Origin: Aureobasidium sp. EXF-3400
Taxonomy: Eukaryota > Ascomycota > Dothideomycetes > Dothideales > Saccotheciaceae
Reading direction: 5' to 3'
Assembly (NCBI GenBank): GCA_024195585.1
Contig: SWBL01000071.1
Coordinates: forward strand, 1 to 64,000
DNA length: 64,000 bases
The first letter of the stretch is position 1, and each line of letters begins with the position of its first letter. Of this stretch, positions 1 through 64,000 are shown piece by piece. The translations under genes were made by a program, and so were the position numbers. The notes below the pieces were generated by a model, which ran no database searches, was not told the origin of the DNA, and was given only the letters and a program-made list of their open reading frames with translations.

Positions 1-89
1 CTTCACACATCGAGACGCATGCCACTTCACACATCGAGACGCATGCCACTTCACACATCGAGACGCATGCCACTTCACACATCGAGACG
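1..89. repeat. 24-bp tandem repeat at window edge
   Basis: Three full copies of a 24-bp unit that begins CTTCACACATCGAGACGCAT, followed by a 17-nt partial copy that ends at about 89. The copies are identical. The array starts at the first base, so it probably continues outside the window. It is not telomere-like, and nothing shows it is coding. Confidence 0.9.
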
Positions 90-2497
90 TAATGTGTGCG
101 CTTTCTCTTCGCTTTCTTCAGAAGTAAGTTGCTTTTCACTTTTGCTGATCTTTTCACTCACAAAACAGCAATTCAGGACTGCCGCACTCGACTTTCTCAC
201 ATCATTCTGCACATTTTACCCTTTCTTCCCCTTTCTACTTTTACTTTTACTTTACTTCACTTCATTCCATCGCACAAGCTGCACACAACAATTCGAAAAA
301 CCGTTCCTATCAACAACAACATCTTTTCGACAACAACATCTTTTCGACAAGTAATACATCAGCAATACATTTTCTACGCCAACACCAATTCTCACATCGA
401 CAACTCGACTTTGTCTTCTTATCATCTCTTTATCAAGCTCGTGTTTTGACAAAAAACGAGGTTCTGGCACTATCAGGGTCTGTACTCGACAGAACCCATC
501 TCTCAACCCAACAACTGACGTTCGACAGGTTTGGATTCAGGAAAGCTAGTTTTCTGGCACATCGGCGTTCAGCATTTCCAGTCTCTCGTCTCAAGCATTC
601 ACTGCTCGGGAAAGATGCTCGCTCTCTTCCAACAACGCTCTTGCCATTGTTCCAACAGCACAAGTCTTGCGAATTACAGCCTTAAAGCGAGATCAGCAGT
701 TCGCCATCCGACTTCTCAGCAACAAGCACATCACCAGCGAGGGCCCTTTACTTGCGAAGCACCGGCTCATCTCTCCATGCAAAGTACGCGAACCAACCGA
801 GTACAGACGCCACTCGTTTTCTGCAAAGCACAAAAAGTAAGTTGATCTCAATGGCTCCTGTTCTTCATCAGCACTGCAACTATGATCCCTGTTCTGCTCC
901 ATTTACGATTGCAACCTGCACACATGGCCATCTCAGCGTTCATCTCGGTGTGTTTGACTTGGAAAACTTGGGAAAAGCTCCAAAAACGCATTCGAGGTGG
1001 ACTGCATATGAGTTTGCGCTTGTGTCAGCAGCTCTCAAAGGAGTTAGTTCAAATCGGCGTGCTTTTGATGAGCAGAGTCAGCAAGATCTTCTGAAACCTG
1101 AGCACGACCAGGAAACAGTGGTGGAATGTCGAGATTGGGGGACGAAAAAGCAAACATCCCGATTTGACGTATGCCGCTGGCAGAACTCATCTCGCTGATG
1201 GTGGTTGAGAGAGCTACAAGGTGTTGAGCTTGAGGAGAGTCTTCTGCATATGGTCACTGGCTAGCTCTGAAGTCGTATGTTTGGGACAGAAGACTATCTC
1301 AGCTGGTTCGCTTGATCAACACTTCTCGGGCATTGGTTTGATGGTTGGCGGCTGCAGGGTTGGTGTCCTACTGGCTAGTGGTGGGTGATTCGGGATACTT
1401 GAGGAGCTTTCTCATCTTCAGAACAAGGAAAGGGCATGGTTTCTGGGGCTGATAAACAAAAACAAAACAACAAACACGAACAAAAGGGCAAGGATTTGGG
1501 TATGGGCAGGGATATCTCTTCACAACTTTGAGCATTTTTTGTACTTGGAAATCATGGAGCAGGAAATCGGATAGGATAGGAAGGGTATTTGAGAACCTGA
1601 TAGTGCTGGAAACCTCGTTCAAGCATCACCTCTTTTCTTGTTATTCTTGTGACGCTTTTGCTTTTGCTTTCACATCAGTCATGTCAGCGTACCGTCCTAT
1701 AAGGCCTTCGTATCGCAGCAAGCGATCCAAGGCATGGAATCAAGCAAGTCAAATAGCTGAACGATATAAACGAATGAAGCAAAACAGGCAGTGAGGTTGG
1801 ATTGGAGCATAGGGCTGAAGCTTGGCTTGCATCGGCCCGAGTCTGAGAGCACTCTCGAGGCCTCGAGAAAGTACACGGTCACGGTTATCTGAGCATGTTT
1901 GGACCAGTTGTTGCATACGTGTTGGTTATGCTTGTTCAGACTGTGTCCGGTATGTGGACTAGATGGTATAGAGACGTGTCCGGTTCAGGCATCAACATCA
2001 ATCTACAAGTCACACGACCATCTCTTTCAAAGAATAGACTGGCTCTACGGACACACATTCCTCCAATTGAACAGGAACAGAAGCTTTTAAGGAACGTTTC
2101 GAACAAGATGTCTATATGATCATATCGGAGGTATCTTTGCATCATGACAAGGCAAGTTATTGCGCCACCGAAAAGCAAAGCGCACGGTATCTCTCCCTGC
2201 ATCAGTCATACCCTTTCCAGCGCTTTCTGTGAAAGAAAGCAAGAGAACAAGGAGTATCATCATCCTTGTGCCTCGATTCGCAAACTCATGCTTCGTCAGC
2301 GTGAAGTGTAAAAAGAAAAAGCGACCCATATGTGCGCCGTTTTGTGACATGAACATCTCTCGTCTTCATCTTGTACCAGCCAGCCAGGGAGCTCAAGTGT
2401 GCGCGCATGCGGCTACAGGAGTGGAATGCAGCATGTTGCAGCGGCAGCGCATTTGAGGTTGGAAGGATATTTATTGGCGTGGTTCGGCAGCGGTAGT
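90..2497. other. Intergenic, no gene recognised
   Basis: Short open frames occur on both strands, but none shows a domain or a convincing exon series. A splice-like GTAAGT near 836 could belong to an untranslated or very fast-evolving transcript. The right end is the 3' flank of ERV14. Confidence 0.5.
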
Positions 2498-3085
2498 TTA
2501 GTGTGACTCGTCGCGGATGAGGGCGACAATCATGCTGTAGAGGTAGAAGAAGAACATGACGAGGTGGAAGCCGAGCTTGATGAAGGATTCCTGAAGCGTT
2601 TGTTAGCTACCTGCAAGTCTGATATGAAAGCGGCGCAAGAGCTTACCTTCTTGTGGACGTTGAGCTTTCTGAAAATCTCCGTGGCATCCAGAAGGTGCTG
2701 GTTCTCGAAGATCCTGTATCTTGTCAGCAAGCGTCTCGTAGGAAAGAGATTGTAGAGGACTGACTTCTTTGCGTTCCATGCAAGCATAGGCAGGTTGAGG
2801 ATCAAGGCGATCCAGTAACCGTTGATGAGGAACAGGATGGTGAGGAAAGCGTGGACAGCAGCTTCGGGGACAATGTAGGTGTTGAGGCGGTTGCAGAGGT
2901 CAATAGGGTTGATGTAGTCGCTACAAGGATAGCAGGTCAGCATGGAGCTAGGCAAGGCGGTGTGAGGGGGTAGCTTGGGCATACCATTCCAGATCGCTGT
3001 ACATAATGGTGAAGAAGACTTGAAGGAAGAGGTTGACGGCATTGATGAGCACCGCTATCAGGTATAGCCAGGCTTCTCCAGACAT
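2498..3085 (-). CDS. ERV14: Cornichon family ER cargo receptor Erv14
   Basis: Four exons: 3085-2985, 2920-2765, 2713-2647 and 2590-2498. They give 138 aa, the usual Erv14 length. The start is the ATG of MSGEAWLYL. Family landmarks are the [13 protein letters not shown] segment after the first membrane helix, a hydrophobic stretch ending [11 protein letters not shown], the [14 protein letters not shown] segment and a final hydrophobic helix ending [10 protein letters not shown]. Known role of the family: a small membrane protein of COPII vesicles that loads transmembrane cargo for ER-to-Golgi transport. Intron 2 uses the weaker donor GTCAGT, but all junctions keep frame and rebuild conserved residues. 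Introns are 64, 50 and 56 nt. Confidence 0.95.
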
Positions 3086-3625
3086 GATTGCGGAAGAGAA
3101 TGAGGAAATGCGTCGGTGGTTGTGGTATTGGAGGTCGTCGTCGACAAGGCGCGTGAGCACGAGGTTGTACAGATGAGCTTACGCGGAGTAGGCGGGAAGT
3201 CGGAGTAGCTTCTGACGGATGCAGAGTTGTTGTATGCAAGAGGATGCCGGGTCGAAGAAGGAAGATGGCTGGAATCGATGCAAATTAGTTGGGACTTGCC
3301 AGCCTCAAAGGCCAAAGCGCACGCGCCCAGAAGCCAGAAGCTCTGCCTCGCTCCTTCTGTCTCGAACCCAACTGTCAATGTGGGGTGGGGTTCCGTCCAC
3401 TTTCACGTCACCGAAGCCAACTTTTTGTCAACTTGGAAGTCGCTTCAAGTGTATTCAACAACTACCTTGAGTCAGACTCTCGATGTGAAGCCCAAGAAGA
3501 CTTGTAATTACAGCTGTACAGACAATCGCGACGGCCTCGAGCCGTCGGATCATTAAGTACATGGATTTAGCCGTGTCCCTTCTCTCCATACTCTGCGTCC
3601 CTCACTGCATAACCTTCACCGACCT
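3086..3625. other. Intergenic between ERV14 and a membrane protein gene
   Basis: Holds the ERV14 promoter side and the 3' flank of the next minus-strand gene. No other gene is seen. Confidence 0.5.
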
Positions 3626-4201
3626 TCATCCATCTCGAGAGCTCAGACCTAGCCCTTCCCTGCTCTCCACTCTGATGCTGAAATAGCCCTCAGGACTTGC
3701 ACTGCCCGAAGTCCTCGCCATTGTTCTCGTGACCATAGGGCTTTGTGTTCCATTGCCTGTCCCAGTCCTCCTGTGTTTCCTCGTTGCTGCTGGCGAAGCA
3801 GGCAATTCAAGGTATCGGTTCATGTTCAACCATATAGCTTCTTCGTCTGCGCTCTCAGGGAACCTCCAGCCCCCCACGCCTTCAAAGTCTCTGTCCGTCC
3901 CACTGCCAACCAGGCTTGCGAATGAGGGAGTCTTTCGAAGCGCTGCTGAAGGTGTAGGTGGTGTAGCGTGCTTCTTGCGTCGGGCGGGTCGGGCACTCGG
4001 GGATACCAGAGGCGTGGGAGGTGTCGACGGGACTATTGCTCCGTTCAAAATGGCGAGAAACAGGTCGAAATACACGAACAGTAGCCGTAGGAGAAGAGTG
4101 CCCAGCGCCAGAGTAGTGGTGAAGAGAGCAAACAAGGCGAATGGAAGGCCCAGACAGAACAGCAACGACAGGCCTAAAAGCCTGGAGATGCCCGCGATCA
4201 T
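3626..4201 (-). CDS. Hypothetical membrane protein, 191 aa
   Basis: Single-exon frame of 191 aa. The first roughly 55 residues are two closely spaced hydrophobic segments (SLLFCLGLPFALFALFTTTL, then LLLRLLFVYFDLFLAIL). A basic, Ser/Pro-rich cytoplasmic-type tail follows, containing EEAIWLNMNRYLELP near residues 119-133. That acidic-Trp-Asn-LELP motif recalls uncharacterised small membrane proteins of filamentous ascomycetes, but this is from memory and no function is known to me. The organised domain arrangement and clean ATG support a real gene. The exact C terminus (SSRDG) could change if there is an unseen intron. Confidence 0.7.
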   Translation of the reverse strand: MIAGISRLLGLSLLFCLGLPFALFALFTTTLALGTLLLRLLFVYFDLFLAILNGAIVPSTPPTPLVSPSARPARRKKHATPPTPSAALRKTPSFASLVGSGTDRDFEGVGGWRFPESADEEAIWLNMNRYLELPASPAATRKHRRTGTGNGTQSPMVTRTMARTSGSASPEGYFSIRVESREGLGLSSRDG

Positions 4202-4825
4202 GGCGTGCGAGCGATTGGCATGTATGGCGCTCGCATGCTCATCTCTCCATGTGCCAGAAACGAAAGTTGAGATGCAAGCGTAAGCAATGGAGTCGGGAGT
4301 TGCTTCTGTTGTGGAGCGTGAGATAGTGTGGGGGAGCTCTCGGTCTTGGTCTTAGGCGCGGTCGCATGCTTTGTCTCTCCTCACCTTGATTCTTTTCTTA
4401 CGATGCTTAAGGATCGAATACTCAATCCCTACAGGAAATTGACAAACGACTCGTTCTCGATCTTGACGTGATTTTTCAAACATCTTTGGTCCCCTAAAGT
4501 CTTGCCGAGAGCATGACCCTGACATTATTTGACCACATCAACATCTTGTTTGTGTTAGATTCATCTCAGGAGACAAGGTGTCATAGGTGCAAGAGGAATG
4601 CCATTATACCATCTCTTGAGCTGGGGCAAGCTCTGTCTCTCTATAGTATCAACTTCAGCTTTGGCTGCTAGCTTGTCCTGAAGCTTCAAGACGTAATGAA
4701 ATAATCACCTTCCACCCACGCAATGAAATCTTGATCGAGGGGAATTACGAGAATCGCTCGTTTGTAGCATTATGTTTTGCTTTGCAGATATTCATGGCAT
4801 TCGTATCTTCTCATTCCATCGTTTC
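4202..4825. other. Intergenic
   Basis: Upstream region of the 191-aa membrane protein and 3' flank of the next minus-strand gene. No further gene seen. Confidence 0.5.
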
Positions 4826-5322
4826 CTATGCACCAATGGTTCTGTCCATGTCCTTGTCACCACCATATCCAGACTTTTGTCTCTCGCTCACGGCATCCTC
4901 AGTCTCATCCTGTGCCTTCGAACCTGCACTGCTGCTGTTTGCCTCTCCAAGACCAGTAGTCTGACCTCCCATGCCGTTCTCGCTTAATGATTGACCGTAG
5001 CGGATCTTCTCTGCCGTCTTTTCACCATCTTCTGCTTTTTGGGCGGCTACGGCTTCGGGGTTGAAATCGACAGAGGTCTCGGGGTCTGCACGTGTCAGTA
5101 ACTTGTAAAGAATAGGCAGTATAGGTGAAAGAGAAAACTCACTGCCAAATTGGCCACCTGACTTCTTGTGCGGAACTGTGACAGTGTTGATGGCTGTGTA
5201 CTGCGATGTGCTGGAAGCAAAGTATCGTTAGCATGACCGCGAGAGTGTGATTGACACTTGGAATTGACTCACGAGCCCTCGGTATCGCCGCCAGGTTCAG
5301 TATCCATGAGGTTTTGAGACAT
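4826..5322 (-). CDS. Small hydrophilic protein, 125 aa, unknown
   Basis: Three exons: 5322-5273, 5210-5143 and 5085-4826, with GTGAGT donors at both introns and CAG acceptors. The spliced product is 125 aa, starting MSQNLMDTEPGGDTEG and ending GGDKDMDRTIGA. It is rich in Gly, Glu, Ser and Thr, with no hydrophobic segment and no recognised domain, and looks intrinsically disordered. Two good introns that together restore one frame are the main evidence for a real gene. It lies between STE11 and the membrane protein gene on the same strand. I cannot assign a function. Confidence 0.7.
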
Positions 5323-5859
5323 GATTGCTTGTATGTTCTTGAGGTAGGAAATGTGGAATTGAATATGTTGAGTGCAGAATGGCAGAGCTATTGGTTTGAT
5401 GGTGCAGAGTGAAGGTCGAACTATGGGTATGACGTAGTGCGGAGAATCGAATCGCGTGTCACGGCGCTTCTGCGGTTGAGCTCAGTGACCTCTTGTTGGC
5501 AAGCTGGAGATCTGATGATTCTATCTCATGTCACACAGGAACGCAGTGGGAGGTCAGTAGTAGATTCAGGCATCTATTTATCGATCGTCCAAGCACTACA
5601 ATGAGTACATCCAGTCAATGTCCGAGGAGCCAAATGCTTGCGAACAAGCAGTTGTCCAATTGTCTCTTGTTACCACTACGTAATGTATCTCAATATCATA
5701 CATCCATACTCATAAAGACGTGAGGGGAACAGAAAAACACAAAAAAGCAAGAAATTCCCCTGAGCACCTACGCTTACATCCAAGGAAATTATCAAAAAAG
5801 AAAACAAAAGGTCGCAGATGAGGTTGACCACGAGCAAGAGCCAGTGCAAAAGTGCAAAA
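5323..5859. other. Intergenic, 3' of STE11
   Basis: Promoter side of the 125-aa gene and 3' flank of STE11. No other feature supported. Confidence 0.5.
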
Positions 5860-8779
5860 TTAAGCAGATCCAGGCTCTTTGGGCGCACAGAAAGCATATC
5901 CCAGCAACTCATCAGCCGAAGGTCTCTTTTCGTGTTCAATCTCAAAGGTGCGCTCGAGAAAGAACTTGGCATTCTCACTTGCCTGCTCAGGCATGTCGGG
6001 ACGAGCTTGTGCCGCACTGCTACCAATCTTGAAGATGGCTTGTAACTGAGTGCAGTTAGGGTGAGGATGCACACCAGTGAACATCTCGACAATGAGACAA
6101 CCAAGAGACCAAATATCTGCTTTGCGGGTGTAGGCAGTTTGCTTGACGACCTCAGGTGCCATCCAGAAGACGGAACCTTGGAGCGAGACACGGGGGCCCG
6201 TGCGCTTGCCAGTGGGTGGAACGAGAAGACTAGAGGCTTCGACACGTTTACTAATACCGAAATCACTGATCTTGACGCTGCCATGGTTGTCGACGAGGAT
6301 GTTGGCACCCTTGATGTCGCGATGAATGATATCCTTGGAATGGAGGTAGGCCAAACCGGAGAGGATCTGCCTGACAAAGTTGGCAATCAGGGGTTCACCC
6401 AGAGAGCCGTAGTTGACGAGCATTGTAGCAACCGAGCCACCAGCGACGTACTCAAGGAAAATGTTGAGATGAGAGTCGTCTGAATTGGATCCGAGGTACT
6501 GCACGATGTTGGGATGCTTAAGCTCGCGCAAAAGTCCTATCTCTCGCTTGAGAGCCTCTACCATGTTGTTTTTCTTGGCGTCAAGGTGTGTGCCGGACGA
6601 AGAGGGCATTTCAACTTGCTTGCAAGCCATGAGCTCGCCTGTGATAGCGTGAAGGGCAAGGTAAACAGTGCCAAAAGAGCCTTGTCCGATCATGGCACCC
6701 TTCATGTACTTGAGGTTCTCCCAACTATCGTTTTCGAGATGTTCCATCAGCTCATCGTCGGATTCTTCACCATCTTCGGCAATGACCTGACTGAGACGAG
6801 AGTTGAGAGATCCGCCATTCTCGGTGTTTGCCGGACTGGTGCTACCGGTGTCGTCAAAGTAGCTTTGCATGATCGTGTTACCTTCTGGATCAGTCACAGC
6901 AACATTGCGATCTGTCGAATCAGAGCCGCTGTCAGCACCGAAAGAGACGTAAGATTTGCGATTGGGTTCCAGAGGCGACTCCTCATCTAGAGGCTCAAGT
7001 ACAGATGAAGTGATCGAGTCGCGGTAGTTGGAGACTGGACGACCAAGACGGACAACTGAAAGAGGACGAAGAGGTTTTGGCTGATTGGCGGAGTTCAACC
7101 AGCTGTCGGCAATGGTGGGAAGTGGAGGAGCATCTTTAAGGCTCGAGGCAACGCTGAAGCTACTCATAGTACTCAGGCGGTTGGCAGCTCTGCTGAGTCT
7201 GCGTGAGCGGCGAATTGACATGCGCACTGTCTTGTCCATCTCTTCCTTTTCAATGTCCGGGAAATACGAGGTAAGGTCTTGAGTAATAAGCTCGGTGGGT
7301 GGGCGAGCGCCATAGAACTCCTTGAGCTTACGTGCTCTAGCACCAGCGGTGTTGGTGGCGGGCTGAGCAGCGAAGTACGAGTTCCTCTCACGCTCGAGTA
7401 ACGAGGCGGGTGACATTGGGTAGCTGACAGCAGCCAAAGGCTCGCCGATGAGCTGCTCGATCTTGAGGTGAGATTTTGACTTGTTGATTGGTTGCTGTAC
7501 CTCGATTGCAGGGGGCGAGGGGGCTTCCTTTTCGGCAATTTTGGCAGCGATGCGCAGCTGCTCCCCTTCAGGCTCTCCAGCATGGATTTTGCGGAGCATG
7601 AGACGACCTCTCTCACCACGTACGCGGTCGTTGCAGATGCGAAGCAACTCGGTATCCCCCAAACGGCGACAGTACTTTGGATCGGGGTTGAAACCATCAA
7701 GAAGATAGAAGCAAAAGTTCTTGACGTGATTTTCGTTGAGAGCACCCTTCTTAAGGGTTTTAAGAACAATGTCGTCGGCAGTCTCGCAACCCTCGATATT
7801 GATCATAGAGGAGCGACCGCTGTCGAAGATGACCCGAATCAGAGCCTTGTCGGCAGGCAGAGCACTGCTGTATGTGGCAAGGTTGTCGACGCTGGGGCTT
7901 GAACGTATATGGCCGGCAACCGGACCGGCGAAGCGTGGAGGGGTTTCACCAGGGGTAAGCCTCTGAGATGGCTTGGGGAGATATGGTGTGCTGTTGCTCT
8001 TTTGCATGGGAACGCGAGAGCGGTTCTCTTGGTCTATTAATGGCGAAGACGGGCGTGAGTTTGCTTTTGCAAGGTCTTGACCATCGATGCGACGGGAGAG
8101 GCGTTTGTCGCGGAGGGAAGTAGGAGGGGGTTGTGTTCGCGTGGTGGAGAGGACAGCGCGCTCGCGCGGTGATGAGGCTGGAAGAGCATTTGCTTGGGCG
8201 TTACCGTCGAGTGTAGCCAGGGATAGCTGTGCAGTCTAGTCAGCAACTGGCAATGTGCGTGGTCGTGTGAGGATGACATACCCTGTTCATGTTCCGCTTA
8301 CTCGTCTTCCTATAGACGCTTGTTCTAAACAGCTTGGCCTGAGAGCCAATGCGGACTCGGTCGCCGATTTTGTTGACACCCATCTCTTTCAGCGTGGCAG
8401 GATCCATGTCCATAAGGTTCTCGCCAGTGATGTTGTTGTCTGTATGCCCTTTAGCCTTGAACAACAACATGCACAAGAATGGGAAAAGGCTTACTCTTGA
8501 AGATGTCGACATATTGACCGCAGTTGATACTGATCAGCCATTCGGCAACACGTTGTTCGTCCCAGTTTCTGTGGGTGCATGTCAGCCTCTGCATGCAGGT
8601 TGTGTGTTGATGTGTGCATACTTTACTGTATCAGACATTCTGGAAGAGTCAGAGAATTCGGATTCGGTAGGACTGCCATAGACTCCGTTGTTGTTGTTGC
8701 GGTAGGCGGACGAGGTGTTTTGATAAGTGGCCCCTCCCATGGCGGTGGGAAACGAGGGTTTGGAAGCCAGCATGGCCAT
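5860..8779 (-). CDS. STE11: MAP kinase kinase kinase Ste11
   Basis: Four exons: 8779-8622, 8568-8495, 8439-8282 and 8226-5860, giving 918 aa, close to other filamentous-fungal Ste11 proteins. Domains in order: a SAM domain from about residue 54 (NWDEQRVAEWLISINCGQY, then DMDPATLKEMGVNKIGDR); a Ste11-type Ras-binding-like domain at about 255-345; a long Ser-rich linker; and a C-terminal kinase domain at about 640-905. The kinase has the glycine loop GQGSFG, the ACKQV lysine, HRDIKGANIL, DFG and WMAPE. Known role: it relays pheromone, filamentation and, in some fungi, osmotic signals to a MAPKK. All introns are in the 5' third and disrupt only the SAM-encoding part. The start ATG (MAMLASKPSF) is the first in frame after upstream stops. 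Confidence 0.95.
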
Positions 8780-10936
8780 TGTTGGACGACAAAGATCAGG
8801 CTCAAAGAAGAAGTGCGCAAGAGGCGTCCGGAGGCTATTGCTTCATTGTCTGCGTAGACCAAGCGCGCTTCTGAAGATGATGTCGTCCTGTATGCCGACC
8901 GTGGCCGTGTCGTGATAGAGCGAGAAGACGGCGTGACAGGTGACAGCGAGTTGCGGGCGTGCGGGTTTATGGCCTCTGTTGTCGCTTGTGTTTCGACGTT
9001 CAGGTCGTCACGTCTGCTTATGTAGATAGCTAAGACACTACCAGCCGAGCAGTCGCAGCTCTGGATGATTTGCAGAGGATGAAACGTCAGAGCGACAATC
9101 ACTCGGTTATGTCGGATTGTCGTCTTTTCGCAATGTCACGGTGCAGCGAAGCGACGAGAAGCTGACCGTCTTTTCCAGCACAGCAACGAGCAACGAGACG
9201 CACTCACTGTCAGGTCAGAGCAAAATCAGGACGTCGATGTCGAAAAATAGCTCTCGTCGTCGTCGTCGCGTGCGCCCCGTGCTAAAGCCTTTCATGTCAA
9301 ATCGAATCCCTCGATGAGTCGCACTAACTGAACATGAAACGCGCCGCCACATCTAGAGAGCTGCCCGCGACCAAGAGCATCCTAAACGGGCATCTCTCAC
9401 GCCCCATGCCCAACGGCCACCTGCTTTTGTGCATCTCGATCAAGACAGCGTCGACCACTGACCGCTCCCCAGCCTTTTCACCTTCATCATCAATTACCAT
9501 TCCATCAAAACAGCGTGCGCAATTCTCAGAGCTTCAGGCCTGAATGCACAGTCTTAAACGAGTGCAGCCTCATGTGGGAAGCTCAGACACGGCTGGGGGT
9601 CCTTCACATGCATTCTGCTAATGGGGTATCATATGTGCCTCTCACCCTCTGCTGGTGCGTTATATCCACAATCTTCTACAGCCTGCAGCATTGAACCTAG
9701 CTCATCATCACCTTCATCCTTGAAGCAACCCTCAACTTTCTCAAACCTAGCTGATTCAAGGGCATAAGGCACCCTGATCACTGCACTACCTCCTCCATCT
9801 TCGAGGGTATGAAGAGCAAGTATGTTATATTCCCATACAACATGTGCAGGCTTGCAGCTTGCGCTCCCGGATTAACCGCGCCAATGTGGGTCTCAGCATT
9901 CTCGGCATCTGGGCGCATGTCAAAACAGCTCGTCGGCCCGGTCTACAGCGAACATCAGCTTGGTAAGATGCAGATCTACTCGCCGACGGATTCTGCGGCT
10001 GGCGTACTCGTATCTTTTGAGATTCTGGATCATGCTGATGATCAATTTGCCGTCGACCGAACTGACCCACCAAACGTGTTCTGATGAGTGGAGGCGCGAG
10101 AAAACTGTAGCGGTTTCTAGCGGGGTAGAGGAAAACTGCTGTCTGGTAGGTTTGGCCGGCCCGGCGCCCGTTTGTTGATCTTGAGCATGTGTTCGGTAGA
10201 CATCAGCTTGCAACATGAAACGATGACGCTAAAATAATCCTGACCCTGGCCCTATCTTGGTTGCTTTGTTGTCGTTGTTGGAACAAAGCAGATCTTCCTT
10301 GTTGACTTGATGTCGAAACGGTATGGGTGTGCTGTCGCCGCTCATACAAGCAGTTGAGTGTCGCAAGTCAAGCTAGTGGGATGAACGGATCGACTTGTAG
10401 GATCAGCATTGGAAGCGTGCTCGTCTGACTGGCGCGCTTCGGTTGGTCTGCCTTATTGTTGTTATCATGATGCTTGATGATTGGTGTGGCGCTCTCGTGT
10501 CTACAAACCTGCTACCATGTCAATGACGACGAGTGGCTCGTCCGAGACGCCAAATCGTGTCCGCCTTGTCATGTTTCGCGACCTAAACCACCAAGTCGTA
10601 CCCAAGGAGACTCGAGCGGCTGGGACACAGAAACGAGGCACCTCTCTTCTTCGCTGAACTACGAGAGAGATAAAGGCATTGACTAGAGCTTGCTCCTTCC
10701 TTGCCGACTCCGGTCCTTCGTACTTCTACGCCATCCCCCGCAACATCGCAGGAGCACTCGCATCGCATCGCATCGCATCGCGTTACCGTGTCTGCGCCTG
10801 GACCAAGGCTGACCACCCGCATTCTATCAGAACTCGACACGCGAATTGAACGTCCCTTCTCCATTTCCTGGCCAGTGAGATTCTGTTAAAGTATTGGGCT
10901 CACGTACGCTGTGGGAGCAAGTGACGCTGTTCAGCC
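8780..10936. other. Divergent intergenic region, STE11 / DUF7514 gene
   Basis: About 2.1 kb between two divergently transcribed genes, so both promoters should lie here. It contains a GTC-rich trinucleotide patch near 9255-9273 and four CATCG pentamers at 10761-10780. Open frames near 9.8-10.2 kb are not convincing as genes. Confidence 0.5.
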
Positions 10937-12724
10937 ATGGCATCTGCAGACGGCTACCGCTCTCCGGCCGTGCAGTCAGCTGCAGACAGCTTCGAACTGC
11001 GTCGAGATGAGTATATCCAGAAGGCAGAGCCTGACAACTATCGCCGCTCAAGACCACGAGGCAACTCGAATGCCGTCAAACCCAACAGCATGTACCCTCC
11101 AGTCGATAACGTCGTCAATCACGTTTCCGAGCGCTCTGATACAGCTGCCCAACTAGATCCAGCTCTTGTCGCTCAGATCACAGAGCAGGTCATCAACAAC
11201 CTCAAGGCTTCTGGTATTGGTCAACAACAGCAACCACCACTTTCTACTCAAACCAGATCTGCCCATTCGAGATCTCCTGCAGATTCGGCCGGCTCTTTCA
11301 ACCGCCCTTACACGCCGCCCTCTCCAATGAAGGATAACGGAAGTTACAGGTCGCTGTCTCCCGAACCGCCCATGTTTGCCTCGGATCCGTACAATAGCAG
11401 TTATGACTTTTCTCAACCAAACAGAAGCAGCAGTGACGCATCACCCATCCATGCTGGAGACAGCAAACCAAGGCCTGGTCAGGTTCGCACGCCCTCTACT
11501 TTTGAAGAGACGGTCTTGGAGAAGGCATGGCAACCTCTATTTCAGTCGGGTCAACCCACCCCAAGATTGAGCCAGTTTCTCAGAGGCCTCGCGCTGCATA
11601 TTATTGATAATTACGAGCCAAAGCGCAGTCTTGTAATTCCTCCGGCCAAGATGGCTCAGTTCTTCGAGGACGTTCGACTACCATCTGAGATCTATCCCTG
11701 GCGGGATATTTTTGGTGGTCGTGTCACCTGCGAGTCCATCTCGAGGATCTACCGTGATCTGCGTGCGCAACACCACTTCATACAGCTGGGTACTCACTCT
11801 GTCCCAGATATTCCCGCCCTGACTCCTGAGGGCTTCAATCAATTCATGACGATTCTCATCCAGGCTCATCCATCTCTGGAATATGATCGACTCGCGAAGG
11901 CTGTTTTGGACATGCCTATCAGCAACGCTGATAACCCCAAGGAACGATTCCCAAAGGAACTCAGCCGTCGACTCCTTCCCAAAGAGGATGAAACAACACA
12001 ACAGCAACGATTGCATGCTGCTATGTCGAATGACCGCAACCTGCACCTGCGCTCAAGCAACCCTATGCCGCCTCCGCCTCCGCCTCCTCCAGTGTCAACA
12101 CAGCCACAACAACAACCAGCTTCGTACTCTGCTTCGACATCGTTTGCTGAGAGAGAACGTGCACCCTACTCTAACAATCCATCTGCTCTTGATGACGATG
12201 ACTTACGTACTGTTCCTGGCCCAATTGAGCGTGAACGCCAACCTTACACCGCGAAGGAAGGCTCTGGAAAGGTGTATGATGACGATCGTCGAAACGCCGG
12301 TCGCTCAGAGAATATGAATCGTACCTCCCGCGCCAACTCTGCTGCACCTGAACCGCAGTTTGGTCAGAGTAGACCTACTGACATACCGGGGCAGAGACAC
12401 CATCGTCTCTCTGCGACCGGACAACGACCTAATTTTGGCACTCCGCCTCCTCTTAGTTACCCACCCAACCCGTACTCCCGCTCGGAAGGCACGAACATCA
12501 ACGATGTTCCGTCCACACACTACAGCTCTAACATGCACTCTGATGACCGAGACCGGACAAGATATACGCGACGCGACGACGAATCAAGAGAAGCCAAGCG
12601 CGCTTCATGGTATCCCTCTCGTGGGTACGACTACGACGCAGCCTACGATGACAAGCGAAAACCTGCAGGTGGCTCTGATGGGTATGGAAGCTACAACGGT
12701 TATCCTTCAAACCAGAAATACTAA
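10937..12724 (+). CDS. DUF7514-domain protein, 595 aa
   Basis: Single exon, 595 aa. After a disordered Ser/Pro/Gln-rich N terminus, residues about 180-350 hold a folded domain with FEETVLEKAWQPLFQ, PRLSQFLRGLALHIIDNY, then PPAKMAQFFEDV and YPWRDIF. This matches the fungal-specific DUF7514 domain as I remember it. The rest is low complexity: a polyproline run near residue 376, and an Arg/Ser/Tyr-rich C terminus ending YPSNQKY. The function is not known. The absence of a signal peptide or membrane segment suggests a cytosolic or nuclear protein. The start ATG at 10937 follows stops in all frames. Confidence 0.85.
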   Translation: MASADGYRSPAVQSAADSFELRRDEYIQKAEPDNYRRSRPRGNSNAVKPNSMYPPVDNVVNHVSERSDTAAQLDPALVAQITEQVINNLKASGIGQQQQPPLSTQTRSAHSRSPADSAGSFNRPYTPPSPMKDNGSYRSLSPEPPMFASDPYNSSYDFSQPNRSSSDASPIHAGDSKPRPGQVRTPSTFEETVLEKAWQPLFQSGQPTPRLSQFLRGLALHIIDNYEPKRSLVIPPAKMAQFFEDVRLPSEIYPWRDIFGGRVTCESISRIYRDLRAQHHFIQLGTHSVPDIPALTPEGFNQFMTILIQAHPSLEYDRLAKAVLDMPISNADNPKERFPKELSRRLLPKEDETTQQQRLHAAMSNDRNLHLRSSNPMPPPPPPPPVSTQPQQQPASYSASTSFAERERAPYSNNPSALDDDDLRTVPGPIERERQPYTAKEGSGKVYDDDRRNAGRSENMNRTSRANSAAPEPQFGQSRPTDIPGQRHHRLSATGQRPNFGTPPPLSYPPNPYSRSEGTNINDVPSTHYSSNMHSDDRDRTRYTRRDDESREAKRASWYPSRGYDYDAAYDDKRKPAGGSDGYGSYNGYPSNQKY

Positions 12725-13391
12725 ACTCACAACAATGATCTCTGAGGTTGCCGCCCGCTGCGCCGAACAGACTGCTAGTAGTTTCACTACATTCTGGGCT
12801 TTGCAACCTGACATACCACGGTCCTCAGGCCTTCAGGATGATGATTATTGTACCCTTCTTGCAGCTGCAATTTTTCGTTCTTTCTTTTCAACCATTTCGT
12901 GTTCCTTCATCGGTTGTTTCTTTCGATGGTATACCCCCTTTCAGCAATGCTTCGTGTCTTTTGGATGGAGTGTAGGCGATTAACGTGCGCCTTGATATCT
13001 TCCCTATGCTTTTATCGACACTCGTTCTAGTTCACACTAGTAGCAACGAATCCAGCCTTTTCAATGCCTGATTTAGTCACGTAAAGTGTTCATCTCTCGG
13101 TATTCAGAAGCAACAGCAACTGTAACCGAAACCCCTCCACATGCATTTGTCCCATGGTTGTGGGGAAACCACTGACGTCAAAATTGAACATCCTTGCTTG
13201 ACAAAACAGGGACCTTGCATGAGGTTCAGGGAACGATGATCTGCGAACGTAAGCAAGCATGGGCGCAGTACACTTTTAATCTCTTCCCGACTCTCAACCC
13301 ATTAGCTCTTTGATTCTTCTTTTACAACGCCAAGAACAAGTCGCACTATTTTTCGGTCAAGACCACAAGTAAACATTACAATATATCGGCT
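12725..13391. other. Intergenic
   Basis: 3' flank of the DUF7514 gene and promoter of the 92-aa gene. No gene seen. Confidence 0.5.
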
Positions 13392-13772
13392 ATGTCGAAC
13401 AACAATCAAGAGCCCAGTCACGACGAGAGTCTTAGCAATCTTCCCGCTGGAGCGACAGATGTCAGCTTAGGAGAAGGCCAGAAAGGTAAGCAATATTTCT
13501 TTCGTCCCGTTGATACCTCTCTTCTCTGCCATGTCCCATCTCTCTTCTAGGTCCCTCCTCACTGTCATCATCTCTAACAAGCAATAGGACTTCTCGCACC
13601 TCTCGGCGATCCTCTAGGCAATGCTCTGAACAAAGGACTTTCCCCCGTCGGCACAGCTATTGGTGGTCTTACAAACGGAGGATACACCAAGAGCAAAGAG
13701 ATGGATAAGCCGCAAGAAGAAGAGAAGATTGGTGGAAAGGAGCAGAATGGACAAAATCCTCTGGGGCTGTAA
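13392..13772 (+). CDS. Small Gly/Leu-rich protein, 92 aa, unknown
   Basis: Two exons, 13392-13485 and 13588-13772, joined at a GTAAGC donor and a CAATAG acceptor, give 92 aa. It starts MSNNNQEPSHDESLSNLPAG, has a middle segment GLLAPLGDPLGNALNKGLSP with VGTAIGGLTNGG, and ends EEEKIGGKEQNGQNPLGL. The Gly-Leu middle with polar flanks resembles many short fungal proteins of unknown role, and no family name is certain. An earlier CTAG acceptor at 13547-13550 would shift the frame and is rejected. Confidence rests on the clean intron and on composition. Confidence 0.65.
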
Positions 13773-14806
13773 GGGCAGTAATGATGAAAGAATTGGAATG
13801 CCCACAGGGTCTCGATGCTAGAAATTCCACTGAAAGAAGGCACAAAGGTTTAGGTGTTGTGGATCAAAGGACGACGGGGTTTGATGAACGTAACGGCCAT
13901 GAATGATTTTCGGTTTACTGTCCTTTCTCAAAATTGTAAAGTGGAATCGGTACAATAATGACCAACTCGCGTCATTAGGTGTACTTCTCTTCTTGTTATC
14001 GGAACTCGATTGCGGAACGTAGGAAGCATGTATAGGACCTAATCACATGAATTGTTTGTCCCAGACCACGCTACATTACAACATCGAAGGTTACAAATTT
14101 GTCGTCCGGACTGGTCTGGAGAAAACAAGAAGTGAAGGACAGGCGCACCAATGTTTCTTGTTTTGGCAACTAACCGAGAAATCGACTTGTCGTAAATGGT
14201 GCTTCCAGGTTGAGCTGGCCCCAGATTCTGCGCAGAGACCCACTTCTCCGGGCAGGCATGGCGCTGTCTGTGCGGATTCCATGGAAATAAAATGATGAGA
14301 CGAGAAGGCTCATGGCGGCGTCTTCATCCTGAAAGCAAGAATGCTCAAACATGAGAGAGAGAACTGCGTGTTCAGAAAGTGTTGTCGAGGGGTTTCTGTT
14401 GGCAAGAATGATGAGCAGAAGCAAACTTCCGGATTGTCTGCGGGGTTTGTTCGGCGAATTATCGCAGAACTTTAAACACTCGGGTGTTCAAACTTCCAAA
14501 GCTCAAAAGATTGAGAATACTCTACTCCTACCACTAACTCTAGTTCTTCAAAAAGTCTTCATGTCTCTCTGGAGCTCTTGCGATTGACGCCAATTATGTG
14601 CCGATGCGTCGGACCAAGAAAACATGTGACATTTCGATACAGTGGCACCACTTGAGAACATGTGATTCGCACGTCCAGAGCTCGCGGCAAAACGTCATGT
14701 TACAGCTCCTTACAATGTTACGGTACAACCACCTCTGGGACATTATCTATCCCTCCATCGGTTTGTTTACTATATTCTCGAAGGTCAGACAGTTAACGTG
14801 GACAAG
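13773..14806. other. Intergenic, ACH1 promoter side
   Basis: About 1 kb with only short, unconvincing frames. It should include the ACH1 promoter. No element was recognised with confidence. Confidence 0.5.
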
Positions 14807-16539
14807 ATGTCGGCATCAGCACTTCTCAAGAGTCGTGTAAGACGCCCGAGCTACCTGAAGAAGCTTGCTAAAGCTGAGGACTTGATGCACCACTTTCCTG
14901 ATGGCAGCTATATCGGCTGGTCCGGCTTCACAGGAGTCGGATATCCCAAGTAAGTTGGCCCAAACGAGTCACCCCTGGTGTCAAAGTCTGTGGAATACAG
15001 CCATCGAGATGCACAGTAGTTTCAACGAACGGGCAGCTTCCACAGAGAGTTCTCCAGGAAGGGGGTAACAGAACCAATGGCTGACTTCCGTTCAGGAAGG
15101 TGCCCACTGCTATGGCTGATCATGTCGAGAAAAATGGTCTTCAGGGTCAACTCAAGTACAACCTGTTCGTTGGCGCATCCTCTGGTGCTGAAACAGAGAA
15201 CCGATGGGCCAAGCTCAATATGATACAGCGTCGTGCTCCGCATCAAGTCGGTAAAGAGATCGCAAAGGGCATTAACAACGGCAACATCAAATTCTTCGAC
15301 AAGCACCTGAGTATGTTTCCCGTGGATCTTATGTACGGCTTCTACACGAGAGAAAAGGCAAACAACCGTTTGGACGTCGCTATCGTCGAAGCTAGCGCTA
15401 TCACCGAAGACGGTGGCGTAATTCCTGGTGCTTCAGTTGGCGCATCCCCTGAGATTGTCCAGATGGCGGACAAGATCATCATTGAGGTCAACACTGCAGC
15501 GCCTTCGTTTGAAGGACTCCATGATATCACTATGACTGATCTTCCTCCTCGTCGCAAGCCTTATCTGATCATGGCCCCTGAGGACCGTGTTGGCACTCCG
15601 CATATCCCTATCGACCCTGAGCGTGTTGTCGCTATAGTCGAGTCGGACTACCCCGATCAAACTCAGCCCAATGCCCCTGAGGACGAAACCAGCAAAGCTA
15701 TCGCCAGAAATCTCATCGAGTTCCTAAAGTACGAGGTTAGTAAAGGACGTCTGCCAGAGAACCTTCTGCCACTTCAATCCGGCATTGGAAACATTGCCAA
15801 CGCCGTAATTGGTGGTCTTGCCGGAGGCGGTGCGGACTTCAAGAACCTCAAGGTCTGGACAGAGGTACTTCAGGATTCTTTCCTTGATCTGTTTGATTCA
15901 GGCAACCTTGACTTCGCGACTGCTACCTCTATTCGCTTCTCCCCTGACGGGTTCAAGCGCTTCTACGACAACTGGGAGCGCTACTATCCCAAGCTCTTGC
16001 TCCGCAGTCAGGCAGTCTCAAACTCGCCTGAGGTCATTCGTCGTCTCGGTGTGATCGGTATGAACACTCCTGTAGAGGTCGACATCTACGCCCATGCCAA
16101 CAGCACTTGCGTCCTAGGCTCACGCATGTTGAATGGTCTGGGTGGGAGTGCCGACTTTCTGCGTTCGGCCAAATACTCTATCATGCACACTCCCTCGACT
16201 CGCCCCAGCAAGACCGATCCCACTGGAGTCTCTTGCATCGTTCCCATGTGCACTCACGTAGACCAGACCGAGCACGATCTAGACGTCGTTGTTACAGAGC
16301 AAGGTTTCGCGGATGTCCGTGGATTGTCTCCTCGCGAGCGCGCCCGTGTCATCATCAAAAAGTGTGCTCATCCTGACTACGTACCGATCCTTGAGGACTA
16401 CTTCAACAAGGCTGAGTTTGAGTGTCTGCGCAAGGGTATGGGTCATGAGCCTCATATGCTCTTTAACTCGTTCGATATGCACAAGCATCTTGTTGATCAT
16501 GGGACGATGAAGCTTGACAAGTGGAACTGGTACGGTTGA
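14807..16539 (+). CDS. ACH1: Acetyl-CoA hydrolase / CoA-transferase Ach1
   Basis: Two exons, 14807-14949 and 15096-16539, give 528 aa, near the size of yeast Ach1 (526 aa). Exon 1 starts [20 protein letters not shown] and carries [17 protein letters not shown]. Exon 2 carries the CoA-transferase family I fold, with [51 protein letters not shown] and [12 protein letters not shown]. Known role: it moves CoA between succinyl-CoA and acetate or propionate (or hydrolyses acetyl-CoA) in mitochondria and supports growth on acetate. The first exon is basic, fitting a mitochondrial entry signal. The intron is 146 nt, longer than most here, with donor GTAAGT. Confidence 0.95.
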
Positions 16540-17268
16540 GCACGCCATCTCACAATGACGTTTCGCGATGTTATAAGGTATGGAAATACAAATTTACTTC
16601 GTAACAGAAGTGTCATCATACCAATAGCGTGAAAAGATGTCTCGCCGTGAAGATCACTTGCTCCTAGAGACCTTTGTGCATTTCTACAACTAAGAAGTGA
16701 TGATGTTCAGTGAACAAGGTGTAGGTTGAAAGGATAGATATAGCATATAGAAAAAGAAAGAAAGAAAGGATTACATAACTGGGAGCGGAGAGAAAGAAAC
16801 ATCAAGGTAAAGACACAGAAAAAATAGAAGCAAAGAGAAAACCAAAAGGAAGAAGCATTTATGGTTATCTCTCAAAATCACCGAGCAGATTGCTTGGTCG
16901 TATACCAGGTGAAATGAACTATAGTGAATCGGCTGCCTAAACTATCTAGGATGGATATAGACACACCCTGAAGTCACAAATGAGTTTGGGTTCGAGGTTC
17001 TGGTCCTGGACTTGAAGCCAAGGTCGATGATAAAAGATCCCTTCTACGTAAATTGAACAAGAGAGCGAGGCTGCCGAAAGAAAGAAGTAGCTTGATTTGC
17101 TGAGTTTGGCAAAAACAGGAAGAACCTCAATGCCTGCTGCAAGATTGAACGCTCGACCACAAGATATGTATTCTCCATATCTAGGAAGCCAGCCCAATGG
17201 CCCGAAAACATAAGAGAAGCCCTGTGATATCAAAGTCCCATACAGCACATCCCAACCTTGTTGCTATC
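16540..17268. other. Convergent intergenic region
   Basis: Lies between the 3' ends of ACH1 (plus) and the NTF2-like gene (minus). It includes an AAAG-type microsatellite at about 16751-16769. No gene seen. Confidence 0.55.
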
Positions 17269-17928
17269 CTAAGAGCCTGTAGTACCAGGACTAGTTCCAC
17301 ACTCCGGATACCCGAGATTGCCCAACCAAGCTCCAGAGTTAAACTCAGCAACAATGTTATTGATCTGCCATTTCTGAGCTCCAGTACCAAAACCACCACC
17401 TTGGCCTTTGATTGCAGGTTGTACCGTAGCCACACTGATACCTTGAACCGGCAAGGGTGTTTGAGCGGACAGCCAACGGATAATGACAGTATTGCATGTA
17501 TTCCACAAATTCAAGATCTCGAATGGGACATTAGGTTGAGCTCCTTGAGCGGCGAGAAAGTTGGCTTTTGAAGAAAAGGTCAATCTTCCAAGCTGGTGAG
17601 AGATTATATCGTTAGTGTATTGAGACGGATGAAGACGTGTGATTACGACACCTACGTCTTGGGCTTGCAATCCTGGCTCATGCATCAATGTTAGTACGCT
17701 ATCAGACTGATCTGTGAAGTTGTTGGTGAACAGTTGGTCCGCTAGAGGTTCAGTGTAGTTGGAGATGGTCATGCCGAAGTTCGTGGCGATCAGAGAAGCG
17801 TCTGGGGCTGAGATGCAAGTCGCGTCTCCGGGCGGTGGTGGAGGAGGAGGAGGAGGAGGACCAGGAGGAGAGACTGAAGGGTGGGCTGCGGCAAGGACCA
17901 CCAGTGCTGCAAGAACAAAGCTGCGCAT
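17269..17928 (-). CDS. Secreted NTF2-like domain protein
   Basis: Two likely exons, 17928-17656 and 17592-17269, give 198 aa. The 63-nt intron has donor GTAGGT, branch CACTAAC and acceptor CAG. It contains no stop and is a multiple of three, so an unspliced reading of 219 aa is also open. Residues 1-15 (MRSFVLAALVVLAAA) look like a signal peptide. A polyproline run encoded by a GGA/GGT-type repeat follows, then an NTF2-like domain with DQSDSVLTLMHEPG and PFEILNLWNTCNTVIIRW. Removing the intron restores the usual spacing before LTFSSKANFLAAQGAQPN. It is a conserved ascomycete secreted or cell-wall-associated type with no known enzyme activity. Confidence 0.85.
   Translation of the reverse strand: MRSFVLAALVVLAAAHPSVSPPGPPPPPPPPPPGDATCISAPDASLIATNFGMTISNYTEPLADQLFTNNFTDQSDSVLTLMHEPGLQAQDVGVVITRLHPSQYTNDIISHQLGRLTFSSKANFLAAQGAQPNVPFEILNLWNTCNTVIIRWLSAQTPLPVQGISVATVQPAIKGQGGGFGTGAQKWQINNIVAEFNSGAWLGNLGYPECGTSPGTTGS
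17831..17861. repeat. GGN microsatellite encoding polyproline
   Basis: A run of GGA/GGT/GGC triplets on the plus strand that reads as consecutive prolines in the NTF2-like protein, just after the signal peptide. Such tracts often vary in length between strains. Confidence 0.8.
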
Positions 17929-18356
17929 CTCAATCTCAATGTGAATGGGATCTGCGTAATACTCGCAACTCAGAACACTGCGACAAGATTCTGAAGACCA
18001 AGTCGAGTGGGTTGTTGGCCGCAGTATTTATACCTATTCAGCTGCTGCCATTTTGTTCAAATCGAGGCTTGCCATATCTTCCCGAGGCGCCTCCTGGTCG
18101 ACATGCAGGTCGGAAAATAGGAGTGTTTTCTGAGAGTCAGCTGTGCAGCTGTGTGCATGATGACTCGATTTTGGGCCGTTCGAGAACCAAGATGTCAAGC
18201 CCACGTGTCCAAGCCTCTTCAGCCTCACAAATGCATGCAGGTACAAGAGTGCACAACGATAGCTGAAGCCATGATACCTTCCATGGAAAGGCGTGTGATT
18301 GTGGTTACATATCTAGTTTGGAGGGGTTTGGGCCTTTTTATGGTCCAAAGATCGCT
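17929..18356. other. Intergenic
   Basis: Promoter side of the NTF2-like gene and 3' flank of the Nudix gene. Nothing else seen. Confidence 0.5.
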
Positions 18357-18896
18357 CTACACTGTGAAGGGGGAAGTGGTAACAGACTTGTTCACATGAT
18401 GAGGATCAAAAGCCGCATCTATTGCTAGCTGAGCGACCTCTCTGTCGTCGTTGAAGGTCAGCGCCGCGAGCGCCTGCGTGCATTCCATCCATACCGCCTC
18501 GAAATCTTCCCCTTCCTGCTGCGTACCTTGTGTAGGTACCTCCTGCGAATTCACACTCGCGGCATACCAGAAGATAATCTTCAGGACGCCACCCTTGAAG
18601 CGTTGTGTCACTGCAATGGGCTCCTCATGTTCTCCATCGCCAGTTCTGTTGGTAGCGTGTATTGGAACCTTCAGTGGTAGGATGGTTGCAGAGTAACCAG
18701 TTTCCTCGTATGTTTCTTTCAGTGCTGCTGCTTTCAAGCATTCGTTCTTGCGTCCTTTTAGGAGGAATATCTCATTGGTGGAGCACATGCGAATCGAAAG
18801 TATCTTATTGCAAGATAGGTCCAGAGGAACTGTTCCACAGCTTATTACGAATCCATCTGATGGATAGGATGCTCTGGTTGGTGTGTTGAAGAGCAT
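18357..18896 (-). CDS. Nudix hydrolase with a shortened Nudix box
   Basis: From the ATG at 18896 (MLFNTPTRASYPSDGFVISC) the product is 179 aa, which fits small fungal Nudix proteins that begin shortly before the VISxGTVPLDL strand. The frame is open to an earlier ATG at 19097 (246 aa), but that extension looks random. The Nudix helix reads GRKNECLKAAALKETYEETG. The catalytic REUxEE-type segment is present as KETYEE, but the loop between the box glycine and the first glutamate is two residues short of the G-x5-E consensus. Other family marks are GVLKIIFWYAA and QQEGEDFEAVW. Likely a hydrolase of a nucleoside-diphosphate-linked substrate; the substrate is unknown. Confidence 0.85.
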   Translation of the reverse strand: MLFNTPTRASYPSDGFVISCGTVPLDLSCNKILSIRMCSTNEIFLLKGRKNECLKAAALKETYEETGYSATILPLKVPIHATNRTGDGEHEEPIAVTQRFKGGVLKIIFWYAASVNSQEVPTQGTQQEGEDFEAVWMECTQALAALTFNDDREVAQLAIDAAFDPHHVNKSVTTSPFTV

Positions 18897-19310
18897 GACA
18901 AGACGTGACGATTGGCAAGAGGGTATGGAAGCACACTTGGCATGTGATAAGGGGACTTGGACCAAGTGTTTGCTCGAATTGAAAAAGATGCGTGAAGTCG
19001 AGGAGGTGTTCTGGTAGTTCCGACTCTCGAGGTGAGAGATGCTTCGGTCCCGTTTTGAAGTAGACGCGAGTGATGGAGATTCATGGGGCGCAACCATCTG
19101 ATCGTTGATACGACGTCAAGATGTAAGCTCCGGGTTATCTGCGTCTCTGGACCAGAGTGTGATGAAAAAGCCCAGGAGCTCAACGCAAGCAGTCCTGCCT
19201 TGGTCTGTTATATTTCTCTGTCATGTCGTCTATTCTCGCGCATTGGTCTATCAGCAGACCACGGGTATCATTAAAAATCATCGAATCGTTCCTTTCAAGC
19301 ACGCGTGGGA
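18897..19310. other. Intergenic / possible Nudix 5' extension
   Basis: Upstream of the Nudix start and 3' flank of MED21. The open frame to 19097 could be a leader or a longer N terminus. No other gene seen. Confidence 0.45.
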
Positions 19311-19886
19311 TCAATAGACCCTCTTGCACTCTGAAGCCAGAGCACCCAACTTGTCCAGCATAGCGTCTCTTTCTGCCAGAGCGACTTTTCTCTCCTGGTC
19401 GGCTTCCCGTAACTCTTTCTCCAGGGCCTGGATCCTCTGACTCTGATTTGCTTCACTCTCGCCAATACCAGGCAAGACGGAGATCAGATACTCGATCTGC
19501 TGTTCTTTGAGCACCAGATCCCTGGCGAGTTCTCTCAGTGCTGCTTGGAAGGTTGCAGGATCGTCGGGGCCTGGTGGATGGTTGGGATCTTGTTGTTGTT
19601 GGAGAGCAGCAGCAGCATCGGGGCCTCCTTGCTCGGCAGCGGATGCGGTCAAAGTGTTGGGAGCAGCGTTAGGTTGTAGGGGTGCTGGAGCGTTTGGAGC
19701 AGTGGGGTCGGACATGTCTGGCTGGGCTGGGATGCTGGCGAATTGATGGCGTGTTTGAATGTAGCGGATGGAAGCGAACATTTGGGTTGCGAGCTGTTGA
19801 TTGCTTGTCAGTCGATGTTTTGGCGGTCGCGGGAAGTTGCTCACATCGTCCAGGCAATCCTGGAGTTGTGTTAGGCGATCCGCCAT
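19311..19886 (-). CDS. MED21: Mediator subunit Med21 (Srb7)
   Basis: Two exons, 19886-19845 and 19793-19311, give 174 aa. The 51-nt intron (donor GTGAGC, branch CTGAC, acceptor CAG) is stop-free and a multiple of three. Splicing joins MADRLTQLQDCLDD to LATQMFASIRYIQTRH, which is the conserved Med21 start. The middle is a disordered Pro/Ala/Gln stretch. The C-terminal half is a long helix (AALRELARDLVLKEQQIEYL, then a coiled coil ending LASECKRVY). Known role: middle-module subunit that pairs with Med7 and links Mediator to RNA polymerase II. It shares a 140-bp upstream gap with divergent RRG7. Confidence 0.93.
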   Translation of the reverse strand: MADRLTQLQDCLDDVSNFPRPPKHRLTSNQQLATQMFASIRYIQTRHQFASIPAQPDMSDPTAPNAPAPLQPNAAPNTLTASAAEQGGPDAAAALQQQQDPNHPPGPDDPATFQAALRELARDLVLKEQQIEYLISVLPGIGESEANQSQRIQALEKELREADQERKVALAERDAMLDKLGALASECKRVY

Positions 19887-20026
19887 TTTGTGGTTTGTGT
19901 TTGGTATGGATTGGGTTGACAGGAATGAGAAGTGGAAGGTGCAATGACGAGCTTCGGCTTGACGCTTCTCGGCAAACTTGTTGGTGTTTTTGAGAAGTCG
20001 CAGTCATTGCTCTCCACTACTCCTTC
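19887..20026. promoter_or_regulatory. Compact bidirectional promoter, MED21/RRG7
   Basis: Only 140 bp separate the start codons of the divergent genes MED21 (minus) and RRG7 (plus), so both promoters and both 5' leaders must overlap here. No specific factor site is claimed. Confidence 0.6.
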
Positions 20027-21007
20027 ATGCACTTCCGCCATGCCCTGATCACTTTTAGTCGCCTGAACAGCCCTTCTATTCACTTGCCGCTCACACGTTA
20101 TCTATCGCACAATCTCAAGCCCACTCTCGTCGAGCCCGCCGACCTTCACCATGGCCCCTCTATACCCTCGACCTCGGACAACACTACACCATTGAGCAAG
20201 ACGCGCAGTCGCAGAACAAAAGCAGATCCTATCCTTGGAAATGCAGAATCAATCTTGTGTCCTGTACATCCCGGAACAGAACCACCGAACAGACGCGGTC
20301 GACCGAAGAAGGCCACCAACTCCGAATTAGACACCTCGGAGGAGGCCACTCCAGCACCACCTAAAAAGCGCTTTCGCAAACCTAAGACGTCCAAAGAAGA
20401 TCAACATGTAACCACCCATGGCAGTCTGCACCACACTTCTCTGTCTGAATTCCTCGACTACGCCGACGCTGCGAATCTCTCGCCTGCAAGCACTGTCTAC
20501 CGCGGTACTCACTACGAATACACTGTTGCAGAAGCACTTGAACGACTCGCTTTTTCCTTGACTCGCGTGGGCCGTGCTAGTGATCTCGGCATCGATCTAC
20601 TAGGCTCGTGGGCATTGCCATCTCGACCCAAGCCTCTGAACGTCTTGATACAATGTAAAGCCGAGGCCCCCAAACCGAGCATGATCAGGGAATTGGAGGG
20701 TGCTGTTGTCGGTGCACCTGTGCGCTATAGAGGCGAGGGCACAATAGCTATTTTGGCTGCGGCAAAAGAGGCAACAAAGGGTGTAAGGGATGCTGTGGGT
20801 AGAAGTGGTTTACCCATGGCCTATCTGAATGTCACGACTGAGAGTAAAATCAGACAATTCGTCTGGAACCACGCCGCTGTAGAACGTGGCTTGGAGGGTC
20901 TAGGCGTTGCCCTGAGATATCTGGTTGACGGCGACTCCGAGGTTACTTTGACTTGGAAAGGTGTGCCTTGGTCTCCATCTTCGCCAACATCACACTTTGT
21001 TGCATGA
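20027..21007 (+). CDS. RRG7: Rrg7-like mitochondrial protein (DUF2034)
   Basis: Single exon, 326 aa. Residues 1-60 are basic and Ser/Thr-rich, like a mitochondrial presequence. A polar linker with GRPKK and KKRFRKPK basic patches follows. The C-terminal domain carries STVYRGTHYEYTVAEAL, RVGRASDLGIDLLGSW, LNVLIQCKAEAPKPSMIREL and AAAKEATKGVRDAV. These match the DUF2034/Rrg7 family, which has a restriction-endonuclease-like core; the E-x(n)-D-G-x-D and QCK pattern is visible. In yeast the protein is needed for respiratory growth; the exact reaction is not known to me. Confidence 0.88.
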   Translation: MHFRHALITFSRLNSPSIHLPLTRYLSHNLKPTLVEPADLHHGPSIPSTSDNTTPLSKTRSRRTKADPILGNAESILCPVHPGTEPPNRRGRPKKATNSELDTSEEATPAPPKKRFRKPKTSKEDQHVTTHGSLHHTSLSEFLDYADAANLSPASTVYRGTHYEYTVAEALERLAFSLTRVGRASDLGIDLLGSWALPSRPKPLNVLIQCKAEAPKPSMIRELEGAVVGAPVRYRGEGTIAILAAAKEATKGVRDAVGRSGLPMAYLNVTTESKIRQFVWNHAAVERGLEGLGVALRYLVDGDSEVTLTWKGVPWSPSSPTSHFVA

Positions 21008-21090
21008 GGCTCTGTTTCAAACGAGGAAAAAAACAAAGACTTTTCATTACTATTATCCGTTGACCGCTACCCAATCTCCTTGTTGCATAC

Positions 21091-23823
21091 CTAGTTTCCG
21101 CTTCCACTGCTGCCAGGTCGTGCCTTACTCAACCTCTTCCGCTCCTTTTTGCTCTTCTCTTCTACCGCCTCATTCGGCGTGGATTGTCCCTGAGAAGCGG
21201 GTGCGGTAGCAGCTGTAGGCGCTGGCGCTGGTGTAGGTATAGTCTGCGCCTGGGGGCCTCGAGGGCTGAGACTCCTGGCTCGTGGGTCCATGAGACCAAT
21301 GCCTTGCTCCCTCATCTCTATCGCCTGACCTCCTTGGGCCTCGGCCATATCTGGCAGCAAGTCCGACGCAGATCTGACAAAGCTTCTTCGCGCCAGTGGA
21401 CTCTTGCCTGTCCTGCTGCGGTTGCTTCCATGGTCATGCGCTTGCCTTGTTTGTCCAGGGTACGATAGTACTTTCTCTGTCCCCGCTAGAACTCTTCCAT
21501 GTGCCACGCTCATGTCACTATTGTCCGAGTTCATTCGACCATGTCCATATGTCGATTCGTCATCACTCGCCGATTGTACTGACACCGAATAACCCCCCTT
21601 AAGGGTTGTTCCCGTGTCGGGTCGGTTGGTTTCGTACTCTTCTTGCTCGTAGTGCAGTCCACCAGCTGGTCTTTGATGGGCTTGTGCGTTGTGGTACAGA
21701 TTCTGATCTTCTGGTCCCATGATCGATTCGATTCGTCGGGGAAGATAGACCGAGTTGACGCCTGAAGTGGCCGTCACCATCGACTCCCAACTCATTCTGC
21801 GCATTGCCGGATGATTGGCAATGTCTGGAAGAGTATTGTTTGAATCGGCCGCTTGCTTGTACCAACCGCCAGGCATGAGCTCGGGTGCTGCGAACTTGCC
21901 CTCGACGTGTTGATCCGGAAGCACGTTTCTGTTCTTGACAGACTTTTTGCGTGTGATTGCTTCGACTGCTGGCTTGAAGGTTTCTGGCACGACGTTGAGA
22001 TCATCGCCCGTCGCTTCTGCATGTTCAATGGCAGCTTGTGGCGTGGTTGTAGAGTTTGCAGCACCAGCATCGGCACGCGGCCCACCCCAAGTTCTCTGTC
22101 CTGCAGTGAAAATGCCGTATACCATATACGCCCAGTTGAAGAAAGGGTTGATAACGAACATCAGAGGGTACATCATGATCTTGTATCGCCCAAGCTTGGC
22201 GCCGAAGTAAAGCATCAGAACCCAGTTGAGGCCGAGAGAAACAGCAATGAATCCGACAGGCAAGTTGGAGATCTTCTGAGATGTCGTAATGATAGAGATG
22301 ACCATGATGAAGAAGAGGAGAGCAGTGGTTCGAATGGTGTTTTGCGCAAATCGGACCAGGCAGAGGATAGGATAACGCTTCCAGAGGCGAATGTCTGTAA
22401 GCATACACACCTCGTTGGTGATGAATCCAAGGAACCATCGTCGACGTTGTTTGAGCAAACTCTGGTATGTTTGTACAGCCTCCGTCTTGCAGAAGGCGCC
22501 AGTATTCATCTGGATCTGATATTTCTCCTTGGCGCCAATCATGAAGAGATGCGTGAGCCATCTATCTTCTCCCAAATGACACTTACCATAGTCGAACAAG
22601 TCGTCACATTGTTCTGCCTTGTCCGCAAAATAGTACTTGGCCATTGCTCTGAAAGCAGAGAACCGCAGAACCGTCAAGGCTCCTGGCAAACACGTAACGG
22701 CGCCACAGCCCGACTCAACCGATCGTTCGAACAGCTGACCGTGAATATACTCCATATCTTGCAGAACGGTGATCAGAGTGTTCTTCTCCGTTGTAGAGGT
22801 GATGACTCCAGTCATGGCCAGCATGTTTCTCTTGCTTCCGGGCTTGAGTTCCATCTCATACATGAAGTTCTGTATGCACACTTTGTCCAGAATGCAATCA
22901 GAGTCGATGAAGAGAACAAAGAGATTATCGTTGCGTTTGAGATATTCGGCATACACCTTGTCGATCAACTTGAATGTTTTCTTTTGGCAGTGTCGCTTTC
23001 CACCATGGGGGAATCGGGAGATGGTCACGCGAGTGCTTCTGTAGGTGACATCGATGCTTTTGGGGTATGTGTCGAGCGTCAGGGGAACGCCGAGTTGTTC
23101 AATGGTCTTGAGATAAAGTTCGTCCTCTTGATCTCCGTCAAAGGAAAGAAAGATGTGAAGACAAGAGGGAGGATATTCACAATCAGCCAAGGAGTCGACA
23201 GTTCTGAGTAGGATCTCGGGGATTTCTTTGTAACAAGGCATGACAATGACAACCTTGGGAGCAGAATCCTCATCGAGGACATGTTTGATGCGCTTTGTTC
23301 TCCCAACAGAGTGGGTGACGAGTTGATAGACGCAGATGAGCCAAGGGATGATGAGGAGTCCAGAGAACGACCAGAATGCGAACCATTGCAAAAAGCTGAC
23401 CATTTCTTCAGGAAAATATCGTACAATTTGGCTGGGAAGAGGGAGAGTGACCACCATGATGGGCAGGAATATACATCTATTCAATGATTAGGGAAAACAG
23501 TCTGGTGGAATTGCAACGGCAGCATACCTGAGAGCTGTGAAAGCAAACATCATTACAATCGCTAGAATCTTGATGCTGAAGGTCTCGGCCTTCTGGTAGA
23601 CCTTGACTAAGCAATATAGAAACGCAGCCACCCAGAGAAACCATTCGAGAAGGGCAGCAAGCATGACTGAGCCAACAATTGCGGTATAAGTAATCTGTCG
23701 GCATTAGCACGCTTTCAAAGATTCTTCAAGAATGGTTCGACTTACATCCTTCGCTGGCCAGGGATCATGGATTGATGGTATGCCATTCTCATCCACCGCA
23801 CGACGAAATGCTTCGACCCACAT
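21091..23823 (-). CDS. Chitin synthase, class VI type
   Basis: Three exons: 23823-23746, 23694-23528 and 23476-21091, giving 876 aa. It starts MWVEAFRRAVDENGIPSIHD. Three N-terminal membrane segments are followed by a family 2 glycosyltransferase domain with VIVMPCYKE, LSFDGDQEDELY, a GEDRW motif near residue 383 and QRRRW near 424. More membrane helices and a disordered tail of about 250 residues (Gln/Ser/Pro-rich, ending ARPGSSGSGN) come after. There is no myosin motor domain. The short N terminus and the DDLFDYGKCHLGEDRWLTH region suit the class VI group of filamentous fungi; the class call is from memory. It uses UDP-GlcNAc to make cell-wall chitin at the plasma membrane. The large antisense open frame over it is a shadow. 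Confidence 0.92.
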
Positions 23824-25330
23824 CTCGTATATGAATAGGTACCGATTGGACAATCAAGTGCAGCCAGGTATGGCGAACGAGGGTAAGAGATATCCTGTAA
23901 GTGATACGTAGGTATATAGACGCGAACACAAAAGGTGATGCTCGAGGCAAGCGAAGGGCGAACAAGTAGATAGAAAGGACCAATTTGAATCAGGTGACTT
24001 TTCAGAAGACAATCCTCTTTCTTTTTCACCCTGGATTGAAAGACGTGATCGTGTATTAAGATCAAGTTTTCGTTGGTAGAATGGGAGGGGTAGATGTGCG
24101 GCTTCGGGATTGGTCAAGGTGGTACTGCAGCCAAGCGGCAGCCAGTATGCAGGCCGAGAAGTGAGCGGTCGGAGAATTGGTCAAGTTTATTGGAAGAAGA
24201 CAGAAAGAGGTTCGGTCGTGCAGACTTGGATGCTAAACATGCATTCAGAGAAATTGTTGCAGAGATCGTCTGATCATGTGAATGTTAGGACGGCCTGGTT
24301 TAGGCGCTGGCGCAAGTGGAACAATGTAGGAATTAGGTAAAGACTGATTTTGCGATCAACAGACAGAAGAAACGCCCGGCCGAGGACAATTCAAGGCAAA
24401 GAGAAAGACAGACATCCAGTCAATGGGCATGGTCGACTCACGATGGCAGGAGCCATGAATATGAATATTCGACCACCAGCAGGAACCCTGACCGGCTAGC
24501 GCCAAGGGTTTCACCATTTCCCAAACGATTCGCTGAAACTCGTGCAGTGCATGAAAATCAAGGTCGATTTATTTTTGGCCTGATCGCCTCCTGAGGTCCA
24601 GTCTTCGCTTGCCGCTTGTTGTTACAGATGTGACCAATATGGGGCTGTGGCGTGTGTATCAAACCGCTGAACTTCGATAGGTTGAGGGTTCTGCCGCTTC
24701 CTTCGTCAATACGGACACAAAAGCGAATGGCCTGCAGGTTCCAAAGGGAACTACATGACAAATGGGTGCATTTGCATACGCAAGTTGTAGAATGATTAAT
24801 ACATATGGTCTTTTCCTCCTGCTTCTTCTCGTAAAGAGAATTAAACCGCTGCAAACAAGAGAATCCCAAGCCGGTCCATCACTTTTTGATGCCTGCTTCG
24901 ATCGTGTTCTGGACATGTTGTCAGGAAGAGCAACAACTTCTTTGTGGAAGACCCCCATCAAAACTTCTGAACGGTACTATTGGACAAGGAAATCAGTCCG
25001 CATGTCGCCATCAACCCCTGAAGGAACAATAAAGCAAAAAGAAAAGAAAACGAGATCGATCTTTTGACCACAGATGGCCATCGCAACCACGCGGGAGTCG
25101 CTTCCAGCGCTCCATAAGTAGCCAAAGGTCTTACACCACAACGCCTATGCTGGAAATCAAATTCATAATACGCGCGGCATTTACGCGATTGTATTAGTGA
25201 CGGCGTATGTGTCGGAGGATAGGAAGATTGTGGACGATGTATGTCGATGCGAGAAACGTAGAAGGGTCGTCATAGTGGGTTGCGTGTCGGCCGGCAGGCT
25301 CCTGGTTACCAGCAAGTAGCTAAGCCGTGT
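23824..25330. other. Intergenic between chitin synthase and G-alpha genes
   Basis: About 1.5 kb that should hold the chitin synthase promoter and leader, and the 3' flank of the G-alpha gene. No gene or RNA recognised. Confidence 0.5.
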
Positions 25331-26668
25331 CTATAGGATTCCTGAATCCTTCAATGCGTTCTGTAGAATCGTCTCTTTCACAGCTGCGAAGACCAGACGA
25401 ATATTTGACGTATCGGTCGCTTGTGTGAGGCTGTGATGAATCAGTATGGCTGGGCATCAAGAGACAAAACATATCGACTCACTGAGGGTAAAGATTGAGA
25501 TGCGCCCTGTTGACCTGGTTGAATCTCCAGAGCAGATACTTTGCGGCGCGATTCACGTCGTTTCCACCCGAGTAATCCGGGAAGTAATTGGAGAGCGGTG
25601 ATTTGCCTAGCTTTTGCCTGAACAAATCGACCTTGTTGAGGAAAAGGATGATAGATGTTCTCATAAACCATCTCGAGTTGACAACCGAGTCGAAAAGGAC
25701 CAGACTCTCCATCATGCGGTTCTGTCGTTTGTTGGTAAGCGAATGTGGAGGTAAGCAACTGGATAACCACATACCTGATCGCTCGCCTCTAGGAGCACCT
25801 GGTCATACTCGCTGAGCGCAACGCAGAAAATGATAGAGGTGACATTTTCGAAACAATGAATCCATTTCTTGCGCTCACTTCGTTGACCACCGACATCGAA
25901 CATGCTGCAAGCTGGTCAGCACAAGGCTAAGGATACGGTCATGACCGCGGCACTTACTGAATGCTGAGTTGGCCCATCTGGAATCGCGTTTCGTAGATAC
26001 CCGTAGTCTTTGTTCTTGCTCTCAATACGTCTGCTTCCGTCGGGCAGTAATCGTCCTGGGTTATTCTGTGAACTTCATCGAAGAAGCTATCAACAGTCAG
26101 CGCTGAACGGCAGCACAATCGAATTGGGTGTGCTCACTAGGATGCTGAGTCCATCATGTAAAACTCGCTCGAGTGATCGAGGACTCTAGGTATACACGGA
26201 TCTTTCCAAATTGCAGTTATGGCAGTAGCGCATCTGGCGTCCAGATGAGCATTCGGGTCGGGGTCGACTGTGAACTGCATGATAAACTCGCAGTGTTGAA
26301 TGTTTTCTGGGTTTTCTGGGGATATGTCGAATTGTTGCATTGCGCCGATGAGAGCTTTGGCGCAATCAATGACATTCTTGTAGATGGTATGCCTATACAG
26401 GCGCAATTTGTCGACACTGTAGCCGTTTTGGTGGATGATCTTCATCTGTTTGACAATAGTCGACTTTCCGCTCTCACCAGAACCTTTGCGCAGGACAGGT
26501 TAGCAGGTTGTATGGGTAGGACAGCTTCAAGGCTAACGTACCCAATAGCAGGATCTTGCACTCGCGCCGTAGCTTCTTGGAATCTTCCTCGAGGCCGCGA
26601 TCGATCGCCTGACTCTTTTTCTTCTGACCTTCATCGTCTCCTCCCCTAGAACTCATGCAGTTACCCAT
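25331..26668 (-). CDS. Heterotrimeric G-protein alpha subunit, group III
   Basis: Six exons: 26668-26542, 26483-26138, 26086-25958, 25904-25775, 25721-25483 and 25430-25331, giving 356 aa. MGNCMSS supplies Gly2 for myristoylation and Cys4 for palmitoylation. Nucleotide-binding motifs are GSGESGKST (near 44-52), [16 protein letters not shown] with the catalytic Gln near 208, and FLNKVD. The C terminus is NALKDSGIL rather than the Cys-containing pertussis-type end, which places it with the group III fungal G-alphas tied to cAMP signalling. All five junctions restore invariant residues. The gene is divergent from HOG1 across 2.8 kb. Confidence 0.95.
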
Positions 26669-29484
26669 GGTGACAGTTCCGAGTGCTTGGACCGGCCTCG
26701 GCCGGATGTCGCAAGCTCGATCAAGATGTCCAGGCGAGGTTCGCAGGTGCTAATACAGCTCGGCGTCGGGTTGATGGGAGCGTGTTTGGTTGCAAACAAT
26801 AAAGCGGAACAATGGCGAGGTGGATGGACGAGGGTGGCTGGGTGGGTGGAGAGGGCTTTGTATGGCCTGTTGGTTGCCGGATTCCGAAAGCGACCAAGCG
26901 ACGGCAGACAAAACAAGGGCGGTAGTGTGGTCGCAGCTGCAGGACCGAGAGTGTAGAAGCTGCAGAGATGGACGAGCAAGCTCGAAGTGCGAGGCGGCGA
27001 CGGGTGAGTGGATAGTTTAGGTAGGAAGATGAGTGGTCTGCGACTTGTTGATAGAGTTGGTGATGTGTCTGGGAGCGTCGACTCTCTGGGACGCTGCCGC
27101 TGTCGAGTTCGTCCGTGCCTTGTCTCTGCTACAGGGCCCCCGCAATTAGATCGCTTTGAGCCTTCCTTTAATTGCTCCAGGCGCTTGCGATGCTGTGATG
27201 CTGCAATGCAAAAGGTGAGCTGAAACACTCGCAGAGCAACTTTGGAAAAGGAGAGAGCGAGGCAAATCAAAGGAAAACTAGAGAGTAGCAACCAAGCTAC
27301 TGGTCATGTCTGCTGTATCCACCCTGTATCACGACCGCCATCGTGCTGTTAGCAACACCGTACCTGCCGTTTCCTATTGGAATTGCGCCACACAATCGCT
27401 CGCCGTTACGCCTTGCCATAGACGCACTATCTACTACTCTAGTATCTGCTCTGCGGAACGAAGGCCCCATTCACTCTTGCTCTGTGCACAATTTGTCTGA
27501 ACTCTGTGCATAACCACGTCGCTCCGAAACGCCAATCGCTCACGGTTGCCGTCACACTGGTGCACCAGCGTTGTCGCTGTCATGAAGCTAGCAAAACGTC
27601 CTATATCTGGTCCTTTGCAATTTTCCCAATTCGGTCCTCGACCGCTGTCTCGGCCTTGCAAATGCCAATTCCCGTTGGCGATTGGAATCCTCCCTCGTGG
27701 AAGCGTTGTCATCGAGATTTTGGTTGCTGTTCATTCTGCTAAGAGAAATCAATTAATTGGGTGCCGGTTCTTGCTTGTCGCCGACCATGGACTGCTCTAG
27801 CCAGTGCAGGCAGACTTGCCCTTTGTTCGTAACCAGCTCCGAAGCGAGAGTTCGTCTGTCGTCGGTCTGTTATAGCATCTTTTGCCGGCGCTCGCGCTCG
27901 CACGTAGACCGACCTGGTGGAGCGCTACCGGCTTGACTGCTTTTCCCAGGTCGCAATCAAGCTATCGTTCTATCGACAGAGTGACTTCTCGGCCGAGAGG
28001 TCATCGCATAATCCTCGGTGTTCGACCTGTGTGTGGATAGAAACTCCAATCGTGCATTTCCATCAACCCACCTCGTATCAAATAGTTATCTGGGTCGGAC
28101 GTTGCTTGCTGTTCAATATATTCCTCCAACACGCCTTTCTGGCACCACCATGCTTGGAAGCCAGCCTCAATTCCGTTTGCCCGTCAAGTTGTGAGAGCTC
28201 ATGATCCTACTTGACCCCTGAGATCCAACCCAGCCAGACACGCCCGTCAGTCGTGGTTCACAATGGCTTTCGACGTCAGTGGCATACTTGTGAGCATGAA
28301 GACGCGATGAAATCTCCAGGCGAGCAACACAGAAGTATATCGATCTTACTATGGTTGAGTTTCGCGAAATTGTAATCACAGAACAGATTGTTGTTGCAAC
28401 AGGGGCGCCGTAAGATTTTGATCGTGAAAATTGCTACGTCTCACCTACGTGATTGTGCTCGACGGCAGGATGCAACTGAGAACGCGACATCTCCATGGTC
28501 GTGCACTGATGCTTTGAGGAGAGAAGACATTGTTAATCGCAGCGTGGCCTGTACGCTTGAGAGACAGGGTGACCATGAGTCTTGAGTCTTGTTGGAGAGA
28601 CACCCCACCCCGCAGGAGCCGCATCCTAATTTGTTGTGAAATTATCGGATCGGGAAGAGCTCACGTATTCGATTTTGAGCCTCTTCTGTCTTGGCACGTG
28701 GTTGTGGCAGATCTCGTGGTCCCGCGTCTGGGGAGCAACCAATGGCGGAGGGAGCACGCACAAAAGGAGAGAGAAGGACATGAACTCCGTGGTCAAGTGT
28801 GATGATCCACGCTGTACGTATCCTGTTCCTCAATCGGAAGCCGCATCTTGTGTCTGAGAAGATGCTGGTGACAGGCAGATGGGCCATCGACCAGCGGTAG
28901 CCGTCGGCATGAAGGTCGAAGCTTAAACAGAGCAGCCACTTACGCGCAGCTTGGAGTTGGCCAGCTGCGATCGATCGATCTCTGTGCGTGCGTGTGAACA
29001 AACATGGAAGTTGCGGATAGTCAGTGCTGTTGTTGGTTCTCCTGAGGGCTTTCTTCTTTTCCTTCCTCCATCCTCGTCGTCCTCTTGTTCACTCAGGTAC
29101 AATATTCCATCACTCGGCGGACAGCGACGATCCCAAGCGAATCCAAACACTCCCGCACTCGCTTCCCTCGACAAGCGTTTTAGCACTTTCCCAGTCGCCA
29201 CGCCCTAGCGCAGCATTTCTGCAGCCTCTGTATTACTGTCGGGTTGCTATCTGTCTTTTGCAAACCAGCCAAACTACACGATAGAAGTCGTGTCGCTGGC
29301 TTTGACTACTAGTCGCACTTTGACAAGAGAATCCTTGATTCCCAGCCACATAGAAACGCCCACGTCATTATTGGTTGGTCCGGCTGCCCCACGCTCCACG
29401 GTCCATAACATCAATCCGCTTTCTCGACCTCCATCTCTTCAACCAAACCCCTCCTGAACCACTACCCCCGTCAATACCGTCGCC
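26669..29484. other. Long divergent intergenic region, G-alpha / HOG1
   Basis: About 2.8 kb between two divergent signalling genes, with many short frames and none convincing. It should contain both promoters and long 5' leaders. The last kilobase before HOG1 is CT-rich and contains short upstream frames. Confidence 0.5.
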
Positions 29485-31049
<1,565 letters not shown>

Positions 31050-31649
31050 GCGGGAGGCAGACGTGCATGATCGGATATACTGCGATGATACAGAAAGAGC
31101 AGGCGCATACAGCGAAACCCCAAGGATATGCAAGCTTGGGATCGCAATGATGGAACTGGTTTATTGTTTTGATTTTAAGAGCACTGGCACAACCTTTGAC
31201 CTCATGGATATACAAGACGAAGGTGCATTGCACATGCGGTCTGGCTCAGACACGTCCCGACAAGTCTCTATCCACAAGGAGAACAGAGACTTATGAGCCA
31301 GGCCGGTGCAAATGAGGCGCCGCGTCAGCGTGGGAGAGACGAGCGAGCATAGCTGCGGAGCTTTGGGGGAACCACAATAGAAACAAACAGGCAGAACAAG
31401 AAAAAAGAAGCACCAAGCACTTAATAAGAAGACAGGTTATGTTGCATTGCAAGTGCCGAATGGTAGACGGACTCTTTGAACAGGCTCGTAGTCCGCCAAG
31501 CCAAATTATTAGTTGGAGCGGCGTGAAGATGTCATACAGAAATGTGACCAGTGAGGGTTGACCTAGACCGACACATGACACTTAGGCATTGATTGGCATA
31601 GCAGTGACTCGAGGGCCGCAGGATGACCCTTTGGCGATAGCATAGCACC
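31050..31649. other. Intergenic, HOG1 3' / AVL9 5'
   Basis: 600 bp between tandem plus-strand genes. No gene seen. Confidence 0.5.
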
Positions 31650-33984
31650 ATGGCCGACACATATCGCCCCGTAGTAGCAGTGGTCGACTTCCACCACCAG
31701 CGGTAGAGCTTCCCAGCCGCTCGCGACCTGAGTAAACAACAGCTCACAGTCAGTCTAGTGGTCCTGAAGTCGAGCGATGGGTAGGGGTAGATCAAGGATA
31801 CGATCCCGCCATCGACAATGACTGGCAGCTGCTGCCCTTCCTCGCCTTGTCTGACGGTGCCCATGCGTAATTCGACCCCCCTTTTACATGCGACCGTCTT
31901 GACGCAAGAATCGGCTAACCAGTGACACCGCAGTGCTACAGAGGACTTCTCGTACTTTACTCTCGTACTCAAGAGCACGCCCGAGCGTTCGCTTTTCGGC
32001 ATAAGCTGCACCCGGCAGCTCGACTCGAGGGAGCTGCTCAACAGGCCCGCAGACGTTACTCGCAGCACCGTCCAGAAGGCTGTCGTCGTCATTACCGAGA
32101 ACCCGCAAACATTCACCGCCATACGAGAGAAGCTCAGTGTTGTGACAAAGGCTTGGTTTGCTCAAAAGTACGCCCCACCTTAGAAAGAGTCTTGGACAAT
32201 TGCAATATAAACCGCAGGGGCTGATTCTCGTTTAGAGACTTTGAAGATATCGAGATCCTAGAGGTTCGCTGGACTTCTGTCCTTGTTGAGATACAGCATG
32301 GTTGACTTTCTGTTAGCGGTTCCAAGAGAGTCTGAACAAAGGCTTCGGCAGTCAGGAAGATGATAAAGATCTCTACTTTGGTAAACCTGCGTTTCGGCCA
32401 TCTCTGTCGTACTGCCTGCTGACACACTTCTGACAGGCTTGTCCATGCGTGAGCTGATCCACCAATTCAAATGGCAGACTCTGGTCCTTTTCAAATGCCT
32501 ACTGTTGCAGCCAAAGGTATGCTCTACCAACATCAAGAGAGAAGACGGTGCTGATATTGTCCTAGATGCTCTTCTTCGGTTCAAACTGTGAAAAGATGTG
32601 CCTGGTCCAGTTCTCCCTCATATCACTCATACCTACTCTTATGCGCCACCTTCGCGATTGCGCAGACCCCCGCATGGATTATTATGCCACACACGTAGAG
32701 AAGCCTACATCGCTGAGAACAAGCGAACGAGCTTCGCTCCTGGCTTACATGGGAGTGCCTCTGCAAATCTTCGGAAAGGGCAGTTTGTTTGGTCCATATA
32801 CGCCATTACAACAACTCGACACACTGGCTGACCAGGACACGAAATCGTATGTTGTCGGCTCTACTAACCAACTGCTTCTTCAGCAAAAGGATCGCTATGC
32901 AGATATCTTGGTAAACCTTGATGATAACACCATCAATATATACTCGCCATCTCTGCGCAACGCTTTGGCCTTGTCGACGGCAGACAGGCGATGGATTGAT
33001 TTCCTCACCCAATCCGTACATGACACTTGGGACGAGAAGAACCCAGGTCGGCCCAAAGATATGGGTTATGCAGGTAGCGAAGAATTTATCCGTCTGCAGT
33101 TCGAAGAGTACCTGCTCTCCCTACTTTCGGCCTCGAAATACAGCCGCTTCGTCTCTAGCCACAAAGGCGACCCAAAGGCTTTGCTTTCAGAAGTCGAAGG
33201 CGATCCTTCTGTCGAGTTCGGCAGCGAGTTCATGAATCAATGGGCTCTGACTGAAAACTTTGCTCTCTTCGAACGTACGACGGACTCGCATCTCTTCGAT
33301 GTCGTAGAGCCGCGACACCCTTGTGCTGGTGGCTTGACCATTGAAGACGTACAACGTAGACTTGCTGCTCAAGTCTCGGAACTGCATCTGGACGAGCGTT
33401 GGAGAGGCAGTAAAGAAGCTATGGGCAAACATATATCGACAGGACGCGAGCGTGTCGCCGGCGCCATCAATACACTTTGGGCTGACATCGAAGTCATGCG
33501 AGAAGCTCAGCGTAAACGTGCTGAAGAAAGTAAAGCTGCTGCTGCCAACAATCCAAGGACTTCTGAGGAGAAGACCACCCCGAGAGGTAAGTTCTACTTT
33601 GCGTGTTACTCGAGAATGGTCCATGATCACTAACCTTTTCGCGCTCAAGTGGCTCAAGCACAAGCATCAGTCCAGGCAGCTTCCTCCCGCGCCGGTGCCT
33701 ATCTATCGTCATGGGGCGCTTGGGCATCCGAGAAACGCAAGAATTGGCAAAAGCCCGAGGCCAACAATGCCCCTGCTGCGCCTACACCCTCAACCTTGGC
33801 TTCTACTGAGATGTGGGCTGCAGAAGACTCCAGACCTGCTGTTACGAGTGTGTCGGAGTTGAGCAAGGAACGCAAGAGTGTTGGTCAGGAGGAGGATGCA
33901 GAGAATGATGCACAGAGGACACATCAAGAAGACGTTGCGAATCAAGTAGCGGCAGAAGACCCTTGGGCGCAGGAGAAGATTTGA
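31650..33984 (+). CDS. AVL9: Late secretory pathway protein Avl9
   Basis: Eight exons: 31650-31702, 31759-31866, 31934-32167, 32236-32263, 32317-32380, 32437-32516, 32566-33586 and 33650-33984, giving 640 aa. The N terminus (YRPVVAVVDFHHQRGPEVER, LLPFLALSDGAHA, TEDFSYFTLVL) and the middle (LFGPYTPLQQLDTLADQDTK, VVGSTNQLLLQQKDRYADIL, LSTADRRWIDFL) match the Avl9 family, which has a DENN-like fold. The C-terminal 150 residues are polar and Ala/Ser-rich with coiled-coil character. Known role in yeast: exit of exocytic cargo from the late Golgi. Intron 1 ends at a CTAG acceptor rather than the nearer CAG because only that restores ARG-GLY-PRO. Exon 4 is 28 nt. Confidence 0.93.
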
Positions 33985-34059
33985 GTGGTAATGAACATAG
34001 TAAGCAAGTATAAAGGATAATCTCGAACAGAGTTGTGGTTGCAAGGCAAAGCTTTCCTC

Positions 34060-34683
34060 CTAAGTGCACTTCAAGAAGTCGTTTGTTTCTCTAGGGGGAA
34101 ATAGCCTCAGCCCTGGAGCCATGAGGCTCGTTCGAAAAAATGTTAAGGAACGAACAGATCTGGTGAACAAAGAAAAGTAGATAAAAGAGCGAGAGCGATG
34201 GCATTTCCACAACTTGATCTCCCAATTCGCCCGTCCTTCAACAAACCCTCCAGCATCCAATTCATACCGCGAAGGACTGGGAAATGCAATCCTCAGCATT
34301 TCCTCCAAGCCCAACATGTCCTCCTCATCATCCTTCTGACCACTCTTCTCCCCTTCTCCCTGACCCTTGTCAACTTCCGCTTCTTCTACGTTTTGGTGCT
34401 GCACGATCTTCTCGTCTTGAGCCGAGTCTCTGCGGATGCTTGTTGCGGCGTTGGTAGCTTGGATGCAATGTCGACGCAATGCAATATCGAGACAGGATCT
34501 TCGTTGTCTGAACAGAGGAATGAAAATTGCAACAAGGATCAGGAGGAGAAAGAGTGTGCCGCCGATTGCCCCGCCGATGATTGCTGCTTTGGAATGGGGG
34601 GTTGGGTTTGTAAGCGTTGAGGATATAGGTATGGGTGTGTTTGATTGTGTTGCCATTGTTGCTGGGTTTGATGGTAAGGACAT
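34060..34683 (-). CDS. Putative single-pass membrane protein
   Basis: Open frame of 207 aa from an ATG at 34683 (MSLPSNPATMATQSNTPIPI). A Ser/Thr/Pro-rich stretch is followed by one membrane helix (AAIIGGAIGGTLFLLLILVA), basic RQRR on the far side, then an acidic Gln/Glu-rich tail. No signal peptide is seen, and an upstream exon encoding one is possible: candidate coding sequence lies at 34841-35012, but I could not find a junction that joins it cleanly. The C terminus (FLKCT) may be read past a real splice or stop site. The layout is that of small fungal membrane proteins of unknown function. It is convergent with AVL9, 75 bp apart. Confidence 0.45.
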   Translation of the reverse strand: MSLPSNPATMATQSNTPIPISSTLTNPTPHSKAAIIGGAIGGTLFLLLILVAIFIPLFRQRRSCLDIALRRHCIQATNAATSIRRDSAQDEKIVQHQNVEEAEVDKGQGEGEKSGQKDDEEDMLGLEEMLRIAFPSPSRYELDAGGFVEGRANWEIKLWKCHRSRSFIYFSLFTRSVRSLTFFRTSLMAPGLRLFPPRETNDFLKCT

Positions 34684-36261
34684 TGAAGGGCAGAGACCAA
34701 ACTGAGGTGGTTGTTTGATTGCTTAGAAGCTCCTTGAAGTCTGATGCAGTGTTCTTGCTTGTCGAGATTTTGACGTTCGGAAGGGAATGGATGGGGTGAA
34801 TGACAAGAAGGATATGCAGGAGGGTAATCACGATTCATACCTTCGTCTCTTCCCTTCTTACCCCTCCTGATTTGTAGCACAAAGGCTTGCTGCATAAGGA
34901 AGCATGTATCGGGATTTGGGGGCTGCGACTTCCCACAGCCAGAGTCTGCTGTCGTATGTTGGGTCATGGTAAGCGACATGTCCTTCCATCGACCATGGGT
35001 AACAGATTGCAATATACTGTATGCTCGACTTTGGGATAGAGATGTTGATACTCTTACCCTGAGTTTGAATGTGGATGCATGCTAAAGTTGGTGTGTGATG
35101 GGTCTGGTCCTCATGCTGCGTAAACTGTGAGAAAAGCTGCTGACGTGCTGGTTACCTAACATGCTGTGGTGCAGTTTCTGTTGAGTCCGACACATCACAT
35201 TGGAGGATTTTGAGGCTTGCAATAAATGCAGCCACCCGTCTCTTGCAGAGCAAGGATCTCTTTAGCCCGGTATGCAAGAGAAAGAAGTTTCGACTTTATA
35301 CTAGGCGCTTAGCTAAGAGCACGTGCCTATCTGGTGTAACACAATGATAGTGAGAACTGAATGTGATAACCATCGTTCTTCTCCCCGAGCAATGAAACCT
35401 CTCGCACTATAGTACTGCTGTTATATGCTGAGAAGACGATCAAGTTCTGAATACAACAGGCAAAGCTTCAAAAATCGATGCGTGCCTTTGGCTTCTTTTG
35501 TTTCCTTTTGCCAGCAGTACAGTCTCATAGGCCAACGGCAAGAAGGAGAAGGCCGCCAGCAAAGACGGATGGTACAGACACACAAAATGACAATATCGGT
35601 GATTCCAGGACCAAACACTGGTAGCTTGCATTCCTCAGAGGCGATAGGGCAAATGATAGTATATTCATGAGTCCGCAGATGAATATTTGACTGCCTACGA
35701 GAGTTTGAGATAGCATATTGAGGACGGACGTGACTTTTTATACAATGGCCTGTTAATAGGCAAGTACGAACCCTTGTAGCTCCACCCACAGAGAAAAGTT
35801 GACTCGTGGGCAGATCGTGCATCTATCTGAGCAAAAGCGCCATGCAATTCCGACAGCAGATGGAAGAATATGCGCATAGAATGACAGGCGAAGCACAGAA
35901 GATGATGCGGGCGGCCAGCGCCCATGACCATTGTTGTTTCCTTCCATTCGAAAACTTTATAGTGATAGGGTTCGTGAGGTTGGTGAGGTTGTTGAGGAAA
36001 GAGAAAATCTTAAATGGGAAGGAACGAGTCACTGCAACATTTAGGTCGCTGAGTATTGTCTCGTGATAGACCTTTCTGGCATGCCCATTCGTCCGCAGCC
36101 CATGCAGTTGCTTTTGGATGTATTCTTCGTACGGAATGGTGATAAGCGTGTATCGTGCAAGCCTATGTAGGCAAGTCGGCCATAAGGGTGTAGATGCCAA
36201 CAGAAAAAGGGACGCAACCGAATCATCTCAAGAAGATTCGAAGAGTTATTTGCCAACCTGA
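34684..36261. other. Intergenic, possible missed 5' exon near 34.8-35.0 kb
   Basis: Apart from the possible upstream exon of the preceding membrane protein, no gene is recognised. Frames near 35.4-36.2 kb lack domain or splice support. Confidence 0.4.
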
Positions 36262-36693
36262 TCAGCCATATATCGTCGACATCTGCGGCACATCATCTTC
36301 TCCTTGCGCAGCGCTGGCCTCTTGCGCACGATTTGCCTCTCTCCTTCTCAGCCTCGACCACCTCCAGTAATAAAATGCCACCCCAAGTAAAACGAAGAGC
36401 GCGAATAATCCAACGAAAAACCCAGCTATACTGCCTACTGGGGGTCCATGTTCCTGGGGCTGGTCAAGGTCTTGTGGTGATGTGGATTGTAATGTCGGTG
36501 TTGCTGTCACGGTTGTGTAGACCACGACTGCTGGGAGTGATTCTGTTGCCGAATCGGTTGCTGTTGCCACGGAGGTGACCAGAGCGGTTGTTGTGGATGC
36601 TTGCGCTGTAACCATTTCTGTCACGACCATGGTGCTTGTAAATGTCGCTGACGTTGGAGGCGACATAGAGATATTGTCGGCTTCTGAAGACAT
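36262..36693 (-). CDS. Small Ser/Thr-rich single-pass membrane protein, 143 aa
   Basis: Single exon, 143 aa. Residues 1-75 are Ser/Thr/Val-rich (likely O-glycosylated if outside the cell). One membrane helix (GSIAGFFVGLFALFVLLGVA) with WRWSRLRRRE behind it acts as a stop-transfer anchor. The tail ends QMSTIYG. There is no cleavable signal peptide, so the helix itself may act as the membrane signal. Together with the gene at 34060-34683 it forms a pair of same-strand, similarly built proteins, but I see no sequence similarity between them. Function unknown. A 55-nt pyrimidine tract (coding-strand sense) lies directly upstream. Confidence 0.6.
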   Translation of the reverse strand: MSSEADNISMSPPTSATFTSTMVVTEMVTAQASTTTALVTSVATATDSATESLPAVVVYTTVTATPTLQSTSPQDLDQPQEHGPPVGSIAGFFVGLFALFVLLGVAFYYWRWSRLRRREANRAQEASAAQGEDDVPQMSTIYG

Positions 36694-36701
36694 GGTGTTT
36701 T

Positions 36702-36756
36702 GGAGGGAAAAAAAAAGGGGGGGGGGAAAGGAAAAAAAAGGGAAAAAAAAAGGGGG
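36702..36756. repeat. 55-nt uninterrupted purine tract
   Basis: From 36702 to 36756 the plus strand has only A and G, in long A and G homopolymer blocks (runs of 8-10). It starts 8 bp upstream of the start codon of the minus-strand gene ending at 36262, so it is a C/T tract in that gene's leader or core promoter. Confidence 0.9.
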
Positions 36757-37182
36757 TTGAATGCTATGCAGGCGGCAAAGTGCTTTTCGACTGGAGCACA
36801 GTGCGGAAAAATCACAATATACAAATAGACGTTGAGAAGGATGGAGGAATTTACGATATGAATCAGAGCTACCTTTGTTTATGAGCTGATCTACGTACGT
36901 ATCAGGAAGGCACTCTTCGCTTGCAGATATGAACGTTAATCTTCGGACGGTTGTGGCTTTTTGGGATGCGATCCAGGCACAAGCACCTTACAATGTGCGC
37001 TTGCCTACACAACCAGGCAGCCATCTTGCTGCACTGTTCGGCGAGGATCAATTTGCCGATGGCCAAGAGCGGTAAAAGCGATCGGTACAGTTTAGAGCGA
37101 TACGTATAATGAGTTGGATATGTGCATCTTGATTGATGAGATGTTCTGTATTGAAGCTTGCCAAGCCTGTCACACAAGCTTT
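36757..37182. other. Intergenic
   Basis: 3' flank of SAM37 and upstream sequence of the small membrane protein gene. No gene seen. Confidence 0.5.
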
Positions 37183-38572
37183 CTACAGCGAGACCTGCTC
37201 GTCGACAGTAACGTCAACCTGGACAGGAGCTTGACTTTGCTGTTGCTGTTGTTGCATCTGCAGACCAAGGCTACCTAGAGCAGAGAGGGTTGCTCCAGCA
37301 GCACCATAGTCTACTAACCTCCTTCGGCCAAAAAAGTGGACTGCTTCTCCGTGCGGCCAGGTGAGGTTTTTGTATGCCCAGAATGCCAACAAAGCGAGCG
37401 ATGTAGAAGTAAGACCAAGCACCGCAGGAAGGTATCTTTTGAGAAAGCTTGGTTGACGTCTGATGGGCAAATGTTCCAAACCTGAGTCAGTCTTTGGTAG
37501 CGGTAGCTGACTGAAGAGACTCTGTCCGATGTAGCTCATTACAGCGATGGGACCGAAAGTTTGCGGCGATACCCAAGGAAGCTCGGCTGCACCTTTCTCA
37601 GATTGCGAAACAGCATCCAATGCCTCGTCAGGATGGGCGTCGACTCGGAAGGTATCCCTCAAAGAGCCCAGGTAGACAACAAGTTTCTGGTACTTGAGGC
37701 GCATAGTGGAGGCAAGCCAGTTTTGAGGCATCTTGGGATAGAACATTAAGCTCAGGTATCCAAAGGCCAGGCAGTCGACAATTGCGGGTTGGTCGGTGCC
37801 CAGGAGATTGGAGTGGTTCTTCAAGAGTTCTTGCAGCGGCTCAAAAAAGTTGTCGGCTATTGCGTTCAACTTGAAGGCAGCAGCGTGCTCTGGTTTTTGT
37901 AGTAAGGTGCGGACCGTGTCTTTGCGACCCAGCAGTCTCCTGGCGTGCTTCTCGGTCTCATGCTCGAAAGGCTTTTTCTGCTGCTCGGACTGCATGCTCG
38001 ATGGCTTGTCGATGACATCCTCGTGTATATCATCGACATCGAGACTGGATACTTCAAGGTGCTGAGTGCGTTGTCGTGCTTCATGACGGCGCTGAGGAGG
38101 GATGACAAAGTTGGCGTACCACGGGAGGATTTTCGTGAAAGCCGAACGGGTGCGATTACGGTAGTTCTCGAACGACACGTATAGCGAGATGTCGAGCAGT
38201 AATTGGCCTTCGGATTTGATAAAGGTTGAAAGTCTATGTAGGGATCAGTGGCTGGTTGGTTGTTGGAGATTGCACCGAGTCTTACGCTGTCGCATCTGCT
38301 TGTTGTTGTGCTGTCAGATTGGTAGCCAGACCAGGAACAGTGCTACCGGACGTGTCGACGAGGTACTGAGCTATCCGATCAAAGCCAGAGTATGTCTCGT
38401 CGCCAACCTGGAGAAAGGGGAGTCGAGTGCCAGGCGCGGCTTCATGGCTGGCAACCAGAGCCCATGCCTGACTGCTGCCTTGGGTGTACCGCTCTATCAA
38501 TGCCACGGCAGCAACACATTCTGCGTCTATTGAAGGCAGCCCGAAAGCTGGTCCTAGAATGTGCAACTTCAT
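37183..38572 (-). CDS. SAM37: Sam37/metaxin-like mitochondrial import protein
   Basis: Two exons, 38572-38286 and 38233-37183, give 445 aa. It starts MKLHILGPAFGLPSIDAEC, the classic Sam37 N terminus. An in-frame ATG 45 nt upstream (MHNHLDL) is less likely. The N-terminal thioredoxin/GST-like metaxin fold is followed by a helical GST-C-like region (FGYLSLMFYPKMPQNWLAST). Near the C terminus there is a membrane helix (LPAVLGLTSTSLALLAFWAY) and a short polyglutamine run. Known role: subunit of the SAM complex that inserts beta-barrel proteins into the mitochondrial outer membrane. The intron is 52 nt with donor GTAAGA. Confidence 0.92.
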
Positions 38573-39617
38573 CTTGGAAACTTTGTCACGGTCTGCAAGA
38601 TCAAGGTGATTGTGCATGACATGCCAAGCCCCTCATGACATCTTAAGCTCCGAATATATTGGCTGCTCTGACAGCCTGCTCACTGTCTAACGTTCATGTC
38701 GATGATTATTAAAATGGATGGTCACGAGATACGTACGATGATCTGTCTTGACCAGTGCTTCTAATGTCGAACAAATCAAAAAGTGTATCGATCTGACGGC
38801 GAAGGAGATCGAAGTTTTCAAAGTTGGCTGCATCTTTCTTCGAATTCTATATTTATCCTCACCATGACGCTCTAACCATAAGATGAGTTGATCCAAATGC
38901 CCAGGGCGTACATATCCGCCACCAGATAGACAAAGCAGTTAATCGAGCCCTAAGGTAGCCCACGAAAGATGATTCCAGATGTGAAGCATATGAGAGTGGC
39001 ATAACCCTGACCATGCTTACGTAAGCTGCCATAGTATAAGTAGGCGCCCTCTCCCGCACCCTCTTCACCAACCATCCAAGGTTCGTACCACCAGATCTGA
39101 TACATGCTGTCTTCCTATACTAACTTTGGATAGTGCACGGGCATAACGCGGTCAGAACATCTCAAACGCCTACTTCAATATGAAGCAACTACTGACATGT
39201 GCTACAGTATCAGTGAGGATTCGTCCGAGATCGTGTTTTTGCTAGTTGAAAACTATCAACTGACTGCTCTTGATGGTCTCACGATCATCAAGGAATTTTT
39301 GGAAAACAAAACAATATTCTTTGTTATCTCTTTTTTTTTCATTGATGTTCTGGCTGCTGGCTGGACATTGAAGAAGAATCGAGTTTGTTATTGATGGGAA
39401 CGTGCAATAGTAGTGATACTGAACGGAGATGAAGGAAACATGACACATTTTGAGACGCTGCTTGTAGACGCTCTGATAGAAGTGAGCATAGTTCTGTTTA
39501 GCATGTATACAGTGATCTGTTGTTGCTGTCTCGGTGCGCACTTTCCCTGTCGTGTTCGAGTCAGGTGGAGTGACGTTGCTGTATGCGGTTGTCATTTTGA
39601 ATAGTTTATACTCTCTA
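38573..39617. other. Intergenic
   Basis: About 1 kb between SAM37 and the methyltransferase gene, both minus strand. No gene recognised. Confidence 0.5.
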
Positions 39618-40337
39618 TTAAGCCTCGGGCTGGGCAGCATAGATCCTCACAGGATACAGATCCTTAGGGAATCCTCTCTGCAATTCTGTGGCCACAATCT
39701 TCAAGCCTGCTTCCTTGAATAAGGCTCTGAACTTGTCATCCGTCCGCGTAACACTTGAATCTGTCTCATCATACACATCCTCCCCCAACTGATGGTTTGA
39801 CAAGTTCTCCTTTAACACGATCCAACCGCCTGGTGATAGGTGCTTTTGTATGCGAGTGAAGAGAGCATTGACTTGTGTATCCGTGCATTGTCCTAGACAC
39901 CACTGGATCCAGATGACATCGTAGGTGTGTTCGGGCTCCCAGGCCTCAAGTCCCACATTGTATATCGTGCCAATTTTTCCTTGCTCTCTCAGCTGCTTGA
40001 AGTCATCACCCTCGGAGATTTCTCTTGTGAACTTTTCCACAGGCTCAACGATATCCGTAACAGTTGCAACTTTGGACAGAAGTCCTAGAGTGATGCGACC
40101 AATGCCGGCGCCGCAGTCGACGATGCGTGAAAGTGGGCTTGTGGTAAGGTGTGTTTTGGATGCGCGGCGCAGTTTGGCGAGGAAGGTGGTGGATTGTTGG
40201 AGATCGATGCGAGAGACTTGGGGAAAGCCGCCTAGCATGCCTGTTACCGAGGGGTCACATGAGTTCCAGTATGTGAGAGCGGCGGAGGTGTCGATTTGAG
40301 AGTCTGGAGCGGCTACGGCGTCCGGCTCGGAAGACAT
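39618..40337 (-). CDS. TAE1: Protein alpha-N-methyltransferase (Tae1/NTM1)
   Basis: Single exon, 239 aa, the usual family size. Landmarks are LTYWNSCDPSVTGMLGGFP, the AdoMet-binding IVDCGAGIGRITLGLL, VGLEAWEPEHTYDVIWIQW, GGWIVLKENL and DETDSSVTRTDDKFRALF. These are the marks of the NTMT1/Tae1 family (Pfam Methyltransf_PK, old DUF858). Known reaction: di- or trimethylation of the exposed N-terminal amine of proteins starting X-Pro-Lys after Met removal, such as ribosomal proteins. Cytosolic. No intron and no targeting signal. The 1.2-kb gap upstream holds the degenerate tandem repeat. Confidence 0.93.
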   Translation of the reverse strand: MSSEPDAVAAPDSQIDTSAALTYWNSCDPSVTGMLGGFPQVSRIDLQQSTTFLAKLRRASKTHLTTSPLSRIVDCGAGIGRITLGLLSKVATVTDIVEPVEKFTREISEGDDFKQLREQGKIGTIYNVGLEAWEPEHTYDVIWIQWCLGQCTDTQVNALFTRIQKHLSPGGWIVLKENLSNHQLGEDVYDETDSSVTRTDDKFRALFKEAGLKIVATELQRGFPKDLYPVRIYAAQPEA

Positions 40338-40546
40338 GTTGTGTGATCAGATAGTGTATGAGATGGCAGATGGATTCGATCAACGGGATTCAGCAGATAG
40401 CAATGCTTGGTGTCGAGACCGAGTATGTATAGCGAGATGTTCGTTCTCAAAAAGCCGGCAGGCGCGAAGAAGCTGCGGAAGACGCGTCGATCAACACATC
40501 AACGTCACACTTCTCGAGCCAGGCACTCTTACAAAAACACTCCAAC

Positions 40547-41010
40547 AAAATGCACAATATAGTTTGATTGCCGGCGGCTGTCCGATGTGAGCTCACATCA
40601 ACAACAGCTCTCGATGGACACTTCACCAGAACCCGAAATTGCTCTGTATTCTGATAGCTTGTCAAAATATATGCAACGATACTGGAGACATGGCATCCAA
40701 GCAACCAAGCCGCCGCGGATTATACTATAATAGGCACTATCAAAATGCACAATATAATCTGAATTCCTGCATTCGTCCACAGAGAGGTCATGAAATAGAG
40801 GCTCTCACTGGACGACCCAACGAATGGCAAAACCATTCTGTATTTTGATAGTACATCAAGGAGACGTAGTGGCATCGGAGACATCGTGTCTCGCTCTCTC
40901 TGATACGATCTCTCCACGAAAGGAGGCTATCAGAAGTCGATATAACATGGTTTTCTGTGTCTGTCCACAGAGAGCGTGCAAGCACCAAGGCTCTCAGTGG
41001 ACAACCCAAC
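40547..41010. repeat. Degenerate ~190-bp tandem repeat with hairpins
   Basis: Two diverged units and part of a third. The 15-mer AAAATGCACAATATA occurs at 40547 and again at 40742. A GTCCA...TGGAC stem recurs at 40580-40619, 40774-40814 and 40963-41002, spaced 194 and 189 bp apart. Each stem encloses GAGAG/CTCTC-type inner pairs, and the first also holds a perfect 16-bp palindrome (40584-40599). Sequences after the stems also match (CCCAACGAATGG against CCCAACAATGG; CTGTATTyTGATAG in units 1 and 2). Confidence 0.75.
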
Positions 41011-41516
41011 AATGGTAATACTACTTCAGCAACGAAGAAAGTCCTGAAATGTGCTTGCGATGAAGCAACTTCGATATGGCGGCTGACAAGACGAAGCTTA
41101 TAGATATCTCGGCAGGCACACTATACTCTCAAAGACCTCAGGTGGCAGGTCCGGAAGCCGAGGAGACATGGCCACATATTGAGGAAACTATTCCATTGTC
41201 AAACATTTCATGTGGTGAGGTTGAATTTGGTTGAGGGCGAAGGCAGCATGAAAAGGGCTCGTTCTTGTGGTTACACTTGAAGGGTCGTGCTTGAGAATGG
41301 TATGTCTGTTAGCCCATAGGTAAATGCAAGAGGGTGTTTCCAAAGGATGAAGTATGATTGACAAGTCTTGGTTGTACTTGTTGGACGAAAGGGAGGGACG
41401 ATCGTCATCGTCAGCAAAGTAATCATGGGACACCCTGTCATGGCTTGTGCTTTGCAGCTTCACAAGTGACGCAGCACCTTGTCGCAAACATTCCTCCGAG
41501 ACCAAACACCCCAGAG
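41011..41516. other. Intergenic upstream of PRP17
   Basis: No exon for the missing PRP17 N terminus was found here. Together with the repeat it makes a 1.2-kb gap between divergent genes. Confidence 0.5.
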
Positions 41517-42917
41517 ATGGCAGACCAACAACTAGAATTAGCCAAGCGGACAAGTACCAAAGGCAAGGTGCCTACTGGTTACGCCGACGAGATTGTCATC
41601 AGCGAGACGGCCTTCCGCAACGCCCACCGAGCAGTCGAAGCGAACCACGAGCCGCCGACCAAAAAGCGCAAGAGAGAGGGGAAAGGCGACAGCAGTATTG
41701 TCTACGGCGCAGGCGCATACAAGGGGCCATGGGCGCGTTATGAAGTTGAAAGACCCGACGACAGTTCAGGCAGTGAAGAGGAAGTCGAGGTCGAGTACGA
41801 GGAGGATGAGATTGCGCCGCAGCCCGCTGCTCCGTCAAAGGCTGGCACTGCCTATGTTGAGTCGGATGGTTCGAAAGAGACGACCGAGTTCCATGGAAGC
41901 CAACAGTACGACTACCAGGGCAGGACGTACATGCATGTACCACAGGATCTGGATATCGATCTACGGGGCGACCTGCCAGACGACTACAAGAACTACGCGC
42001 CCAAGAAGTTGCTTCATACCTGGAAATCACATACCAAGGCCATCACTCAACTACGCTTCTTCCCTGACGCCGGACATCTGCTGCTCTCGGCTTCTGCCGA
42101 CAGCAAGGTCAAGATCTGGGATGTCTACCACCAGCGAGAGTTGCTGCGTACCTATTCTGGCCACACAAAGTCCGTCTCCGATATCTGCTTCAATTACGAT
42201 GGTTCTCGCTTCATGACAGGCTCTTTCGACAGACAGATGAAGCTCTGGGACACCGAGACTGGCCAATGTATCAGCCGATTCAGCACTGGCGCCACTCCTC
42301 ACGTTGTCCGCTTCCAACCCGATCAAAACTCTGCTACCGAGTTCCTGGCTGGTATGAGCGACAAGAAGATTGTCCAATTCGACACGAGGACGCCTGGAGA
42401 ATCACCCATCCAAGAGTACGACCACCACTTGGGTCCAGTCAACACAATCACCTTTTGCGACGAGAATCGTCGTTTCATCACCACTTCAGACGACAAGAGT
42501 TTGCGTGCATGGGAATACGGTATCCCCGTGCCCATCAAGTTTGTCGCCGAACCCTACATGTTCCCCATGGTACGCTCAAGTCCACACCCATCTGGCAAAT
42601 ACGTCGCCTTCCAGAGCTCGGACAACCAAATCGTCGTCTATGCGTCCACAGAGAGGTTCAGACAAAACAGGAAGAAGAGTTATCGCGGACACAACAATGC
42701 CGGATATGCCATCGATGTGGCCATCAGTCCTGATGGTGGCATGGTTATGTCTGGAGACAGCGGCGGTTACGTATGCTTCTATGATTGGAAGACGTGCAAG
42801 ATGTGGCACAAGATCAAGGCTAGTGAGTCTGCTGTTGTCGCTGCGCAGTGGCAGCCCAAGGAGACGTCCAAGGTTGTTACGGGTGCTTTGGATGGCTTGA
42901 TCAAGTACTGGGACTAG
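41517..42917 (+). CDS. CDC40: Pre-mRNA splicing factor Prp17/Cdc40 (WD40)
   Basis: Single exon from ATG 41517 (MADQQLELAKRTSTKGKVPT), 466 aa. A polar N-terminal region (YADEIVISETAFRNAHRAVE, GDSSIVYGAGAYKGPWARYE) leads to FHGSQQYDYQGRTYMHVPQD and a seven-bladed WD40 propeller ending VVTGALDGLIKYWD. These are specific Prp17 signatures. Known role: second-step splicing factor in the spliceosome. The frame is open back to 41358, but the extra residues look non-coding. Compared with other fungal Prp17 proteins, roughly the first 80-100 residues appear to be missing. An unseen upstream exon or a truly shorter protein are the two options. Confidence 0.93.
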   Translation: MADQQLELAKRTSTKGKVPTGYADEIVISETAFRNAHRAVEANHEPPTKKRKREGKGDSSIVYGAGAYKGPWARYEVERPDDSSGSEEEVEVEYEEDEIAPQPAAPSKAGTAYVESDGSKETTEFHGSQQYDYQGRTYMHVPQDLDIDLRGDLPDDYKNYAPKKLLHTWKSHTKAITQLRFFPDAGHLLLSASADSKVKIWDVYHQRELLRTYSGHTKSVSDICFNYDGSRFMTGSFDRQMKLWDTETGQCISRFSTGATPHVVRFQPDQNSATEFLAGMSDKKIVQFDTRTPGESPIQEYDHHLGPVNTITFCDENRRFITTSDDKSLRAWEYGIPVPIKFVAEPYMFPMVRSSPHPSGKYVAFQSSDNQIVVYASTERFRQNRKKSYRGHNNAGYAIDVAISPDGGMVMSGDSGGYVCFYDWKTCKMWHKIKASESAVVAAQWQPKETSKVVTGALDGLIKYWD

Positions 42918-43242
42918 AACAATTGCAGAGGGCAACAATGAAGAAGCAATTTATCTCTTCTACCAAGGCTATCAAGATTAGCTTTGCTAGCGACCAAGTC
43001 TTTCCACTTTCTGATGCCCTTGCAGCTCTCGGATGTTGATGATTCAATGTTTGTCATGTATGAAAAGGCACAGTGATTCAGTGAATGGTTGAGGTGTCAA
43101 TAGGAAGAAAACAGAATTGATATTAGGTATGCAGTGAAGTCAGGGTTGGTCAGAAGTGACGGGGCAGCCCCACCAAGGGTCCGAGAGCCATCTGGAGCTT
43201 CGCGCGCATGCGACAAGCGACTTGTTTACATCAACCACCAAC
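42918..43242. other. Intergenic
   Basis: PRP17 3' flank and NMT1 promoter. The NMT1 frame stays open upstream to 43156, but that part looks like leader. Confidence 0.5.
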
Positions 43243-45040
43243 ATGCCCCAGGAAGAGTCCAAACCCATAGACGCTCCTGTTAACCAGGAAGCCGTCAACG
43301 ATGCTGTCCAAAACCTCAACCTGTCCGATGAACAGCCCAAAGAAGGAGCCTCGCTGAACGAGGCCGCAGAGTCGAGCGGAGAAGACAACAACGACGACTC
43401 GATACAAGCTCCCGCCAAAAAGTCAAAGAAGAAGAAGATCAAGGAGGCCGTCTCGAATCTCACCTCATCCTCCAAATCTCCCGCTGCTCCTACTTCGGCC
43501 GAAGACCCGCTACCCGCCTCGACCATCGACAAACTGTCCGACTCGCAAATCAATGCTCTGGTACAAAGCAATCCTGCCCTGGCCCAGGCCATGCTCAAGG
43601 GCGGTACATCTCTCGATGCCCGCAGCATGCGTGAACTTCTCAAGTCTGTCAGCGCCGCCGACCTGATGACGGGCATGAGCTCGGGAAAGAATGCAAAAGA
43701 CATGGCCAACTACAAGTTCTGGTCCACCCAGCCCGTCCCTCGCTTTGACGAGAAGGCTGCTTCTGCCGAGAAGTCGGTTGTCGAGGGCCCCATCAAGGAA
43801 GTCGATCCTACCAAGGTCTCTACAAAGCCATCTCCTCTGGTCGCCGGTTTTGAGTGGTCTGAAATTGATCTGCTGGATGAGGCCGAGCTGAAGGAGGTTC
43901 AAGAGCTGCTCTGCAACCACTACGTTGAAGATGACGAGGCCATGTTCCGCTTCAACTACCTCAACGAGACTCTCAACTGGGCTCTCAAGGCCCCTGGCTG
44001 GCGCAAGTCATGGCACGTTGGTGTACGTGCTACCAAATCACGCAAGCTGGTCGCTTTCATCTCCGGTGTCCCTGTGCGACTCAATGTTCGCGATCGTCTC
44101 GTCAACACAGCAGAGATCAACTTCCTCTGTGTTCACAAGAAGCTTCGCAGCAAGCGTCTTGCTCCTGTTCTTATCATGGAAATCACTCGTCGCTGCAACC
44201 TTGAAGGTATCTACCAGGCCATCTACACCGCTGGTGTTGTCCTGCCCAAGCCTGTGGCCAGCTGTCGCTACTTCCACCGTGCTCTTGACTGGGAAAAGCT
44301 CTACAACGTCGGCTTCAGCCCGCTTCCTCATGGCAGCACTAAGATGCGCCAGATCTCGAAGTACCGTCTGCCAGAGCGTACTGTAACCCCCGGCCTCCGC
44401 TTGATGCGCGCAGAAGATGCCGATCAAGTTACAGACCTGCTTCACCGCTACATGAAGCGTGTCAAGATGGCCCAAGAATTCAACAAAGAAGAAGTCCTGC
44501 ATTGGTTCGTTGACAAAGAGTCCGACCCAAAGAGCAACAAGCGTGTCGTCTGGACATATGTCGTCGAAGATGCTAACAAGAAGATTACCGACTTCTTCAG
44601 CTTTTACAGCCTGGAAAGCTCTGTGATTCATAACGCTAGTCACCAGAGCACAATCCGCGCTGCATACCTCTTCTACTACGCCACCGAAAGTGCCTTTGAA
44701 AACCAAAACGACGAGGATGATGTCCTCAAGGCCCGTCTCAACTTGCTGGTCAAGGACGCCTTGATTCTCGCCAAACAGGTAAGCTAAGCATTTCCTACCC
44801 CCTATCTTCCTAGAACAGGATCACTGACACATCCATCTAAAGGCCAGATTCGACGTCTTCAACGCCCTCACACTCCTCGATAACCCTCTTTTCCTTTCCG
44901 ATCAGAAGTTCGGCCCCGGAGATGGTCAACTCCACTATTATCTCTTCAACTACCGTACCGCTGACTTGCCTTCTGGTGTCGACGCCAAGAACCAAGTCGA
45001 TGCTAGACAGCGCGGCGGTGTGGGTGTTGTCATGCTGTAG
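43243..45040 (+). CDS. NMT1: Glycylpeptide N-tetradecanoyltransferase (Nmt1)
   Basis: Two exons, 43243-44778 and 44843-45040, give 577 aa. The start chosen is [16 protein letters not shown]. The frame extends 29 codons further upstream, without conservation that I can recognise. After an acidic/Lys-rich N terminus ([12 protein letters not shown]), the NMT core has [64 protein letters not shown] and PLPHGSTKM. The second exon adds [16 protein letters not shown] and the conserved end GVGVVML, whose terminal carboxylate serves as the catalytic base in this family. Known reaction: myristate from myristoyl-CoA to N-terminal glycine. The G-alpha in this window (MGNC start) is a likely substrate. 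Confidence 0.96.
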
Positions 45041-47859
45041 AAGAGGATGCGAATACCTGCTTCCTCTACTGCATACCGCACGCTATTACCCTACTCCTCA
45101 TGTCTCTAGCAGCAGTGTATAAAGACACAAAACAACAAAGATACTTTAACAATTCAAGATGATGAATTCTTCTCCACAGACGCAACCTTTCATGAACAAA
45201 ACAGCTATCTAAAACACATTTTCTCGGTTTCTTTGCAACCTTTGTCCATTTTGGGTTTTGCTTGTCCTCGTGTCTTCTTTCTTGTTTTCCCTTTCTCCTG
45301 GTGAGGCTGATGTGTTTGTCAGAAGTGAGCTGAGTTGAGCGAGAAGGAGCGACGCAAAATCATGCCGCGAACTAATCGAGTCCAGGTTTGAGAGAGAGAG
45401 AGTTCTTTCCTTCCAACACTTCGAGCCATGGTTTTGCTCAACGCTGCTTCTCATCGATATGACGAATGCGTTCAGATGGCAGGCTCTTTCCTCGCCACGA
45501 AAGGAACCGAAGCCAAGACGTCTCGGTCTAATATTGGTCATCAATAAACTCATACTTGCTCATACTGGTCACATAACCGGAAAAAAAGCACTGATGACTC
45601 AAACATTGTCAGAGGAAAGAGAAGTTTTTTTCTCGCTGCTCGTATATATAAGCTCTTCATGACCTCCAGGTTTTCCCTTTCCCTTGCTTCCAAAAAGGTA
45701 CGTTCCATTCACGTCGCCGACCACTCATTGTGTGTAAAGGAATCTGTCTTGTGGGCGTCAGCGTTTGAATGCTGACTTATGGATGCCATCACAGTGGCCC
45801 AGTTAGTATCAATGCTTTTTTCGTCATGAAAGTTCAGATAAAAGTCGTATAAATAATCATCATCGCCGATGACACCCACCTTGTTTCGGATTGATCCTTC
45901 GATAACAAGAGACCGATGATGAGGACATTCAAGCATCGACTGGTTTCGACATGGCTGGTTGAGGTCGGCCCGTGTTCGAAACCGCGGTGTGGTATTTGTG
46001 CTGAGGTCGATGATGTCTGGCTTGTACGGTACGACTGCGGAAGATGATTGATCATGACAAGAGGCTCGTTGGGCGATGGCTGTTGGATGGCGATGATGAT
46101 GAAGGTGTTGCAGACTGCCGACAGGCTTCGATGGATGGGTATGTATCATGCTCGATGATCAGAGACTGATACCGGATGACAGTGGCTGATGCCAGATGGA
46201 CAAGAAACGATGGATGATGGCCAATGGATGATAATCTGGATGCAAGGCACGACGATATCGATGAACCAGGATGGAAGCAGAGATGAACACTGATGCAGCA
46301 GAAGAGAGTTTTTTCGAAGGGATGTATGCATCGAGGAACAGGTTTGTTTGGCTTTGCCGAAGCCTTTTAGAGGAAGCCTGGTTGCATCTAAATCGAGCGA
46401 AAGAGATATCCAGCTGTTTACTCCTGCTAACATGTATTGCAGACTTTGACTTGATCATACCTTCCTTCAGATGTACTTGGTGACGCGTCAGCATGCAATC
46501 AACGCTCGAGGTCAACCACCTGTTCGGAAGCCATCTATCCAAGCAGGAACTTCGACCAAGACCCTAATATCAGATTCTCACGTTCTCGCCGTTCTGACGA
46601 GTGTCTTGACAGAACGTAACGACAAGTTTGCCATCAGATTCTGTATCATATCAAGCATTATCCTACCACATCATTATCATCTGTCTATCCTAAACAACTT
46701 TCGAGCAGTTGGTGAACTTTCTGTTAGGCTTGAACCACGAACGAAATACGACCCCTGATGTTTTGGACGTCATCAATGTCAGGGTGAAGCAGACTCATCT
46801 TCCTACGTGGTCGCTTCATTCATACAAACAAGTAGCGAAGAAAGCGATATCACGTCTCCAGCTACGCTGACCCCTCCTTCCTCACCGCAAAGCTACTAAT
46901 AGAATCTTTCTAAGTTACAAAGTTGAATCCGAGACGAGATATTGGCACAGAGACAGCTCTCTGTTCTACATACTCTCTGTGGACACTCCCCACCTTGCTA
47001 GCAGCAGCGTGTAGTTTATACATCGCGCATCGTACGACCTCTAGCATAGGGGGATATTGTCAACAACGAGAAGAAGCAATGTTGACTGTCATAGAATCTG
47101 TCTATCGCGGATGGAATCCCTGATGATCTCTTGATACTGAAACCACAACATCTACATTACGTCCTGGTAGCTGCATCTGTGCTTCTTTGATGGATATTCT
47201 GTGGCCTGGCGACAGTATTGGCCACCCAAGCATCTAACTTGTATGTACTCTGTTCTCGTAATAAATGATCTGATTGCGGTTGTTCACTCAATGGCAAGCA
47301 ATTCACCAAGCATCTCCGACACCTCTGAAATTCATAGTCGTCGATCTACTCATGTCCTTTGGTGGTGACGACCGGGTAGGTTCTCGTATCACTCAAACGA
47401 TAGGGGTCCGGAACTTGATAGGAGCTCAAGATACCATGTCTGAGTCGGTAAGAGATGCGAACAAGGAGGCAAGCAGCATTCCGGGTAGCATGCCGAAGAT
47501 AGGAAGGTTGGGAAGACGCCGAAGATGGTAATGAGGAGGCACATGGCCTGCTACAACTGGATGACTTGGACACATGCAGGTTCAGCGATCGATCAGTACT
47601 GTACGACAGCATGCTTTAGTTCTACACAGAGCTTGGTGTGAAGGGTGTGTTTTTGATTAGATACTCATACGACGTGAATCGCCTTTGTGTATCTTCAGCA
47701 ATTCTCCCCTCTCAAACCCGCCAATCTAGACACTGGTTACTAACTCTTTGTAGTGACAGCAAGGCCCCTCTTCGTCATTTCTGTGCTTCGAAGCATTCAG
47801 TCACCACTACCTGGCTCAGTAAGAGTCATTGATCTCATCATGCCTCTTTCTTCATGTCC
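45041..47859. other. Gene-poor region
   Basis: 2.8 kb with no recognised gene. Frames of 120-150 aa on the minus strand at 45.7-46.5 kb lack domain support. The stretch 46070-46300 is enriched in GATG/GGATG tetramers and looks like a decayed simple repeat. Confidence 0.45.
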
Positions 47860-48465
47860 TTAAGACATTTCTTCAGCTGTCTGCTGACTTCCCAGACCCT
47901 CCAAATCTGGCCTCTCTGCTTTTGCAACTCTCTCCTCTTCCTTTTTGAGATTTTCTTCTTGCTTGGTAAGTACCTCCTCCCTCTTGCTGAGGTTGTCCTC
48001 CCACTCGCTGAGTGTCTTCTCTCGCCTGTTGCGATTGTCTTTCATCTTGCCGAGTATCTCCTCCTGCTCTTTCAGTTGGGCTTGCTTCTGTAGCAGGAGT
48101 TCTTCACCGTTGAGCAGGAGCTCTTCGAATTTGAGCTTCTCTGCGGAGAAGATCTGTTTGTAAGCCTTGTGCATGAACCAGACCTCCTGTGCGATTATGC
48201 TAGCGAAGGCAACCAGGTTGATGATCTTGAAGACGATAGGCCAAGACGAGTGGTTGGCGGCGAGGGTTTCATATGTGTAAGCGCAGCCAATGGCAGACGC
48301 CAGGATCAGACAGACGGAGCAGCCGTAGATGGCGTGGACATTGGTTGTGGCCAGCGCTTGAATGAAACAGAGTATGAAAATGATCGCCAGACAGCTCAGA
48401 ATGTCTTCCAGCAAGGGTTTCATGCTCTCAGAGTCCATGTTGATGCCTGGATTTGGAATGATCAA
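47860..48465 (-). CDS. Putative membrane protein with coiled-coil tail, 201 aa
   Basis: Single exon, 201 aa. Residues 20-105 hold three hydrophobic segments (ILSCLAIIFILCFIQALA, IYGCSVCLILASAIGCAYTY, VFKIINLVAFASIIAQEVWF). Residues 110-195 form a highly charged Glu/Lys/Gln coiled coil with internal near-repeats (SEWEDNLSKREEVLTKQEEN). It ends QQTAEEMS. No family is recognised. The clear split into membrane and coiled-coil halves argues for a real gene, although coiled-coil composition alone can mislead. It sits alone between two gene-poor stretches and has no visible intron. Confidence 0.55.
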   Translation of the reverse strand: MIIPNPGINMDSESMKPLLEDILSCLAIIFILCFIQALATTNVHAIYGCSVCLILASAIGCAYTYETLAANHSSWPIVFKIINLVAFASIIAQEVWFMHKAYKQIFSAEKLKFEELLLNGEELLLQKQAQLKEQEEILGKMKDNRNRREKTLSEWEDNLSKREEVLTKQEENLKKEEERVAKAERPDLEGLGSQQTAEEMS

Positions 48466-49735
48466 GTCAATGCTTGAATGGTGTCGAGTGGAAGCGGTAC
48501 TGGTGGTGGTTCAGCGGCGCAGAAAAGAAATGAAGGCTATAGCTGCGAATTTACTGACCGGTCTGTGGTTTCTTCGATAGCGGTTGCATCCGCATGTGTG
48601 AAGAGCTGATGCTGAACGCGTGACTTTTGCGCCTGTGGATGGAAGGTGCAGTGCTGGTAGTTGCTTTTCGAAATGTGCTGTGAACAGAAAGTGCGTTGCT
48701 GATAGTTGCGTTTAGAAGTGGAAAACTCGATATTCACACGACTAAATATTTCTGGAAGGCGCAAGCAGCGAAGAAATCATCTTTAAAGGTGGAGCAAAAA
48801 ACCAGGGTGGTGCTTGGAAGACCTCTGCCCTGGAACAAATGCCCTTAATGAAGGAGTGTGAAACCTTCCTCGTCACTGATGGGAATCGAACCCTCCGGCC
48901 AACTAGTTTACAGCTCACCTATTGGTGTTTAAGACTTAGGAGTTTGTATTCATGGCGTTTCAGGTGTAGCAGCTCATCACTACATCATCCAGGACACTAA
49001 TGAGAAATTCGCAAACCAAGAAGATTTTAGAGGACCAGTGACTCCAAAGGGAATGTTAGTCAAGCTCCGCCGTGATGGGTGACAAACACTACGTATTCAC
49101 AAGGAAGGAGTTGGACCCTTAGGAGATCTTTGTTTTACTACATCGACCTGGGGGGTTCCTTCCATTGCTCTCAGCCAACAGATCAATGCTGGCTCCTCTG
49201 CTTCCATTGCCCAGAGTAGTAGTTCCGATAGAGAAAAGAAAGGACGTTTTGTTCAGTTCATGAAGTTTAAGGTCGGAGGATTTTGTTATTGAACACCAGA
49301 TGCGGAAACGCGACTAAGATTATTGATGCCAGGATTCGGCTACCAAGACAACTTTCTGACGACATCTACTAAGGCGTACAAAGCGAGATGCATGCCCAAA
49401 GACAAAAGTCTTGAATCGAATACTGGCTGCCGAGTCTGTTCCTTGTGTTGATCGCGAGTAATGTTGCCTTGCCAATCTCCTCATGATGGTTCGAGTGTGT
49501 CTGCAGAGACATCCTTTGAGACGTTATTGTCGAGTCTTCGAGGCCGGCTCTCCTCAAGGGTATGCTGCCAGCCATGGCCAATGTGTGGTCCTTTGTCAAG
49601 TCTTATTGATATACTGTTGCAATGCTAAAAAGCCAGCGAAACACATATAAGAGACCTTATTATCATCGATCCACCAACTACTCACCATCAGAGTATCTTC
49701 TACATTCTCTCTCTTGAGAAATCACGACATTCGTC
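48466..49735. other. Intergenic, promoter of the repeat-peptide gene
   Basis: 1.27 kb with no gene. A tRNA-like B-box motif occurs on the minus strand near 48880-48895, without a foldable tRNA around it. Confidence 0.5.
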
Positions 49736-50299
49736 ATGAAGTTCACCACCATTGCACTCGCCGGCCTGGCCACGGTCGCCATGGCCTCTCCGGCCGCCGA
49801 GGCTAACCCTGCACCTCAGCCTGAGGCTGCTGCCGACCCAGCCTTCTCCTCTTGGGGTAAGAAGTATAACCCCCACCTCTGGAACGGATGGGGTGACGCC
49901 CCTGGACAAGTTTACCGTCGTGAGGCCAACCCAGCCTTCTCTTCTTGGGGCAAGAAGTACAACCCTCACCTTTGGAATGGCTGGGGCGACGCCCCCGGTC
50001 AGGTCTATCGCCGCGAGGCCGACCCTGCTTTCTCGTCCTGGGGTAAGAAGTACAACCCTCACCTCTGGAACGGCTGGGGCGATGCTCCTGGCCAGGTCTA
50101 CCGTCGTGAGGCTGAGGCCACAAGCACTGCCTCTACTACAGGTACCGCCAAGCCTGCCGAGACTGGCATTACTGAGGAGGAGGAGAAGGCAAACTTCAAC
50201 GACTTCGAGCGCCGTGACCCTGCTTTCTCTTCTTGGGGCAAAAAGTACAACCCTCACCTCTGGAACGGCTGGGGTGATGCTCCTGGTCAAGTCTACTAG
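49736..50299 (+). CDS. Kex2-type repeat peptide precursor, probable alpha-type pheromone
   Basis: Single exon, 187 aa. Signal peptide MKFTTIALAGLATVAMA, then four copies of a 26-residue unit at 49838-49915, 49931-50008, 50024-50101 and 50219-50296. Each unit starts PAFSSWGKK and ends YNPHLWNGWGDAPGQVY. Dibasic RR follows the first three copies and precedes the fourth, with EA/D spacers typical of dipeptidyl trimming; KK lies inside each unit. The last copy ends at the stop codon. Copies 1 and 4 differ at 12 synonymous codons and at no amino acid, so the peptide is under selection. The layout matches fungal alpha-factor precursors, and GQVY recalls their Gly-Gln endings. A RiPP or other Kex2-processed peptide is the alternative. 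Confidence 0.85.
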   Translation: MKFTTIALAGLATVAMASPAAEANPAPQPEAAADPAFSSWGKKYNPHLWNGWGDAPGQVYRREANPAFSSWGKKYNPHLWNGWGDAPGQVYRREADPAFSSWGKKYNPHLWNGWGDAPGQVYRREAEATSTASTTGTAKPAETGITEEEEKANFNDFERRDPAFSSWGKKYNPHLWNGWGDAPGQVY

Positions 50300-51581
50300 A
50301 CTTGGTCCTCCAAGGAGGAGTGGTGCTAGAGCTTGGCTGTAACTGGCCGTTGTTGTTTTGCCTAGGCCAACTCTTTTTTTCCCTTCTTTCTTTTGCGTAT
50401 TTCGCGTTGTCGGAGGGCAAAGTGCCGCACCTCTGGCATGTGTTTTGGGGAAACAAGAATACAAAAATGTTACTCCAATATACCATATGATTTGATTGAG
50501 GTTGAAAATTTATGTTCGTACATCATGTGGTTTCGTGGTTGCTACGAGTTTACGGTGATGTGAACAATAGAGGCGTTTCTAAGTTGTTTCGCTTTGCGTT
50601 GAATAGTGAGGTGCGATTCTGTGACAGACTGCCTGGTGATTATTTTAGCGATCAAGCAGACCAAGCAGAGGCTGGAGATGACTGCGATAAGCACTGATAA
50701 GACTGCTCTCTCAGAAAAGACGTTCAAAAGTTCATCGTGCAGATATGAGTCCAGTCATAGAACGTGGTGACCGGACTTTGTACAGCGGGGTTGGCCGCCA
50801 GTGATACATGATGGTTGCGACACGGGTACGAGCTGCCGGGAGTGTGAGCAATCTCCGCTCAGGCCGGTACACACACTGATATGGTTAAGGAAAGAAGCAA
50901 AGAGAAGATAATGCGCAGTACAGGATGGGCGACTGGCGGTCTCAACACTCTGGCGGTTCTGCGGCTGGCGGTACAGCTCAGCAGATAGACATCACGTTAT
51001 GGAAGTGGAATTTGCAGAACAGAATCGAAACCATGTTGTGAGTGTCGTGATGGACAGGTGAAGCAAGCTCGAAGCAACAGCTCTCACTCGGCCCGATCAC
51101 GGCGGGCAACTCGCTGGAAAGGTGAAGAAAGGTGAGTCGAAGTCCGATGGCCTGTGCTCAGGCTGCAGCAGCTTTGTTGGGTGCTGCTTAGGAGGGGTTG
51201 AGGGCGCGCTCAAAAAGTCCTGCTGTCGTCCACCAGCAACCTCTCTCTTCCCTTTCCACATCAACAAACCACATCACAAATGTAAGAGCTACTTTCCTCC
51301 ACCTTCCGGGAACTCCAGGAGCATGACACGGTCGTCAATTGCGGGGCATGTTCGGGCTTCTTGAACCATCGAGCTTCACATCTCCGTTTCTGCCCGAAGA
51401 CAACACCCCTCCGTCCCTCACCACGGCTTGACTCTGCTATAGCCGAGGACGCTTCTCTGCTTCACTATTGAGCATCGAGCATCGGTCCCGAGCTACTGCA
51501 TCGTCTTCCCTTCATAAAATCCCCGCGTTACCGCCCTAAACAGCTTCCTGGGCCCTCAACTGACCCTCCCCTCCCAGAACC
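50300..51581. other. Intergenic, enolase promoter
   Basis: 1.28 kb. The last 150 bp before the enolase ATG are CT-rich (CCCTCCCCTCCC), as is common for highly expressed fungal genes. No other gene seen. Confidence 0.55.
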
Positions 51582-53019
<1,438 letters not shown>

Positions 53020-53325
53020 ATCCGCATCCAATGACACAGGAGTAAAAAAGGACGGCGGACGGCCCGGTTTTTCTTATTGCACAAACGTTATATCCCCTTT
53101 CTTAAAATATTGACGACGACAAGAATAAAACACATTTCAAACACATCTACTTGTACTTGCCTGACTGACATGTGAATCGTGATGATTTGACTTTGTGTAT
53201 AAAGAGATTGCATAAAAGTTGTGAAGAGCGCGGAGTCGGCATTTTGCTTGGCACTTGCGGCGGACTTTTGAAAGTTGACGGGCACGAGCACGCATGCGTG
53301 GTATAGGTAGTCCCTTTGTCGCGAC
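53020..53325. other. Intergenic
   Basis: Enolase 3' flank and mS29 promoter in 306 bp. Nothing else seen. Confidence 0.5.
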
Positions 53326-54821
53326 ATGTCTGGATCAATCTGTCTGCGGTGCCTGGCCAGGCCGGCAGTAGGCACACTGGAGCAAAGCTCGCTACGAATC
53401 ACAGCACAAGCGACAGCAGCATTTTCGACCAGCGCCGCTCTGGAAGCCAACTCTGCCGTCAAGAAGAAGAGTGTCGCCGTCACCAAACCCGGCCGTGGAG
53501 CCAACGCCTCGTTCAGCAAGCAAGGAAAACTCAGAAAGGGACAAGCTGGAGGAAGAACGGGCAAGCCGCCGGGAGAGGGCGAGCGCAAGGCTATGCGCAA
53601 GAGAGTTGTCCTGTCTAACACCAACGCCGTCGAGGTCCAGGGTCTAGACAACTTTTCAGCCACCAATATCCACGATGCTGCCATTGAGGGTCAGGTCATG
53701 GGTCTCAGCAACGAGGTCATTGATGCTCTGCGCGCAACCGAGGCCTTCAAGCCTACCCAAGGATGGAGCCTTTTCAGAAGACCAGCGACTCTGGTGCGCA
53801 AGGAGACCGCCGAACTCGCTAGATTGATGCAGGAGATCGAGGCCAACAAAACTTCTGTGCGCCGTGTTATATACGGAGAGCGTGGCTCAGGAAAGAGTGT
53901 TTTGGCCCTGCAGGCCAAGGCCATGGCTCTGCTCAAGGGCTGGATCGTTGTACACATTCCCGAGGGTAAGGGCATTGCAGAAGAGAACCGAGCGGAAGAG
54001 AGGATCAGAGTATACTGACTGTTCGTACAGCCAAGGAGTTGATCCTCGGAAACTCATCCTACGCACCTTCCAACGAACCCGGCGTCTACAACCAACCTCA
54101 CTTCACAGCAGCCCTGCTGGGCCAAATCGCCAAAGCCAACCACACAATCCTCTCTAAGCTGCGCCTGTCACGAAAGCACGAGCTGTCCATCCCTGTCCAG
54201 TCAAACATCTCTCTCGATCGCTTCGCCATGATGGGCGCTCAAGATCCAGAAATCGCCTGCGAAATTTACAACGCACTTTGGTCCGAATTGACCGCTCCCT
54301 CGCAAGACGGTGAAGGCCTTTCCCGCCCCCCTGTTGTTTTCACCATCGACTCTGTTGCCCACATCATGCGCGACTCAGCATACATGAACGCAGACGTCCA
54401 GCCCATTCACGCTCACGACCTAGCCATCGTAAAGCACTTCTTCAACTTGTTGTCGGGCAAGCAGACTCTTCCCAACGGCGGCATGATCTTCGCCGCCGAC
54501 TCTGGAAGCAACAGACCCTCAATCCCTGGCTTCGACCACGCAGTGGCTCGCAACGCCGCCCTCGCACAGAAGAAAGAAGCTCCCCAATGGGACCCTTGGG
54601 TCAAGGTTGACCAGCGAAGCATTGACGTCTTGAATGGCGTCGATGTCTGGCAGATCAAGGGCTTGAGCAGAGAAGAGGCCCGCAGCATCATGGAATACTA
54701 TGCCAGGAGCGGTATGTTGCGTCAAACCGTCAACGACAACTTGGTTGCAGAAAAGTGGACATTAAGTGGCGGTGGTATCATTGGCGAGCTCGAGAAGGGC
54801 ACTGTCAAGACTCGCATCTAG
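53326..54821 (+). CDS. RSM23: Mitochondrial small-subunit ribosomal protein mS29 (Rsm23/DAP3)
   Basis: Two exons, 53326-53965 and 54031-54821, give 476 aa. The N terminus (MSGSICLRCLARPAVGTL) looks like a mitochondrial presequence. The DAP3/mS29 GTPase-like domain follows, with RRVIYGERGSGKSVLALQA (P-loop), WIVVHIPEA, VVFTIDSVAHIMRDS, and a C-terminal RSIMEYYARSGMLRQTV region with EKWTLSGGGIIGELE. Known role: GTP-binding protein of the mitochondrial 37S subunit head. The intron follows IPEG with donor GTAAGG, and the join restores IPEAKEL. Confidence 0.94.
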
Positions 54822-55173
54822 AAGGATTATGATATCCTTTGGATGTAAGATGTATTTCTGTATGTATTATTCTACTTGTACAACTTGCGCAAGACTTCAA
54901 AAATGTTGAAAGGCGTTCTTCACGATGATCTCTTCGTTCATCTATTCTCTTTTGATGAAAATCCCGCTCGCCAGCATCAGCTAGCAGCTTCAAGGTGTGC
55001 CCAGATTCACAGTCCCAAGTTTATGGTGATCAAGAGACACTGCACTGACAGACTCGCATCACATTACAAGAAACTACTTGATGAGACTAAGGTTGAACGA
55101 CGTAGGTATTAGGTTGCTATCTCAAGGATCTTGGATTCATAATGTGGTGTGCCGCTTCAAATCATCACCTTAC
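54822..55173. other. Convergent intergenic region
   Basis: 352 bp between the 3' ends of RSM23 (plus) and the RapZ-like locus (minus). No gene seen. Confidence 0.5.
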
Positions 55174-56094
55174 TCAAGACGAGATGTGCTGAGAATCTGG
55201 CTGTGCCTGAGCCTCGACAGGCTTCTCAGATGCAACGTGCTGAGGGGCCTCTTGAATCTCGGCGGGCTTCTCGGGTTTGTCAGGTGCACTTTGCTGGAGA
55301 GCTTGTGCCTGAGGCTCTGCAGGGTCTTCGTGCTTGACGGATGGAATCGACGGGGGAGTTTGAGTCTGGCTCACGGCAGAATCTATAGGCTTCTCGGACC
55401 TTTCAGGTGTACTCTGCTGGACAGCTTGTACCTGAGATCCGGCAGGTTCCTCGTGTTTTTCTGATGAAATTGGCGGTAGAGTTTGCGTTTGGTTCGCGGC
55501 AGGAATTTCAGGCTTCTCAGGTGAGATGGGCTGAAGGGTCTGTGGCTGCGTGATGAGCAGTACTTCGGACTTTTCAGGCGGAATATGCTGGGGAGTCTGT
55601 TGTGTCTCGGCAGGTCTTTCAACCTTTTCGGGAATCTGTGTCTGAACAACAGCTGGCACGGTAGGTTTCTCCAGCGATGTGTGCTGCAGATTCTGCATCT
55701 GAGTATCGAGATGTTCTGGAGACTTCTCAGGTGGGTCGTGCTGGTGAGTCTGCTGAACACTGGCAGGCGTTTCGAGCTTTGCAGTCGTAGCATGTTGAGC
55801 AGTTTGCACCTGTGTCTCCGGAGCATGTCCAGTTCTGACAGACGGAACGTGCTGAGGGTTCTGTGTCTGACTCGTGGCAGACCCTCCATGCTCTGCAAAC
55901 ACATGGTGTTGAGCCGCAATCTGTTCGTGTATATCGACAGGTCCTTGATGGTGCTCGTTTGGAAGGTGCAAGGTGTTGTGTGGGTCAGTCGAGGCTCCAG
56001 CTTCCAGGTGATTTCTGCTGTTCAAGTTGCTCAAATCTTGCTTATAATCCTCCCACCATGACGTGCTTCGAAGCTCAGCCTTGTAACCATCCTC
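55174..56094 (-). pseudogene. Q/P-rich frame continuing past the stop of the RapZ-like gene
   Basis: Directly after the TAG at 56097-56095 the same frame stays open for 306 codons. It begins EDGYKAELRSTSWWEDYKQD and goes on with imperfect 25-35-residue repeats built around Q-x-Q-x(n)-PEKxExP, ending AQPDSQHISS. It has no usable start near its beginning: the first possible start codons there are TTG, and the first Met lies deep inside. It therefore looks like the C-terminal half of the upstream gene, cut off by one nonsense codon. Other explanations are stop-codon readthrough, a sequencing error or a small unrecognised intron. The tail is disordered, without a known domain. Confidence 0.6.
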
Positions 56095-56676
56095 CTAGGA
56101 CTTGCCATCGTGATCGCAGTCGTCGTCGTTATCGTCTTCGTCAGGATCGCTTTCAACGCCGTAATCGTCAATGCCAACAGTCTCGCCCTTCTTCTCACGC
56201 TCCAGGTTTTGTTGGTGCCATTTCTGGTAGCGATGAGGGGTGTCGACATCGCGATGGTATACTCTGACGTCGTAATGTTCCGGCCATACGGGCAACTTGG
56301 CCAACTCCTCAGCAACGGCTGTGCTGCGATGACGCCCCCTGACACAGGCCACTGCGACCTTGATCTCAACCAGGTGGACACTGTGGTCTTGAGTGTTTAC
56401 CATCAGTGCTCTTCTTGTCTCTTCGGTCTTGAAGATCTGAGGTTGAGCTTCGGCAAGTAGTTCGTGGAAGACCGGATCTGCACGTAGGTTCTTGCGAAGG
56501 GCTTCGCAACGACCATCGAAGGCTTTGCGGAGCTCAGATGGTGGATTGATGAGGCGACGGGCATTGATGTGAATGTCAGGCTTAAAGTCAAGTGGTGGAC
56601 CTTTGAGAGCATAGCTAACAATGCTGAGAATGGTGCTCTTCGGGTGGGTGGTAGTGGTGTTGGTGTTAGAGAACAT
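56095..56676 (-). CDS. RapZ C-terminal-domain-like protein
   Basis: Single exon, 193 aa to the TAG. STILSIVSYALKG, DIHINARRLINPPSELRKAF and VAVACVRGRHRSTAVAEELA with YDVRVYHRDVDT closely follow the C-terminal domain of the RapZ/YvcJ family (SFGYK-G..., D.R.L.NP, G.T.G.HRSV..., HRD). The bacterial N-terminal P-loop kinase part is absent. The last 30 residues are very acidic (DDYGVESDPDEDDNDDD). In bacteria this domain binds RNA or small metabolites; its role in fungi is unknown to me. The frame continues beyond the stop for another 306 codons (see the adjacent entry). Confidence 0.8.
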   Translation of the reverse strand: MFSNTNTTTTHPKSTILSIVSYALKGPPLDFKPDIHINARRLINPPSELRKAFDGRCEALRKNLRADPVFHELLAEAQPQIFKTEETRRALMVNTQDHSVHLVEIKVAVACVRGRHRSTAVAEELAKLPVWPEHYDVRVYHRDVDTPHRYQKWHQQNLEREKKGETVGIDDYGVESDPDEDDNDDDCDHDGKS

Positions 56677-57950
56677 TGCAGGTTGTGTATACCGAAAGGA
56701 TGATGATTGTAAGTAATGGTGCTACTCCTGTTGATAGATGCAAAGAGGAAATGGTTTCTGTCGCGATTCAAACTAGATGAATGAGATTGGAGGAGTTGGA
56801 AAGCACGATGCTCGCCCACAAACACTTACACTTGCCTTTCGATGTCATGCGGCTGTCATCGCCCTTGATGTGGAAGGAACACATACTCGTTGTTAATCCA
56901 GCGTAACACCCGAGTGCCTAATATACCTGAACCGCAGCAGACTTGTGCATCCTCACAGCTCAATCATGCTGGCATCTATCATCGGGGTATTTTCTGAGTA
57001 GACAAGAGAGGTCTTTTGCACCTCAAGGTCTCTGTCGATCTTGTGGATGCCGAGGTTCTTCCTGCGACGTGACCCTTCCAGCACTGCCCTGGGCAATTCA
57101 AGTTTCTGACAACATCAGCAGCATCAATTATGCGCCCCCAGTCAGCAAGTCGCTCCTTCAGGTTTGATCGCCATGGTATGCATGGTTGTGACAGGAGTCG
57201 AAAGAGTAAGCAATTTGAGCTGTGAGCGCTTGAATCCCGTGGCTGCCGACACTCGCTTGCCATTCGCTATCACCTCCGCTTGTTCACACAGCTCGCATGC
57301 ATGCGGGCTCGACTCCAGACCATGCATATCTGTGTGACTTGTGCTGCCATGGGCGCTTACACTTCCGAAGCTACCATGGCAAATTTCCGATTCTACTAAC
57401 TTGACCATTCTTAAGAAGTGCTTTTCGACACCTGAAGCGGGTCACAAATTGGCCAACAACATGTCCTTCACCCAGCACATCCTTGGTCAAATCATCTTGT
57501 GCTCTATATATTGTTGGTTCGGCGTCAGCTTTCTATTCGTGAGACTCCGGGCTGTGCGGTAGATCAGATCCTAAGCGCCCATTTTAGAAACCAGCCCTTC
57601 GAATCAACCCTGGCCTATCAGCAGTACGAACGAGCACCCGTAAGAGGTCAGTTACCGCTCATCTTTCTTGTACTGGTGTCGCACACTTGTTGGCGCTACG
57701 AACCCGCCTCCAGATCTGACTACCTCTGTCTCCGGGCGTCTAAGGTGTCAAAAGGTTGGCATCTCCTGCACCGTTCCCTTTCAGATTCCTTCCCTTCATA
57801 TGCTGTATACCTTTGTTGTACCTTTCACTATCAGCATCGTTCTCCCAATCTTGTAAAGAAGCAGAAAGTACTGAGCTGGGCCCTCGAGTCGTGTGTTCCT
57901 CTGATATTCTTTGGAGTCATCTCACGTCAGCCCCATTTCATATTGAAAGC
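56677..57950. other. Divergent intergenic region
   Basis: 1.27 kb upstream of both the RapZ-like gene (minus) and the multi-pass membrane protein gene (plus). The plus frame is open before 57951 but does not look coding. No RNA gene seen. Confidence 0.5.
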
Positions 57951-59536
57951 ATGAGTACCAACGACATCCAAGCACCTACAGACAACAGCTCTTCAAGACC
58001 GCGAGCTCAATCAACGAACTCATTCGCCTCTTCCTTCAAATCTCCACGAGTGGCTCGTTTCGCCGAAGCAACGACAGTCAACTCACCAGTTGATCCACCT
58101 CGGTCATCATTCATAGCTGCACCAACAAATCACTTTCGCCCGCAGCCACAGCCATCTGACATCGGGTTCGGTTATATCGATGACAAGCACACTTCGCACG
58201 TAACGGTCGAAATGGAAGACACAGATAACAACCTTTTGCCTCGAGGTAGAAGCGATGCACCCTTGAGTCCGCCACTCAAGAGTGCAATGAAGACGCCCGG
58301 CATGGCTCCACGGAATTTCGGTAACCTCATGAGCCCCACCTTCCAGGAGGAGTACATCTTAGAGAAGAGAGAGCTTGCTACTGAAAAGGAACAAGCTAAG
58401 GATCTTGTAAGTATTTATGGTGAAGCATGAGTGCTACGAATCACTGATATATCAATTAGAAAATAAAAACACGAGTTCGAGCGGCGAAGATGTTCTTGAG
58501 AAGCATCAACTTCGCATGCTCGCTGATTGTCTTGTCTATGCTTGGAACGACATTTGCAATCTTCAATGCAACCAAGCAGCTCTCCCCTCGAAGCAATCTC
58601 CCTCCATGGGCTATGGGCACGAATCCGTGGCCTCAGATTCTTCTGCTCGTCATCGCCTGTATCTCTATGGTATTTTGCATTGCCATATTTTGGGGATATT
58701 GGCGAGGCGGACACAAGAGAGCTGAGAAGGTCCAGACTTACTATACTGTTTTCGCTGTTGGATTCTTCGCCTTCAGCGTCGTCATGTGGGGAATTGGCGC
58801 CGGAGTGCTGAACACTGCCAGGACCAACAGCAATGGACAGGATATCTGGGGCTGGTCCTGCAAAGAGAACAAGCGCAAGGAATTATTCTCTGATGTTGTC
58901 AACTACGCCCTTGTCTGCCGCTTGCAGAATTGGTCACTGGTGTGTGCGGTGATTGAAATTGTCGTCGAGCTTTGCGCAATCGGCTGTTATTCAATCGTGT
59001 TCTACCGCATTTGGTCCAAGAGAAAGCTGCGCAAGTCTATGGCTGTCCGTGACCGCGCTCGCTCAGATCTTTACCTTGCGCAACTGCGTTCTCAGTCTGC
59101 ACCAAACACACCTGGTCTGAATGGACCTTTTAGTCCTAGAGATGGTGGTTGGAGGCCGCCTGTCGACTACTACAAGGCTGGGCCATCGATTGAAGCTGGA
59201 TTAGTAGAAGATGAAGGTGTCAGATATGTCGATGCTTCCCAACAGCCCGCAGCACCCAAGCCGTTCGTGCTACAACCACCTCCTACTAAGGGCTCAACCC
59301 CAAAAATTCAACAGACTGGTTTCACTCCGCTCAACCACACATCGCCAGCAGATTCGAGGTCACCTTCACTGATGCAAGCACAACCTGCGGAGCAACAGCA
59401 AGAACACTTTGCCGCAGCTCCCGGTGAACGAATCTACGAGTCTGTGCCAATTCCTGGATCTTATCGCAGCCCTCTGAATTCGCCGACAGTTGCACCAAGG
59501 CAGATGGGTTTTCCTCCAATAAGCAGTCAGCTGTAA
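57951..59536 (+). CDS. Multi-pass membrane protein of filamentous fungi, possibly Ham-8-like
   Basis: Two exons, 57951-58406 and 58460-59536, give 510 aa. The N-terminal 150 residues are disordered and Ser/Pro-rich. Exon 2 begins KIKTRVRAAKMFLRSINFAC and encodes four membrane helices at about residues 162-350: SLIVLSMLGTTFAIFNATK, ILLLVIACISMVFCIAIFWG, YYTVFAVGFFAFSVVMWGIG and a last one near VCAVIEIVVELCAIGCYSIV. The arrangement is MARVEL-like. A cytosolic tail with KLRKSMAVRDRARSDLYLAQ and SAPNTPG follows. I recall similar proteins annotated as hyphal anastomosis-8, with low certainty. Probably plasma membrane or endomembrane. Confidence 0.8.
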
Positions 59537-60479
59537 TTTGTGTCTTTGGCTTGGGTGTTATCATTCTTTCTAACGATGGAGTCTTGCACACTCATTTGTA
59601 CTTCGAGATGGCACTCGGTATTGGTTGGAAGTTTCAATTGAAAATTGGCCAATTCAATTTTAGATTATTCCTATCTCAAACTGTACAGTGAGCCTAACAA
59701 GCACAGATTGATGCATCATACGCATCAGGTTCTGTGTAACATGTCGTGAATTTGCTAGTATGCTTGGCAACAAAAGAATAGGCAACTAGCGGAAGCTTGA
59801 CTTTGCTTGTCTGCTTCTCCGGTCCTTCCGGTTGTCACCATTTCCAATAGGATAGACACGGAGCACCAAATGCTGAGGTAAAAGTGAACCTCGGAGCCGG
59901 CTGTGCGTCAACATAGCGGAACGCAAGTAAAGTAGTACTGTACTGTACATTAGCAGAAGTCGAAGATGGCTGAGAGAATCATCGTGGTTTCGACCACGTG
60001 CTTCGAGACGTGTGCTCAACGACGAGTTGTGGAATATGGATCATGTTTGAAGGAATCTCAACACCGGTTTTCCCAAATGTTGGTCATCGGACAAATAGCT
60101 ACATAGTGCTCGTATGCAGATGGCAGCAACATCAGACTTTTGTTTCCGTTGTATGCCCGGTCCGAGATATGCAATCAATGTCTCTTCTCCACGAAATCAC
60201 AAACGGATTTTCAACCTTTTGACGTCACTGCGTCACTGTTCCGCGGTAGTAGTGACAGCGCCGAACAACTCAATTATTGCGATTGTGGCAGTGTTTGTAC
60301 AGACAGGAGGATCAAATGGATGCATATCTTCTGGATCTTTCCTTCTCCATCCATTTTTGCAATCTGACTTCGCATACCTCGACTTCCATAATCTATCGCT
60401 CACGCGCTCCCCACACGTGCTTACCCAGACCTGGTTGAACTTCTGAAGTACCGGACAACGCGCCATCAGATCGGTTCGG
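59537..60479. other. Intergenic
   Basis: 943 bp between tandem plus-strand genes. No gene recognised. Confidence 0.5.
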
Positions 60480-62581
60480 ATGCCTCTGCCACCATGGATT
60501 TCCGGAGACAAAAGCAAAGCACCGGCTCCTACTCATGGCTTCTTGTCTGGTGGAGGGAAGGTTCGGAACCCCAAGAAGCCCAAAGCGCGTCCTCCTAAAT
60601 CGTTGCGGGAGACCATGCTCTTACCGGTGAGATCGCTGCCTGCATATTCTGGACCATACTCTGTAGGAACCATGGAGATTGAAGTGCCTGTCAAAGAACC
60701 CCGGACATTTACCAATATCACGCGGAAAGGAAACCACGTACTGCAATTAAAAACTGTGCTGTTGACAATCTATTATCCGGCTTCTCCGCCGCAGAAGAAA
60801 CGCCCATCCAGACAACTATGGCTGGGTCGGCCTCGGCTCAGTATGGCCAAAGGATACGGACAATTCGCAAGCGTTGGATCCTTGGGTGTGCCAGTGTTTC
60901 TACCCACCATGTTTACAAAGCTTCCGGCATTTCGAAATGCTCCTCTCTCGTCTCAATATCCTCCTTCAACTGATGATAGAGAAGAAGACCAGAAGTCGGA
61001 CGAGACCACAGAGGAAGAGGAATCCATAGAGAAGGATGAACCTGCGGATGCCCCGCCCAAGTTTCCTCTTATGATCTTTAGTCATGGTTTAGGTGGCACG
61101 AAGACTGCTTACTCGAGTGTTTGCGGCGAGGTAGGCAGAATCAACTTTTCGGCAAGCGGAAAATTTGCCTAATTTAGCACAGTTCGCGAGTTATGGATTC
61201 GTTGTGCTCGCACTGGAACACCGAGATGGAAGCGGCCCTCGAAGCTTTATCAATCAGCCTGGGAGTGGTGAAGTTCGATTCGACAAGGCTGGTGAGCGCC
61301 GAGATCCAAAGAAACATCACAGAAGTCATGGTGACACGCACTATGATGTGGTTGTAAGTGTCGATCTTGAAGAAGCGATAATTTCTCCTGGCTAACACAT
61401 CAACAAGGACTACCTCTTCCCCAAAGGTTCGTTTCTGTTGCCCTTGAAATCTTGACACGAGTGCTGATGAGAGAAGATAATCCTATGGACACAAGTCCGA
61501 CCAACGAGAAGGGAGTTGACCAAGAACTCAGAGGAGGTCAGCTGGATCTACGCTCAGCGGAGATCGAAGAGGCTTACAAAGTCATAAACATCATCAATTC
61601 CGGAAAGGGCGAAGAGATTGCCGCGCAGAACATGCGTCAGGAAGGCTATAAGGCTTCGAGTACTCATGGTCTGGACGGCATCGATTGGGCAGCATGGACG
61701 GGCAGAGTCAACACTCAGTATGTCATTGCTGCTGGACATTCCTTCGGCGCGGCAACTGTTGTGGATATGCTACGGCACGAAAAACGCTTCCATTGGATCG
61801 CGCAAGGCATCATCTATGATATTTGGGGGTAAGCCAGGCACGAGACACACTGAAAAGAGGTATACTGATCACCTTCTATAGAAGTGGAACAAGGCCATTG
61901 GCCGATGAAGACCAGAAGATCCAGGCCCCACTTCTGGCCATCAACTCAGAAGCTTTCACGTACTGGCCTACAAATTTCGACCTTGTGTCAAATCTGGTTG
62001 AAGAAGCTCACCCTTGCCCAGCGTGGCTTCTGACTGTTCGTGGAACAATACATGTCTCCCAGTCCGACTTCTCGTTGTTATACCCTAACGTATGTTCGAT
62101 CCTTTTGAAAGCAAGCGCCAATCCTGAACGAGCCCTGGACATCAATGTCAACGCCTCGCTGGAGTTTTTACATATGGTGATGCCTTCGATACCGCGTCGC
62201 ATCAAGAAGGCATTCCCGAATGAAGAGCTGTTGCTCAAAGAAACCCACCACCTCGAGGACATCGCTCAAGTAGACATGCACAAACCAAAGGACGAGAAGT
62301 GGATGGCCGCCAGACTGCGCATTCCGCACGAGTTTACGTGGCGTGTTGCTCCCGGAATAGCAAGAAAATTCGCGCGGAAGCGGATAAGTGAGCTTGGCGG
62401 TTCGCCAGATGACGAGATCTGGTTGCATTGCAAGCCAGTCGAAGGTACAGTGGAGAAATACAACAGCACTGTGGATAAAAGGAAGGCGAAAGATCCAAAA
62501 GACCCGAAAGCAGCACCTGGATCAGTGGGTCCCAATGAAGGGGCCAAGGATGAGCCGGGATGCAAGGAATGGAGAAATTGA
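60480..62581 (+). CDS. PAF-acetylhydrolase-like lipase
   Basis: Five exons: 60480-61130, 61183-61353, 61408-61426 (19 nt), 61477-61828 and 61882-62581, giving 630 aa. Alpha/beta-hydrolase marks are GPYSVGTMEIEVP, LTIYYPAS, FPLMIFSHGLGGTKTAYS (oxyanion region), SYGFVVLALEHRDGSGP and the nucleophile motif AAGHSFGAATVV, with Ser near residue 369. HVSQSDFSLLYPN supplies a likely catalytic His. The C terminus is Lys/Pro-rich and polar. This is the eukaryotic platelet-activating-factor acetylhydrolase group (phospholipase A2 group VII type), which releases short or oxidised acyl chains from phospholipids. The physiological substrate in fungi is not known. No signal peptide. Confidence 0.9.
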
Positions 62582-63000
62582 TGTTGATACCTAATGTATA
62601 TATAGTTGTGAATTTGAGCGGAGCCAGGTTGGTTTTCTTCTATTCGTGTTTCCAGGCTTGATTTCAAATTCGTCTCCAGTAAAATCACTTGAAGATGTTT
62701 GTAAAGGTATAGGGTGCCCGATGTGGAAGGGTCGATGCATGGTCAAAGATCTGAAAAGATGTGAATTCGTTGTGGCTATCTATCAATATGTCTAAAACTT
62801 TCACCAAGAAGAACAGCTTGGATATCACCGCAGTGTCTCGACCTGCTGTGTTTTGATCGATGCAAATATATCAGTCTCGCCGTCAAAACTGGAAGGCGCA
62901 TTTCGTCGAATTGAGGTCGTTCTGTCGAAACAGGCGAGCGCCGGACTATATATTGATATTATCAATCAGATGTTCCAGCTGATCAAGACAGCGTTCGTCA
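62582..63000. other. Intergenic
   Basis: 3' flank of the PAF-acetylhydrolase-like gene and upstream flank of the tRNA. No gene seen. Confidence 0.5.
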
Positions 63001-63127
63001 AGCTGAGTGGCGCAGCGGAAGGTTCGTAACATATTGTTCCACTTAACAATCGTCAACATTCACTAACTCATAACAGCGCGCCGGGCTCATAACCCGGAGG
63101 ACCTTGGATCGAAACCAAGCTTAGCTA
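63001..63127 (+). tRNA. Initiator tRNA-Met(CAT) interrupted by a 55-nt insertion in the D arm
   Basis: Removing 63022-63076 leaves 72 nt, the normal size of eukaryotic initiator tRNA without CCA. The acceptor stem AGCTGAG/CTTAGCT pairs at all 7 positions (one G.U). The anticodon arm is CCGGG-CTCATAA-CCCGG, with the three G:C pairs of initiators. The T arm is CTTGG-ATCGAAA-CCAAG, with the initiator-type loop starting with A. The first pair A1:U72 is also initiator-specific. The D stem GCGC/GCGC is complete only after removal. A-box (63008-63018) and B-box (63106-63116) are intact, and a T6 terminator follows. The insertion site is about nucleotide 22/23, not the standard 37/38. Confidence 0.92.
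63022..63076 (+). other. Intron-like insertion in the initiator tRNA gene
   Basis: 55 nt that begin GTTCGTAAC, contain CACTAAC at 63061-63067 (branch A at 63066) and end CATAACAG. These are the features of the pre-mRNA introns of this same window, which are 50-65 nt long; GTTCGT also serves as a donor in HOG1 and in the PAF-acetylhydrolase-like gene. The boundary can slide by one base (63021-63075) because of a shared G. No bulge-helix-bulge shape expected for tRNA endonuclease was seen by eye. Confidence 0.8.
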
Positions 63128-63134
63128 TCATATC

Positions 63135-63140
63135 TTTTTT
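63135..63140 (+). terminator. RNA polymerase III terminator
   Basis: A run of six T starting 8 nt after the end of the tRNA-Met gene, the standard Pol III stop signal. It supports the interrupted gene being a transcribed unit. Confidence 0.85.
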
Positions 63141-63750
63141 GCTCTGAGAGGGCAATGAGGGCTATGTTTTGCTCTGCTAACACTCTTGGTGTATGTAATT
63201 TACATTTTAAACCTCGTTCAGGCTCAGGGCAATGGATCGAGTCACGGCAAGCTCTGTTTGCCGGAAGACATTGCCCACCTTTTTCATATTTTGATGCTGA
63301 GATTTTTTGTTGCCAGATTGGGAAAGGCGTCGATCCCGGAAGTACCTCCGTGTGCGACTTCGCTTGGTTTCAAGCCAGGCTTCCAAACCAACGCTCCTTC
63401 CTCTAGCACTAGCAATCGCATGAGAACAGTCGTTTTCAACAGGGTATTTACAGACAAAGTTAGTGAAGTTGTTGCTAGTCTGGCAGTCGTGAAAATGTGC
63501 ATCATGTTTGCTCTGCAAGTTTGGGCAGGCGCATTCCGAATACACTGTTCATCTACATTCCTTTCCTCTCATATAACAATTCCTTTATGCCTCGTCGCCA
63601 GGGAAGCATCGCAAGAGCCACATCTTGTCGACAACAAACAGATGTTCTGCTTTACAAGTATGCTGAACAACCAATATTGTTCACATCTTCCTCGCCATCT
63701 TCCAGCTGCCACCACAAATTATTATTCGAACCCTTACATAACGCATCACT
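63141..63750. other. Intergenic
   Basis: 610 bp between the tRNA and the CFEM gene. Overlapping frames here have no domain support. Confidence 0.5.
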
Positions 63751-64000
63751 ATGCGACCTGCTTTTGCTCTTCTCTATACTGCAACAACGCTAAGTACGCT
63801 TGGACAAGCATTCAGTCTTTGGGGCCAGTCAAAACCCTTGAGTCTGCAGGAAAGAGCAAGTATCTGGGGTCTGCCTGATTGCGCCAGCACATGTGTTACT
63901 TCCAGCTTTGGCGGCTGCAATTCTATCGATGTCGAGTGCATCTGTAAAAACAAAGAGTTTTTGGATAATCTTGGTTGCTGCATGTCCAAAGCTTGCGACA
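63751..64000 (+). CDS. CFEM-domain secreted protein, cut by window end
   Basis: The ATG at 63751 opens a frame of 83 codons that runs off the window. A likely signal peptide (MRPAFALLYTATTLSTLGQA) is followed by a CFEM domain with LPDCASTCVTSSFGGCNS, DVECICKN and LGCCMSKAC, so seven of the eight usual cysteines are visible in the right spacing, plus one more. CFEM proteins are fungal cell-surface or secreted proteins; some bind heme or iron, some are GPI-anchored and some belong to receptor-like proteins. Which type this is depends on the part outside the window. Confidence 0.85.
   Translation, partial: MRPAFALLYTATTLSTLGQAFSLWGQSKPLSLQERASIWGLPDCASTCVTSSFGGCNSIDVECICKNKEFLDNLGCCMSKACD

Follow-up and report, generated by a model that had tools for sequence, protein, structure and literature searches.

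Can a nuclear tRNA gene carry an intron of the kind that the spliceosome removes from messenger RNA precursors? The removal of nuclear tRNA introns is conventionally ascribed to a protein endonuclease and a ligase, apart from the spliceosome. The question is raised by an initiator tRNA-Met gene with an insert in its D arm, located near the end of the window, which is the whole 64,000-nucleotide stretch of Aureobasidium DNA analyzed here (contig C71). Our analysis suggests that this insert is very probably a conserved spliceosomal (U2-type) intron in the D arm of a nuclear initiator tRNA-Met gene. The evidence consists of the gene structure, the same insertion site in 8 of 10 initiator loci, the preservation of both the splice signals and the tRNA body amid strongly diverged sequence, and the absence of the intron from one pair of loci.

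Structure of the interrupted initiator tRNA-Met gene

A first-pass annotation of this DNA had described an initiator tRNA-Met gene whose D stem is broken by 55 nt, with a GTTCGT start, a branch-like A at 63066, an AG end and a T6 run. All of these elements are found at the corresponding coordinates, and the insert occupies 63022-63076 between D-stem positions 22 and 23, a placement that can shift by one G. The intron of the window gene is thus located at 22/23 and not at the canonical tRNA-intron site, 37/38. The features of the locus are as follows.

62947..62954 (+): TATATATT, TATA-type element at -54
63001-63127 (+): interrupted initiator tRNA-Met gene (contig C71, the window)
63001..63021 (+): exon 1, with the acceptor 5' strand, A box, D loop and first base of the 3' D strand
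63022..63076 (+): 55-nt spliceosomal-type intron, GTTCGTAACAT...ACTAAC...CAG, with GT...AG ends
63022..63029 (+): 5' splice-site region GTTCGTAA, invariant in 8/8 interrupted copies
63063..63067 (+): branch-point-like motif CTAAC, putative branch A at 63066, conserved in position
63074..63076 (+): 3' splice site CAG, present in 8/8 interrupted copies
63077..63127 (+): exon 2, with the rest of the D stem, the anticodon (CAT) arm, the T arm and the acceptor 3' strand
63106..63116 (+): GGATCGAAACC, which we take to be the B box from established knowledge
63135..63140 (+): T6 run, presumably the Pol III terminator

The intron begins with GTTCGTAAC, contains ACTAAC and closes with CAG. The exons match the intact initiator gene on C18 at 100% over C18 positions 20-72 and 6-21, with the first five bases also the same, and the acceptor stem includes one G:U pair (5:68). 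The CAT anticodon, A1:U72, G29-31:C39-41, A54 and A60 can all be read from the sequence; we assume that A1:U72, the three G:C pairs of the anticodon stem, A54 and A60 are initiator marks. The intact genes on C18 and C233 are called tRNA-Met by ARAGORN, the former as tRNA-Met(CAT). The interrupted window gene was reported neither by ARAGORN in its bacterial setting nor by Rfam at the gathering score. With introns of up to 200 nt allowed, ARAGORN called the two intact initiator genes and none of the eight interrupted ones; if the insert is a spliceosomal intron, tRNA gene finders can therefore miss real initiator genes.

Initiator loci across the genome

The genome search for other initiator copies that the first-pass annotation had suggested was carried out in an assembly of 53.4 Mb on 717 contigs. 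It reveals 10 initiator loci, of which 8 are interrupted at the identical site by 52-56 nt and 2 are uninterrupted, a total that is a lower bound because the searches are heuristic and the assembly is possibly incomplete.

Interrupted loci (intron length): C4 (53 nt), C5 (52), C14 (53), C17 (52), C52 (55), C71 (55), C79 (56), C128 (56)
Intact loci: C18, C233

A pattern for the 5' half of the gene occurs at 11 exact places, 10 of which are the initiator loci; the remaining exact match, on C27, is not a tRNA. This pattern also gave 35 places with one mismatch, 6 of which were inspected. The 3'-half pattern occurs at 11 places, comprising 9 of the 10 initiator loci and two that are not tRNAs, and it misses the copy on C17, whose sequence is broken by a further insert. 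The CATAACCC places on C210 and C248 have no surrounding tRNA. A DNA similarity search with the intact C18 gene recovered these 10 loci again, with every one of its 10 candidates scored. Exon 1 shows no difference across the 10 loci, a uniformity to be read with the fact that 14 of its 21 bases are the pattern used for the 5'-half search, while the similarity search gave the same loci independently.

A run of at least five T begins 3-8 nt past the gene in all 10 loci, and a strict TATA match lies upstream in 7 of them (none in C17, C52 and C233). The D-arm insert is absent from all four tRNA-Trp genes found among places with a near-identical D arm (GGTAG for GGAAG; 6 of 14 such places inspected). 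On prokaryotic contigs, 45 stretches matched a degenerate pattern, none of them with CATAA within the next 40 bases, and viral contigs gave no match to either of two patterns for the interrupted-gene arrangement.

Homeologous pairs and two gene sets

Judged by flanking DNA and ORFs, the ten loci form five homeologous pairs: C14/C71, C5/C52, C79/C128, C4/C17 and C18/C233. For C79/C128, the matches that define the pair are weaker (52% over 158 residues and 59% over 74 residues). C128 additionally resembles C5 over about 330 bases around the gene (75%). Intron presence or absence is concordant in 5/5 pairs, both members being interrupted in four and both intact in C18/C233. The simplest interpretation of this distribution is that the intron arose before the two parents diverged.

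The assembly apparently contains two diverged sets of Aureobasidium genes (C71 with C14, C5 with C52, C18 with C233), which would come from either a hybrid diploid or a mixed culture and which we used as a comparison between two diverged parents. The N-myristoyltransferase of the window (43156-44784) has 98% identity to an Aureobasidium melanogenum protein. Another copy, located on C14, shares 92% identity with that of the window, and one in-frame TGA occurs within the alignment. Among 25 of 120 listed proteins compared, this C14 copy is nearest to the environmental sequence P0004 (92%), with A. melanogenum P0001 at 87%. Stable, highly heterozygous diploid hybrids of A. melanogenum are described in passages of PMC9535773.

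Conservation of intron signals and tRNA body

Alignment of the eight introns leaves three invariant elements: GTTCGTAA, the ACT-AC of the branch motif, and CAG. All eight interrupted copies start with GT and end with AG, and the branch motif, CTAAC in seven and CTGAC in one, is followed by exactly 9 nt of intron in every copy; in shuffled introns, the probability of a CTRAC ending at exactly that distance is 0.003-0.006 per copy. By a crude similarity measure that ignores gap columns, the middles of homeologous introns are no more alike than shuffled sequences in three pairs (0.66, 0.76 and 0.70 vs 0.72-0.73) and more alike in C79/C128 (0.89 vs 0.77). Since these middles align mostly at shuffle level, the fixed splice signals stand out. 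Some non-homeologous middles lie well above shuffles (C52/C128, 0.93 vs 0.76; C4/C71, 0.91 vs 0.73), so the middles are not wholly independent, and this high similarity may come from a common A/C-rich composition or from conversion. Upstream of the gene, the adjoining 50 nt score no higher than shuffles in three of the four homeologous interrupted pairs, with C4/C17 at 0.78 vs 0.71.

The 72-nt tRNA itself is invariant over the 10 loci except for T-stem pair 51:63 and the extra 7 nt of C17; the relaxed constraint on the tRNA body that marks tRNA pseudogenes is not seen. Pair 51:63 is T:A in C4, C5, C17, C18, C71 and C128 and C:G in C14, C52, C79 and C233. The compensated C:G is common to three interrupted copies and one intact copy, which points to use, or at least to conversion with used copies.

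As a separate observation, in four pairs one member has C:G at 51:63 and its partner T:A, and both members of C4/C17 have T:A, as if initiator copies, intron-bearing or not, were homogenized within each parent.

Minimum-energy folding of the eight pre-tRNAs gives the T and anticodon stems every time (with a larger loop in C17) and a complete acceptor stem in seven; that of C17 has 4 pairs. The mean pairing probability of the intron in the folded pre-tRNAs is 0.18-0.51. Avoidance of TTTT in the introns is not statistically significant (0/8 contain it vs 0.69 expected, P = 0.48).

Comparison with mRNA introns

The insert had also been likened to pre-mRNA introns in its length; set against putative mRNA introns of this genome, the resemblance is mixed, with agreement in length and motif plan and a difference in start sequence and base composition. 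Putative mRNA introns were collected by ORF-joining in 279 kb of non-redundant DNA of the same genome, where 22 of 163 candidates pass a filter for GTNNGT and a branch motif; all of those that pass are unvalidated predictions. Among them, 14 have lengths of 50-64 nt, compared with 52-56 nt for the tRNA introns, while the agreement in GTNNGT and branch motif arises by construction, because both were selection criteria. The GTTCGT start is rare, being found in 0/22 filtered putative mRNA introns and in 2/163 unfiltered candidates. The G content of intron middles is 0-7% in the tRNA introns vs 10-40% in the 22 putative mRNA introns (Mann-Whitney P = 4e-5). With G so much lower in their middles, the tRNA introns are not average mRNA introns, and low G may prevent the intron from pairing with the tRNA arms.

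Counting 5' splice-site hexamers solely from the spacing of the motifs gave 1323 vs a control mean of 1431, with no enrichment. The start motif GGTTCGTAAYAT has 11 genome matches, namely seven of the eight interrupted initiator loci (C17 differs) and places on C51, C105, C111 and C179, around which no tRNA is visible; this motif alone is not specific, since its backward control gives 19 matches.

Inserts in a U4 snRNA gene

The window carries a second noncoding gene with inserts of this type.

39074-39324 (+): U4 snRNA gene with two GT-AG introns (window)
39081..39133 (+): U4 intron 1, AAG|GTTCGTACC...TACTAAC...TAG
39151..39207 (+): U4 intron 2, GTCAGA...CTGAC...CTACAG

Read across 39074-39324, the gene comprises ATCCAAG, a 53-nt insert, TGCACGGGCATAACGCG, a 57-nt insert and TATCAGTGAGGATTCG. 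The Rfam U4 match in the window covers 39193-39324 at 69 bits, and four other U4 loci score 82-98 bits. On C234 and C245, the middle piece follows the 7-nt start and the third piece comes directly after, and the spacing on C70 agrees; these three copies therefore lack both inserts. No C14 counterpart of the window gene appeared in the genome searches for U4. The U4 gene shows that inserts with the sequence features of introns occur in a second noncoding gene of the same genome. The two U6 matches over the cut-off (each covering model positions 1-105 in 100-102 nt) and the two U3 matches over the cut-off (each covering 1-274 in 216-220 nt) leave no room for an intron.

Intron 1 of U4 starts with AAG|GTTCGTA, the same as the tRNA introns. 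The GTTCGTA start is common to all eight tRNA introns and this U4 intron, and is seen in 0/22 putative mRNA introns.

Relation to known introns

The U6 snRNA genes of fission yeast and others contain spliceosomal introns. In the basidiomycete Rhodosporidium hasegawae, snRNA genes reportedly carry pre-mRNA-type introns, which would be comparable with the window U4 gene as spliceosomal introns in spliceosomal RNA genes, although their hosts are not tRNAs. The insert in the initiator gene resembles the intron of fungal U3 snoRNA in being a short GT-AG intron with a branch motif in a small structured noncoding RNA gene, and passages of PMC5832005 state for U3 that paralogs within one species may differ in intron presence, as they do here. 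Unlike the introns of U3 and U6, it is hosted by a nuclear tRNA.

Location in a nuclear tRNA gene is a property shared with canonical eukaryotic tRNA introns. These lie at 37/38 and are removed by endonuclease, whereas the inserts described here lie at 22/23, measure 52-56 nt, and combine GT-AG ends with a branch motif. ARAGORN predicted 10 introns in the loci of this genome that were examined; seven of them are 10-17 nt long and the others 3, 38 and 52 nt.

The D-arm location is shared with introns of Cyanidioschyzon, nucleomorphs and Crenarchaeota, and 22/23 is among the archaeal sites according to portions of PMC4090602 and PMC3978253. The same portions assign the noncanonical introns of those algae and archaea to an endonuclease acting on BHB or related motifs, or to a mechanism given as unknown, and the GT-branch-AG signature, which sets our inserts apart, is not described for them there. 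Short D- and T-arm insertions of eukaryotes are regarded mostly as pseudogenes in part of PMC4090602, with nucleomorphs and Cyanidioschyzon as exceptions. The string "spliceosom" is absent from the main text of that review and from the tRNAscan-SE 2.0 paper (PMC8450103), a portion of which treats noncanonical introns in archaea. Among the matches listed in a search of open-access literature by titles and abstract beginnings, no title concerns spliceosomal introns in tRNA genes, which does not establish absence from print.

Proposed explanation and alternatives

If the insert is a spliceosomal intron, Pol III would transcribe the gene, directed by its A box, B box and TATA element and stopping at the T run, and a normal D loop could not form while the 52-56 nt insert is present. 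U1 and U6 would recognize AAG|GTTCGT, U2 would recognize CTAAC or CTGAC, and the insert would be released as a lariat. The joined exons would yield a 72-nt tRNA identical to the product of the intact genes before CCA addition and modification. We infer that folding and end maturation would follow splicing, and that U1 would be recruited by an uncapped transcript with a 21-nt first exon. Small noncoding transcripts can be spliced, as indicated by the U6 introns mentioned above. Introns in U3 point the same way (PMC5832005, in part). If this explanation is true, an uncapped Pol III pre-tRNA whose first exon measures 21 nt can be a substrate of the spliceosome.

The main alternative offered by the first-pass annotation, a recent insertion that killed one gene copy, is contradicted by the interruption of 8 of 10 loci with conserved signals. 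The interrupted copies might instead all be dead, a broken gene having been duplicated while only the two intact genes supply initiator tRNA. Given that two intact genes exist, the interrupted ones could in principle be unused. C17 carries its further insert of 7 nt in the anticodon loop, and a portion of the review PMC4090602 considers eukaryotic tRNA genes with short insertions in the D or T arm to be probable pseudogenes. Gene conversion from intact copies could also hold the exons alike, so that the copies could be kept similar by conversion rather than use. Against this, 8 of the 10 loci, forming four homeologous pairs, retain the tRNA body (C17 with its extra 7 nt) despite strongly diverged intron middles, conversion with intact copies cannot account for the invariant splice signals, and T-stem pair 51:63 is altered on both sides in three interrupted copies. 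The decay of dead copies would hardly leave such conservation, which favors a spliceosomal intron and makes a set of dead genes improbable.

Removal of the insert by the tRNA splicing endonuclease and ligase at a noncanonical site, as in Cyanidioschyzon and nucleomorphs, appears quite improbable, since that pathway makes no use of GT-AG ends or of a branch motif set at a constant distance, and the fungal enzyme measures from the tRNA body to 37/38. A scan for bulge-helix-bulge structures found no excess over shuffles in 8/8 introns, but it had little power, because seven canonical-type introns of this genome, taken as a positive control, were also not outstanding (best P 0.052). The genome does have tRNA_int_endo genes (4 matches, apparently two pairs judging from their scores and ORF lengths), and noncanonical introns are reported in the D arm, among other places, for Cyanidioschyzon and nucleomorphs and at 22/23 for archaea (PMC4090602 and PMC3978253, each in part). 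It is hardly credible that the conserved parts have been retained for TFIIIC binding or as a chromatin element rather than for tRNA production: the A box, B box, T runs (10/10) and upstream TATA (7/10) are retained, but such an element needs no whole cloverleaf, no compensated T-stem pair, and no GT, branch motif or AG in the insert.

Supply of initiator tRNA and the C17 copy

Spliceosomal splicing, as first proposed for this gene, is strongly favored by the eight interrupted copies, whereas the accompanying idea that translation initiation depends on splicing is weakened by the intact genes on C18 and C233, owing to which splicing is not the sole possible source of initiator tRNA. If the inserts are spliceosomal introns, they are conserved in four of five initiator locus pairs, and the coupling of splicing and initiation is directly testable. 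We consider it conceivable, though rather doubtful, that most initiator tRNA is made through the spliceosome, such that splicing capacity would set its supply and couple pre-mRNA splicing to initiation, and that the C17 copy may need both the spliceosome, for the D arm, and the tRNA endonuclease, at 37/38.

C17, 78507-78637: initiator copy (L034) with the D-arm insert and a 7-nt insert

The 7-nt insert of this copy, CACAGTA, follows anticodon-loop position 37. A G located three bases ahead of the insert's end could form a pair with C32, presumably as in canonical tRNA introns.
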